From Thelephora terrestris (taxonomy: Eukaryota; Basidiomycota; Agaricomycetes; Thelephorales; Thelephoraceae): a stretch of DNA of 64,000 nucleotides. The stretch's first letter is position 1. Every line of letters begins with the position of its first letter. Positions 1-64,000 of the stretch are shown here, one piece after another. The position numbers were made by a program, and so were the translations under genes. Location of the stretch: positions 1,736,001 to 1,800,000 of the forward strand of contig WIUZ02000004.1 of the NCBI GenBank assembly GCA_015956445.1, given 5' to 3'. The notes beneath the pieces were generated by a model. It searched no databases, had not been told where the DNA came from, and saw nothing but the letters and a program-made list of their open reading frames with translations.

Positions 1-541
1 ACTCTGGGAGATGTCTTGATGCTCTCGTAGTCAACTTCAGTGCTGTCTGAATATCTTTCGAGGTCTCCACAGGTGGGAACGAGATCAATTCCTGGGTGGA
101 ACCACATTACGTTTTGGACTCGCACAGGGACGGTGGACAAAACCCCCATACCTCGAACGACTGAGCATACCAATCCTTGACCTTGTTTATCGAAGGCATT
201 GCACCGAGGTTATGCGGCAGCTCGTCAAGTTCCTTTACCCGGTGAGCCAGACGTACTGGAAGTTCCTCTGCGAAAAAAACCCGTTGAGGGGGTGGTCAGC
301 CAGATCAACGAAAGCCACGAGAGACGTAGGATACGCACCAAGCAGGAACTGACTCGCTCGCAAGAGTGTCCCTTGGCTAGGATTCTGACCAAACAGGGCC
401 ATCTGCTGCAGCGAGACTAAGGAGCATACAGTCAATCCACCCATCGCAGCCCCTTGTGAGCAACAACGTACCTCCTGTCTGCTGGAACGAGGCAAAGTAG
501 CGGATTTTGTCCCACAAGCTAGGAGTGAGTTTGAAGGACAT
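1..541 (-). CDS. Pyruvate dehydrogenase kinase, 5' part (runs off left edge)
   Basis: Mitochondrial protein kinase of the PDK/BCKDK family, which phosphorylates and inactivates the pyruvate dehydrogenase complex. Only the N-terminal part lies in the window. Reading the minus strand with introns removed gives the family N-terminus: TPSLWDKIRYFASF, then LFGQNPSQGTLLRASQFL, then RLAHRVKELDELPHNLG, then INKVKDWYAQSF followed by ELISFPP. Exons are 541-472, 416-339, 267-152 and 91 to beyond base 1, all with GT-AG borders, and the frame is kept across them. The ATG at 541 is chosen because the family motif starts at once after it. The GHKL ATPase domain would lie off the left edge. A long minus-strand open frame at 235-546 is only a read-through of the first introns. 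Confidence 0.9.
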
Positions 542-824
542 GACAATAGATCACCAAGAGAATGGGGGGGTTGCGGGAGGGCGGAATATGACTAGATCTT
601 GGCAGAGACCATTAAAGTGCGGGGCACCGTTTAACACACGGATGCTCAGTCCGGCGCGTCAAGAAATTCGCTTATCTCCGAAATCACGAGCCAACGCCCC
701 CAAGTGGCGCGGCGACTCTCAGTCTCAGTCTGCGATTAACACTAGAGCAAGAGTACTATATAGGGTATGTTGTGTAGTATCGAAATGCAATACATAGGTT
801 TGCTTTCCATATCATCTGTGGCAT

Positions 825-2430
<1,606 letters not shown>

Positions 2431-2617
2431 TTATAACATACAACAATTTTCTTATTTTTATGAGTTATCCCCGGCCCGCTACTAGTAAAAGTTTGTTTGG
2501 CTTACAACTTCGACCTCGCCTGACGCAGGAAGAGCTCCTTCGCCTGCTGCTTATTTTTTCCTCCCTCTTCGTTCCCTCCCTCGTCACTACCATCCCCTTT
2601 GTTCGGTCCTCACTTCA

Positions 2618-4756
2618 ATGTCAAGTCCAACCAGGGCAGAAAAGTACGCCAACAACTCCCCCCGTGGTGACGATAGCGAAGAAACAGGGAAGGAACGAAG
2701 CAACAAATCTAAAACCATGTCGACCAAAGGTATTTTTCCATCCCTTCAACGGCTTCTCTTTGCTCCAACTAATACACAACTCAAACCCTCAGGCAAAGAT
2801 CTTTCGCACGTTCCTTGCAAATTTTTCAAGGTCGGATCATGCACCGCCGGATCTGCCTGCCCCTTCTCCCATACCGCTATAGAGCCTGGGCAAAAAGATG
2901 TCTGTACCTGGTTTGTGAAGGGAAACTGTAAATTTGGGCACAAATGCGCCCTTGCGCACATTCTCCCCGGCCAGAGCATGTCCATGGATCGAAAGAACAA
3001 AAAGACAGCTCAGCAACAGGCCAACGCCTCGAACCCAGGTCGAGACGGAGGTCGTCCCAAGAAACCCAAATCTTCCGGGATCAATGGAAACGAGGGTAGA
3101 AATGCTCTGTTGTCCGGGTCCACTGCCCCTACACGCATGCTCGGGAATTCATCTCGTCCTTCACCGTTCAAGGCAACGATCTCTCCGTCTGCTCCCGCAC
3201 CTCCAGTCCAAGATATCGATTTCGTGCTCTCCGGTTTGCCCGACGAGAATGAGGACCTTTCCTCTGCCCCTGCTCGCGGGAGGTCTCCCTCGAAAGAAGA
3301 CGCTGAGGAAACTGCCAAGGCCAAAGATCCAGACACAGCATATGATGAACCCAAGGAAGACAAGCTGGAAGCCAGATCCCTATCCCCTCCACACGTTACC
3401 ATCCCTTCTGCTCCGAAGAGGGTTACCAAACCCACATCTCCCAAGGTCAACGAATTTGGTGCGATCGGCTCGAATCCCGCGTCAGTATCCCCACGAAACC
3501 TCCTCAGCAATCTTTCCCCAGGAACTTCTCCTTCCAAGGGACTTGGGCTACCTTCCTCTTCTCCATTTTCTGCTCCCGGCCACCAGACAACCTTCATCTC
3601 ATATGACCGTGCCCAAGATTCCATGGATTTCCGGTCTCGAGCTGGACTTGCCTCTTCACTTGGAGCGAACCAGACCTTTGCGAGCGAACTTCTGTCCTCC
3701 TCCCATAGACCTATTCTCTTGAGGGCGGATTCCTTGGAAGGATCTGCGGTTGAGGAGGAAGACCTGGTTCCTGGCTCATTGACAGACTTACTAACCCCTG
3801 AGGAAAGGTTCAGGCGGATGTCCCGTTCTAAAGCCGACGGCGAGGGGCTTCAACGCTCAGAGTCTCACCACCGTCATTCCCATTCTGTTCCAGCACCTTC
3901 TCTCCTCAGTGACATTCGTTCGATCTGGGGGGAGCCTGGTATCGCCGCATCGCCCGAACAAAGGACTGGATTGGGCGGTGGGTTGGGGAACGGCACGCCG
4001 AGCTCCTTCACATCTAACTCCACATTCGGTGGCCCTACTCTGGAGGACAAACTTGCCCCCTCGAACGCGTCCGCGGCGTTTTTATCCGGCATGCACAGGT
4101 ATCTTGGCAACAAGGGGCCACAACAGCGTACGACTCTTCATCCTCCCGCGGTGCTGCCCACGAACTCGTATAGCGCTTCTAATAACCTACCGTCGTCGTA
4201 CTCCGCCGGCCTCAATGGCGCCGCCCTCTCTCCTTCGCGTGTATCCGCTCTTTCGAATCAAATGTACGATCTTGCTCTTCAAGAACCATACACCCCAAAC
4301 GACGTATCCGGAAGACCTATTCCTGGGTTCCGTGGTGAGGGTAGGGAGGACAAGAACATGATGATCTCACCTTCTACCCGTGCACTCCAGTCACATGAAC
4401 CGGGCCAGAGCTTGCCACAGGGTCTGGCAGCGGGCTACTCGAGGATACACGCACTCCCTCCGACGATGTCTCCTACCACTCCAAACGCTTTCAGCCCGCC
4501 CAAGCCATCTGGATTTGGCGCCATCGGTGGGGATTGGGGAGACCTTTCGTCAAGCCCGCGGAGCAGCGGCAACCTTGACGCTGCGGTCACTCGGCTGTCC
4601 TACTCATCCGCTGTACCACGAATTCCGACCGGCGCCTACCCCACGAACAATCGCGTTCCAAGTTCACGCGGGTTTTCAAATGGCCCCGGTTTGTTGAGTC
4701 CTCTCAGCAGACCTATCGTTACAGATGACGAGGAATTATTCAACATGGAGGAGTGA
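2618..4756 (+). CDS. CCCH zinc-finger protein (Cps3/Lee1-like)
   Basis: Probable RNA-binding protein with two adjacent CCCH zinc fingers near the N-terminus: CKFFKVGSCTAGSACPFSH and CTWFVKGNCKFGHKCALAH. The rest, about 600 residues, is disordered and rich in Ser, Pro and Asn, with a short acidic end (DDEELFNMEE). The arrangement resembles S. pombe Cps3 and yeast Lee1. A 63-nt GT-AG intron (2730-2792, branch-like CTAAT) is likely, because splicing it joins MSTK to GKDLSHVPC, the usual start of the finger region. It has no stop and is a multiple of three, so the frame also stays open if it is retained. The start could be 2618 or the in-frame ATG at 2717. The family role is post-transcriptional; the exact function is unknown. 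Confidence 0.85.
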   Translation: MSSPTRAEKYANNSPRGDDSEETGKERSNKSKTMSTKGIFPSLQRLLFAPTNTQLKPSGKDLSHVPCKFFKVGSCTAGSACPFSHTAIEPGQKDVCTWFVKGNCKFGHKCALAHILPGQSMSMDRKNKKTAQQQANASNPGRDGGRPKKPKSSGINGNEGRNALLSGSTAPTRMLGNSSRPSPFKATISPSAPAPPVQDIDFVLSGLPDENEDLSSAPARGRSPSKEDAEETAKAKDPDTAYDEPKEDKLEARSLSPPHVTIPSAPKRVTKPTSPKVNEFGAIGSNPASVSPRNLLSNLSPGTSPSKGLGLPSSSPFSAPGHQTTFISYDRAQDSMDFRSRAGLASSLGANQTFASELLSSSHRPILLRADSLEGSAVEEEDLVPGSLTDLLTPEERFRRMSRSKADGEGLQRSESHHRHSHSVPAPSLLSDIRSIWGEPGIAASPEQRTGLGGGLGNGTPSSFTSNSTFGGPTLEDKLAPSNASAAFLSGMHRYLGNKGPQQRTTLHPPAVLPTNSYSASNNLPSSYSAGLNGAALSPSRVSALSNQMYDLALQEPYTPNDVSGRPIPGFRGEGREDKNMMISPSTRALQSHEPGQSLPQGLAAGYSRIHALPPTMSPTTPNAFSPPKPSGFGAIGGDWGDLSSSPRSSGNLDAAVTRLSYSSAVPRIPTGAYPTNNRVPSSRGFSNGPGLLSPLSRPIVTDDEELFNMEE

Positions 4757-6248
4757 GGGTGGCAGGGAAATTTGGACCTTGAATCGCGATATTTTTTGGT
4801 ATTGTTTTGTTTCATCTCCCTCTCTCCAAGGCAGCGTTTTTTGTTGACCTTTGTAACGCACTTGTTTCTCGCTTTGAAGCGTATCCGAACAAATCTTATA
4901 TCCGTCTCAAGTTGTCGTGTATGTCTTCGTTCTCATCCGGCTGTTGTCTTCTCTACTTGTTGACCACCTCTCTCTGCATCTGCACTCGACCAGTACTATA
5001 ATGTATCCTTAACTTTCTCTTTTCCGCTTTACGCAGCATCCCTTACTTGAAATCATTTATCCTCACGACCGAAAGGGAGGGTGTCTTGATGTTCTGTTCT
5101 TCCCGCCTTGGCGCGAGGAGCCAAATCCCTGGTAACTTTAGAGTCGGTTTAATCTACGGTCTTCTTTAGACGGTGGGGTCGTGATTCGCTGTGCCTTGGC
5201 GACTATTCCGCGGTGCGTCTTCAGGAGTACTACATCCTGCCCCCCTCTTGGTTCATCCGTGGGGCCGTCTGTTTCGACGTCTCCTGTATAATAGCAGACT
5301 GTTTACAGGTTTGTCGTGCTCGTCAGTCTCAACGACAGTGTCGTCCTTCCATATCTTGGTGGGACTGGTTCATGTGTTGGTTTTCCTACCCTACACTACC
5401 ATCATCGCTGGGTACATAGGATTTCTCTTGGAAGTAAACAAAGCCGACTATCGATCTGAGCGAGCATCTCCTGTGTGATCTGGTCGAGAGTCCCCTGCAA
5501 CGGGATTGGGGGCATCATCGGAGTGTGAATTGACACCTACCTGCGCTCCCTTGGGCCAAGTATGCATACGGACGATGCTCACCAAAATTCCACAGTCGAA
5601 GCCTTCTTCAAGAAGGGAAAGTCTTGGCCGCCTACGAGAGACCACGTTTCCTCCCACTCGGAGGGCGAACGGGAGGCGATGACGACACGTGGCTGACTCA
5701 CGCAGTCCCTCGGCTTCGTCAGAATCATTTCCGGGACGATCCCGTGTGCTTGCGTGTCGTGCTGACATTACACGGCACTCACGGCCCCGTCCACGAGGGG
5801 AAAATAAGCGTAACCCAGAAAGCAAATCTCGGCCACGGAGGGGGCTGTATCCGAGACTCGACTCTCAGACGCTGGTACATACCGCCAAAGAGGGAACCGC
5901 AGAAGATGGAGAAGCAGCAACCTCTGACTTGCATTGGACAGATGGGCGCAAAAGAGAGGTGTAACACGGTTTCATCAGGCGAGGTGCATTCAAATCTTGC
6001 TTACACCCGCGAGCTATCTTTACTGCGATCATCCGAATCACTGCAAACTAATCCGGCGGGCGTAAGGTTTCCCGAAAGCGCCTGCCTTCCGGGCTCCCTG
6101 CGCATCAGCTTAAAACGACGTGTTGCTGGCCGTGTCTCCTCTCCTACATCCCCCATTTCCTACAGGATCCGCTGCTTTGCTTTCCTCTACCTCGGCTTGT
6201 TTGACCTGCACAACATTCCTGATCAACAACACCACACCCAGTTGCGAT
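4757..6248. other. 1.5 kb without a confident gene; possible short gene of unclear strand at about 5450-6000
   Basis: The first 400 bases are probably 3' UTR and spacer of the zinc-finger gene. Between about 5450 and 6000 both strands look coding by base composition. On the plus strand a frame from an ATG at 5565 is charged and has G/C-rich third positions but stops near 5697. On the minus strand an uninterrupted frame of about 60 codons contains CVSQPRVVIASRSPSEWEET and SLVGGQDFPFLKKASTVEFW and ends in TGA near 5588. I recognise neither product and cannot choose the strand. It may be a short lineage-specific gene or a decayed one. Confidence 0.25.
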
Positions 6249-6789
6249 ATGCTATTCCGGAGGCGAAGAAGAGAACCAGTCGCGTCCTGGGAGGTAGTCG
6301 ACTACAAGATCGTCGAGCCTGTTCCTGTGTGTGACGAAGACGACCAAGGTATAAGCGCGCGCGAATCCCTCTGCACTCGACGCGACTTGACTCTCATCAC
6401 ATCTAGATCTCGACATTTCGACCGTCGCTGAGGAAGACATGACGAGATCGTTCGTGTTCGACTTTACAAAGGAAACCCAAGCGACAAACGCCGTCGTCTT
6501 TGCCCGACAGCTGCTCTTCCAAGAGATAGCCAAACGACACTACAACATGCTTCTAACCGAAGGGTCAGCCCACCACATAATCCTCCCCCCCGATAACGCT
6601 CTACTAACCGCGTCATCGCATAGCTGGGAAATCGTCTTGTCACGAAAAGGCAAGGATTACCGAGCCGAAGTGCGATACACGGGGCGACCAGCCTACGCAG
6701 AGGGGAAACCTCACCAACAACAACGTTCTCCACCGTTCGTGGGCATGCTCCAGTCTCCCGGGTGTAAAAACGCGGTCTGGGCGATATGA
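6249..6789 (+). CDS. Hypothetical protein, 140 aa, three exons
   Basis: Exons 6249-6348, 6407-6563 and 6624-6789 join in frame (423 nt) through two GT-AG introns of 58 and 60 nt. The product starts MLFRRRRREPVASWEV, has a middle segment rich in aromatic and charged residues (FVFDFTKETQATNAVVFARQ) and continues EIAKRHYNMLLTEG joined to WEIVLSRKGKDYRAEVRY. It ends at TGA 6787-6789. No known domain is recognised. The phase match at both introns and the consistent composition argue for a real gene. There is no signal peptide or membrane segment. The arginine run at the start could be a nuclear or mitochondrial signal, but that is inference. Confidence 0.6.
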
Positions 6790-7040
6790 AACAGGGACGA
6801 CTATAAATGCTCCGCTCCCTCTTGTCTAACTTATCTTTACTATCTCCTTGGTTCGAAATGCCATCACTGTACTTTTATCGCACGCATCCGATTCACAAAC
6901 AAACGGATTGTACTTACGCTATATACCATAAGTAGTTGTTATAATCAATATCACCACTTCTGCAAATCGATATCGGACCAAGTGCTGGGCGTTTTCAATA
7001 AACGATCCGGGCCCACACCGGCGGGTGATCGAAATCATAA

Positions 7041-8588
7041 ATGCTCTTCCGTCGCTTTGCATCGACAACCGCACGGAGGCTGCCTCCCACAATCCAGCAG
7101 CTCCTTGCTCGAGAGCCTGATCCCCAGACTATACTCACCGTGACTGGCCACATCAAGTCCGTCCGGAAACAGAAGCGAGTCGCATTCGCCGCTGTAAATG
7201 ACGGGAGCTGCCCGGAAGGCTTGCAGGCTGTTCTGAGTCCAGGTGACGCGCACGCGTTCGTGATGCCATTGCTCTGCTTTGCCTTTCCCTGACACTCTGA
7301 GCCAGGTTGACAAACGGATGTAGCGTCCGCCTTACCGGCAGGCTTGTGCAGAGCCAAGGAAGAGGTCAAGCGAAGGAGCTACAGGTGGATAAATGCGATG
7401 TTGTAGGGACTTGTGATCCGGAGGTAATATTTGAATCGCTCCAACTGAGAGAACAGGAATCTAACATTCGCAAAGGCATATCCGATACAGAAGCAGGCGC
7501 TCACAACGGAATACCTAAGAGACCACGTTCACCTGCGACCACGTGTGGAATCGATCGCGTCCACTTTACGAGTTAGACAATGCGTGGCGGATGCAATCCA
7601 CGACTACTTTCGGGTAAGACTCGGATCTTCATTGGATGTGTTTGCAACTCTCACGAGACCCCAGTATGAAGGTTTTACACAGGTGCATCCACCCATCATA
7701 ACGGGCAACGATTGCGAAGGCGCTGGCGAGACCTTCAAACTGTCACCAGTCGCGCACAGAGCAGGCTCATCTCTCCCTCCCACGGAATTTTTTGACCGGA
7801 CGGCATACCTGACCGTATCGTCACAACTACACCTCGAGGCTTTTGCACATGCTATCCCCCGCGTTTATACTCTTTCTCCTTGTTTCCGTGCCGAACGCAG
7901 CCAAACAAACCGTCACTTGAGCGAGTTTTGGATGCTGGAGGCCGAATGGGGGTTCATTGACCGAGTCGGAGACGTTTGCGACATAGTCGAAGATGCTGTC
8001 AAGCATATCTTGAACCACCCAAGGTTGGTAGGAGACTTGGAACTCCTGTGGAGTAATGCAGATGCAGAGAGGAAGCAGGGAGTCCTACAAGCCAAAGGAG
8101 CAACACCTTGGGCTCGGATGTCGTACGCAGAGGCCGTGAAGGAACTGGAGAAAGCCAAGCAAAAATTCGAGTTTGATCCGGTATGGGGCAAGCCACTCCA
8201 GAGCGAACACGAACGCTGGTTGGCAGACGAGGTCGTCAAGGGACCCGTTTTCCTCACGGACTACCCCTCTGGTCTGAAGCCCTTTTATATGCGGGCCAAC
8301 GATGACGGTAAAACGGTCGCCTGCTTTGACCTTCTCGTGCCTCATATCGGAGAACTCGTAGGCGGGTCACTGAGGGAAGAACGAGTTGACCTTTTAGACA
8401 AGGCGATGGCACACCATGGGTTGGACAGAGGGGATTATTCTTGGTATAGGGACTTGCGTGTGTATGGTGGGGCGCCTCATGGAGGATTTGGACTTGGGTT
8501 CGAGAGGTTGATTGGGTGGATGACCGGTATCGAGAACGTGCGGGAGTGCATCCCATTCCCTCGATGGGCTGATAGACTGCTGTTATGA
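7041..8588 (+). CDS. Asparaginyl-tRNA synthetase, mitochondrial
   Basis: Class II aminoacyl-tRNA synthetase that charges tRNA-Asn, probably in mitochondria (yeast Slm5 type). Exons 7041-7255, 7306-7423 and 7476-8588 join in frame to 481 residues. The N-terminus MLFRRFASTTARRLP is a typical Arg/Ser mitochondrial presequence. Next come the OB-fold anticodon-binding domain (TVTGHIKSVRKQKRVAFAAV) and the catalytic core: FTQVHPPIITGNDCEGAGE, class II motif 2 (FRAERSQTNRHLSEFWMLE), and motif 3 near the end (GGFGLGFERLIGWMTG). The phrase NRHLSEFWMLEAE is typical of AsnRS rather than AspRS. Its length fits the organellar form. It is followed by a tRNA-Leu gene on the same strand. Confidence 0.93.
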
Positions 8589-8719
8589 TATTTTTCGTAC
8601 ACCGCCTTTCTGTAGAGAGTATAACCCTCGCTCTCAATTTGACGATCTGTCTGCAGTATCTGGCCATGGCATTTCTAGTTGACAGTCTATATAGTCGCTT
8701 TCATAAGCCCTTCTCCGTA

Positions 8720-8846
8720 GGCAAGATGGCCGAGCGGTCCAAGGCGTGTGACTCAAGCGAAAGGGGCCAAAACCCCATCGTTTGCCTGATATTTCGGGTT
8801 TCTCATCAGGGTAATCCTGGCGTGGGTTCGAATCCCACTCTTGTCA
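8720..8846 (+). tRNA. tRNA-Leu (anticodon CAA) with an intron of about 40 nt
   Basis: The 7-bp acceptor arm GGCAAGA (8720-8726) pairs with TCTTGTC (8839-8845), with one G-U pair and A as discriminator. The A box reads TGGCCGAGCGG and the T arm is GTGGG-TTCGAAT-CCCAC (8822-8838), so the B box is perfect. The anticodon loop CTCAAG places CAA at 8754-8756. A long variable arm (GGGTAATCCTGG) marks a class II tRNA (Leu or Ser), and the TGGCCGAG start with CAA gives Leu. An intron starts one base after the anticodon, at about 8758, as in yeast tRNA-Leu(CAA). The anticodon stem has one weak pair. A T-run just after the 3' end serves as the Pol III terminator. Confidence 0.9.
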
Positions 8847-8994
8847 AGCTTTTTGGCATTTTTAGAGACTTTCAAGTCGCATTTTGGGAAGCCTTCGGCG
8901 GCTCTCAGACCGTACTATAGCCAAACGGTGTACTTGCCGGGAGTACATTGACACGCTCGAAACCACAAGAACGCGACGATTCTCCGAAACAGAT

Positions 8995-10246
8995 CTAATG
9001 TGTACCGATGTCCCGAGCTCGGGCAAGTACCGCTACCACCAACCCTGGGGCATCGTTGGACCGAACATGCAGATCCACGAGGTGGCTCAGCTCTTCGTCT
9101 AATCCAACAATCTCTGCATCTGCGAGTTGCCGAGTGTTTGGCACGAACAATAGTTTCACCCTTAGCTCGCGCGGTTCTGGGGTCGAGGTTATCCTGTATG
9201 CAAGTTGTAGCTCATTTTCTGATTCCATGTGGAAGGTTTCCAAGCCGAGAATTGACTGGTGGAGAGAGATGGCGGCCGTGTACCTTGGGCAGAAATGAGC
9301 CTCCAACTCCGTGTGTGAAAGTAAAACAAAACAAACCAGTCGTAAAGCCCGGCGTATCTGGGATCTTCGACCTCGTCCACCTTGCTGCTCCGGACCTTCT
9401 CAAGCTCCGCTCGCTGACTCCGCAAAGCCTCAAGCTCCCTCGACTTCGCCTTGATGTCCTCCTTGACGGCGGACACTTTCGCGTTCACCCTCTGCAATTC
9501 CTCCGCAGATTCTTGCATCTTCATAATCTGCGAGTCGAGTTGAGCAGACGCGGAAGACACGGTCAACCTCGGTTCCGGGTGTCGTTGTTTGGATCTCGTA
9601 AGCACCAACCGCGCATCCAGGATCTGCTGTGAGAGGGAGGAGATCTCTGCTATGGCCGTCTTGGCTTTTGCATAATCTGAGACCAGAGGGATACACATCA
9701 GGGCCATGTGCCAGGAATGGGCACAGCGGGAACTGCACCTTCTTCAACTAACGGAGCAAGATCACGAATATCCTTTTGTTTTTCGCTGAGCTTATCTTTC
9801 ACAACTTTCAAGGCCCTCTTCTTCTCTTCGTTTCTGACCTTGAGTTCCTCGTTGTCTGCGGCCGAGATAGCTGGTCCTTCTTCGCTCATGATCTCAGCCA
9901 CATACTTCTTCTTTGCGGCTTGTTCGAGGTATCTGAACTTGAGGTTCCGCAGAAACTTCTGGATGAAGGATCAAGTTTTCAGATGTACAGAGCACTAGCA
10001 ACGTGAGTCTCTACTCGCCTTCTGAAATTCCACGTTTGCTGCCAACGCGGCAGGCAGGAGGACGTCGGGGGCGTCATTGGAGGTCGGCCACTCCTGGTCA
10101 TCGTAGGTCTTTTTCGAAAGGAATTTTGGTTTGGATCTCAAGAGGAGTAGATCAGCATTCTCGAGCTCAGTGTTGAGCCTCTGCACTGTGTCGTGGATCG
10201 CTGAGCTGTTTGACATCATATCGGAGAGCTCAGTGAACGCGAACAT
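8995..10246 (-). CDS. Kinetochore protein, Sos7/Kre28-like
   Basis: Coiled-coil protein that I assign to the Sos7/Kre28 family, the partner of Spc105/KNL1 in the outer kinetochore. Read on the minus strand: an N-terminal segment (SAIHDTVQRLNTELENADLL), a long coiled coil (AADNEELKVRNEEKKRALKV, then LQRVNAKVSAVKEDIKAKSR), a YAGLYDWY element, and a C-terminal region of alternating strands (ELRVKLLFVPNTRQLADAEI) that could be an RWD fold. Introns: exon 1 joins exon 2 by a GC-AG intron (9959-10018); later joins at about 9740 and 9320 are GT-AG and keep the frame. The assignment rests on architecture and residual motifs and is less certain than for Mis12 nearby. It could also be a CENP-K relative. 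Confidence 0.62.
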
Positions 10247-10527
10247 GATCGATCGCGTGCGAATCTTAACGACGCGACGTGACGCCCCTCGTCCCAGTTG
10301 CAGAGCTTCTCAAAGTGGTTTACACGCAGCCACCGGAACAGCACGGACATTGGCCAAGGATTCTGTCTATAGGAAACATTGCTTCTTTTGGTTACACAGA
10401 CTTGGTGTAGTACAAAGATAAAGGGCGTTCTTACGGTGGGAAAACAACTAAGGTGAAGTAAGGTATGAGCTAGTGAACCGACGAGGAAGTTACACGAAAG
10501 CGTAGGACGCGTGGTCAAGAAGTGCGA

Positions 10528-12820
10528 TCAACACTCTTCCAATGCAGAACCCGCTACATTTGCGACATCGCGTTCCTTGCTCTTGTAGTTTGGTCCTACA
10601 GCTGGGAGGCCTTCGAATCCTTCCCCGCCAGAGAATGTGCCAAAGAACGGTGTCGCAGGGCTAAGTGTGGAGGGTGTTCTACCGTGGGACGAGTAAGTCA
10701 AAGCAGGGGAAGCAAGCGGTGAGTCCGTGTTATCTTGTTTATCGGCGTAGGTCGAGCGATGGTCGGAAACGTTGTCAGTTCCTTTCGTGGCCCCGGTGGG
10801 CTTGAACGCCCCCAAATGCCCACCGGCAAACTTCTTGTCGTCAAAAATGTTTTCGTAGGAGTTAGAGGAGATGTTGAAATTCTGAGATGGGCGTAAACGA
10901 TCATTTGTGTGGGACAGATGGGGGGTGATTGTAGTGGGAGAAGTTCTCTCTAGAGGCTGGAAGCGAGAGATAGAAAGGCCGCCAAGGTCAGAAGCAAGGC
11001 TCCTGGCATCGTACGCCCCAGTTTCTTGACCCCCGTAGCTATAATCACGGACCGCTAGGAATGGCTCAGGTGCAGAGGTCGTAAAGTCGGGGGTATGCTC
11101 GATAACCTGGTTGGCACCTGCAATCCCCGGAAGGTTGAGCCGGGGGGACGACAGCTCGTTGCCGCAAAGGTGGCCAGGGACACCACGGGCCTGAACTCGT
11201 TGGGCGTGCATTGCAAGGTATAGCTCTTCGGCTTGGGTGTATCCGTTGCGGGCTCTGGTTGCAGTGGAAACGTTACCGGTACGCCTGTTACGGGCGCCGT
11301 TCAGATGGTCGGGGCGACGGTCGAAAGAGTCACGTGTAGGGTTGGAAGTATACGAATTCGTGGGGACATGTGCCTGGACGGGGCTTGGACTGCCAAAGTC
11401 TGCCTCGGGGAAGCGTTCATTTCGCTGAGACAAGGCCTGGGAGCCTTGCATGTTGAGTAATGCCGCCTGCGCCATGGTTAACCGCGCTGGAGAATGATCT
11501 CCTTGGAGCATGCGTTCTTGCCGCTATAGGTGTACAGTTCAGAACAGCGGGCAAAAAGAGAGAGGGTGCCTACCCTAAGCTCCCTCTGTTCAGCGGTGTC
11601 TGCGAACCTGACAGAGATTCGGCAGCCAGGATCGTTCCATCCCCGAACCATCCTCCCGTGGAGGCGTTCGATTGTTTCCTCGGCAGCGGTCCTGCTTTCG
11701 AGTCTGAGGGACGCGTGAGATGGAGGTGTCACGTGGTAGGCTGATCATACCTGACGAAAGCAATGGTGCGTGGAGGATTACTGAGGCGAGTTTGGAAGAG
11801 CCTACTGCTCATGATCTTATGTGGTGCCATCAACGCTGCCAAGGTCTGACCGATAATCGCATTAGCTCAAGCGACATAAAAGGAGCTTGGGGTACGAACT
11901 GGCTCATCGATGGTGAGGGGAAGACTGCGAGTCGTTGTCAGCGTGTGGCAAGGGACCTATGAAGGGACGCACCCCTCGATGTATAAATTGGTCGAAGATT
12001 CGTCTTTCAATTGCTCCATCTTTGTCTTGAACGAATCTGATTTTGATTAAATACGCAAGTTCATCAAGCGCGAATTGACGAGCCTTACCTTTCTTCGAGG
12101 GCGTACAAACTTCTGGGACTTGCACCTTGGCGTAATTCGTTCCGGGGATTTTGTGAACTTGCTAGATGATGGCGTATCAGCAGTGTGTACACGAAAATAC
12201 GTTGAAGGCGACCTTGGATAACGAAGGATGCAAATTTCTGTACTTGCGGAGGGTCTCGATGCACCGCTGGGCAGAATCTAGCGCCTGGAACAAAACGAAG
12301 CCATAACCACTAGGATGATCTTGGTCAGGACCAGTCAGTCAGCGCGGTCAACGGAGGCGCTTACGTAGGCCGTTCGGAGACGTGTCGAGTAAACGTCCTG
12401 ACGCTAAGGACGACGCCGAACTCCTTTGTCATGTTGTACAACTGTTCTTCTGGGAAATTCGGGGGCAATCCGTTAATGTAGACGTTGGGGGGAGCAGGAT
12501 CGTTAGTATCTGGTTGGGCTGAAGGAGTGGGAGCGGGGAGGGAGGCCGCATTTGATTGGAAATCATCCGGGGAATCGTTGTTAACTGCGCGTGATGGAGA
12601 ACATTGTGGAGAACATTTGAACGGAGTCGATTGGGCTAGAGAAAGAGTGAAGGCTTAGCAGCGGAAGTGAAATGTGGAGTGCAGGCTGACACGTACGCGA
12701 TAACTGATTCGAAACTTTGGAAAGCGGAGTATTAGGTGGAAGCTGATCTTGAGCGGTGGTTGAAAATGGAGGAGGGGACGCTGTGGTTGGAGGGGGGGTT
12801 TGGGACTGGGTGGATGCCAT
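10528..12820 (-). CDS. Tandem RRM RNA-binding protein
   Basis: RNA-binding protein with two RRM domains split over about seven exons on the minus strand. The start ATG at 12818-12820 is followed by a Pro/Gln/Ser-rich leader. RRM1 has RNP2 (NVYINGLP) and RNP1 (GYGFVLFQ) with EEQLYNMTKEFGVVLSVRTF between them. A linker (KIPGTNYAKVQVPEV) leads to RRM2 (STNLYIEGLPLTIDEP, then APHKIMSSRLFQTRL, then RTIAFVRLESRTAAEETIER). ERLHGRMVRGWNDPGCRISV then ends in SVRFADTAEQREL. A 300-residue disordered Ser/Pro/Asn-rich tail follows to the stop at 10528. The layout resembles RBMS/MSSP-type single-strand binders and is widespread in basidiomycetes. The targets are unknown. Confidence 0.88.
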
Positions 12821-13004
12821 TTGGGATGGGAGTTGGGATGGGCGTGTATGGTAGAGATGAGAGAGATGTTGGTGGTAAAGGGGCAAGAGGGGAAAAACGA
12901 GACGAAGCGAAAATGAAGAATAACGTACGAAATATAAGGGAGATGAGAGAAGCGGTTGGATTACTGAAAGAGGGAAGTGACACACCGAGATTTCTAGTTC
13001 AACT

Positions 13005-13860
13005 TTACTTTATTAAATCGAGGTCTCTGGCAGAGCCAATTTCGGCGGAAGCTTCTATGGCAGGTCCGATTGCCAAACTCTGAATTTGGCCCCCGAGTCC
13101 CTTGTTGATTGATTCAATCGTTGCCCAGCGTCCGTATCCGAGCCTGTCCATCTCCCATTCACGCTTCCCTGTTGCCGATGAGCCGACCGTCCGATTCCCA
13201 CAAACCTCGAGCCGATCGGTTCCCGAGACACCCTCGAACAGTTCCACAACCTGCGCCGGTGCTCGCAGATTCGCACCCTCGAGAACCTCCTCCAATCTGT
13301 CCAACGTCCGCCTACTCGCCGTCTTTCGCACCACAGAAATCCGCCACGCCTTCTTGTACGTACGCCTGAGTTTTCGTTGCTAAAAATACCGAGTATATGA
13401 ACTGGCCAACTTGGAAGGGGCAACAAATACGCACCACCTGGATTCGCCGCCGAAGATCGTCGATCTCAGCGAGAAGCTCCTGCTCTTTGCTGGCTGGTTG
13501 GTCCAATATCAACCCCGCCTGATGGGGGACCACAACCGGCAGTTCCGCACGAATCGTGAAGATATTCCGCATGCACCAGACTTCAAAAAAGTCCACGGCG
13601 ATATCCATATGCGATTCCAGTAGCGTCTGGAACGAAACAATCCCCTGCTCGATTTCTTGCTTGCTGTCCCAGTCGCCTCCTGATCCCTTCAGTTTTTCTG
13701 CGCGTTTCTCTGCCCAGCCAGTGAGAAACCCTTCCATAGCGTCAACGCAGTGTTCCACAGAGTTGTTCGAGATGTTGACGATAGTATCTAGTACGAGGTG
13801 GGGCGAGACACCGAGCAGTTCGGGCAAAAGCACAGGAGGGGCAGCAGTAATTACGCTCAT
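13005..13860 (-). CDS. MIS12: Kinetochore protein Mis12 (Mtw1)
   Basis: Subunit of the MIND/Mis12 complex that bridges the inner kinetochore to Ndc80 and Spc105. Exons 13860-13438 and 13379-13005 are joined through a GT-AG intron of 58 nt. The N-terminus has the family signature: LPELLGVSPHLVLDTIVNIS, HCVDAMEGFLTGWAEKR, EIEQGIVSFQTLLESHMD and FFEVWCMRNIFTIRAELPVV, followed by a coiled coil (KEQELLAEIDDLRRRIQ) and a basic helix (QRKLRRTYKKAWRIS). Length is about 265 residues. The stop at 13005 leaves a short, less conserved tail. Two CACGTGA motifs lie 51 and 81 bases upstream of its ATG. Confidence 0.92.
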
Positions 13861-13910
13861 GGCGAGTTGATCGATGGGAAATGAGAAACGCGTTTGGTAA
13901 CACTACGTGA

Positions 13911-13948
13911 CACGTGACAGCCCTCAAGACACGCATATGGCACGTGAT
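13911..13948. promoter_or_regulatory. Two CACGTGA palindromic motifs upstream of Mis12
   Basis: CACGTGAC at 13911-13918 and CACGTGAT at 13941-13948, 30 bases apart, in the presumed promoter of the Mis12 gene. CACGTG is the core bound by fungal bHLH factors such as Cbf1, which in yeasts also acts at centromeres and promoters. Binding here is inference. Confidence 0.35.
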
Positions 13949-14294
13949 GACACCGATCTCATCCTTTCGCTTGTGCCTTCAATCGAGATCATAATGATTT
14001 CGTCTCCACCCGGTTGTCATCATTTCCGTTCTTGGAAAGAGTTCAACCCAGATACTGTACTCTGTGGTTCACCCTACGATTGACATGCCCCGCAACAAGA
14101 TGGTGACACGTCAAACCTTATCTCCGGCTGGGTCCGTCCCCGAGTTTCCCAGATATTCTCCCGAGCCGTCCAGTGCAGTCGAATTATAGGGATAGATAAG
14201 ATAAGAGTGGTATACTCATAGGGAATACAAGGAATGTACAGAATATCGCTACACCAAAAAATTACGGGTGTCTTCCCAGTATAAAGAGAGTCCG
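13949..14294. other. Spacer between Mis12 promoter and DUF6533 gene
   Basis: Shared upstream and 3' flank. No open frame with family resemblance, no tRNA and no repeat seen. Confidence 0.5.
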
Positions 14295-16062
14295 TCACTC
14301 ATCAGCATCGTGGCCCGAGATGGCCGTCTCTTTGCTACAATCTACGATCTGAACCATCTCGATGTCAGAACGGCCCATCTCGTCATCCTCGCAGGTGATC
14401 ATGTCACAAAACGAACCCCCTTGGTGGTTCGGAACCTCAAGTTCCCAGATCGCAGTCTCATCGACATGGTCAACGTTCGTCAATGTGTGTAGTAATGTCG
14501 TCGACATCGGGGCGGAACCGGTGGCTGCGGTGGTTGCGGCCGTCGCGGGGTGTTCTGCTTGTTCTCGAATGTTGAACATCAATCGAGAGACCAGCACCGT
14601 CGACAAGCTGGTGATCATATTAATGTCTTTCCTAGGTCCTTGACAATGTGCATACACGTTTGTAATCGTTGTTGCAACGCCACGCGTTACCTCCTTGACA
14701 ACAAGGTAAGAATCCGGAGGCTATCGCTGATGCTATGGCTCACAGTTCCGCGCTTCACAAATATCAGCCATGCATCCCGCAAATTGGCTACTAGGTGTAC
14801 GCACCACAAATGTAATAATGTTGGACAAAGTCGCAAGGCTAATGACTCTGCGCACTATTCTTGAGCCTCCTTTAATACTTGGACAAGCAAAACGAGATAT
14901 ACCCGAAGTAAACGACACCTAGATAATGAGATGAGTAACCATCCGAGACCGTTACACAAGATCATCTTACCGTCTCTCATCAGTACACGGGGGAGTGTGT
15001 GGTTTTTTCCACTCCTCCGGTTGATTTTTATCGTCCTCACGGATGTCATCACAACCACAATGAGATCGAAAATCATAACGGTGGACCAGGCCACAGCCAG
15101 ACCTTAGGCGGAAGCATCAGCTGCGATAGCTAATGTCTGGTGAAATGGCAACGCTCACGCCACGACCTGGCGACTTCAAATGAGGAACACTGGTTGTCGG
15201 AACTACTTGGATCTACTTACTCAGACCATGAGAGACCCTCCGAGCAGCCGACAATCCCCTCGGGAAGCACCGGATTCATAGCGAGTTTTTGACCTTGGGA
15301 CAACAGATACTGGGTCGGTTCGCTTTATTTAGCGAGGGGACAGGCGTGCTTTCAACGGCGTAATGACTCACACTGCCGACTGCAACCGAGGAGAGAGCCA
15401 AGGATGTTAATCCAATAACCACCGCGCGGCTCCTATTGTACAAGGCATAAGTCCTGGTGATGAAGGTCACTGTGTAATATTTGATGATCAGCTAGGTTTC
15501 TGCAGAGGCGCGATGAACTCGCAATCAGGGCGACATACACCCAACAATTGTTTGCAGTATGACCGCCAGGGTTTGATGGTAAGAGTTCAACGGCTTGCAG
15601 ATATGATACAACAGAGACCCAGGATGGGCAAATTTCAGGATGAATACCGGGACGTGACCGATAACTCCACAGTATCGGTTGAGAAAGAACAGGACCGTTC
15701 CCCACTGCTTAAAGCTGCATTGAGACCATACCAGCCGGCGCTCACGGTCGAAGGTCAACACGTAATCGTAGTAGAGCAAAGCTAGAGGGGTCGGTGCGAT
15801 CAGGGCAGTGGACGGATGGCACATACAAACTGCATACTGAGCGCGATCGAGGTGGTGTAATGGTCGATACGCCTGACCCGGTCCAGTTAGGATGCTGGTC
15901 TGCCATGCAGAATAGGGAAAGAATAATGACACGCAACTGGTCCCAACCGTTCTGAACAATGGAGCCCATCTGTGAGCCAGGAGAAGGAGAATAACGGCAA
16001 TGAAAACCTCTTCCTGCCGGATTAAATATGACTTCGGTCAGGTTTTGTGGGGTCATTGACAT
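14295..16062 (-). CDS. DUF6533 integral membrane protein
   Basis: Multi-pass membrane protein of the DUF6533 family, expanded in Agaricomycetes and of unknown function. The minus strand gives LLYYDYVLTFDRERRLVW, the hallmark of the domain, followed by GTVLFFLNRYCGVIGHVPVF, TFITRTYALYNRSRAVVI, GLAVAWSTVMIFDLIVVVMT, VLMRDGVVYFGVISLATLSN and IITFV, then MITSLSTVLVSRLMFNIRE and an acidic Thr-rich tail. About eight to ten short introns must be removed, for example one ending CTAG before LLYYDY, and two between VLMRD and VISLATL. Several apparent stops fall inside these introns. The exact start is uncertain; candidates are ATGs at 16062 and 15959. I see no break that forces a pseudogene call. Confidence 0.72.
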
Positions 16063-16651
16063 CAGATGCTGAGAATCTTGCGCGGCGCTTGTGGCTCTGA
16101 TGTTAGGGATTTAGCTTCATACTTGGCTGCTGTCGCTCGTTTGACGGTGGTTTTGAGATACCGGGTGATGATCTGGAGGGTAAGACACCCAATGCCCTTC
16201 CTCGATGAGCCACTGGGCATCATCGCAGGGGAGTGTGTTTACGCGGATCGCCGACATACTGTCAGTGTCCGGCAGATATTTGAAGTTTCAAGTAGGAGGG
16301 TCAAAAGCGCCAAATCACGGACATTGAGTACATACAATTATCACATCTCCTCCCCTGAAACGTTTTCGCGCAAGAGTACATCTGGCATCCCACGGCATTT
16401 GATCCTGGTCACCATCGGATGGGCAAGCGTAGAAGTTATATGCTGGCCATGGGAACGAAACAAGCTGAGATGTTGATCGCCCAGTGCGCAACTGTGTTTC
16501 GGTTCCACGATGCATTTTCTGGGAAACGAATTGACGACAGAGTGTACATAGTTCGAGGTGATGATGGCATGTGTACATCTGGTTAACAGCAGGTAGAAGA
16601 AAACAAGTGCCATGAAGGAAACAGAAACTTCACTCAGGCAGCGCTTTGTTC
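16063..16651. other. 589-base spacer, no gene supported
   Basis: Lies between the DUF6533 gene and the 3' end of the SmD1 gene. Short open frames on both strands show no family resemblance. It may include UTRs and the DUF6533 promoter. Confidence 0.5.
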
Positions 16652-17117
16652 CTAAATCCCTCGGCCCCTTCCTCGGCCACGCCCTCTGCCGCGACTGCGA
16701 TCTCCGCGTCCCCCCCGCCCTCTGCCCCTGGGTTCCTCTTTTTTCTTTCCCTTCGGTTTCGGTGCGTCGTCTACCAGGAGTGTATCGAGGGGCAGCGCGT
16801 CCGGGAGGACGAAATACCGAATTGTGTTTCCCCGAATCGAGAGCGAGTCCAGTTGCGTTGGCTCGCGATTACGCGTTGACATTTTGACAGTTTTCAAGTG
16901 GGTGTTCATCTGCATGTCCACCCCTGAGAAAGAGTGAACGATCTGTGGGCACAAAACCGAAGATTATTACCTGTGATCGTCCCTTGAACGATTGACCCAT
17001 TCTTTAGCTCAATCGTCACAGATTCGTTGTTTAATTTCATCAAGAATCTAGCAAAATTGTCAGTCTTGCTTTCGACCTCCGTGGACTGCCTTGGTTTACG
17101 AACCTGACGAGCTTCAT
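16652..17117 (-). CDS. SMD1: Small nuclear ribonucleoprotein SmD1
   Basis: Core spliceosomal Sm protein, part of the heptameric ring on U1, U2, U4 and U5 snRNAs. The minus strand, after two introns, reads [20 protein letters not shown], then [20 protein letters not shown] (Sm1 motif), [28 protein letters not shown] (Sm2 motif) and a C-terminal RG-rich tail ([19 protein letters not shown]) that would be a target of arginine methylation. The first exon is only 14 nt (17117-17104). The second intron has a good CTCAG acceptor. About 120 residues, the usual family length. It is divergent from the gene at 17296, with a TCACGTGA palindrome between them. Confidence 0.96.
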
Positions 17118-17146
17118 GGCGGTATATCGAGGAGGATGAAGGCTCG

Positions 17147-17154
17147 TCACGTGA
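17147..17154. promoter_or_regulatory. TCACGTGA palindrome in a divergent promoter
   Basis: Perfect 8-base palindrome in the 178-base space between the SmD1 ATG (17117, minus) and the next ATG (17296, plus). Same core as the motifs upstream of Mis12 and in two other divergent intergenic regions of this window. Confidence 0.35.
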
Positions 17155-17295
17155 GCCGTGACAAACGTGACAGATCTCGCGGTTGCAAGTTGAGTGAGGG
17201 GATGACTGCATTCCTCCAACGATTACCACGATCCAACGGACTAGTATCCATATCTATATCCACTCTCCTTCCTATCCCACGTTCATTTTCACGAC

Positions 17296-19517
17296 ATGCC
17301 AGATTATGGTGACGAGAATGTTCCGCTGGCATCCTCTAAGAAATTCAGCAGCATCAGGTTCCGTAGGCTGAGTATGTCCAGTAAACGCAGGAGCGAACTC
17401 AAAGCCGCGATCTCCGGACCTCACCCATTCGACGGAGGAGGTTTACCTACTGCTGTTCTTGACGGTGCGCCTCTGCGGACTCTCGACGGCACTCGGCTTC
17501 TGCATACGAACTCAGCTTCCACCGCACTGAATGGACGGTCTCCAACCCAACATACATTGACCAGAGGGTTGAGAAGAAACAGCGACATCCCCCTTCGACG
17601 GCACAACTCTAACTTGGCTTGGCCAACCAACCACCCAGCGATTTCTCCCGTTCGTGGATCTCCCCACCACTCACATCGCACGGCATCCAAGAAGCCTCGT
17701 AAAGCTGACATCTCCAGACCCATTGTACCTGATTCCTCTCGCTTCCTCCCTACGTCTGGGACAACTCTCAAAAGGCCTCGTAGTTCGGCTCAAATCAACC
17801 GTAAATCTCGCTCTTCTGGAATCATAGCTCCAACTGTCTTCAAGGGAAACTCTGCCGACGTCACCTCGCAGAACCTGCCGCCTTCCAGCAACAAGCTTCG
17901 AGGTTCTACTCTACTTGACAAGCTCTCTGACGAATTTGATCCTCGGACGATGACCGAGTCTCTCCCAATGCTAGGCTTGGATCTCAACGCAACCGCGGCC
18001 TCCTTTGGTAGTGTCAAAGAACGGATCGGGAAAATAGACAAGGCCTTGCGGACGTCTCGAACTATGTTGCTTCCAGCTCCTCAGGAGAAGGCAGAACCTG
18101 ACCTCGTGTTCACGGACGACAGTGACGCATTCTCTTCCCCCCCGTCGACGCCATCCACTCCCGTCTGGGGAAATATGGCCACGTCGTCAATGCCAAAGAC
18201 AAACCCCAAGCTGGCTAACAAATTGGAAATCGCAGATGTTCATGCTCAAATCCAAGCAATGATTGATTCTGCAAGTCGCCCATCCTCCACCGTCTTCGGA
18301 GAGTTTCTGGCGCAGGATCAAGAACCTTCGAATATCTATAGAAACGATATCCCACCTTCCCTGCGACCAAGCAACCCTATATATAGATCATCTCCTCGAA
18401 TCGTGACGACTCACAGACGTTCCGCGTCATCCCCACCTCTTGGAACCGGTATTCATCTTGCTTACCCACCGGACTTCAGCGACAGAATATTCTACCGCCC
18501 AATAACACCTGTCATGCAAACCAAACCCCCCACCCCTACCTCTCCACCGTCTGATATGACCCCCACGAGCCCAACTTCCTCAACCTCTCCGGATCTAATG
18601 ATTCCGGCGACGCCAACTAAGAAAACCTCTTCTGAGCAGTCTGATTCACCCTCCGTCTATTCTCAACAAAGCCCTTTCTCCCAAATCGATGAAGCCACTC
18701 CAACCTCTTCGAATGCCAGCTCACCTGATCAACCACACGCGAAGAACAAACATGAACGCCTTTTGGCCGCCATATCCGAGGGAATCTCATCTCCAACGAA
18801 ATCCGGGCCCACTGCACCATCCATTCTTGGATCAGGCCACCGCAGGACCGGAAAGACAGATTTAACTCCTTCGCCTGTTTACCTAGACGTCCCAGCAGTG
18901 CCAGTGATAGTCGTTACCGACCCCAACGATGATGACCTCGTATATAGCGAGTCAAGTTTTTCGATCGTCGACATGTACGCTGGTTCTGCGGAAAGTGTAG
19001 AAACCGGGCAGCGTAGGAGGACCCGCACGGCTAGCTCTGTGAGCCACATTAACCTCCGCCTATGGACCGTCTACTAACAATGCTACAGTACCAGTGTCGA
19101 CAAGCCATGGGGTCACCGGCTCTGAGGACCAGCGTTTCGTTCAACTCGCCTCGGCGCAGCCGATTGGTCTGGGATCACTCTTCACCTTCTAGTGAACCTC
19201 CGAAAAGGCGTGTCTCGATTTTCCGCCCTGGCCTTCCGTCTTCTTTTCTCAGCATGTCGACCCTCCACGATGTCGAAACTTCTGAAGCGGCAGGCACCCC
19301 GAGAGACAGGAAGTCGTTTTATGCTGCAGTCGGATTGAAAGGATTGTTCAGAAGAAGTAGTTCGAGAGGGTCGCTGGCTCAAGCGAACGGCACTGTTGAT
19401 GTAACTGGGGGCGAAGGTGGCGCACGGCCAGGGTCTACATCGATCGCGGAAATAAGTGCAGAGGGTGGAGACGTCATTTCGAAAGGCGGGTGGGGATTGT
19501 TCAAGTGGAAGCGTTAA
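17296..19517 (+). CDS. Ser/Pro-rich disordered protein, 723 aa, unknown
   Basis: Two exons: 17296-19038 and 19089-19517, split by a 50-nt GT-AG intron with a CTAAC branch site, both in phase 0. The product is basic in its first third (RRLSMSSKRRSELKAA, RRNSDIPLRRHNSN) and rich in Ser, Pro and Thr throughout, with many SP and TP sites (PSTPVWG, TSPTSSTSPD) that could be kinase targets. The C-terminus ends in GGWGLFKWKR. A short helical stretch (LEIADVHAQIQAMIDSASR) may be a conserved element. No catalytic domain, signal peptide or membrane segment is seen. A regulatory or cytoskeletal scaffold is possible but not shown. Confidence 0.8.
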
Positions 19518-19833
19518 ACGTCTGTACGTACCTGAAACCAGAAGATTGGGAGACCGTCCCTCGGACTAAGGATATATACACCCATTGTAGAAGGGTACCA
19601 CTAGCCGAGATTTGATGGAAAACATCTGGACGCTGGACGCTGTCTGTCGAAGTAACCCAGCCCTAAGTTTTGCCGTGTCCAAAGTTAAACGTTTTAAATA
19701 TTGTCAAGATGATGTAAAGTACAGGTGAGTTGCGTGATGCGTGGATGACCCCGTGAAAGGGTGCTGGATGATGGTATAAATACGGTCCATGTAGGGCGGA
19801 TTCGAAGACAGTATGTCGTGCAAATAGCGAGGG
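19518..19833. other. Convergent 3' flanks, no gene
   Basis: Lies between two genes that converge. An AAATA-rich stretch near 19695 may serve 3' end formation of the plus-strand gene. Nothing else seen. Confidence 0.5.
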
Positions 19834-21401
19834 TCAGTCGTCTCCCGTGTAGTCAAGTCTTGAGGTCCTTCCATCTGAAGGAATCGTAGAATGTGGCCAC
19901 CGTCCGCCCGTATCCCCTACCTCATCGGTAGACCACAGCCTCGACTCAAGCCTGAGCGGAGACCCTTCTCGAGGGACGTAATCCCTCTTAACGGGAGACT
20001 CAGGTCTCAATAGCTTAGCCGATGGAGGGAAAACCACTGGTATGGATGATTTCACCCATTGCGAGTTGGGAGTCCTCGGAGGGGTAGCGAAGTAGTTCGC
20101 CTTCTGGCGGAAGGGCGTTGAGCCGGCGCTGGGGTCTTCACTGCTCTCGGCGATGGTGGGGAGCTGTCCAACATCTCCAGCCTGGTAAGAGGCAATGGGA
20201 GGAGGCTGGAGAGGGTAATCGAGAGAGGAGACGCGCTTGTCGATCTCAATCTGGTAGGGGAGAGAGATTCCCACTTCTTGAACGGACAGCTGATAGTAGT
20301 GGATTATCCACTGATTCACAGGTTAGGCGCGCTTAATCTCCATACATAGGGCGCTACATACCCTGAGCTGATCGGCCTCTCTTTCCAACATCATGTGCGA
20401 ATGCTTCGTGGTGCGTAGATCATCCTAATTTATGGGATTTAGGGGCGGCTCATAGCCAGTGAATCCTGGAACGCACCGTCATGGATGCCATATTCTGCGC
20501 TAGCGTCCTCCGTTTCTTGTTAAACTTTAACTCCTCTTCCAGCAGGCGTTCGTAGCCGGACTCCAGCTCACGCACGGATTTCTTAAAGTCGTAACGCTCG
20601 ACTAAACCAGCGTCGAGATCTTGATACTCTCGCCTAGCTTCCTCGAGCTCTTCTCGAAGTGACGATATCTCCATGCGAAGTGACGATGTTTCCATGCGAA
20701 GCGACGAGGCTTCTCTCGTCAGAGGCTCGTTAGCCTGTGGGCTGATGTCTGATGTGAAGGTGAGGAATTGAGGTATGTCGCTGGAGTTGAACTCTAAGGA
20801 TGTGGGTGTGTGGTAGACGGATTCGCAGCAAAACTCTCGTCGAGTCTCAACGTCGGAACCTTCTGGATCCTCAGAAGTTTCGAGGATGGTTTCCATCTGA
20901 CACGGTGGGGTGGAGGGCACCTAATCCATCCAGTCAGTATCGGGCGCGTCGGAGTCTCGGTAGCTTCCAATCGAGTGGCACGTACGTCAGATAACTTCTC
21001 CATCTGTCTCCTAAAATCCCGTGCGAAAGAGTTGAGAGAGGCTTTCTCTTCTTCAGAAGGGAGCAGTGATGGAGGGTTATCAGAAGCCTTTGAGTGTCTG
21101 TTTTCTTTGTGACCACGTTCCGCTTCAGGGATATTTCTACGGGACTGTGGACCACGAGGGGGTGGCCCGTTTTCCTTATCATCGAAACGACCTCGGTTGT
21201 TTGTCTGTTCGGGTAATCAATAGAAGGGCCACCCACGGTGTGCGATTAACTCACGGCGAGCGGAGACTTTTGGGCCGAGCGTTCGCCGTTGGCTGGGTGA
21301 AATATCGGGTTTCGCCAAAAGTGAAGCAAGGATGAGAAAGCGAAGTTTGGGGAGGTGGGCATTGCAGGCTTTAGGAACGACGTAGGTGTTTCTTTGGGCA
21401 T
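19834..21401 (-). CDS. Coiled-coil protein, unknown
   Basis: At least five exons on the minus strand. The start is the ATG at 21399-21401 (MPKETPTSFLKPAMPTSPNF). The first intron has a consensus GTGAGT donor and joins KSPLA to TNNRGRFDDKENGPPP. A second joins RQMEKLSD to VPSTPPCQMETILE. The centre is a coiled coil with three tandem 21-nt repeats (SSLRME units, 20651-20713) followed by ELEEARREYQDLDAGLVERY and YERLLEEELKFNKKRRTLAQ. Later exons add TTKHSHMMLEREADQLR and a Pro/Ser-rich end. A KEN-like tripeptide (DDKENG) lies near the N-terminus. The head-coil-tail layout suggests a structural or cytoskeletal protein; this is inference. No family recognised. Confidence 0.75.
20651..20713 (-). 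repeat. Three tandem 21-nt repeats in a coiled coil
   Basis: Copies 20693-20713, 20672-20692 and 20651-20671 encode EASSLRM, ETSSLRM and EISSLRE, one heptad each. The copies differ at only a few bases, so the expansion looks recent. Confidence 0.85.
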
Positions 21402-21495
21402 GCAATCGGGGGCTTATAAGCCGGGGATGATGATGGGCGTCGCTGGTCAAGCCCAGAGATCCACGGCTACATGAGGGAACAGGCTACACAAAACC

Positions 21496-22240
21496 ATGGC
21501 CCGTGACACCCCCAGGAGACGCCAGACAATGAAAGTGGCACAAAGGAAGATACGCTCTGATCATCGTCACAAGACAAAGCTGGGCATTTGTCCGGTAGTG
21601 CCGCCTGGTGAATTGCTCGTATGGCAGTTACTGTATTTGCGTAGATTGTTAAATCAAGACGTATCCTCGTGTATACCGTGGTCGCGCGAGAGGGCGGACA
21701 GAAAGGGCGGACTGACAGAGAGTGCCATGCCTCGAGCGCCCGGTTTGCCGTGGTTGCGGATCACACGGCGCCCTGCATCGACGATTCCGCCCGTCTGGGT
21801 CGTAGGAGAACTTCAGGGCTACTGCGATAGATGTTAAGTCCCACTCGCTTCAGGGTTCATCGGTCTTGAGCTTTGACGTTGAACATGGAATCCACATTTG
21901 GCTGTATGTGATTAACGAGAGCCTGGGTCGAGGCGTCATCGGATATGTATGTACATTTTATGTAGAACAGATGCACTCAAGAGACTAACTCAATCTTGAA
22001 GGGCGCCTTTACTACTTCAAGGGGAATACAGCCGCCATCGTGCGCCCGGTCCAGGTCTCATTCAGTTCGCTTGGGTCAGAGTGGGGGCTTGGGGCGCGAT
22101 GCTCGTCGATAGACCCAACGATAGACCTCTTCCAACATCCAGTGAACCCTGCACGGGGATTACGGATGAAAACGCCGGAAGAGGTTTTACCGCGCCATTT
22201 TCTTGCTGATGACGGTTGTTTAAATTTGCTTTCTGATTAA
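21496..22240 (+). CDS. Possible hypothetical protein (weak)
   Basis: A frame from 21496 begins MARDTPRRRQTMKVAQRK. A putative intron at about 21808-21861 would join PASTIPPVW to GSSVLSFDVEHGIHIWLYVI, and another near 21950-22001 would join VIGYV to RLYYFKGNTAAIVRPVQV. The last frame ends HFLADDGCLNLLSD at TGA/TAA near 22238-22240. The second and third segments look coding; the first is doubtful, with unusual basic composition. No family is recognised. It could be a short lineage-specific gene or a decayed one. Confidence 0.35.
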
Positions 22241-22498
22241 CTCACAAGAAAGGGACAAGGGACAAGATTATCATGCTGAATCGCCCGCCCACGGTCCATG
22301 CAACAGTGTAGATTATAATAAGCCGTCCCCCGATTTCTTTTTACTATTGTCGAATTTTCCGTTTTGCGCCTGTGCTCGATAGTGCCACCGCGCAAACAAG
22401 ACCAAATCGTGGTCTGGTAAAGTAGATTCGAAAATCTCATAGTCAACTCGAACGCGTACCTCTTCTTCTCAATTCCCCTTCACTCTTTCCGTACAACC

Positions 22499-25400
22499 AT
22501 GACCTCCTGGTCCCCCACCGAAGCTGGATTGCACGAGATTCTCCAAACGCTACGTGACTCGACAGACAACAACGCTGCCGTTCAGCGGGAGATCACCGTC
22601 GTGAGTCTCCCATTCTGACCCCCTCCATTCAGGACTAACCTGATCCCCCTGAATCCGAACGATAGAAACTTAACAACTTTACGCGTGCTCCAGAGTACAT
22701 CGCTTACCTTGTCTACATCCTCGGCTCCCTCCCACAAGAGGAGGATCGTATCAGGACGATTGCTGGCTATCTGCTCAAGAACAATGCCAGACTCATCACC
22801 CGTGCTCCCCCAAATATCGCAAACTACGTCAAAGTCGCCGCTCTCCACACTTTCAGCGATAGTTCGCCCATGATCAGGAATGCTGCCAGTCAGGCAATTG
22901 TCGCCTTCCTTGGCATACTCGAACCGAAGAACTGGCCAGAGTGTTTGCAGCATCTGTTCAATATGCTAGAATCACCTAATCTAGAACAGCAAGAGGTGAG
23001 ACAGCGGATTCTCGCCCCTTCAGCTTTAGCCCTCCACCCGCTCGATAGTCTTCGCGTTCCACCCTGATGACCCAACCCTTGATCATGCTTGGGAAATTCT
23101 CTAATTTAAAACCTGTTCGTCAAGGCGATTGCGGTTGCTGACCCCTCTGCTATCTCCTCCCTTTCATAGGCTTCCTTCAACGTGTTGGATAAGGCCTGCG
23201 AAGATTACCCGCGGAAATTAGACGTTGAGATAAACGGAGCGTGGCCTCTCGAGATCCTCATCCCAAAATTCCTTACCCTCTCCGATCACTCATCCCCGAA
23301 AATGAGGGCTCACGCTATCTCATGTCTCTCTTCTTTCGTACCGATTGGTTCTCAATCCCTCCTCGCTCACATCGACACCTTCATTGCGTGCTTATTCAGG
23401 CGTGCTTCCGACGAGGACCCTTCAGTGCGGAGGCATGTCTGCCAGTCGCTCGTTTTGCTCCTAGCGTCCAGACCGGATAAACTGATGCCCGAGATGGCCA
23501 ATGTGGCAGAATATATGCTATATTCCACCAAAGATAGGAACGAGAATGTTGCTTTGGAAGCGTGCGAGTTTTGGTTAACCTTTGCTGAGGACCCCGACCT
23601 GGCCCCTCAGTTACATCCTCTCCTGCCCAAGGTAGCACCTGTTCTCCTAGACTGCATGGTCTATAGCGAGGACGACCTGCTCTGGTTGGACGGTGAGGCC
23701 GAAGATGCGACTGTTCCTGACAAGGAAACCGACATCAAACCTCGTCACTACGGTGGGAAATCCCACGGGTTGGACCACGAAGGAGATACTCAGCAGGAGA
23801 AACGCGTTGGTGCGTACGGCGAGGAGTTGGGCGAGGAGGACGACGAAGACTATGATGATGATGACGACTTCGCCGATGAGATGTCAACAGAGTGGAACTT
23901 AAGGAAGTGTGCTGCAGCCGCTCTGGACGTTTTGGCTGTCAGGTTTGGACAAGACCTCTTATCCGTTATGCTGGAGCCTCTGAAAGGCAAACTTTGGAGC
24001 GAGGACTGGCTATCCAGAGAGAGCGGTATTCTGGCTTTGGGAGCCATGGCAGAAGGTATGCATCTGCACCTCATATCACCAACGAACCTCACCTATCGCG
24101 TTGCAAGGCTGTATTGATGCTGTCGAACCACATCTCCCACAACTAATTCCTTACTTGCTCAGCACTCTCAACGATCAAAAGGTATTTCTGTCACCCATTC
24201 TGTCGGGCTGTGGATTTCTCAGGGCCAATCGTTCCCTTTCCAGCCTCTTGTTCGTTCGATCGCTTGCTGGACTCTGGGGCGCTATGCTGGCTGGTGCACT
24301 CAGCCCATTTCAGAGGACCATAAGCAAAGTTTCTTTGTACCAACATTGGAGGGGGTGGGTTTCTTGTCCCTTTGTTTTTCTCATGCTCAATGCATCACTC
24401 GCAGTTGCTCCGGATGGTCCTTGACAACAACAAGCGTGTGCAGGAGGCTGGCTGTAGTGCCTTTGCCACTTTTGAAGAGGACGCAGGCCACGAACTCGTT
24501 CCATTCCTTGAACCAGTCCTCCGAAACTTGGTCTTTGCCTTTGAGAGGTATCAGCATAAGAACATGCTGATCCTGTATGATGCTGTTGGCACCTTAGCTG
24601 ATGCAGTGGGACCGGCCCTTCAGAACCCAGCCTACGTGGACATCCTCATGCCACCGCTGACGAAGAGGTGGAGCAAGCTGAAGGACGATGACGAAGATCT
24701 GATCCCCTTGCTCGAGGTATGTGCCGTAGCTCCTGATTCGTAGATCAACGCTCACGCCCAAGCTCAAACATAGTGCTTGGCCTCTGTCACCATTGCGATG
24801 GGACCTTCATTCCTTTCACACGTTGGCCCAGTCTTCGACCGTTGTCACGCCATAATCCACAAATCCTTGATGCAATATCAAGCGTTCGTGCAAAACCAGG
24901 ATCTTGAGGAGCCCGACAAGGCATTTCTCGTTGTAGCTCTTGATCTTCTCTCCGGTTTAACTCAAGGCTTGGGAATGAACTTGGAGCCCTACATCGCTCG
25001 TACCCAGCCGAACGTTCTCGAATGTTTAACTTGGTGCCTGAGGTATCCCCACGCTCCAGTCAGGCAGTCCGCGTATGCCTTGGTTGGAGATCTCGCGATG
25101 AACTGCTTCCCGCTGTTACGCCCGCATATGACCGCGGTGATGCAAGAACTCATCCTGCAACTTGACCCGGAGCCTAAGGTTGAGTTCATTAGCGCGTGCA
25201 ACAACGCCGCGTGGTCTGTTGGTGAAGTCGCGTTACGATACGGTCGTGGTATGTTCTCAACCCTCTTCGCTCGGCCTCGTATTCAACCACCACGTGTTGC
25301 ACAGATGACCCAGAGTTCCGGCAATGGGTAAACCCATTGGTTTCACGCCTGATTCCTATTTTGCTGCATCCGAAGGCTCCTAGGTCTTTGCACGAGAACG

Positions 25401-25807
25401 CTGCTGTCTCTATTGGAAGGATCGGATTGATGCACCCAAGTCCCGTCGCTCCTCTTTTGCCAGAGTTCGCTTTGAACTGGTGCCAAGCGCTCTACGAGAT
25501 TAGGGACAATGAGGAGAAGGATTCCGCTTTCCGGGGATTCTGCACACTCGTCCAAGCCAACCCAGCTGGGATCGCCAAGGTATGCAGAAATTGGGCCTTG
25601 AAAACATGAATGCTGACATCAATATAGAGCTTGCTCTGGTTCTGCAACGCCATCGTCAGGTGGACCCAACCATCACCAGAGCTGAACGACATGTTTGCAC
25701 GGATCCTTCACGGTTTCAAGCAGCAGGACGCGGCTGGATGGGCGAAGGAGACCGCGGCATTCCCGCCAGTGATCCTCCAACAACTCCAACAGAAGTACGG
25801 ATTGTAG
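22499..25807 (+). CDS. KAP104: Transportin / karyopherin beta-2 (Kap104)
   Basis: Nuclear import receptor that carries PY-NLS cargoes such as hnRNP proteins through the nuclear pore. It is built of HEAT repeats: the N-terminal repeats ([31 protein letters not shown]) bind Ran-[23 protein letters not shown] and [20 protein letters not shown] follow. The acidic H8 loop ([18 protein letters not shown]) is a hallmark of transportin. Then come [40 protein letters not shown] and [18 protein letters not shown]. The end reads [14 protein letters not shown] with TAG at 25805-25807. About eight short introns interrupt it, one of them after VTVKLNN near the start. Length of about 910 residues is normal. 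Confidence 0.96.
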
Positions 25808-26383
25808 AGTGCATTGGTTTCCCCACGCTTCCTGGATATCACTCCATCCATCGTACCACTATCCCCTCTAACTCACGTCCTCACATCATTATTAAATGAC
25901 CCTGCACATATCTTTTTTGTTTTCCATCATTGCGTCTCCATTATTGTGCCCGCCCGTCTCCTGCTTCCTTTTCTCGTCCACGTATCACGACCTCCACCCT
26001 CCCACCATACTCCGACCCCATTCCCCAGTTACTTCTCTCGTGGATTCTTTCATTTTGACTGGTTTGACCTTTTTAGTAGCGTAGTCTTTCGACCGGGCCT
26101 CTGCCCCCATTTGACAGTTCAACTTCGTCGTCGCCTCCTGTTTGAAATCAAGTTGTGTTCTCACTTTCACCATCCCTCGCTTACAATACGCCTGAATTCA
26201 TCGGCATATATCACCACGACTGTTCTGAACGGGAACACGGCGAGTCGCAATGGCAACAAACAAAGTAAGATAAAAAGTGCAACGTTCCAGTGATCACGCA
26301 AAAACTGTCATCACCCGAGGAGATTTGACCTAGCGGGATACAAGGGATGCGTTTATGCGGAGATGATGGCGTGGATTGAATCA
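25808..26383. other. Convergent spacer of 576 bases
   Basis: 3' flank of transportin, pyrimidine-rich on the plus strand (25900-26120), then 3' flank of the next minus-strand gene. No supported gene. Confidence 0.5.
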
Positions 26384-27434
26384 TTATGGGGGAAAGGGCC
26401 GAAATGGTCTGCGATACACGTACTGATAAGTCACTCCGATTATTCTCAAAAACCAGTTCAGGTTAGGGATCTTCGAGTTATTGTCGGGGTGCTCCATCCC
26501 AAAGAACTGGACTAACTGGAGCACCTTTTGGTCTGTGTTTCCGGTGAGTAGACAATAAAAGGACTGGAATGTACGAGGTACGCTGACCATTGTATGCCAA
26601 AAGCTCATTGACGGTCCTGGGGAATATGTCACTGCGGCGACCCCCCTGGTCAAGGAGGTATTGTAGGTTTTCATTGAAGTGCTTCTGCGTTTTGATAAAG
26701 CTGTTGGATCGTCGTGCTTCCCTGGACGAGTGATGAGTCGTGACTGACTGCTATGCCATCAGCACGAGATACTCAACGAGTTATGTATTTGGATTTGCAG
26801 TGTCAAAAGCTCTGTTCTCTGCTTGTCGACCTGGCTACGAACGTCTTTTGGCACGTATTTGTCGAGCTCTTCCTCGACAAGCTTATTGACGGTTTCGTCA
26901 ATGCAAGTATCTATTTGTCTTTCGACTTGAAGGGGGTTGGGGATCAATAATCAATATTATTTCCAAGCCTGTCAACTCTAGATTCATTACTCACTTTGTG
27001 CGGAGATGTGCTGCAGAACCTCGTTGTTGAGGGAGTCCTCCAGCAGCGCTGCCAGACAACCTCAGTACCTCACAGTCTACGCTGGGGTGTGCTTACTCTT
27101 GATTTCATCCTGTTCCGAGGACTGCGTGGAGGTCAGAACACCAAGGTCTTTACGGATTCTGAGGAAACAGATAGTTAGCTGTGAACAACTGACGCAACTG
27201 GAAACGATTACTGTTCAAGCGATTTGTCGATATCGGGAATCCCCGTCGAAGGCGAAGAACTCGCGCTAAGAAGTCTATCGAGAGTCGACTACGTGTACTT
27301 TTCAGCAATCTGGGTGAGAGCCGGTGCTAGGTCAAACCCACATTGACAACCTGGGTCGTTGCCGTGATCGTCGTGCCGATCAAGACCCCCGTCGGGTCTT
27401 GGTTCAGGCCGTTGGTCGTCGCTGGAGCTGGCAT
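26384..27434 (-). CDS. Hypothetical coiled-coil protein
   Basis: Minus-strand gene with about six exons. Proposed start ATG 27434 (MPAPATTNGLNQDPTG). After introns the product includes SPSTGIPDIDKSLEQ, IRKDLGVLTSTQSSEQDEIK, a helical segment VERQIDTCIDETVNKLVEEE then LDKYVPKDVRSQVDKQRTEL, then SNSFIKTQKHFNENLQYLLD, FPRTVNELLAYN, and the end NLNWFLRIIGVTYQYVYRRP. A short conserved pattern, FPRTVxELL with a C-terminal FLRxIG, recurs in small basidiomycete proteins as I recall them; function unknown. A TATA-like element lies about 75 bases upstream of the ATG. Confidence 0.62.
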
Positions 27435-27506
27435 CTCAGGGAGGGGGTGGTAAGATGGGGGGGAAGACTGTGGCGGACTGTGGCGGACCTTGCACTGATA
27501 CCATGC

Positions 27507-27518
27507 CTTATATATATC
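27507..27518 (-). promoter_or_regulatory. TATA-like element
   Basis: On the minus strand it reads GATATATATAAGG, 73-84 bases before the proposed ATG at 27434. Position and sequence fit a TATA box for the minus-strand gene. Confidence 0.45.
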
Positions 27519-27970
27519 TATAACCTACGCCATTCAATCGATACTGGAATCGGCGATAACCAATTTTGGTACGAGCTCGGCGTCGTCCACACCGCAGCCG
27601 ACTCCCGGACCCACGAGGGCACCTCGTGCACTCCGATGTATGCAGTCCAAGATGACCATTTGGAAACTTTGCCTTCCAGCCTTGCAGTCGGCGAGCAAGG
27701 TTCAATCTTTGAGACCCTTCTGGATCTCGAGCTTGAGTACGCACAAATACGATTATCATGAGTTGAGATTCCATGGGATTGGGCGTGGACCAACCTGCTC
27801 TAGATATAGATACTGTAATAAAACATAATGATCGAGTACGAATGCGGTGCCCAGACCTACATCTAGGGTATCGGACATCAGCCTGGAGGCTTACTCGTCC
27901 CGGCGCACAGTGCTCGCGGATGACCAAGATACCACTCCCACAATCTAGCTGCTCTTTTGCGATACATCGT
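27519..27970. other. Gap with weak coding-like frames
   Basis: A plus-strand frame at about 27520-27760 has coding-like composition (YELGVVHTAADSRTHEGTSC, IFETLLDLELEYAQIRL) but has no good start and no family match. It may be 3' flank of the ABC transporter gene. No gene is called. Confidence 0.3.
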
Positions 27971-30703
27971 CTATGTCGATTGGCTCTGTTCTCTCGATGG
28001 TTTGAGTTCTGGAGTTTGCTTGAGGGTCTCCTCGGAGGTAGCATTGAGCTGGGCCGCCATCAATGTCCTGAACCGCGAATTTGGGTTTTTGACGAGTTGC
28101 GCATACGTCCCAGACTCGGTGATACCACCGTCTATGGTTTTGTAAATAGCGGACCAGCAGTTTTCGATCATTGCTGCGAACCTTCCAATACTACGATACG
28201 TTCAGCACGGGCGATGGTTGATAACCGGTGAGCCACAAGCAAACATGTAGTCTGCTTTTTGCGAAGAATCTTGTCGATGGCGTCGTTGACCTGGGGTAGT
28301 GTGAGTAAGAGCGAACCAGGAAAGGTACAAGAAGTGGCTTGCCCTGTGTTCCGAAGTGGCATCCAATGCACTCGTGGCTTCGTCCAATGCCAAGATAGCC
28401 GGTTTCTTCAGAAGCGCTCTAGCAATCGCCAATCGTTGCCTCTGACCACCGGAGAGACTCAGCCGACCAACTGAAAACGGTCCACATAAGTTTTATTAGA
28501 TATATCCACAGAGCAGCTTACTTGGTGTATCGAAGCCCTGGGGCATACCCCAAACAAAGTCGCAGTTTGCTTCCAGCGCGGCAGCCTCAATTTCTTCCCC
28601 GGTGGCGGTCGCATTTCCGTAGGAGATATTGGAGGCGATGGTTCCCGTGAACATGATCGGATCCTGAGGGACCAGACCAATGACATCGCGCCATGATTTA
28701 GTTGTGAATTCCCGTATATCTGAGAGTATGATGTTAATTACACACGAAGGCGCCCAGTCACAGTGATGTACCCACCTTGACCGTCGAAAGTGACCCTCCC
28801 CCGCACGGGATCGTAGTATCGTAAGAGTAGGGATGCCACCGATGATTTGCCGCTTCCACTCTTACCACTGAGTAGATGGTGTCAATAGGACACACCAACC
28901 ACGCATACCAGAAAAGCTTACACGATTGCGACACTTTCTCCAACGTTAAGATCGAGGTTGAAATCTTTCAATATTTCGACACCTTTACGGCTTGGATACT
29001 CGAAACCGACGTTCTCAAAGACCACGCGCCCTCTACGTGCTGGGTCCAGAGCAATTCCGACGTCCGGATTGATCACAGGGATTCGGTCAATGAGCTCGAA
29101 AATCCGGGTACCAGCGCCAACTCCACGCATGATTGAGGTCTGCATTCAGTACGGGGTGAGACTCGTTGGTGAAAAATCCTCGGGGAACCCACAAAGAATG
29201 ACCTGGAAAACCGGTCAGCGGGGGTGATAAATAGCGAAGCGTATTCCATACGTGAGCATTTGTAGGCCCGACCCGACATAGGCAGTGTAAAGAAGCAGAG
29301 TCGACAGGTCCCCGACGGATATCTCGCCCCGACTGACGAGCGTACCACCTAGTGAGCCCCTTAGTTGAGCATGGCATCCACAGTCAGTGCAAAGTTCTGA
29401 CCGTAGCCTAGCAGTGCAAGTAAAGTTATGTTTCCGCTCCAAGCCGTACTCCCATAGAAGATCCCACTCGCATTGGCTTCCCTGCGAGCAAGTTCCAGTA
29501 CATCGCCTATCTTCGCATGGAACTTTTCATGTTCTTGTGGGAGGGCATTAAAAGCTTGAACAGTGCGAAGTGCAGCCAGTGACTCCTGCGCGACCTATGC
29601 GTGGATGAGGAAATTTTTTTCGATGCGTGCGACGTAGATTCTGACCTTGTTCATTTCACCAAGGGCTTCCTGTGTTTGATTCGACAGCTTCTTGAGGTAA
29701 CGACCGTAGAAAACCTGATGGAGATGAGAGGCGAACGAGAGAACGATAAATGCAACGTACAACACCCAATGAGACGGGAGGGACAAGTGCGAGCATCAGT
29801 GTGGTGAGAGCGGGGGATACATAAAACATTGCGCCGACTAAAATAAAGTAGCAGGTCACGAGGGATGTTCCCGACAGGAAATTTTGCTTGCTCACGACCA
29901 GCAGAAGCCATTACGACTGCCCGTAGACCATCGGACAGGTTCTGTGTTACGCTGACAGAATTGAGTAAGGAGCAGCTCGCAGAAGGTGTGATATCCTTAC
30001 CTTTCGCCCACGATACTGGAGTCAACACTCAGTCTACTCAGGACATCACCTTCCCCACGCTCCACAAATTCCACTTCCTGTTTGAGTGCCGCGGTGTAGG
30101 TTCGTTCCCGTAATCGAGCGACAATCCGTTGACCAGCCATCCGCATAAGGATCGCACGCCCGGTGTTCGCCAGAGCGCCAAACGTGAACGCAGCAAACAA
30201 AATTCCCGACGCTTGTCCGAGTGTGAGTCCGTAGGGAATTTGCTGGAAGTTCAATCTCGATGATCATCTAGAAGAGTGATGACATGACGAAAACATACCG
30301 GGTCCACCGAAGTGAAATAATCAATGAGCTTTCCGACAGTGAATGGAATGCTCATCGACACCGAAGACGAGACCAGCAACAATCCCACGGCAAATGTCAA
30401 GGGTTTCTTCTCTGGTTTAGCCAAAGCGATGATCTTCCGGAATGACGACACGCTTTGGTTATTCCCTGCTGTGACAGGGAACATGCGAGACCGTAATGAA
30501 CGTTTGGGTGCCGGAGATGTCGGAGTCGGTGTGCTGTATGTTCGCGAAGACCCCAAACATCTAGCGAGTGGTGCGACAGGACGGCAACGGAACCCGAGTT
30601 GGAGGCATGATCTGTTTACCAAGGGAGTCCGAAACGTCAAATACGTGCGCCGACAGCCAGCAAGTGGATTTGTTGCTGGGTTCAGCACCCGCAAGCCGTG
30701 CAT
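27971..30703 (-). CDS. MDL1: Mitochondrial ABC transporter, Mdl1/ABCB10 type
   Basis: Half-size ABC exporter of the mitochondrial inner membrane; yeast Mdl1 exports peptides from the matrix. Order from the start at 30703: an Arg-rich presequence ([20 protein letters not shown]), then six-helix membrane domain pieces ([75 protein letters not shown]), then the nucleotide-binding domain. Walker [11 protein letters not shown]-loop VPQDPIMF, signature [10 protein letters not shown], Walker [13 protein letters not shown] and H-loop [10 protein letters not shown] are all intact. About ten introns. The end is [11 protein letters not shown]. It is divergent from the lectin gene at 30927, with CACGTGAC between them. 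B-subfamily half transporters are similar, so Mdl2 cannot be excluded. Confidence 0.92.
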
Positions 30704-30836
30704 GAGAAGCGGGTCGTCTTCGTCCTCTTCGCAGTGGGTTTCGTGGAGAGGGTGTTGTATGCCTGAACAGACCTGTCAGGAATGCGCGTCGGAGTTGGTA
30801 ATAACGAGCACCGGCTGTCGGTGACCGCATACACAA

Positions 30837-30844
30837 CACGTGAC
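30837..30844. promoter_or_regulatory. CACGTGAC motif in divergent promoter
   Basis: CACGTGAC lies in the 223-base space between the MDL1-type gene (minus) and the lectin gene (plus). It has the same core as the Mis12, SmD1 and Hrd3 upstream motifs. Confidence 0.35.
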
Positions 30845-30926
30845 GCACAACAGTTCTTCATCCCGCTCTTCGGTGGCAGATTCCGTCAATCTCAAGGGGC
30901 GATCCCTCCATTCTGGTTGAATAACC

Positions 30927-32519
30927 ATGGTCAAATCCTATTTGTTCTGGTGTTTGGCACTGTTCACAAGCGCAGTTCTCGCCAGTGGTGACCTCACGAG
31001 GATAGGAAACAGGACAATCGAAAGGGTGCGTCTTTCCAGAGCATGTCCACGAAACTCTCAGACGCAGTCAAACAAACCTCGCGTCGAATTTGAGCGTTCC
31101 CTTGAGACAACTGTGTTGACAAGCGCTTGCAGACCGTACAACTACGAACCCATTCATTATATGCACCATACGTCGACCAGGACCTACAAAACAGGTGGTG
31201 GGACTTTGGAGGGGATGCCTATGTTGTACGTACCTTGCACTCAATGGCGATGGCTGTATCTCTAGCTGAGGACGCTTTACTCAGAACACCGCAAAGCACA
31301 TCCGGTTGACCCGTGATCGACCCTCAGAAATGGCAAGCGTAGTCGTGCCGTGGTTTCCGCCCTGCTAATGTACTTCGGGTCGACAGGGCTGGCTGTGGTC
31401 ACGTCTGCCTATCACCTCGATTAACTTTGCCATTGAGATCGAGTTCAGAGTCCGTCCCACATATACCTTTGTTAGTATCTCTACTCATCCGTTGCTAGAT
31501 TTCAGGCGCCCCCAATCACCTGTATGGCGACGGTCTGGCAATCTGGTTAACAAAGGGACGCGCCACGCCTGGGCCTGTATTTGGGAGCATGGGTAGGATC
31601 ATCGCAACTGTACTTCACCGACCCATTATGCCAACCGTGATGTAGATAACTTTGAGGGCCTTGGTATATTCCTTGACACGTACGCACGCATCTAAAGGTA
31701 CCTTTGTCTCTCCAATCAATCCCCCTACAGATATTCGAATGGCCGCCATCCATATTCCTTCCCCCGAGTTGTCGCCATGCTCGGCGATGGGAAGACTTCG
31801 TATGACCTGGGCAATGACGGTGACGCAAACGCTATCGGATCCTGCTCTGTGCGTCAGCTCTAGGAGGTGGTCGTTGAGTCCCCCTGACTTTTCCCAGGCA
31901 TTTTTCAGACGAACGAACATTGCAACCAAACTCAAGATTACCTATCTGAGAGACGGGCTTCTTGATGTATGTTTTCCTCCCATACGCCTAGCATTACAAC
32001 TGACGGTAGCGGTGGTCAGGTCAAGATTCACTACAAGGCCTGTGAGTGTACGTGTTTAGAAGCTTGGGAAGGTTTTGACGCATGAAACAGGGGACGATTG
32101 GACGCCATGCTTCACGTTAAGAAACGTTTCGTTACCCGAGGCGCCATTCCTTGGGTTCTCAGCCCTGACTGGCGACGTTTCAGACGAACACGAGTACGCA
32201 TTCCCAGCTTCTGTCAGACTCATCTGAGTTGACAACATTCCTCGTTTGTCTCAGCATCATCAGCGTCACCACCTACTCTGCCATCCTGTCCAGCACAAAT
32301 AACCCGCGCGGCAAGATCCAACCTGAGGGGTCTGGTTACTCCGGGTGGTTCTGGACCCTTGCCAAGATCGTTTTCTTCATCGGCGCCGTTGCGGGTGCTC
32401 TATATGGATACAAAACTTATACTCTGAGGAGCGCACACAACTTCAACAGTTATCCCCGGTCGCCTGGGATTGGGGGCACGGGCCTTGGCGGTGGTGGTTT
32501 CTACGAAAAGAGGTTTTAA
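30927..32519 (+). CDS. Legume-like (L-type) lectin cargo receptor, VIP36/ERGIC-53 family
   Basis: ER-Golgi transport lectin that binds high-mannose glycoproteins. Signal peptide MVKSYLFWCLALFTSAVLAS at the start, then THSLYAPYVDQDLQNRWWDF, FGGDAYV, RLTRDRPSEMA, GWLWSRLPITSINFAIEIEF, HLYGDGLAIWLTKGRATPGP, DNFEGLGIFLDTYAHA, HPYSFPRVVAMLGDGKTSYD, TNIATKLKITYLRDG, PFLGFSALTGDVSDEHD and IISVTTYSAILSS. The carbohydrate- and calcium-binding blocks (YGDGLA, DGKTSYD) are intact. A C-terminal membrane helix (FWTLAKIVFFIGAVAGALYG) and a Gly-rich cytosolic tail ending in EKRF follow. About nine short introns. It resembles Emp46/Emp47 and VIP36 without a long stalk. Confidence 0.9.
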
Positions 32520-33283
32520 TCTCTTAACGCGGATCGCTGAAAATGCAGCACCAAGTCTTGATCAGAAAGTACATCGTTGCCTTGGGAAATGGATGTCCTT
32601 TGTAGTCACAATACACGTCCTCTTATTCATTCGTGCCTGCCTTGGATTGTTTTCGGATCACCAGCCGAGCCCGATGAGCAGCCAAAGCTTCAAGTAATTC
32701 ATATCGGATGTGCCGACTGAAGCGCATCAGTGCTACGCCGCCACTGACCGCCATGTCATGGATCTGGCCGGAGTCGCACGTGACGGGCGCGAGATCCTTT
32801 CAGTGGTGGTCGGCAACACGGGCCATCCGATCGTCGGGCGCCTATGGCCTCCACAACCGAAAACCAGTTGCGAGCCTTTGAGGACAACGTATCGAAGTTT
32901 TCGTGAGATAGAAAAATCAACAATAATTCAATGCACAGGGAACCTGGATAAATCTATGGCAGACTCGCCCATCTGCTTTCTATAAAGGCGACTTATGAGT
33001 TATTGAATAAAAATTGTGGTCATCCACGTCGATTGCAGCCTTGCATCCGACAATGATATCTATTTATTTATTTTTAATGGGATTGTTTTAGCGGGACTTG
33101 AGTTGGTTCGCTGCGATCCTCAGTCGGGCGGGGGTAGGGAGGGGTAGGGCTGGGTACGGTTCCCATTTTTGTTTTGCACGCTAGTTACGTAATAGAGGGT
33201 AAATGCAAATGTGAAGCTGGTGCGGAAGGAGGCTCGACAAGACCACCTTGGAACTCCTCATCCTATTCTCGAGACTGAACATA
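32520..33283. other. 764-base spacer with AT tract and G-rich tract
   Basis: 3' flank of the lectin gene, a CACGTGAC motif at 32777-32784, an AT-rich stretch near 33057-33080, then a G-rich tract at 33126-33154. No coding frame is supported. Confidence 0.6.
33126..33154 (+). other. G-quadruplex-like tract
   Basis: Six runs of three to five G (33126-128, 130-134, 137-139, 141-144, 147-149, 152-154) with loops of one or two bases. This fits the usual G4 pattern of four or more G-runs with short loops. It lies about 130 bases before the start codon of the next gene. Confidence 0.7.
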
Positions 33284-36200
33284 ATGCCTCTCAAAGGCCA
33301 CCAGAGGACCAGAAAACAGAAGGCCCACGTCGCCGAAATGGGAAAACAGCGGTGGTTGCCTAAGTCACATCCTGACGAGGCAGAGGGAACCAGCCCCGAG
33401 GCAGAGGATATCATCCCTGAAATCATTGTTCCCAGGGACCGCCGTCTTTTCTCGAAGGCAGAGAAGAGATTTAGAAGGGAGCGCGATGAAAACCGAAGGT
33501 TTCGACGAAATTCGATGAGACGAGAACAACACCTGCACGAGAAGGTGAAGAGGTTGGAAGAAGAGTCACAGGCTCAGTTCGAAGAGGGGGTAAAGGAAGG
33601 GGTGAGGGTGACCCGTGAAGGCGAAGTTGAAGGGCTCCAAGGTAAGGTCAGGGACCTGAAGAAGGACCTGGCAAGACACAACGCTCGCGACCGTCGAGAA
33701 CCATCGCGAGTCGACCACGCGGTCCGGAAGGCTTTGACATCCGATGGCGACCCTGACCCGAATCTACCGATTGTACGGTATGTCAAGGACCGACGAGGGA
33801 TCGTTCGAGACTGGGCGCGCAAGGCGATTTTGACGCTCGTCAATGTGGGAGTCCCGATATCAAAAACGTGGATCGTCACGAAAACAAACGCGGACGCACT
33901 AGGAATCGTGATTATTGGGCGATGGAGTACCCGGACGAGTGGGCGAGTAGTTCGCGAGGGGGGAATCGCGGCGGGACTCATGATAACGGGATATGTTTTG
34001 ACGTGCATTTGTTCGTAGTTCAAATGCTTTGATTACCTTCGCCACTCACTCGTTATTCAAGCGATGACAATCAGTGGTGATGGGACCACCCACAAAAATA
34101 TTGAATTCTCGTCAAGGCACGCCACAATCATATCTTCAGACAACACCCCCCCGAAGGACATCTTCCTTGGGGTTATCCCCGAGGTAAACCACACCACCAG
34201 CACTCAATTTGAGGGTTGGAAACATACAGTACAGGACCTGTGTGGAACATACAACAAAAGTCCTATTGGGAACGCTGCCCCTGCCGACCCGACTAGGATA
34301 TGGGAGAAGTTGAGAGGGTATCTGAGCGATCACGCTGCGGACCAGAAGAAGCTCTCGGGCATGCTGGAGCATTTTCGGCGGGATTGCGATCGAGAACTCC
34401 GAGGGGAAGCTGCGATGCTCTCGGGCGAGTACAGGGAGGAGTGGGAGCAGGTGTTCAAGGAGAAAGGGAAGGAGATGATTGATGAGCTTGGCGGTCCTGA
34501 GCTTTACAACACACTCTCGCTCGGTGAGCAGCTTCAGTTTGCAAAGCGGCTAATCCATGAGGCACAGATTTGCCTTGGCGAACGGGTATATCAACGGTTG
34601 CCACCCGACGAGAAGGCAGCCATAGATTACTGGGTCTGGTCCGGGTGCGCGATGCACAAGGATCTGAATGCGATGAAAGGCGGGGTTAACCGGATGGCAA
34701 GCTGGTGGAAGGAACATGGTGATGGAACTGCTCCAGTTGCGTTGATGAACAAGTTCAAGGCAATCGCTGCAGATTCTGGCTCACTTCCAGAGGAATCGCT
34801 GGCTGCAACTGGAGATAGGGGAGGAGCAAAGCTGACAGGCCTTCTAGGTGCACTCGTCAAACACAGGGAGACAAAGAAAGGCCACCAGGAACGTTTTCGG
34901 GCATTCTCGATGAAGTTTCTCGACACGTCACAGCCAATTCAATTCCCGGACACGAGCAACAATCGATATCAAAGTCATGGCTTTGCCGCAACCGAAATTC
35001 TCCACCACCGAGATCTCTACCTCTCTTTCTTACATGAAGTGGCTGACTCGAAATCCCTGCGTGGCGAACTGAATCACCTCGAACGGAATGTCCTGGCTGG
35101 TCTCAACGACCCTCCCACACTCTCAGAACTCTCTGTTATGTCACTCTACTCTCAGGCGATCAGCATTCCTTTTATTCAGCACATCCGCGCCCCAAATGAT
35201 CTCCCCTTGAACGGACTAGATCTCGGTACCGACTACGATCTTATCAAAAGTCACATGGAGGCCGTCATCAAGGAACCCAATCTTTTAATTGGACAGGCCA
35301 CCTCACATGAAATCGGGACATTGTACGGGCACCCATGGGATAACGAGGCTGTCATCGAGTTTATCCAAGCCAACCGGAGCTCCCTCCCGAATCTACGAGA
35401 TATTTTGGTCGCCTTCTTCCAAGGCGCACTTGAGACATGGCAAAGTTTTACTCGGGATATTTGCGGTGAGGCTAAGGTGACGGGCGCAACCCCCGAGCAA
35501 CGGCGTCTTGCTTTCAGGCATCCGGCAAATGACCTCAATGAGGGCGCACTTGGTCTTCTTCGCCGAGAGTACCGTGCCTTCCCAAAGATCACGTTCAGCA
35601 TGGTTAACATGAAGCTCATGTCAAGGTCAGTCCTATATAGTTTTGTGTGTCGAGTCGGAATACTCACAGCATCTGAAGGCTGAATCCAGGCACCGTGGAT
35701 TACATGGGCAATCTCTCTCCCGATGGGAAGCGTTTCCTTCGAGGCCAAGCCCGAGAACAGGATGAGAGGAAAGAGCACAGAGGCTTCCTTCTATCGCAGG
35801 CAGAAGAAGACTCCAGGAATGCAAAGGAAAAGCGAGCGGCCTCGGACCGACGCAAAAAACGGGTTGACGATCGACAGGCGAGACTCAACAATTTTGAGCC
35901 AATCCTCAGCATCAAAGAGTTGAAGAAGATGACTGTCGATGGTGACAAAGCAGCCCGAATCAAGGAACAGCTGTCTTGGCACAAGCATGTTGGTAAGGAC
36001 GTCAACATTCCAACGGGATTTCATGCATTCCGTAAGCCAAAAGCCTGGGTGGCCATGATTCAAGCAGTGCGGAGAAGCCTTCGTGGGGAAGCCCACCTGA
36101 AAGCCAAAGGTATGTACAGGTGGATTCCATAACGGAACAAGCTCAGGGATCACACAGAGCCCGAGGCGATTGATGAGGACGTTGATCCCTTTGCCGGCAT

Positions 36201-37401
36201 TGAGACTGCATCATCATCGGACGCAGAACAATGCAATGATGACGACGGTTTTGCCACTTTTCACAGTCGCGATGAACGTCTCCTTGCCGACCTTGCTCTT
36301 TTTGATGACGTCTGCCTTGATTCGGCTGCCAGCTCTGAAAACGAAACGACTGGCATTGAGGACGGGGACACAGACTCGGAGGTCGAAGGCACTTACCTTT
36401 CTGACAAAGGTATGGATCCCAAAGAGGTTGAGGATGAAGGGCCGACAGACCCCAGCCATTGGTTTTCGGATGGTGCGGGCCTTGGAATCATCCCGCCGAT
36501 GCCTACCCAACAGACCGAAAATCAACAGCCTCAGCACCTTGCTGGGTGCAAGTGGACCAGCGAGAACTGGTCTTGCTCTTACGACGCCGTGTTCATGTCA
36601 CTCTGGGCTATCTACAAGCAGTCATCTCCTGGCTGGCGTGAGGGCTGGGTAGAGTACTCACCAAACTGGAACGGTCCACTCAGCAATAATTTTGATCATC
36701 TTATCCTCCTCGCGCACACCCCAGTCAGCCCCGAAAGCCAAACCGAGTGGTTTTGTCGTTATCGCGATCGCTTTCGCGACCAACTGTCGTGCGCCGATCT
36801 GGGCTCATTCCCACGTTTGGGACCGGTCCCAGCCTCAGCTTCTCGGATCCTCCAGCTTACCTTTGGCCGGTCTGATGGGCCTTATGTTGAGCAGGACCTT
36901 ATCTGTTCAAGATGTGGGGCGCTCACCAAGGCCAAAATTGACACCCGTTTCCTCATGGGCGGTCTTGGACGTGGTTCCCGGCGGAACCCTGCCTCTTTGC
37001 ATACCGTCTGGGAAGAGTTCCTCCGACGCTACCAGACGAAACCATCGCCTGGGCAAGCCGGATGGTGCTGCCGTGGTCAAAAAAGAGTCGAGCGGTTGAG
37101 GATGCCGGACGTCCCTTGGATCTGGTTCGAACGAGAGAAGACTTCACCCGTGGGACCCTCCCCGACTATCACATTCGGCTCCTCGCCCCAACAGCTCACC
37201 TATAGCCTGCGAGCCATCATCTATGCTGGCGGAAACCACTTCACGGTCCGGTTCCGTGAAGGATCCAGCGGGTGGTGGAAGCACGACGGCCAGCTCATGT
37301 CCGGAGTCCCGCAACCCGATAACATCCAATCCGAGGCCGAACTTCTCACGAACAACGAACGCTTCGCTTGCATTTCAATTTATCGTCGGGATGACCTTTA
37401 A
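33284..37401 (+). CDS. Large accessory-family protein with D/D/E-like blocks and C-terminal Cys/His peptidase-like domain
   Basis: About 1,300 residues, seemingly one gene. Exon 1 is 33284-34010: start MPLKGHQRTRKQKAHVAEMG, a basic coiled coil, then DHAVRKALTSDGDPDPN. A 51-nt intron (34011-34061) joins it to TISGDGTTHKNIEFSSRH. Next come DHAADQKKLSGMLEHFR, VWSGCAMHKDLNAMKGGVNR, FPDTSNNRYQSHGFAATEIL, a helical part (PTLSELSVMSLYSQAISIPF) and HPANDLNEGALGLLRREYRA. An intron at 35626-35678 joins KLMSR to LNPGTVDYMGN. A Glu/Asp-rich linker follows, then a papain-like or USP-like domain: Cys in ENWSCSYDAVFMSLW (36574-36576), a CxxC (36904-36915), His in AGGNHFTVRF (37237-37239) and Asp 37285-37287. 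One junction near 36110-36155 is unresolved because TAA 36130-36132 is in frame. I recall similar proteins repeated in agaric genomes; function unknown, perhaps mobile. Confidence 0.7.
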
Positions 37402-37772
37402 AATGTTAGTTCTTCCGTATGTTCACCAACTCGGTCTCGTTCTCACAGCCCTTGTCGCAGATTCGCACCCATGCTATTGGGTTCTCGATGTTTCCCTATG
37501 TAAACCCCCCAGCCGCATCCTCTATCTATGCATAAACCTATTCCACACACTATGTAAATGGTATCTTACATGTGCGATTTATTTGTTTCGAGACGATTAT
37601 AAAGAGGTGTTTGGCAGGGAAAAGCTGACGTAAGCGGTTACGATCATTTTGGTGGCGCTGCCGACCACCACTTTCAGCTTCCCAGTTCTGAACAACATCC
37701 GCATCCCATCCATCCCCTGACAGCGTCGACGCTGAATAGACCTGATTACCGCCAGGACAGTGTCTTCCAAGG
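37402..37772. other. 371-base spacer, no gene
   Basis: 3' flank of the accessory gene and upstream region of the dynactin gene. No inverted repeat matching the left flank of the accessory gene was seen by eye. Confidence 0.5.
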
Positions 37773-38926
37773 ATGCAGCAGCCAATCTATTACTCCCGCA
37801 CTGAGTATATTGAGACTGTATGTATTGATTGCCAGAACAGGGCGTTATCTATGGCTTACGCTTTGAACGTCCGCTGGCCCCATGGGATTTACTCGCGTGG
37901 CTTGCTTTGCCCAGGATACGGGAAACAAGGTATCTCGCAAGGCGATCATCGCTGGACCACAAAATATCATCCTTGGAGGCAAAACGATCATCTCAAATGG
38001 TGCGATCATTCGGGGTGACTTGAGACGAACTGGAAGCGGGCACACGGTCGTAATTTCCTTGGGAAGATACTGCCTGATTGGAGAGGGGTGCATTATGCGG
38101 TACGTGTGCTTTTTTTCTCAGCTTGAGAGTGCGCGTCTACCCTTGCCTGTTGCTGGTTTTGCTCCGTCGCCAAACTATCCGCGACACCAAAATGGACTGG
38201 TGCTACGGGTGGACCAGACGCGCCGCCGCATGAATGGAATAATTATTGCGTCTGATGCTGATGGTGACCCTTCCTTTCCGAACGACCCGCTACACTCTGT
38301 GGATGCGCTGCAGGCCGCCGTACAAGACGTATCGAGGAAATTTCAATTATTACCCCATGAAGATAGGGGACCACGTCCACATCGGGGCTGGGACTGTCGT
38401 TGAAGCTGCCACCATTGGTAACAACGTTGAGATTGGGAAAAACTGCGTGATAGTGCGTCTGCTCTTCTCAACTCTTTTTCTATCGTGTCAGAGTGGAGCC
38501 GTTACCGTTCCCCCGTTTCCAGTGCACGTTGCATCGGGTTTGCCGAGGGGCTTGAGCGTGGGGGGTTGGAGCAGGCCGATATTTTTGATCGAAGCTCTTC
38601 CGCTCCCTTCTACGTCCGTAGCGGAGTCGCGCTCGCTGACATGACTCGTGCCTGTGGTGCAATTTGACAGGGGAAATTTTGCATAATCAAGGATTGTGCG
38701 AAGATTGAGGACAACACGATACTACCTCCGAACACGGTAGTGCCTGCCTTGGCTGTGTTTCGTGGCTCACCAGGTTTGTTCTCAATCTGGTGCGGAAATT
38801 CCAGGGGTGATGAGCGTGTGATCTGCAGGGAGGTTTGTTCAGGAGTTGTCCGAATCTACGCCAGAACGCGCCGAGGCCATGACGAAGCAATATTACAATC
38901 GGTTCGTTCCTATGCAGGATCGGTAG
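37773..38926 (+). CDS. DCTN5: Dynactin subunit 5 (p25)
   Basis: Subunit of the pointed-end complex of dynactin, the dynein cofactor; left-handed beta-helix of hexapeptide repeats. Exons 37773-37817, 37915-38099, 38314-38452, 38671-38773 and 38829-38926 join in frame to 189 residues. The protein reads [133 protein letters not shown] and a C-terminal [16 protein letters not shown]. The length fits the family (about 180-190). Introns 2 and 3 are 214 and 218 nt, much longer than the 45-65 nt norm here. Confidence 0.94.
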
Positions 38927-39723
38927 GCTATCACCATTCAAGTGAGGGCGATCCGAGACCCCTTTGTTCCAATATTGGAGATCGGAAGACCAACGGGGCC
39001 GGACAATGACGGAGTTCATGTAACTTATACATCCAAGCGGGCCCAGATGGATCGAACTCGACGGTTGAGATGAGTAGAATAGTGCATCGAAGAGTCTTGG
39101 CTGAATAGAAGTAAGAGAACCTTCTGGTATTGAACTTCTCGCGAGTGGTCCGGAAGAGGCTGATACCAGATACCTAGACTATCACAGTAACCGTAACCAC
39201 TGCACTCAAAATGCGGGGGCCTTGTGCCTATGAAGGTTGCTGTAACTGTGGATCGGATGCGAGCCGCAGGCGCAGCAAACACACTGAAACCGTCGGGGTG
39301 CCGTACCAGTGATCGATGATATGGGAAAGCCAGGCACTAGATCCAAATCTGAAGAGGGGCACCATCCATTCCCCTTCATCCAAACGGAGGCATGTCTATG
39401 ATCGACAACTCAATTGCTTCGAGTTCAACCTCTTTGAACCTTCCGTTTTGGGTGCTTTCCTTTTTGGGACAAGGCAGGCACCGCGCGCAATCCCACCCGC
39501 TGTTTCCTCTACCGAGGTTACCGCTTTCCTTATTCGGCCAAGGGTTTGTTTTCGTTTTGGCAGCTCGTTCGAGTGTACGACCGATGGATGCGACCAAGGT
39601 CCAAATGTATTTAAGAGCGGGCAACGTTCTCCAACATCTCCACCGCTCTCCGCTCAATCTTCTCTCGACTCAAACACACTCTCTACACACCTCTCAACCA
39701 AATCCTTCCCTACCACAACAAAA
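38927..39723. other. 797-base intergenic region with TATA-like site
   Basis: 3' flank of DCTN5, then upstream region of the secreted peptide gene. A TATTTAAG at 39608-39615 lies about 115 bases before that gene's ATG, and the transcribed leader is rich in CT and AC up to ATG. No other gene seen. Confidence 0.5.
39608..39615 (+). promoter_or_regulatory. TATA-like element
   Basis: TATTTAAG located 109-116 bases upstream of the ATG at 39724, followed by a CT-rich leader and a C/A-rich stretch, a pattern typical of strongly expressed fungal genes. Confidence 0.4.
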
Positions 39724-39925
39724 ATGCAGTTCACCCGTGTCTTCGCCACCCTCTTGGCCTTCGGTCAGTAACGTGATCACAACTCGCTTCAGTCACCGGT
39801 TGCTTACCATTCTTATCGTTTTAGCCGCCGCTTCCACCTTGGCCAGCCCAATCCCTGCTGACGCTGTGGAGAACATCGCTCGCGAACCCTCTCCCATCTG
39901 CGGAGATTTGAAGATGTGCCAATAG
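39724..39925 (+). CDS. Small secreted peptide, 46 aa
   Basis: Two exons, 39724-39763 and 39825-39925, with a 61-nt GT-AG intron inside the signal peptide. The start codon context CAAAAATGC is strong. The product has a signal peptide (MQFTRVFATLLAFAAASTLA), then SPIPADAVENIAREPSPICG and DLKMCQ. Two cysteines eight residues apart could form one disulfide. Total length of 46 residues leaves a mature peptide of about 25. Such genes are common in agarics as small secreted proteins of unknown role. No CaaX end, so it is not a lipopeptide pheromone. Confidence 0.72.
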
Positions 39926-40807
39926 GTGCATCTCCTGATCAACACCACAACCGCCCTGGATACCCTTGCGCGGCTTTCCCAGTCACCCACTCTTACCTCC
40001 ACTCCTTGTCAGCTTGTTTTGGTCACCCCTCTGCTGCTTATCGCCTAAGTCGAATAGCAAGAGAATAGAACTGTCCCACCTCTCGTCTCTCCTTATTTCC
40101 ACTCTTTTCAGGCTCGTTTCTGTGTTCCTCTCGGTTTAGGTCTCATTTCTTCCTTCACAGTACGTAGTTTCGGTTAATTTGTGGATTCTTGATCGTGTAT
40201 TGGTAGTTTCCCTTCCCGCAAATACCTTCTTACTCTTTGCCGTGCCCAATTCCGGTGAATCTCTCTTTCTTTCGGTTAGTACTCTCTGTCAGATTTTTGG
40301 TTATTAGCAGTATCCTTATAGAAACCCGTTCATCATAAACTTCTGTGTGATGCAACCTTGAAAGTCTCAATGAGCGCACACCAAGCCTCCATTTTGCGGG
40401 GCCTTCGGTTTCAATATTCGAACAACCAAGCTTCCGCTCGCAGGAAGCTGACATCTGCCGCAGGTAGCTTCGAGTTCTGTGGCTACGCATAGATTGAAGA
40501 GCAGAAGGGCTCCTGTAGAATCTTCCCGTTCGCCGACGTGGCTCTCCTCACGCGACTGGCCGCCAAACACGATACCCATCATCTCTGAAGGCTCTACACC
40601 CTGGTGAAATCCTTGACAAGCAATTTCAGATTGGGCTTACCCAACAACTTGCTGTCAGTGTCACGGTCAAGCGCGTCTTAGCCCCGAACGTCACGGTGGT
40701 GATCGACGATCGACTGAAGCTAATACCGACTTCGCCACAAACCTTATCTTGTTTGACTTCGTCCTTCTCCATTCCTAACACCCGGTTCCATTTTGTTGCT
40801 AACGGAA
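39926..40807. other. 882-base gap, no supported gene
   Basis: T- and C-rich 3' flank of the secreted peptide gene to about 40330, then upstream region of the SET gene. Frames on both strands show no family match. Confidence 0.5.
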
Positions 40808-42334
40808 ATGGATCCGATAATCTCGGAAACGGTCGAGAGCTTCAGGTCATGGTTCACCACGAACGGAGGCTTTTTCCATACCGATGCACACTTTCAACCA
40901 GGTGTGCATCACCTTATCTACTCAATCTTCCTGCCATCGGTTGACATCTCCACGCTCCCTAGTTCCTTCTGGCCACAACATCATCGCAGGAAAGGAAATA
41001 CCACCCGATACTACTATCGTCACTTGTCCATTCCGACTGGTTGTCACCAAAGAACTCGTAACGCGCACTATCTTGACGGTCCTCAAAATTGACGAAATAC
41101 CATCTGGATGGACGGAGAGACAACTGATCTGCACATACATCTGTTTACACTGGGTGTTTGAAGCGTAAGTTGCATTTGATGGTATGAGGTGATTGATCTC
41201 CCCGCCGATCCCTCCTCATTCTCTTATCATCAGATCTCCCGAATTCCCTAAATCACTAGCACATCTTCCATATCTCAAGATGCTGCCCAAGCCGGAACAG
41301 CTCCTCACACCCCTACATTTCTCCGAGAAAGAATTGGAATTGTGCCGAGGATCGCACCTCCACACAGCCACCGGAGAACGAAGAGAGGCTCTACAAAACG
41401 AGTGGCAGATATGCCTTGATTACTTGATAACTACCTCTGATGCCGACCTGTACAAGCGAGGATATACGTGGTGAATGTGCCGCCCACGATCCCTGATAAA
41501 ATCTAACTGCCGATCTAGGGATCAATACCTCACGGCAGCGACCTACGTTTCCTCTCGGTCGTTCCCCTCCACCTTGATATCAGGAAATCCATCCGTTGTG
41601 GTCTCAAAAGATTCTTACCCGGTCCTATTCCCCGGAGTGGATTTCTTGAACCACGGAAGAGGACTGCCCGTTTCGTGGGTTGTTGACCGTCTCCCCCCTA
41701 CCGATCCCGGTGAGGAATTGGGGCGACACTTGGGCTTATCCCTCCTCATCCACTCACCGAGCCGACCGGGGGAAGAGCTTCTGAACAACTACGGTGCTAA
41801 ACCGAACTCAGAGTTAATACTGGGCTACGGGTTCTCCTTGGAGGGCAACCCGGATGACACGATCGTGTTGAGTATCGGGGGTGGGCCCGGATCCTCGGCT
41901 CCGATCCCAGGGGACAAAGAGGTATGGGAAGTTGGTCGGAAAGCGCGCGGAGTTGAAGGTGTCTGGAACCGCGTCTTTAACATCGTTTCATCCAATTCAA
42001 TACCTGAGGAAGGGGAAGGCCCCGAGGCCATGAGGGTCGAGAACCAGTTGGATGCTGCCAACACATTGTCAGAGATGTGTCAAGCATACCTGGACCGGCT
42101 ACCCCAAGTTTCTGACATCTTGAATACGTCCTCTTGTCGGCCAGAAGCATTGAAAATGATCGCACATTACATGGAAGGTGTGGGACCTTCACGTCTTATC
42201 TTCACTTCGGTTAACGTTCCTCTGGTTTAGGTCAGCGCGACATCTTGGAGTCGATGTTGAAGTTTGCTGAGGGGAAGGAGGGGGAGGCGGTAGAAGAAGC
42301 TCATAAACTGGGCATCGAACTTGAATGCGAGTGA
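40808..42334 (+). CDS. SET-domain protein lysine methyltransferase (LSMT/SETD type)
   Basis: SET-domain methyltransferase of the Rubisco-LSMT/SETD3/Rkm class, which methylates lysine or histidine in proteins such as ribosomal subunits. Exons 40808-40901, 40963-41164, 41234-41470, 41519-42177 and 42231-42334 join in frame to 431 residues. Visible blocks: SGHNIIAGKEIPPDTTI (start of SET), YLTAATYVSSRSFPSTLISG, YPVLFPGVDFLNHGRGLPVS (the NH motif) and GEELLNNYGAKPNSELILGY (the catalytic NYG block), followed by a helical substrate-binding C-terminal region. The iSET region between SET blocks is typical of this class. The substrate cannot be told from sequence. Confidence 0.85.
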
Positions 42335-42698
42335 AATGGACTGTTTCTCTCATACGGAGTGTAAAGGAGCGCGTTGAATCTATGCTAGCATGTACACATA
42401 AACCTATCGAAGTGAATCTGAAAGAATTTGGGCGACAGTCGGACGTACAGCAGGGTCATAGGTCTCGGGGGAAGGATGTGGATGTTTAACAACAAAGCGA
42501 TTGTATGAAAGCAGGTGATGTTTCTCCTTCGACAAGAAGAAGAGTGCGAAAACAAGAACGCGATAAATAGAACGTGAGACAGATGAACAGGCGGGAGCAT
42601 TGCAGCACGGGCGTCCAGTCACTCTTCATCCGCACGAAGGTGGCTGCAGAAAGAGGCGGTCAGGCTTGATTGATCTCCGAAGCAGACGATAAACACCC
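42335..42698. other. Convergent 3' flanks
   Basis: 364 bases between the SET gene and the SWIB gene, which converge. No gene or repeat seen. Confidence 0.5.
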
Positions 42699-43552
42699 TT
42701 ACTCTCCGAGAAGTTTGTTCATCTGGAACATATCTAGCCTGGCCTGACCAAAAACTGCCCTGAACTTCTCGTCACCAACGATGACCTTCTTGTTATTTGG
42801 ATCCTGTAATTCGTGCCCCTTGATGTATTCCCACAGTTGCTTCACGGTCTGGGGACGCGAGAGCCTCTCAACACCAAGCAACGCGACCAAAGGCTCACTG
42901 CCATTGAGATCATATTAGGTGCGATTTCACCAACGACGTATCTCCGAAGATCGTACCTCAGATTGTATTCCTTCGAAAATCCACCCTTCGCCCCACCCCC
43001 ACCCCGAGCCTTTCTCTTCTTTCCAACGGTACTGCCCTGATCACTCCCATCTTCGTCGCTGTTTACCGTGTCAGCCGTCAAGGGTTTCTTCCTTTTGCCA
43101 GAACCACCCTTTTTGCCCGCACCCGGCCTGACGGTGCTTCGGGAACTCCTCGACCGGCTGTTTAGTTCGTTTGAGAGCTGACGAGCGTATTCCGCATCCA
43201 TTTTCTCTTGTCCGCTCTTCTTTTGCCGTTTCTTCGCGGGCCGCTTCGGCGAACCCCTCAATCCCTCCTCTCCCTCTCCTTCCTCCTCTGCGGCACCTTC
43301 GGCATCCTCGTCTTCATGCACACCGTTGGCGTCACCAGAGCCAGAAGCAGAAGCCGCTTCGCTCACGCTCTGGAATATCTCCCCAATAATTGCGTCGATA
43401 GCTCCTCTGTTTTCCTTCATCCATTCGTACGTCAAGGAAGGGTCCATAGACTGCAACCGTTTCCGGACCGCTTTCGCGCTGATCAGGTTCAGGTCAACCC
43501 CGGGCGCGGTCAAAACTTTGCGAATGGCAGGTTCCAAGTCAAGAGGGACCAT
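42699..43552 (-). CDS. SWIB/MDM2-domain protein with DEK_C N-terminus (Uaf30/Tri1-like)
   Basis: Chromatin or transcription protein. The ATG at 43552 is followed by VPLDLEPAIRKVLTAPGVDL and NLISAKAVRKRLQSMDPS, a DEK_C-like helical domain. A basic and acidic linker (KRPAKKRQKKSGQEKMDAEY) leads to SKEYNLSEPLVALLGVERLS, RPQTVKQLWEYIKGHELQDP, NNKKVIVGDEKFRAVFGQAR and LDMFQMNKLLGE, a complete SWIB domain. The last intron (GTACGA..TGGCAG) splits the SWIB start. The layout matches Tri1 and Uaf30, the latter an upstream activation factor subunit for RNA polymerase I. Whether this is Uaf30 or Tri1 is not decidable here. Confidence 0.9.
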
Positions 43553-43918
43553 TTTTCTGCCACAGACCAAGATATGGAGTAGATATGCAGATTTCTCGTC
43601 GCGCGTTTGGCTAGAATGCTGGTCGTCTGTAGTTGTTTGTGATTACCTGCGCAGGATGGTAATTCCTTGAGAATGGTGGGATAGATTAGAGCAAAGTAGA
43701 CGCAATGAGATGAAGGACGAGACACGCCTTTGTTCGTCCGGGCTAGATTTCGTGTTGTGACTGTCGCGACCGGAAACGAGCTAAAGAGCGGTTCTCCCGA
43801 GTTGCCTAATTTGGAAAAAGATCGGGGAGAGCATGAAGTCGAAAAAACAAGCGAATAGCATGGCATTGATAGCAGGATCGATATGGTATAAATGCGAATA
43901 TTAGACAACTAGTTTGTG
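43553..43918. other. 366-base spacer
   Basis: Upstream region of the SWIB gene and 3' flank of Hrd3. Nothing else seen. Confidence 0.5.
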
Positions 43919-46900
43919 CTACCGAAGACCTGCCCACCCATCTACAGGGGGTCCAGGCGGTGGGGGTGGTACCTCACCGTGGGCTTGTTCCTGCTGCCGT
44001 CGTCTTCGCTCCTCCTCATCTTGCCTCAGCCTCTCGACCCACCGATTCCTCAAGTAGAATAGGCCAGCGATCATCAAAACTAAAGACATAAGTAACATCG
44101 TTTCCGCGAGTTCATCGTCATCGTCTCCTCGTTCACGATTTCCGCGGAGAGCGCCATCGAAGTAGTCTTCCGGGCCGAAATCCACGTCTCTGTCCCGTTC
44201 GTTCTCTCTGTTTTTCCTGTCCCTCGCCCACTAGTAACGAAAAAATACATCATCAGCCTCTAATTTTCGTGGGATGCGTGGACTGACCTGAACCGCGTCT
44301 TCCTCTTCGCGGTCCTTCGCTTGGGGGTTCATTCCCTTGCGTTGACCCTTGCCCACAAACCAGCCGTCGTCATATTCATCTGAGTATTCCTCTTCCGGGG
44401 AACCCGCATACGGATCCACAGGTAGCTTTCCCTCGATCCCAGGATTCTCAGAGGCATCAGGTGAGGTATCTTGGATGATTCGTGTCAGGATTGGCTTAAC
44501 GGCGCGTTTGTAACACACCATGTTTGTGATCGCGTAGGATAGTCGTGTGCCAGAATTTTCGAATGCGCAACTTTATAAGTGACAGTGTGACTGGGAAGTA
44601 TGCCTCCGTGTTGGTTGCCAGTGCCAGGTCATAATGTCTCTTGGCCAGGTGGAAATCCTAGGATGAATAATGCATTAAAACCGTGGCATGTGTGCTACAG
44701 ATCCCGGAGACGTACCTGAGTCACACCAATTCCATTCTCATACATCCATCCCAGATTCCACATTGCCAAAGCAGAGAATTGGGTGTCCGCCGCAGATTGA
44801 TAGTATCCGGCCGCCTTTTCCCATCGCACGGCTTCTGGCTCGTCAGGGACACCAAGACCGTGATAGTAGTAGTCCCCGACTTTGACCAATGCGTCAATAT
44901 TGTTCTGGGATGCCGAACGAGTCCATTGGGTCAGTGCAACTCTAGCGGTGTCATTCGAGGGCAACATGGGCGAGAACTTCGTAAATTTGAGAATGCTCTT
45001 GTCTAAGACGAGCATCAGTGTGTTGCGGATGGCCTAGGGTGATTCGACAATGAACACACCTTGATCCAAGACATAAGCCAAGTTGTTTTGCGCCGGCTCG
45101 TAGCCCCTCTCGGCGGCAATCCACCACTGAAGCATTGCAATTTCCTTGTTTCTGTCGTTCCCCGACACCCATGCGATATTGGCCTGGGAGATCAAATCCA
45201 CGTCCCATACGCCTCGCTCCGTGACAACCTTGTAAAACGAGGCCGCAACAGAACATGCGCTAGAAGTAATGTGTTGGGGGTAACCAGATGCCCGCATAGT
45301 CCTCGCCTGGAACAGGGCGAGGTAATAATACGCTTCGAACGGAGACCCATTTCTCAGAGCGTTTTCGAAGTGGGTGATCGCCAGCTTCATCTCACCGCGT
45401 TCTGAAACCAGACCGTTCAGCATAAATGATTCCTCCAAATAGTGGAGGCTAAACTGACCGTAGTGATGCTTGCCAAGGTTTACCTGTGCCTCAGCCAGCT
45501 CCTGCCCAGCTGCAACGGTGAAGTGCCCGACTGCCTTCTGAATATCCCCCTTTCCCGTAATCAAACCGTCTCTGTAAATGATTCCCAGTCCATTGTGACA
45601 TTCCCTATCTCCGAACTCCGCTCCACGTTCGAACCACAGCTTTGCCATGCGATAATCCGACTTAACCCCCTCACCCCTCAAAAACATCCGTCCAATGTAT
45701 GCAGCGCTAGCGGCAGCAAACCCAACCTGCCCAGCTTCTTCGCGAGAAGGGAATGGGATGTGTCGCAAGTCGGGCGGATCAGTGGGCCAGACTTGCCTGG
45801 CGATGTACAAGAAGTAACGCATTGCACGTTCGTAGTCTCTGCGTATAAGGCCCACACCTTCGCTTCCCGAGGCGATGCCTCCAGGTGATTGATACAGCGA
45901 GCCCTGGTAATGGATCTTCCCAAGTCGGTATGCAAAATCTGTTTCTCCCCGGTCGGCATTGAACTAAGGAACTCATGTCACTGGGACGACCCTGAGGACG
46001 AAGCAAGTTCTCACCATGTAGTACTCGAGAACATCTTCCCAAGTATCTCCGGCCGTGCGGGAGCTAGCGGCTTTTACGACTGGCCGCTGGGAATTGAATC
46101 CGGTCGAAGCTACGCTGGCACCAGGACCATAAACCCCACCGATAAGGTCGGAAAGTTTGATCGCAGTAGATGGTATCGTTTTCCCCCCAGGTGGACCAGT
46201 CTTGAAAGTATTCATGGCTGATGGTGGATGGTCATCCATCAGGAGGGTTCTAGTCGAGAATTCGACCACGAACCTTGACGAGCTGCTCTCTCATACCACT
46301 CCACTGCTTTCACACAATCTTCCCTGACACCTATCCCAGTCCAATACCTATAACCGAGCGCCATCTGGGCACCGCGGTGTCCACCGGCGGCCGCAAACGT
46401 GTAATACAATTGTGCTCTGGCTTGATCTACCCTCGTTACATCGTGATAACCAGTTGCATAGAAAAAGCCGAGGAGAGATTGAGAAGTCGCATTGCCCGTG
46501 AGTGAGGCGTGTGTGTTGAGGGTCTCGAATGCTAACCCTGGATCAGATGGGTAACTGGAGGCAGGCGGAAACTAAGATTATACATTATCGGTTTCATGCT
46601 AGAGTTAGGAAGGGCCGAGACCCACCAGAGATAGTGATGCCAAGGTGAACATGGCATCTGTGTGTCCCAAGCCGCTCGCGTGCTTCAACAACGAGATGAC
46701 TGTCGCAGTGGCTCTATAGCTTTCGCTGGTTGATGGATCATCCTCGCGGTGATCACCGTTGAATCCCAGTGATGTCCAAACGATACGTGGAAGCCAAGAC
46801 TGGTGTCTGAGTTTCATTGCTATCCGTATCGCGCTTGAAAAGGGGCCCTGGCCATGTGGATTCGGTAGTAATGATGAAAGAAGCTTGGAGAGTATTCCAG

Positions 46901-47265
46901 AAGAGGCGGCAGTAGTTGATTCGGCCTTTTGCTTTGCTGGGGAATCCCGAATGGTGGATAAGAGAGTAATGGCCTTCTTGTAAAGCCGGTCAGCTGTGTC
47001 ACATTACACGTCGGCCATTAGATAGCGTTCTGGACAACTGAAATGAACGTAAATCCGCACCTTCGAAAGATTTTGGAGCCTGCATTATCGCCTGAGTTGA
47101 ATGTACATCCGTCAACCCATCCACAGCTTCCGGTTTCCCTGTGCCTGGGGGTTCATTGGTATGTTCGAAAGTGTCTGCAGCCGAACAGGAAATGACCACG
47201 AGGGCAACCACCGCAAAGGCAATCCATATTGACTTCATTCGCCATGATTTCGTGGGGCGAGGCAT
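43919..47265 (-). CDS. HRD3: ERAD ubiquitin ligase adaptor Hrd3/SEL1L
   Basis: ER membrane protein that recruits misfolded substrates to the Hrd1 ligase. Starts MPRPTKSWRMKSIWIAFAVV with a signal peptide (47265, or 47238 at the internal Met). Luminal Sel1 repeats follow, e.g. GHTDAMFTLASLSL, SLLGFFYATGYHD, FAAAGGHRGAQMALGYRYWT, LWFERGAEFGDRECHNGLGI, AAERGYEPAQNNLAYVLD, ALVKVGDYYYHGLGVPDEPE and ALAMWNLGWMYENGIGVTQ. The end of the luminal part reads RHYDLALATNTEAYFPVTLS. An intron then joins DHKH to DTSPDASENPG, leading to an acidic linker and a C-terminal membrane helix (MLLMSLVLMIAGLFYL) with a charged, Pro-rich cytosolic tail. About nine introns. It is divergent from the PTAR1-like gene. Confidence 0.93.
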
Positions 47266-47483
47266 GACTTAAAGATACAAGGGAATCCGGGAGCTGAGTG
47301 TCACGAGATGGTGGCACTGAACGTAAGCAGTCAGAATTTCGTTCCCGTTTCTGAGAGGTATCGCAAACGAAATGCAGACCAAAAACTGGGATCCCGGAAG
47401 AAAAGCAGCGTGCGCGAATGAAAAGGTGGAAGTATGAGGTTGAGGTTGCGCCCTCAACCTCATCCGTGTCACTCGGCTTTAGT

Positions 47484-47491
47484 TCACGTGA
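47484..47491. promoter_or_regulatory. TCACGTGA palindrome in the Hrd3/PTAR1-like divergent promoter
   Basis: TCACGTGA in the 254-base space between the Hrd3 start and the PTAR1-like start, 29 bases before the latter ATG. Confidence 0.35.
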
Positions 47492-47519
47492 CACTTCATC
47501 GACATCTTTTATCTTCCCG

Positions 47520-48664
47520 ATGGAACAAGTCCAATCATTGGCCGATTTTCTTGGGAAACACCCGTAAAATCCACCAAAATCCGAACGAATAAAGTAGAAA
47601 GTCACTGACCTGGCCCTTTCTCTCCTCAGGCGAACTATTGAGATCCTCCCAGGGGAGATCGATCTGTGGGTCCCTGAGTCGATTTCAGCTCACCCGTTCC
47701 TCTTCGCGGAGGGCAATCTGGGCGTCCCACAGAAAGTGCTATACAAGGCATACATGGTGGCCATACGCGCGTACTTGAATCTTCGTAATGAATCCCGTAA
47801 AGCAGGTCCCTCGCTCCAGCAATCCAACCTGTTGGATCGCCTCACTCGAGTCATCCTGCTCGCCAATCCATCTCACCAAACCGCTCTCAATTCCCGCAAG
47901 AAACTCATCGAAAACAGCGTTGTAGATCCTTGCTGGGAACTTAATTTCTCCGGTAGTCTGTTGTCTTGTCGGGAATGCACCAAAGAATCGATTCTTTGGC
48001 ATCATCGAAGATGGCTTCTGCATGTAATCCACGAGGTTCCTGCCACGGTTGGCACCGACACCATCCCAGAAACAATCCCCCCAAATGCTCTCGAGGCTGA
48101 GTTCGCCTGCGCTTCAGTTGCCTGCCACCTATATCCCAGGAATTATCATGCCTGGACTCATCGACGCTTCTGTGCCGAAGCGCTACAACTAAAAGTCCCT
48201 TCAAACCCAGTCGTGCTCGTCGAGGAGTACCAGAAGACACTAAAATGGATCGAGTCTCATATCTCCGATTATTCCGCGATGAACTACGCGACCAATTTTC
48301 AGAAGATGTTGCCAGGCAGGGAACCGACCCAAGAACTTTTATCCACAGAGGAGCATGTAACCTCGCTTTTGCGGGCATTCCCAGACCACGAATCTCTTTG
48401 GATGTATTTGCGAGGGTCTGTGACCTTAGAGGGTGAGAAGGAATTGCTCGCATCGATGAAAACACTCCCCTCCGCTCGAAAATTCGCGCTGAGGCACATG
48501 GTGTGGAGGAAGATCTCAGTGAGCTCTTCTCTGTCGTATCAACAGCCAGTTTTCTGAGACAATGAAACAAGGGAGGCGAAGAAGTTCCTCTTGGGTCGCT
48601 CCGTGACGTGCTCGCTTGCGACAGTTCATTAGAAGAGTTCGAGCAACTGGTGTCCTTAGGCTGA
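47520..48664 (+). CDS. Protein prenyltransferase alpha-subunit repeat protein (PTAR1-like)
   Basis: PFTA-repeat protein; the human relative PTAR1 is the alpha subunit of geranylgeranyltransferase type III. Exons 47520-47563, 47630-48518 and 48572-48664 join in frame to 341 residues. The start is MEQVQSLADFLGKHP joined to RTIEILPGEIDLWV. Repeat motifs: SILWHHRRWLLHVI, PRNYHAWTHRRFCAEAL and NFQKMLPG, plus PSARKFALRHMVWRKI, with the W-x-H-R-R pattern of PFTA repeats. The C-terminus is GGEEVPLGSLRDVL. No zinc site is expected in the alpha subunit. It is divergent from Hrd3. Confidence 0.8.
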
Positions 48665-48804
48665 ACTGCAGCTCCTTGCCACGTGAGCGAACACCGTCTG
48701 CAGAAACCTCGTATTAACGCGTTATTGTAATAAGCAGTAAAGATGAATATGCGCGATTGCAAAATTAGAACATAGAATGAGAAGTCGAATCGGAAGAAAA
48801 AGGC

Positions 48805-50103
48805 CTATCGGGGAGGATTCAGATACCGTAATTTCATCCACTCCTTGTCGTTGGTCCTGAAGTTAACACCCTTCCTCGCCCACCATTCCCTTACCGCCTC
48901 GCCGCCCATCAAGGAATCCTCAAGGGCCTCCTCGATATCGCACGTCCTATATTGGATTGGCAAGCCGGTTTTGTCCCACCACTCTAGTACCTCGCGCCGA
49001 TTAAATTTTGTCGCGCCAGTTACTGCTTCCTGATCAAAGATCATCTGGAGGTCGCTGTCTAACCACCACTGTAGTACGTCCACCTTTCCGTGACAACTGG
49101 CGTGGTAAAGCGCCTGCCGGTCGTAATTATACTCGAGTTGTGAGCGGGCCCACCATTCGAGAACCTGAACATGCCCCGCCGTAGAAGCGGCATCCATAAC
49201 CTTGCCCACCTTGAGCGCCTTGTTATGTCCGAGTCGACCGGAGCGAGATTGGGTGAGCCACCAATCCAAGACTGATATCCGATTCTTTGCAGAAGCCAAT
49301 TCCAGTGCGGCCTCGGTATACTCAAATGGAAGCCCAGAAACCAGCCACCACTCGAGGGACCCGACACGGCCGTTCCTTGATGCCCCATCGATGGCCTCTG
49401 AGATCGATCTTGTCGAGGGTGGGCGAAGGATGTCTGGGTGGCAATCCAGCTTTCGCTTCCACCAGGACAATACGGATATTCGTCCGTACTTTGCCGCGGT
49501 GATCGGAAGGAGGTCACATTCAAAAAGAGATAGATATGTTGATTGATGGTTATTGAAGAGGTATTCAAGAACGTGGGTGAAGGCGAAACGGATGATAGGT
49601 ACCGCTATTCGTTTCGTCGGGGGGTTGGTTGAAGGGCACGATAAGATTGCATGGACACGCCTGATGTCTCCTGAGAGGGTTGCATAGTCTGCGCTGCTCG
49701 CGCCTTGCCACTGGAGCGGTTTGGGTATTAACGTGGGAAGGCCCAGGGAAGTTGATAGTTCCCAATCTTTGAGATGGTCGAGGATTTCGGCGATGATTTC
49801 CACCGGAAGATCTGGGGTTGCTTGGTGGCGAAGGTGGGGATGGAGGTTTTCTGGAGGAGGAGAGGGAGGTGCATAGAGGATGAGCGGTGACGTTGAGCCG
49901 TTCTGATGAGGTGTTGATGGAAAGTGGTAGGTTTGAAGATCGTACTGAGTAAGACGGTGGGCTAGCGCTTCCCCTGAGCCGCTGGTAGATAGGCTTCTTG
50001 CTTGAAGGAAGAGGATGAGTTGTTCGCGGGAGAACTTGCGATATGCATCAAAGACGAGATCGGAAATCGAGCAGGGTGCCTTGGCAAAGACGAAGGTCAG
50101 CAA
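48805..50103 (-). CDS. SAP / F-box-like / ankyrin-like repeat protein with WW-ending repeats
   Basis: A single open frame of 432 residues. The N-terminus is a SAP-like helix pair (FSREQLILFLQARSLSTSGS, GEALAHRLTQYDL), known to bind DNA in other proteins. A Pro-rich linker leads to an F-box-like segment (LPVEIIAEILDHLKDWELST). The C-terminal 250 residues carry seven imperfect repeats of about 30 residues, each with a V/S-L-x-W-W core: SVLSWWKR, GSLEWWLV, SVLDWWLT, QVLEWWAR, DVLQWWLD, EVLEWWDK and AVREWWAR. These look like degenerate ankyrin repeats. The combination suggests a substrate adaptor of a ubiquitin ligase, but this is inference. Confidence 0.75.
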   Translation of the reverse strand: MLTFVFAKAPCSISDLVFDAYRKFSREQLILFLQARSLSTSGSGEALAHRLTQYDLQTYHFPSTPHQNGSTSPLILYAPPSPPPENLHPHLRHQATPDLPVEIIAEILDHLKDWELSTSLGLPTLIPKPLQWQGASSADYATLSGDIRRVHAILSCPSTNPPTKRIAVPIIRFAFTHVLEYLFNNHQSTYLSLFECDLLPITAAKYGRISVLSWWKRKLDCHPDILRPPSTRSISEAIDGASRNGRVGSLEWWLVSGLPFEYTEAALELASAKNRISVLDWWLTQSRSGRLGHNKALKVGKVMDAASTAGHVQVLEWWARSQLEYNYDRQALYHASCHGKVDVLQWWLDSDLQMIFDQEAVTGATKFNRREVLEWWDKTGLPIQYRTCDIEEALEDSLMGGEAVREWWARKGVNFRTNDKEWMKLRYLNPPR

Positions 50104-50339
50104 AGCAAGGCTCCACTCAAAAGGCTTCTACCTACCGACACGTCCATAAGACGAAGGCCTGGAAGTCGTGGATGGTGGTGGTCTGGGGCAGAAGGGAGAG
50201 TGAGAGAACTTTACATAAAGAGATGCAGTCTGGAGGAGCCACCTTCCGATTTGATTCCAAACCTCGGCTCATCCCTGTCCCAAACGTACGCTGATTCCCG
50301 AGGAGGCATTCAACTGGTCTCGTGTGCAGATACGTGGGA

Positions 50340-51516
50340 ATGCTTTACACCAGACTCACCACAGCTATCAGCAATTCGTTTCCCAAGTCACCCTCAGTTG
50401 CCAACATCGCCGCGCTTGCCTCCCTTTCCTACTTCACTCAAGCACAAGGCCCCTTGTCCAGCACCAGACCAATGGCGCGCCCCCTGCCCAAGGACCCTCT
50501 CGTCTGGATTGACTGCGAGATGACTGGTCTAGACCTGTCTAAAGACAGAATCCTAGAAATAGCCGTCGGTTGCCATTGCTCCACGTTGACGAGACCTATA
50601 GTGAAGTAAAGCATAGGTCATCATTACCGACGGGAACCTGAACCCTGTCGATGATGGGATAGAGTACATCATCAAGACCGACAAAGATGCGCTTGACAGG
50701 TAAACGTTTCAAAGTGCCATTCATTACGGCGGCTATGCGTAATGTCACTGATGGCCTTGACGTCAGTATGGGGGACTGGTGCAGGAGACAACATGGAGAG
50801 GTAAGCAAATATCGGAAGTAAACAATGCTCGTAAACTACTGACGGGCTGCGGCAGTCGGGTCTCACGGAGGCATGTTTAAAATCACCCCATGTCCATGAT
50901 ACCGTGCGGCAGGCAATTCTAGACTATATCAAGAAGTGGGTTCCTCGACAAAGGGCTGCAGTTCTCGCCGGGAGCTCGGTACACGCTGATCGTGTGTTCT
51001 TGGCTCAAGAGATGCCAGAGGTTCTAGATTGGTTGCACTACCGGTGCGTTCTCCATTTACAAATTATTTGGTTTGCAGTTGGCCAACTTGAAGCATCTCC
51101 TCACCCCAGAATTGTGGGTAAGTCCTGAAGCACCCGAACATTCGTACTTCGTTCGCTTATCCTCACAACCGAAGACGTCTCTTCAATCAAGGTTCTTCGC
51201 GGGTAAATTCCATTTGTTGAAGTGCTCAACCCCCCGATGTCAGGAACTCTGCAGAAGGTGGTACCCCTCCCAAGTTCTGCAAAAAAAGAATGATGATCAC
51301 AGGCACGCCCATTCTAATTAACTGCTATCTTACTGTTATCGTTTACCCGAAAATTGTTGTTAGGGCGCTAGCCGACATCAGTGCATCGATCGAGGGTAAC
51401 GAAACCACGTATTCTTTCCGTCGTAGACTTACCTTTTGTCTATGTATGGACTCCCCACAGAACTCAAGTGGTATCGCGAGCGAATCTTCGTTTCTCCCGA
51501 CTCGGGCAATCGTTAA
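50340..51516 (+). CDS. REX2: Oligoribonuclease (Rex2)
   Basis: DEDDh 3'-5' exoribonuclease that degrades short RNA and acts in mitochondria and cytosol. Exonuclease motifs: Exo I WIDCEMTGLD, Exo II near SMGDWCRRQHGESGLTEACL, Exo III HADRVFLAQEMPEVLDWLHY and the catalytic His/Asp in NDDHRALADISASIEELKWY. The end reads RERIFVSPDSGNR with TAA at 51514-51516. The conserved core begins at an internal Met in MARPLPKDPLVWID (about 50472); the upstream ATG at 50340 adds an Arg/Ser-rich extension that could be a mitochondrial presequence. One intron (51303-51363) has a GC donor. Confidence 0.93.
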
Positions 51517-51722
51517 TCTCTGACGGACGACACTTTCGGCGTGGATGTGGATGAAGGATCATTATAAGAATAGTTATATTTGTCCGTTACAACAATTGGT
51601 CAACCCCGGTCTACGTACTACAGCCTGATGTGATGTATACACAAGAGCGTTGATGGTCATTAAGTGAAACTTGTGTCAGGAAAAGCAATCCGATTTAAAA
51701 CACTGCAATGCTGGCAACGAGC
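51517..51722. other. Convergent spacer
   Basis: Short space between two converging genes; no further feature. Confidence 0.5.
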
Positions 51723-53830
51723 TCAAAAGTCCCACAACGTGCCCTTCGGCAGAGGGAGAAATCAGGCTCGGAAAAACACCTGAGCAAGAATGTAAACTCA
51801 CGAAAGCGGGGATGCCCAGCCTCTTACAACCTTCCATCAACTCCTTGTTCCCGTCCCAGTTTGAGGTAATGAACACGACTTCGGCATTCCACTCTTTGTA
51901 AATCGCCTCCACAAGTCCAACGATTTCGGGCCGCCCTCCCCGCTCCTTTGAATCCCAAAGGCAGAAACGTTCCGGAGGGATATTCTTGTGGATAAGGGAG
52001 GATATAGTCGGTCCGAAAGTTTTCAATTGGTCAGAACCGATCCAGATCAAGAACCAGCCATCGTTCTGGATGCAAGTCGAGAGAGCGGCGCCGAGACCGG
52101 TGCCAGTGCAGACACGAATACCCCGCTTGTAGATGGTTGACGTGTTCGAAATTCCGGCGAACTTGCAACAAGCAGTCTCATCAGCTAGGTCATGATATCG
52201 TTTGATCAATCACCAACCTTTAGTTGGCGTGTCCAAAGATGCGTCGGCGGATTGTTTACAAGGTCCCTGGTGAAATCGCCTTGCACCCCGCAGACCAAGT
52301 AGTGATATTGTGCGTGCTTGCCTTCCGAAACTGTTCCGAACGCGTGGTATTCCAAAACCGACGATCGTGAGATACGGGCAAGCAAACCTTGTTGCAGCCC
52401 TCGCTCAAAACGGATGATCGCCACTTTTGGTGACGGGATTTCGACTTCGACCGGCACTTCTCTGACTGTGAACCATGGAATCAGAACGCTGCAAGCAGTG
52501 TGACGTGAGCAGTGGAATTGATAAACTAAGCCGGTCGGACCTACAAGACAGTTATTCCGAAGCTGAACCAGAAGTCTTGTTGCCTCAGCACCCTGATGCC
52601 ATTGGGATCCCATTGGCGGCTATCCAGATCATAATTATCCCCCAACACAACGAATACCCAAGCTGAAAGGTCGGGTTAAAGACATTGAGTCGCAGAGCTG
52701 GTGAATCAAACGTACTGCAAGCTAGGCCGATCCTAAAGTCCAAATAAAAAGGTAAGCGCATCGCAGATCCATCTACATAAATGACCCACCACCCAAAAAA
52801 TCTATGGTGCCTCTCGAAAACGCTGATTCGGACAGGGAGATCAGAAGTCCGTGTGATGTCATCATTTCGAAAGGTTGACCCACTTATGGTGTGTGTTCCT
52901 GACCCAGGGTATAGCGCTCAAGGCTGATACGGCGACCGCAATATTTGTAAGTAAACCCATAACAAGCACCGCGTCGTAGTTTTTACTGTGATCGAGAAAG
53001 ATCCAGGTCACTTTGAAGACCAGCCAACCGAAGCCGGAGATCGCACATCCAGAGTGGATTCCTCCAAGGTGTTGTAGAACGGATGTGCAACCGAGCCTAA
53101 ACCGCAGCGGGGGCCACTATTTCCCAAGGAGTGTCGTAAGCGCGGTGTGTGGGGTGGGTGTTCCAAGAAGTAGGTGAGAGTTTAGATGGTTTCTTGCATA
53201 CCTTGGCAAAACAAGTGTTTACGATGAGATATAGTAGGCGGCCAAAGAGCTCATTCCGCATGAGGATCGCTGTGAGGAGATTTCCCAGAACCAAGGCTCC
53301 GGTGTACTTCCGGGGGTAATGCCAGACTGGGAGCGAAGGTCAGCCAGGTATTTGCGATTGAGTCCGTACGCACCACCAAGGATGGCTAATATCAGCCCGA
53401 TACTATTCATGATAATGACGAACGTGAAGAACTTGCTGTAGAAATGGTCAAGGTGATGTCCCCATCGATGATGAACGATAGCATTTCACCGGTAGGTATT
53501 GAACCATAATTGAAACCTCCCCCAGCTCGAAAATCGCTTTGACTTTGGGGGCGGTACTGGTTGTTCGCCCTTCCGTATCAAGAACGAGTTGTATGGGAGG
53601 CTCGCGACGTGTCTCTCCTTTAACGACGAGGAAGCGGTGTCGCACCTCGGGGGATCGTTTGAGTAGGGGGAGAATATGGGTAGACTTGGAAGGTGCTGAG
53701 CACAAACGAGTTCACCAGAGCTTACAGCGACCTCTGGATCTGTGATGCGAGTAGGGAACACCATCGCAGGTTCGAGAGAGAGTGGGATCAGGGGAGAGAG
53801 AGTAGCAGACAGAGTGTGGAGGTCGACCAA
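51723..53830 (-). CDS. TmpA-like transmembrane oxidoreductase
   Basis: Membrane protein of the TmpA/ferric-reductase-like group that resembles Aspergillus TmpA, a conidiation factor. Read on the minus strand: LKERHVASLPYNSFL, RFQLWFNTYRKFFTFVIIMN, IGLILAILG, LVLGNLLTAILMRNELFGRL, TSVLQHLGGIHSGCAISGFG, NIAVAVSALSAIPWVRNTHH, then TVREVPVEVEIPSPKVAIIR, SVLEYHAFGTVSEGKHAQYH, PPTHLWTRQLKFAGISN and GIRVCTGTGLGAALSTC, and ending in IPAFGTLWDF. The end needs a last intron whose acceptor lies just before GTLWDF; the stop is TGA at 51723-51725. The start is uncertain: 53830 is the first in-frame ATG I found upstream of a plausible first exon. I see no clear FAD or NAD site to name. Confidence 0.72.
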
Positions 53831-55014
53831 GGAGGAGTTCAGAAGTTAAAACTCGGGATGCGCGGTGGGCCGGTGGGCTACATCATGTGGCCACGGATGA
53901 ACCATCATCTTTTGCACCCCGGCCGCACGAGGACAACGGTGGAAAACCCTCGGCATGCATAGGTCATCAAGACTTTCTTGCAATTTTATTTTACTTGCGT
54001 GGCAAGGCGGAAGGATTACCCGAAGGGACGTTCAAAATGTCGACTTGCTGTGATTATACAGCTGTATGAATTCGATCACAGCCTGCGAAAAGAACACGAC
54101 TCGGCGCGTGGGAATTGAATAGCACGTACGGCAAATGCAAATGGGAACGATCTGCGCTGTTAGCTCACTAAGAGCGGTCAATGCTGCAAGCTTCGTGGCC
54201 CTTGCCAATGGACCGCCGTGAAAGTTTTGGTAGAGATTTCTTGTTTCCGCTCCGTTTGGTCGGTCGTTATGCAAAAGGGGTAGGTGTTGGTGGCCCGCCA
54301 GAGCCAGCATGAGATAGAGGACCATGTGTCAAGACACGTGTTTCGGATTCTCCATTGGCCTGAGAACTGCAAGAACAATTTCTCACTCCATCGAAAATTG
54401 ATGAGTGATCCTACAGGTGTTGAGCACGCACGCCGCGTTTGTAAGTATGCTCAAAGTTTCCGCAATCTGCACTGCACGGCTGAACGGGAGATGCGTCCGG
54501 AGGACTGCGGCAAAGTCGTTGTGGGAACCTGAAGTGCGTTTACAGAGAGATGACTATGAGCTATGTCAACCCACACAGCAATTTTCAGCGTCACCGCGCG
54601 GGAATACCGCTGATAAGGGTTTGAAGGGGAAGCGCAGCCAACTCCGAGACTAGCGGAAGTTGCGGTCACCAGAATAGTGAACGAAGGGTGATGATTACCG
54701 GAGTGACCTGCAGTTGCTTACCCATCTCTATGGCGGGGAAGATGGCCGATCAAGATAAACTGGTCCTCCATCGGCACATCCAGAGGGTGAGACTTAGGGT
54801 ATCAAGATCAATTGAACGGCTATGATTGCGTACCTTAGTTCCACGTTGGTGGTAATCCAGCAAGAGCCTCGGATAGACGGGAGTATTTTTCGGTGCGAGG
54901 CTCGTAAGCACATGCTTGTATTGAGCTGGGCCCTGCTGGACCCCGGGAACTAGGGCTTCGCTGTTGGCAAAATTGATGTCCTGAGCAATTGACCGTGAGG
55001 CACCGAAAAATGGA
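53831..55014. other. 1.2 kb gap with coding-like minus-strand fragment
   Basis: At about 54838-55007 the minus strand gives ASRSIAQDINFANSEALVPG and YKHVLTSLAPKNTPVYPRLL, then DYHQRGTK, with a TGA upstream of it and a good donor (GTACGC) after. Nearby a second frame reads FILIGHLPRHRDG. No start, family or complete gene was found. It may be an unrecognised gene or a decaying remnant next to the TmpA-like gene. Confidence 0.3.
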
Positions 55015-58000
55015 ATGGATTTTCAAAAATTTAGAGTCCTTAACCGACGGGGTAAATCAGTTTTACGTGCGGGAGAATTGGTGCTCCTCTTAACACATTT
55101 TACCGGGGGTAAATGAGGGTTTGCAAGAAGTGAGCGAGCGTGGGAGTTACATTTCCGACCCTGACGCGTTGTGGTCACGAGATCGTCCACCGCTCCTGCA
55201 GGCCCGTAGCCTGAACCAACAGCCCGCTCCTCAACTTTACTCCCCCTACGCTATGAGCTACGGATATTCTTCCGCGTACCCCCGGGTACCGAATTCTACT
55301 CCACAGATTCCTGCTTCCCTCCGGCCACCGATTCACAACCCTTACGACAAGTTTACTCAACCTCAGTTCGACGAATGGATTGGGGGCATTACCAATGCGC
55401 TGAGGAGGGCCCTCGGTCAGGAAGAGGAGGAGGCTCTGATACCGCATTCGACGGAATCACGCGAGGAAGACACGCGCCCTATTTCGGATACCGATGAGGA
55501 TATTGTCGAGGATTCTTTCGCAGAGTGGAGAACTATGCGGGCCAAAGAGAAGGGCAAAATGCGTGCCACCGAAGACGAGCAAGACAGCGAGTATGGTGGA
55601 TCTCAGAAAAGTCACGAGGACTCCGGTGTGCAGGATCACACAGTTGGTAATACTCCAGACGACGCGATAGAGCTCCTTTCAGATGATGAAGGAGAGGAAC
55701 TCGATGGTCAAGGGGATTGCGACGACGAAGATCATGGCGGCCGGTTGGTTGGGAGTTTCAGTCCCGTAGAAAGTGACCAGGAGGTAGTGCACCCTTATGT
55801 CGGAGGTTCAAAGCATACCCCATCATCAAAACCCTACGGTGACTTTGCCCACACAACCGGACAACAAGGTTCGTAACCATTTGATACTCGTGTTGCACCC
55901 TCTTCATTAGTTTCCTAGCCATCGAAATAAGCGATGGTGAAACGGAAAACCAAGACGATGACTCCTTCGAAGCAGAGAACGAATTATTTGGATGGGGACC
56001 GGACGAGGAAGGAGAGTGCCAGCAACCCCCTGATGTTCATGACCCTTGGGAGCTTCCGAGGACTTATGCAGAGGACTTGCACACAGGTGGCCCTATCCGA
56101 AAGCCGAATCGTTCGAAGTTTTCCCCTTCTCACCTCATACCCCCCACCGAAGAGACGGACTATCTTGACGACATCGACCCACAACTCCGCCCCTCCTCCC
56201 CCATATCCCAGCCCGCTGTTCACAATCTGGCTGCCATTGTGCAAGGCCCTACAACCCCATCGATAATGCCTTTCACAGAAGGTCAAGTTTCCAACAACGA
56301 CAAAGAATCTTCATTATACGACGAGGATGTTCTAGAACTGGATACTCCTCCAACCGCAGCTCTTAGGGAAGAGACTGATTTTGTCTCTTTCACAGCCTTG
56401 AACCAGCCGAGTGATGTGGGGAGCGAGCGAGGTGAACCAGAAGTCCTTTACATCAGTGATAATGACGGTGGGGAGGTTAGTGGGGACGACAGGGAGGCAG
56501 AGGAGGATGACTTCGATGATGAAGGCCCTATCCCACTTGGCACCAGCGATCTCGAGATCCCGGCAGAGGGTGGACTAGAAGAGGGCGAAGAGGAATTCGA
56601 CGAGCTGGAGGATGATGACGAACCCGTCGCTGAGATCACCACAAACCTTCCTTACGGTTATTATGGCCTCGATGCATCAAGTGTGACTGGTAGCGCCGGA
56701 CTCGACGACGAGACCAGAACTGTTGGACCTCCCTCGGACGTTATAAAAGGTGACCAGACCGAGCCTCCAGACGCGGACATATCACGGAAATCCGCTTCCC
56801 TGGTTGACCCACGTACGCGTCTTAATTTGCAGTTTCAATGCTAATGGCCAATGTTTTCTCTCTCCCAGATGGTTTAGTGCCGCTTCCTGCAGCCGCTAAT
56901 TTCATCGACATCGATCACCGGCTGCAATTAGAAGTTGCAGTAGTCACTGACGCGGCGGTCGGTATTGAGGATCCGGACAGCCCAGACGGAGACGCAGTCA
57001 TAGATAATACCGTTCTCGCTGATGGACCGGTCTTGACAGCGAACGAGGTTGAAGAGGTCCTCAAAGACGCATTTGCGGGGACGGATCATTTGGTGCCAAC
57101 TCAAGATGCCCAAGAAGGCACCACCCCGGTAGGTATTTGTCTAATCTCTGGCTCGTTAGCACCCTCACTCGGCTGCATAGACACCGCATACCCCCCCATT
57201 TATCGAGGGGCAAGTCACCCGCGCGTTTCCGAAGCCAGACCCCAAGGACACGACCGCCGAGGCTTCCTCAGGAACGGGTCTGTATCTCAACGAATCAGGA
57301 GTCAAGGTAATGATTGTCCTCAATGAAAAGTCATGGTTTGAACTTCTCTTAGGATGATGAGAACCCGATCAATTCATCTCCTCCGACTGTCGAAGGCCTA
57401 CCATCCAACGGGCAAGAAGAGCAAACGGACTCTCTGCCATTTATTATGCCCTTGATCGCTAACCCCAATGTTAGAGACCCCATGAGCGCCCCGTGGTCCC
57501 CCGTTCAAAGTGGACCACCGACACCTATTGCCAGTCTGGCATATCCCCCCGCTGTTACCAAGTTCAAGCGAGATAATCAATTGGCCGTGGTTGCTCACAG
57601 CAGCAGTGGACTATTCACCCCTCTTGAGGGTTCCGGTCCCTCTTCTCCCTCCTGCAGTGACACCCCAACACCCGAAGAACCACCCTGCGAGGAGGTTCAA
57701 CCAGAAGGGGATAGCGAGGGGCAACATCAAGAAGAACAGGCTACTCCCGTGCTGGCCTCCGCGACGAGCGATTTGCCAGACAACCAAGACGTAAAACGTG
57801 AGGCGATTTCCACCAATCCACCTGAAGATGGCAACTGGGGAGAGATCCAGCGCTTTCCGAAACTCTCAGCTGAGGCGATGGACAACTCCACAACTCTCAC
57901 CACGACAAGGGTCTTTTTCCAACTGGTAGAGTCCAATGACAATGGAGAAGCTCTTCGCGTGCGACGTGAGGTGGACTCCGATGATGACGCTCGGTTTGGT

Positions 58001-60219
58001 GACGCGGTGATTGGAGCGGATTCTCTTGAGGGAGAACAGTGTCGGCGTGTTCGGGGATCGGAGGACCATAAACTCTCGGTCTACTCGACAGAAGACACCA
58101 CAAAAAACCTGCTGGAAGTTGCCGAGGCGGATGAAACCTTCAGGCTCATGGGAACTAACACTACCGTCGCTCCTGATACTGTTACGGACGGCAACGATGT
58201 GTCCTCTATATCCTCTTCTTCCCCTGACGAGGAAAAGACGCCTAGGTGAGGTCCCAATGACACGGCTACCTGGTTTACGAACCACCATTTAATACAACCG
58301 GTATGATCAGATCGAAAGTCTCCGAAATTCCTGCGCCGGTGGCTGAGGATTCGCTGGCGGCCGAGCCAATACATCCCAAGGCCCAACCGTTATTACCGCC
58401 GTTGAATCGAACACGAGAAGACTCCGACATCTTGGCGGAGGCTCCACAAGACTCGAGGAAGAGGAAGCGTTCAGTATCTATCCCTATCCAACCAGACCCC
58501 TCGAAACGAGAATGCTTAGCAAACAGCGAATTTTCTGGTGTGGCTACCACTTCACCTAGCGGGGGATACGAGGAAGCAGGCAACGAGCCCATCGACAAAG
58601 AATCTCGAAACAGGGAGGAGAAAGATGATAGCGATGACGAATCTTTCACCTCGAGCCTCGTTGCTCTCAGAAACCCTGATCTCTCCGACCAGGACGACTC
58701 TCGAGCGTCATCCATCGTTTCAGAACAGCCCCTTCTCCCTCAAGGTCGCACACCGGTTCCTGAAGACGCTCCTCTATTCCACGGGCATGGGAAATTCAAG
58801 GCGGCACTGCAAGCCCAAAAACATAGACAGACATCTGAGAACCGGTTTCAGGAACCAGAACAAGAGAAAGAAGGGGCAAATGAAAGGGGGCAGGAGAAGG
58901 AGCGTCCTGTTGCGGCGAAGGCGGGATTCAGGAAGCCTTCTGGGGACGGTCCGAGGGATATCAAGCAAGCAAAAAAGCCCCCCTCTCTCGTGGTTCCTGC
59001 GGCACCCACACATCCTTCGCTACCATCTACTTCAACGTCCCAGAGTCCCATGACCCCGGCCTCGGCGTTCCCCCCGTCCTCGCCGACGATAATCACGACA
59101 GAAGTCGCAACTCCCCCACACCAGGAACAGGCAGCTCAAGAGCCCGCGAAACCCGATCGAGGACTGACCAAGAAACCGAGCGTCAAGGCCGTGAAGCGTA
59201 CCACCTCGAGGAAGCGTACTTTCTTTGAGCCCAAATCCACTCGCTCCCAGTGCCGTTACCGTAAGATCAGCCTTCCACTTGAAGAGGACGGACCACGGGT
59301 GACCTTCTGTGTTCCGCAATGTTCTCTAAATGACAAGAAGTTGATGGAGCAGGAGGACATCACAGACGATGGACTGGCTACAATGCGCGACTTCGAGCGC
59401 TTATGGGATCACGTCGAGGAACAAAACCTCAGCTCCTACTTGATTGGCGTCATAAGACAGCTTGTAGGCCTGGACCTACTCAGGGAGAACGAGGTCTACT
59501 ACCTCCCTACGGACGAGGAGATCGAGGGGATGGAAAGGAGGAAAGAACGAAGGAGGAATAGGAAGTCTCTTGGAGGCGCTGCCAACGTGGAGAGCTCAAG
59601 TGTCGCTGGTCGTTCTGGTTCGGTCTCCGTCGTTGTCCCTGTATCTCAAACATCCTCCAGCCAAATGGAAAAGGGGAAGCCCGGCCCTCCACCTTCCTTC
59701 GCAGAGTCCGTTTCCACCACCTCTACACGTTCCAGGGTCGACAGAGGGGATCTCGCTCAATCAATTTCTGGAGAAGAGATGACCACTGGAGAACGGAGCG
59801 GACGGACAAAGAGGAGGCGCACTGGCAGGAAACGGGAAGGGAGTTCTCTTAGGAATACCCCTAGCATCCGCGGAGGCTCTCCTGCGCCGAGCACCGCCGG
59901 ATCTCCTGCACCTTCTCAACCGGTTACCGAACCCACACCTACGAGGCGGTCTCGGAGAGTGTTGAAGAAGGGGGTGTCTGCGGACGCAAAAGCGTACAAA
60001 CCTTCCCTTTCAAGTGGTGAATCCAGCGAAGGTGAACTGCAGAACGCAAAGACAAGGAGAAAGTCGGCGAGAGGGGGGACGAAGGGTCTCAAGAGACGGA
60101 GGACTGATGGTACTGGTGATGCCTCGGTACCTTCCGCCGCTGGTGGGGTCGGAGACCATGATGCGCCTCCATCACCACAAACCACGAGGTCTAAGAGGGC
60201 GAAGATCGATGAAAAGTAG
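55015..60219 (+). CDS. Very large acidic disordered nuclear-type protein
   Basis: About 1,550 residues over seven or more exons. The start is proposed at ATG 55015-55017 (MDFQKFRVLNRR), whose intron joins to EVSERGSYISDPDALW. Most of the protein is acidic and rich in Asp, Glu, Ser and Pro, with runs such as EEGEEEFDELEDDDEP, and has SUMO- or nuclear-type features such as IELLSDDEGEE and VLYISDNDGGE, which look like SUMO-interacting motifs. The C-terminal quarter has a conserved globular stretch (TRSQCRYRKISLPLEEDGPR, TFCVPQCSLNDKKLMEQEDI, YLIGVIRQLVGLDLLRENEV) and basic tails (KRTTSRKRTFF, SRRVLKKGVSADAKAYK). I do not recognise a named family. Role in chromatin is inference. Confidence 0.72.
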
Positions 60220-60518
60220 CCCTTCCGGGTGGCCAAAATCACGGTTAATGCTTATTTTGTACATTAATCTCTGGACTTAGTCCTCTTGTTGGATATAATA
60301 CAAGATTTATCCCATTCAAATGGTGGTATCGGAGGGGGAAACACTCCCACGTTGTGCACTCCATTTTTTTGAGGATATCTGAGTTTGTGTACTCATTATC
60401 CTTGGTGCTGTTTTGAAGTAGCGCGGGCTTGGGATGTCTTTAGATTGTTGCGGCGCTTCTTTTGTACCGCACCTCGATGGCATCTACTCTCGGACCGCGG
60501 CATGGCGCCGCTTCATTA
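60220..60518. other. Spacer before ATG5
   Basis: 3' flank of the large acidic protein gene and upstream region of ATG5. No further feature. Confidence 0.5.
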
Positions 60519-61670
60519 ATGGCCACTTCTGCATCCACCACTCTGTTCCGTCGGCTAACGTGGGAGGGCACCGTGCCCCTGGAGATACGCGTCGATTCGA
60601 AGGAACTCCCGGCGAACAGCAATCGTGGTCTAGAATGCTACTTCATACAAGCTGCTAGAGTTTCCTATCTCCCACTGCTCGTCCCAGACGTCAAAAAATT
60701 CTTGGTCGACGTCGTACTCGATGAAGAAGGGGCCAAAATCTTGAAGGAGGAGGACTGGTGGTTCGAGGCTGAAGACGGCAGTCCCCTTAAGTGGTGTGTA
60801 TGCACGATATCTCTGTGTTTAACGTGCTGTTAACTCCGAATCGGACGTTTACAGGCACTGGCCTATAGGTCTTTTGTACGACAGCCATACGATTGCCGCC
60901 ACGATAAGACCCAACCACACAACTGACCCCATTCCACTGAAGCTGGTGCTCCATCTCGCTCTGCCGCCGACCGACAAATTACTGCTGGTCCCGAGCGCCG
61001 AAGCATGCAAACAGGCGTTCATGGGACAATTAAAAGAAGCGGATTTCATTCGCTGGGGGAGCACGAAGCGAATGACCAGTTTGCGTAAGGCTGAGCAGGA
61101 TGGCATCTGGGAAGGGATTAAAGAGCGTGCGTATGACCTTACAATCGCATTTGGTTCACTCTGACCTTGGACTCGTTAATCCAGATAATTTTGACGATTA
61201 TTGGCGTGTAGCGTCAAAGGTCACACCAACAACGATACCCGCACGCTCCCAATCGCCCCCACCTGGACCTGGTTCGTTGCACACCCGTCCTCCGTCTGTG
61301 GATCCGGGGACTACAACGACCGCTCCGGACAAAGATGGTGCCTCGAGCGTACGCAGCGTCCCGGTAAGAATATACCTGCCAGATGGTCCCGTGCTTCAGG
61401 AGCTCGCACCCCCATTGCTCGACGGAGGTCAGTACGAACCAAACCGCCTGTTTCGCCCCACTGACCCCTGAAATAGAGCGACCACACACCGTCTCGCGTT
61501 TCCTCACGAGCACGTTACCATTGTTGTTCCCTGAAACCGGGAAGCGACATGCGTATGCGCTGGTCCAGGGTGTCGTGTGCCCTCCAGAAACGGAACTCTC
61601 CTGGCTGGGTGCCTGCATGGCAGGCGCTGATGGATGGGTAAACATCTGTATTGGAATATCCAGTGGCTGA
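60519..61670 (+). CDS. ATG5: Autophagy protein Atg5
   Basis: Ubiquitin-fold protein conjugated to Atg12; the conjugate with Atg16 acts as the E3 for Atg8 lipidation on the phagophore. Exons 60519-60793, 60855-61126, 61185-61427 and 61477-61670 join in frame to 327 residues. Signature blocks: LFRRLTWEGTVPLEIRVDSK, ELPANSNRGLECYFIQAARV, SYLPLLVPDVKKFL, the helix-rich segment WHWPIGLLYDSHTI, SEACKQAFMGQLKEADFIRW and the C-terminal ubiquitin-fold end ELSWLGACMAGADGWVNICI. The start at 60519 is preferred to upstream in-frame ATGs because the conserved block follows at once. The Atg12-acceptor lysine lies in the middle part, not assigned exactly. Length fits. Confidence 0.94.
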
Positions 61671-64000
61671 GGAACGCCAAGCTCTACACATAAACCCCTT
61701 TTATTCTTTTTTCGGAAGACTATGATCATACACAATGGTTATCTAGGTGCAGCTCGTCAGAGAAAGGACCTCTCTGTGAGATGGTGGTGTGATTATTTCC
61801 CCCGCAGTGCATCAGCGTGCACAGCTTTTAGGCCCCAGCGGACGATGGTACGTGCGACGAATCCTGCAATGGCCAACGCCTACGGAGAGATTCTGTCACC
61901 TTCTGAAAACCCCCGGCGCGTCCACGTAGTACCCTGGTCCGGGGTTGGACTACGCTAGGACGCAAGACTGAGGTATTGGCAGGCTTGCTTGACACTCCCT
62001 GAAAATGCCCCGCTTGCATCGTGGAGCGTTCCTAAACGTTCAGCTTTCTACCGGAAGCGCGAGGCTCGAGGTGTGTTTTGACGATCAAACTAAGGATATG
62101 GAGCGAGCTCCCGCAAAATTTTAACCTCAATAAAAGGATTTTTGGGGTTTGGCTTGCTATCCGAGATCTATGAAGCTTTCCGATCTGTAAGCGAACGGCT
62201 CATATGGTGATTAGCGGGTACACCCAACTAAGTGGCACTTTCCATCGGTGCGCACACTTTCGCCAGCAGGCTGGATTTTCACTTTGAACCTATCAGGGGG
62301 AGGCTTCAGTCATTGACTATATCCTCACCCCATGGACTACCATTCGTACCCACACACACACAGGTGCCCGGTCGCTCGGTCGTTCCTGTCCTTCATTCCT
62401 TTCCCCCGCCACGTAGCGCCTCCTACGACGCCATAATTTTTCGGTCTCGTGCGCCCTGGATTGACACCGGCAACGTATAATTCAGTCTTCGCGGGGCCAT
62501 GATGGCCCTGGGACTTCCTGAAGTACGAGGAAGAGATTTATTTGGACAGGCCTCCTTGGTTCTTCTTTGGAACATCCGATCTCACTGTCTCTGAAGCTGT
62601 CATACGGGACAATCCGAGTCCACCCACCGGAGAGCTGACGTGTGGCGTACAGACTCAATAACTATGATGCGTTGGCTCGCCGTCGCTAGTCGCTCCCAAC
62701 GGCTCTCACCGTTGTGATCTCACGCAGTTCTATTGACTTTGGCTCAATGCCATCCGCCCTGATTTTTCCCCTCGACTCTAACCACTCATTGGACAGCTGA
62801 CTGGCACCAATGGCAAGGCAATAAACTCTCAGCACTGCCCATGACACGGATCCGCTGATTCATAAATGGGAAAGGGCGGGCTGCTCTTCTGTAATATCGC
62901 GGAAGGCAAGTTCGTCTTCGTAATTTTCACTCAAACCAACGCCCACCTATTATGCGGCTGAAGCTGTTCGCTCTGGATCACACAACAAGAAGGGGGTCCG
63001 CAATCAACGCCGCCTCGTCTATTGTTGCAACCACGTCGTCCGGGACACTGACGGTCGTTGTTCTCCGTGAACTATCAGGCGAGGAGTGCGTAAACCATCG
63101 TTCCCGGCTGTTCCGCGTTCTGAAAATTGGTGACGAAGGGCAAGCTGTTTTCCTGCTGGGTAGCCCTACTTGCGCGCGCACACACGTCCCTGATGCTTTG
63201 ATGAAATCTGGGTTCCCAGGTCTCGCTGTTCAGAGTTTTCCAGACGGACCTCGTGGTGTAGGCTAGGGTTATCCGGGGCAGCAATCGGGTCTCGTGTACC
63301 TCGCAAATTTTTCACCGCGTGCGTCGCGAACACGGCTCTCTCTTTCGTCGAGTCGGTAGGCACAGTTTCACATGCTCCTTTGACGCCTGCACCCGATTAA
63401 TGACCCAGGAAGCTTTCTTAGAGGTCCCGATAGCCGTTGCAGCTTCTAACTGTCGTACAACTGACGGGGAAGTGGCTGCTACCCCACGAGTACGCGATAG
63501 GGAAGATGTGACACGTCTACCTTGCATATCATTCCACACCTACGCAAATGCATGGGCCCGGGATATGAATCCCTTGAAATCGACATGTGATAAAACGTTT
63601 GGTGTTATAAAAAACTTCTCGCGTAGAACGGAGCATGCTGGGAAGGTGCACATGATGTCGTATTTTGATGAATCGAAGGGTTGAAACAAATGCTTCGCAG
63701 TTGATTCGAAAGTTGTTCATCGGTTCATTCGTTGTGTACTGGAATCGAAACCCATTCGTAGGCATGATATGCGATCCCCAACTATACTGGTGGCCGAGTG
63801 CTCGAGCTCAAGCGCTCAAGTCCGAAGTGAAGGTCCCCTTTCGATCCATGTGGTATCTCCTCCGACACTTTCCTGTGAAAAGCGAATTACATGCGAGGAA
63901 AAGGAAACCCATGTGGACTCGAAGTCCGGTTGAGTGGAATCTCCTGTGTCGCCTGAGCTGATAGAACTCGTCCGTTTCTTCTGATCGCCAGCTGACCCGC
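61671..64000. other. 2.3 kb right end, no gene called
   Basis: Several open frames of 60-120 codons occur on both strands. None shows a known family, a splice-supported extension or a codon pattern like the genes to the left. One plus frame at 62952-63266 (SSIVATTSSGTLTVVVLREL, then HRSRLFRVLKIGDEGQAVFL) is the best candidate, but on present evidence I would not annotate it. No tRNA or obvious transposon end was seen. Confidence 0.5.

Follow-up and report, generated by a model that had tools for sequence, protein, structure and literature searches.

The USPs (peptidase family C19) are enzymes with established peptidase activity, and human USPL1, of peptidase family C98, is SUMO-specific. Cysteine proteases of this general kind have been described on several mobile elements, with Ginger1 transposons having an OTU or Ulp1 C-terminal domain, Mutator elements carrying Ulp1 and one Trichomonas protein combining Transposase_11 with Peptidase C19 (PMC2836005). 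Helitrons and Helentrons carry VTD or OTU domains, and reactivity towards ubiquitin probes has been shown for three VTD domains, from two Helitrons of zebrafish (PMC9741609). In Agaricomycetes, Kyakuja (KDZ) elements have been described with CA..TG ends and without terminal inverted repeats (TIRs) and can carry TET/JBP, which fungal elements of many kinds have acquired and which the author of that account takes to be a means of evading silencing (PMC12730594). Among the matches listed in a search of mostly open-access literature, no paper dealt with the transposon family reported below or with a Helitron bearing a USP-type domain.

The window analysed here, a 64,000-nucleotide stretch of the Thelephora terrestris genome, holds what we judge with good though not full confidence to be an autonomous cut-and-paste transposon, its D...D...CxxH...E transposase extended by a USP-fold isopeptidase tail likely to strip ubiquitin or SUMO. 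Positions 33284-37401 of the forward strand form one gene of four exons encoding 1,321 aa, stop-free once three introns are removed, in agreement with the first-pass annotation, which had proposed a multi-exon gene of some 1,300 residues and had placed both the start codon (33284) and the stop codon (37399-37401) correctly. The stop-to-stop frames of the window (33215-34018, 34019-35683, 35677-36132 and 36133-37401) are joined via these three short introns. Exon 1 (33284-34010), placed from frame and splice sites and found in 9 rows in a search of the species' own genome, runs from the start codon through a basic/coiled-coil-like N-terminal region to an end part that joins the transposase core (residues about 243-764), encoded by exon 2 (34062-35625). 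Exon 3 (35679-36109), placed from the frame, encodes a charged linker and a small segment (LSIKEL...SWHKHVGKD...) for which Pfam scans gave no match above chance and no family, while exon 4 (36158-37401), placed from frame and splice signals, encodes an acidic linker and the C-terminal peptidase and ends with the stop codon. Intron 1 (34011-34061; 51 bp, GTTCGT...AAG) was placed from the frame and by eye in an alignment of twelve copies, in which its donor and acceptor align across the window's own clade; for introns 2 (35626-35678; 53 bp, GTCAGT...AAG) and 3 (36110-36157; 48 bp, GTATGT...CAG) the placement comes from phase and from the splice signals of the window copy. The joined full frame was derived for the window copy alone, and a single transcript would run across all four exons. 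A second clade of copies seemingly has its own intron near the position of intron 1.

The gene sits inside a DNA transposon of 4,867 bp with TIRs and a 7-bp target-site duplication (TSD), an element that the first-pass annotation had overlooked (32804-37670, forward strand, termini TGG...CCA). A DNA search of the species' own genome with window positions 32200-38400 as the query found several copies, including those on C3, C7 and C1, that end at the bases matching 32804 and 37670. Inverted-repeat comparison of these ends gave the left TIR TGGTGGTCGGCAACACGG (32804-32821, forward strand) and the right TIR, reverse complement TGGTGGTCGGCAGCGCCA (37653-37670, reverse strand), the terminal inverted repeats of the window element reading TGGTGGTCGGC...GCCGACCACCA and the ends at 32804 and 37670 reading TGGTGGTCGGCA.../...TGCCGACCACCA with CTTTCAG on either flank as identical left (32797-32803) and right (37671-37677) copies of the TSD. 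Other copies are flanked by 7-bp TSDs of their own (GTGTGTT, ACCTTAG, GATCGAG, TATGATA, GGTTATC, CAAGGAG, GTCCTTC, TAGCTTC, CATCTAC and GTTCGCG), including TTGAAAC at an internally deleted copy of 926 bp. Both ends were available for 13 copies, comprising 12 that have coding parts (in some cases broken or interrupted) and the 926-bp deletion copy, and the TSD is perfect in 12 of the 13, the exception lying on C6; five core loci (C7:789-796k, C1:407k, C17, C45:147k and C45:2174k), like a deleted copy on C1:4087k, were retrieved without one of their ends and stand outside this count. As a control, 7-mers lying 10 bases further out matched in none of 20 short copies, and displaced 7-mers matched in none of 11 long ones. 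When 25 TSDs were compared, A or T was present at position 2 in 19 and at position 6 in 24, a symmetric preference expected of a dimeric transposase. Between the copies on C23 and C56 identity is 99.1% across 4,873 bp, and a broken copy on C7 has two pieces that share 98.8-99.0% identity with the window copy. TIRs common to the copies and a TSD of constant length, the marks of a TIR transposon, are thus both present, and the gene is the transposase gene of a mobile DNA element.

In the species' own genome, a search allowing up to two mismatches for TGGGGACCGGCAACCCGC, the second clade's inverted repeat, found 41 forward and 40 reverse matches, compared with 2 and 2 for the reversed pattern. 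Inspection by eye found 24 pairs of these repeats lying 658-682 bp apart, 20 of which were retrieved as short derivatives of 668-682 bp (leaving out one on C2, one on C36 and two on C59). Each of the 20 agrees with a longer copy at its two ends, 14 have a perfect 7-bp TSD, and two, L081 and L083, are identical across 668 bp at sites with different TSDs, indicating that the second (sister) clade has moved recently. The enzyme moving the short derivatives would be that of the second-clade relatives. In the window's own clade the inverted repeat is scarce, with 13 matches when one mismatch was allowed and 4 for the control, and no burst of short derivatives was found in this clade beyond the 926-bp deletion copy and the deleted copy on C1:4087k. 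The idea of a transposase-like protein, already raised in the first-pass annotation, is therefore borne out by the TIRs, the TSDs, the many copies and the short derivatives.

The transposase core was found in 19 rows, grouped as 17 loci, in the species' own genome, 14 of these rows being aligned and L036 and L046-L049 left out as near-duplicates or fragments. The motif order is D...D...CxxH...E, all on the forward strand, with Asp249 in SGDGTTH (34079-34081) kept in 10/10 covering rows, Asp332 in GYLSDHAADQKK (SDHAADQ; 34328-34330) in 11/11, the CxxH motif Cys438-Ala-Met-His441 (34646-34657) in 14/14, Asp443 of HKD just after it (34661-34663) also in 14/14, and Glu736 in NDLNEG (35540-35542) in 12/12 covering rows. 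From this pattern Asp249, Asp332 and Glu736 would be the catalytic residues. An RNase H-type DDE fold with Asp443 as the second Asp had been suggested previously, a spacing rejected here because Asp443 belongs to the CxxH block; by motif order rather than geometry, Asp443 is probably not catalytic and Asp332 the better candidate. For the fold itself support is partial, only the helical middle of the predicted structure matching the DDE transposase Hermes, a hAT enzyme. The structure model is of low confidence (pLDDT 68.7), opening with three strands and a helix at pLDDT 40-67 and falling to 26-55 near the Glu; its poorest regions are those with the proposed catalytic D, D and E. The suggestive Hermes alignment begins at the CxxH block and covers only the helical middle, 152-169 residues. 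Foldseek comparison of the core model with PDB and BFVD gave no match at E <= 0.001; in a second structural look Hermes was the sole RNase H family among the matches listed, which leaves room for others. Comparison by sequence with solved structures gave none credible (one row, E 1.4), and no Pfam family matched the window pieces or the 14 core rows.

The hAT motifs used for comparison stand in the order D...D...CxxH...E. The window core shares this order, and by this and its helical insertion domain it may be distantly hAT-like. A CxxH after the second D has been described for hAT, Kolobok, P and MuDR (PMC3706591), and 7-bp TSDs are known for hAT7 and Kyakuja (PMC12730594), so that with Hermes as the only standing structural match it is a serious possibility, if a little short of an even chance, that the family is a member of one of the described superfamilies (hAT, KDZ/Kyakuja, Dada or other) but has diverged too far for the tools used. 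The absence of any Pfam match argues against this. The hAT dimerisation domain PF05699 was absent at E <= 1 from the window pieces, the 14 core rows and three longer second-clade frames, with the same model matching three other places in the species' own genome, and the genome's true hAT used as a profile, uninformative with two rows only, gave a probability of 0.2. The TSD of hAT elements is 8 bp, or 5-7 bp in described variants, compared with 7 bp here, and unlike hAT the core has an interval of about 105 residues from the proposed second Asp to CxxH, with NDxNEG around the Glu. Placement with KDZ found no support, PF18758 matching neither the window nor the 14 core rows and hhalign giving a probability of 0.1 with shallow profiles; these tests, of limited power, agree with the earlier remark that KDZ motifs are lacking. 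Kyakuja ends, CA..TG without TIRs, also differ from those found here. Dada elements, which have no TIRs and insert in small RNA genes, were rejected on the TIRs of this family. The sole match in an Rfam scan of the window was a tRNA at 8720-8846, outside the element. On viral contigs 23 and 62 pattern stretches were found, none of them confirmed as relatives.

The C-terminal part of the protein (residues 1034-1321; 36535-37398, forward strand) is predicted to be a USP-like papain-fold cysteine peptidase, its model (pLDDT 85.8, pTM 0.86) having a USP fold and thereby favouring the papain-like or USP domain suspected at first. The solved structures listed as matches to this model are USP-family enzymes at 8-16% identity. 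For the peptidase alignment 15 of 22 rows were used (L013, L021, L022, L026 and L028-L030 being broken, near-duplicate or fragments), in which Cys1047, the proposed nucleophile (WSCSYD; 36574-36576), and His1268 (GNHF; 37237-37239) are kept in 15/15 rows and Asp1284 (WWKHDG; 37285-37287) in 14/15, with Asn in one. Judged on sequence, the order Cys, His, Asp is that of USP (C19) and USPL1 (C98) peptidases. The domain of the window alone gave no sequence-family match and no solved structure by sequence, the best family matches among the 15 rows being UCH (E 0.0021, 2 rows) and C98 (E 0.041, 3 rows), and the peptidase profile matched USPL1 with E 0.011. Further cysteines are positioned like a zinc site, one of which the window copy lacks. 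The residues singled out by the first-pass annotation (Asp249, Asp443, Glu736, Cys1047, His1268 and Asp1284) all lie at the bases it gave and, being conserved among the aligned copies, exceed chance.

Core and peptidase side by side is the usual state of the family in the species' own genome, the peptidase adjoining the core at 14 of 17 core loci and the remaining three (C7:789k, C17 and C45:2174k) all being truncated or broken. Of the 22 peptidase rows, 16 belong to these 14 loci, two to deletion derivatives on C1 and the other four to places that lack the core. The trees of core and peptidase both separate two clades, with the second clade partly unresolved and long branches flagged, and have the same order within the window's clade, in which the window groups with C3, then C10, C2 and C13. 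Values of dN/dS were computed for 55 core and 105 peptidase pairs and reported where dS was under 2, giving 0.079-0.124 for the core (17 pairs) and 0.121-0.225 in 21 of 22 peptidase pairs (19 transposon-transposon, 2 Helitron-Helitron), the one other pair, C2 against a Helitron, reaching 0.557 at large distances. These low values indicate that both parts are kept by selection, the peptidase slightly more loosely.

Such purifying selection among copies, together with the open 1,321-aa frame, is what might be cited for a domesticated host gene that serves genome defence or regulation and has retained its transposon ends. This we regard as very improbable, as a self-propagating family likewise shows selection across divergent copies and as copies, closely similar ones included, lie elsewhere in the species' own genome with flanks and 7-bp TSDs of their own. 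The findings fit a selfish element, and the suggestion of a genome-defence protein has accordingly been set aside. It is improbable, if less so, that the transposon is real but its tail self-processes the fusion, thereby freeing the transposase, or merely binds ubiquitin-like proteins, removing no tags elsewhere. A long acidic linker does precede the peptidase, the window copy is short of one cysteine of the likely zinc site, and inactive transposon-related deubiquitinase domains (iVTDs) exist (PMC9741609), but the conservation of Cys, His and Asp, the low dN/dS and the USP-family enzymes among the listed solved matches argue against this reading.

A second carrier of the peptidase was found among the four places without the core in the species' own genome. 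At C10:680774-687991 a 2,406-aa frame has the peptidase at its end and matches both Helitron_like_N (PF14214, E 7.8e-26) and PIF1 helicase (PF05970, E 1.6e-17), the combination that identifies a Helitron. By eye, the frames at C3:868k and C18:70k have the same helicase sequence upstream of the peptidase, while for the fourth place, C3:399k, one search gave an open frame of 1,851 aa and another 334 aa, the retrieved piece showing that of 334. The Helitron peptidase domains form a separate branch of the peptidase tree, indicating no recent swapping between transposon and Helitron in this genome. The presence of the domain on both a transposon and a rolling-circle element suggests that tag removal helps mobile DNA.

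Under the preferred reading of an autonomous transposon with an isopeptidase tail, the transposase would bind the inverted repeats, excise the element and join it to cuts staggered by 7 bp, with the second-clade relatives also mobilising the 0.67-kb non-autonomous derivatives. We infer an isopeptidase role for the tail, in which the putative triad Cys1047-His1268-Asp1284 would free either the transposase itself or proteins of host repair or chromatin at the site from ubiquitin or SUMO, this removal of tags keeping transposition from being shut down. More tentatively, and doubtful as it stands, the family may represent an undescribed superfamily whose transposase depends on its built-in USP/USPL1-type isopeptidase, the module having passed between these transposons and Helitrons. 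The traits of such a superfamily would be TGG..CCA termini, a 7-bp TSD, a D-D-CxxH-E core of its own and a long insert from the second Asp to CxxH. If true, removal of ubiquitin or SUMO tags would be a general counter-measure separately acquired by unrelated fungal mobile elements. The findings bear on why unrelated transposons carry ubiquitin/SUMO proteases, a question made testable by the presence in one genome of both carriers, of homologous USP-type domains under selection and of recently moved short copies, which could act as donors. An answer on whether transposition needs the peptidase, and on the tag removed, would also give a function to a multicopy fungal gene family matched by no Pfam model in the scans.

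Compared with described systems, the window family resembles Kyakuja in being a DNA transposon of fungi with 7-bp TSDs and an additional enzyme, in Kyakuja an optional TET/JBP, and differs in its TGG..CCA ends with TIRs and the lack of a KDZ Pfam match. Like Ginger1 and Mutator it couples a TIR cut-and-paste transposase to a ubiquitin/SUMO-type cysteine protease, but the protease of those elements is OTU or Ulp1 whereas here a USP fold is predicted, on an element with a 7-bp TSD. With VTD Helitrons it shares a mobile-element protein bearing a deubiquitinase-type domain; in place of VTD or OTU the domain here is, by its model, USP-type and occurs on both a TIR transposon and a fungal Helitron. 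From USPL1 and the USPs the peptidase is set apart by the low identity of the listed matches and by being part of a transposase. Given the precedents of Ginger1, Mutator and the Helitron VTDs, transposons with a protease tail are known, to which the present family adds a variant with a USP-type tail.

The inverted repeats of clade 2, the sister clade to that of the window copy, bound non-autonomous elements of 658-682 bp at 24 places in the T. terrestris genome, 20 of which were fetched (L081-L100), with perfect 7-bp duplications present at 14 of these 20. The short derivatives split into several subgroups, some members being 97-100% identical within their subgroup. Across 25 target-site duplications, position 2 was A or T in 19 and position 6 in 24, a bias that is a symmetric target preference.

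The Kyakuja-Dileera-Zisupton (KDZ) transposase model gave 125 matches in the same genome, such that KDZ elements are abundant here, with none of the matches listed in this own-genome search lying inside the window. The USP-like peptidase of the window element also forms the C-terminus of a 2,406-aa Helitron protein with DUF6570, Helitron_like_N and PIF1 domains (G000:C10:680774-687991; L051, L076), and peptidases of this Helitron branch were seen at three further places (L023, L024, L050).

Less than 200 bp beyond the transposon end in the window starts a frame with hexapeptide-repeat-like sequence (37867-38403), presumably dynactin p25/p27-like, the promoter of which may be affected by the insertion. 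The sole Rfam match within the window at gathering thresholds was a tRNA at 8720-8846 (RF00005, 42.4 bits), which at 127 bases long probably contains an intron.

Some other copies of the element are broken or interrupted. The near-identical relative on contig C7 (G000:C7:787763-795960; L034, L077, L049; about 99% identity) is divided by a stretch of about 3.8 kb that has inverted ends and abounds in CCATGG-type repeats, and it is truncated within its 3′ part. A 1,007-bp repeat occurs four times with 99% identity (L052:2787-3793, L013:2619-3625, L016:495-1507 and L044:475-1482), one of these lying where the C1 copy is broken on its 5′ side. Two occurrences lie inside the C14 copy with about 12 kb between them, resembling the LTRs of one retrotransposon, and the single occurrence in the C6 copy resembles a solo LTR.
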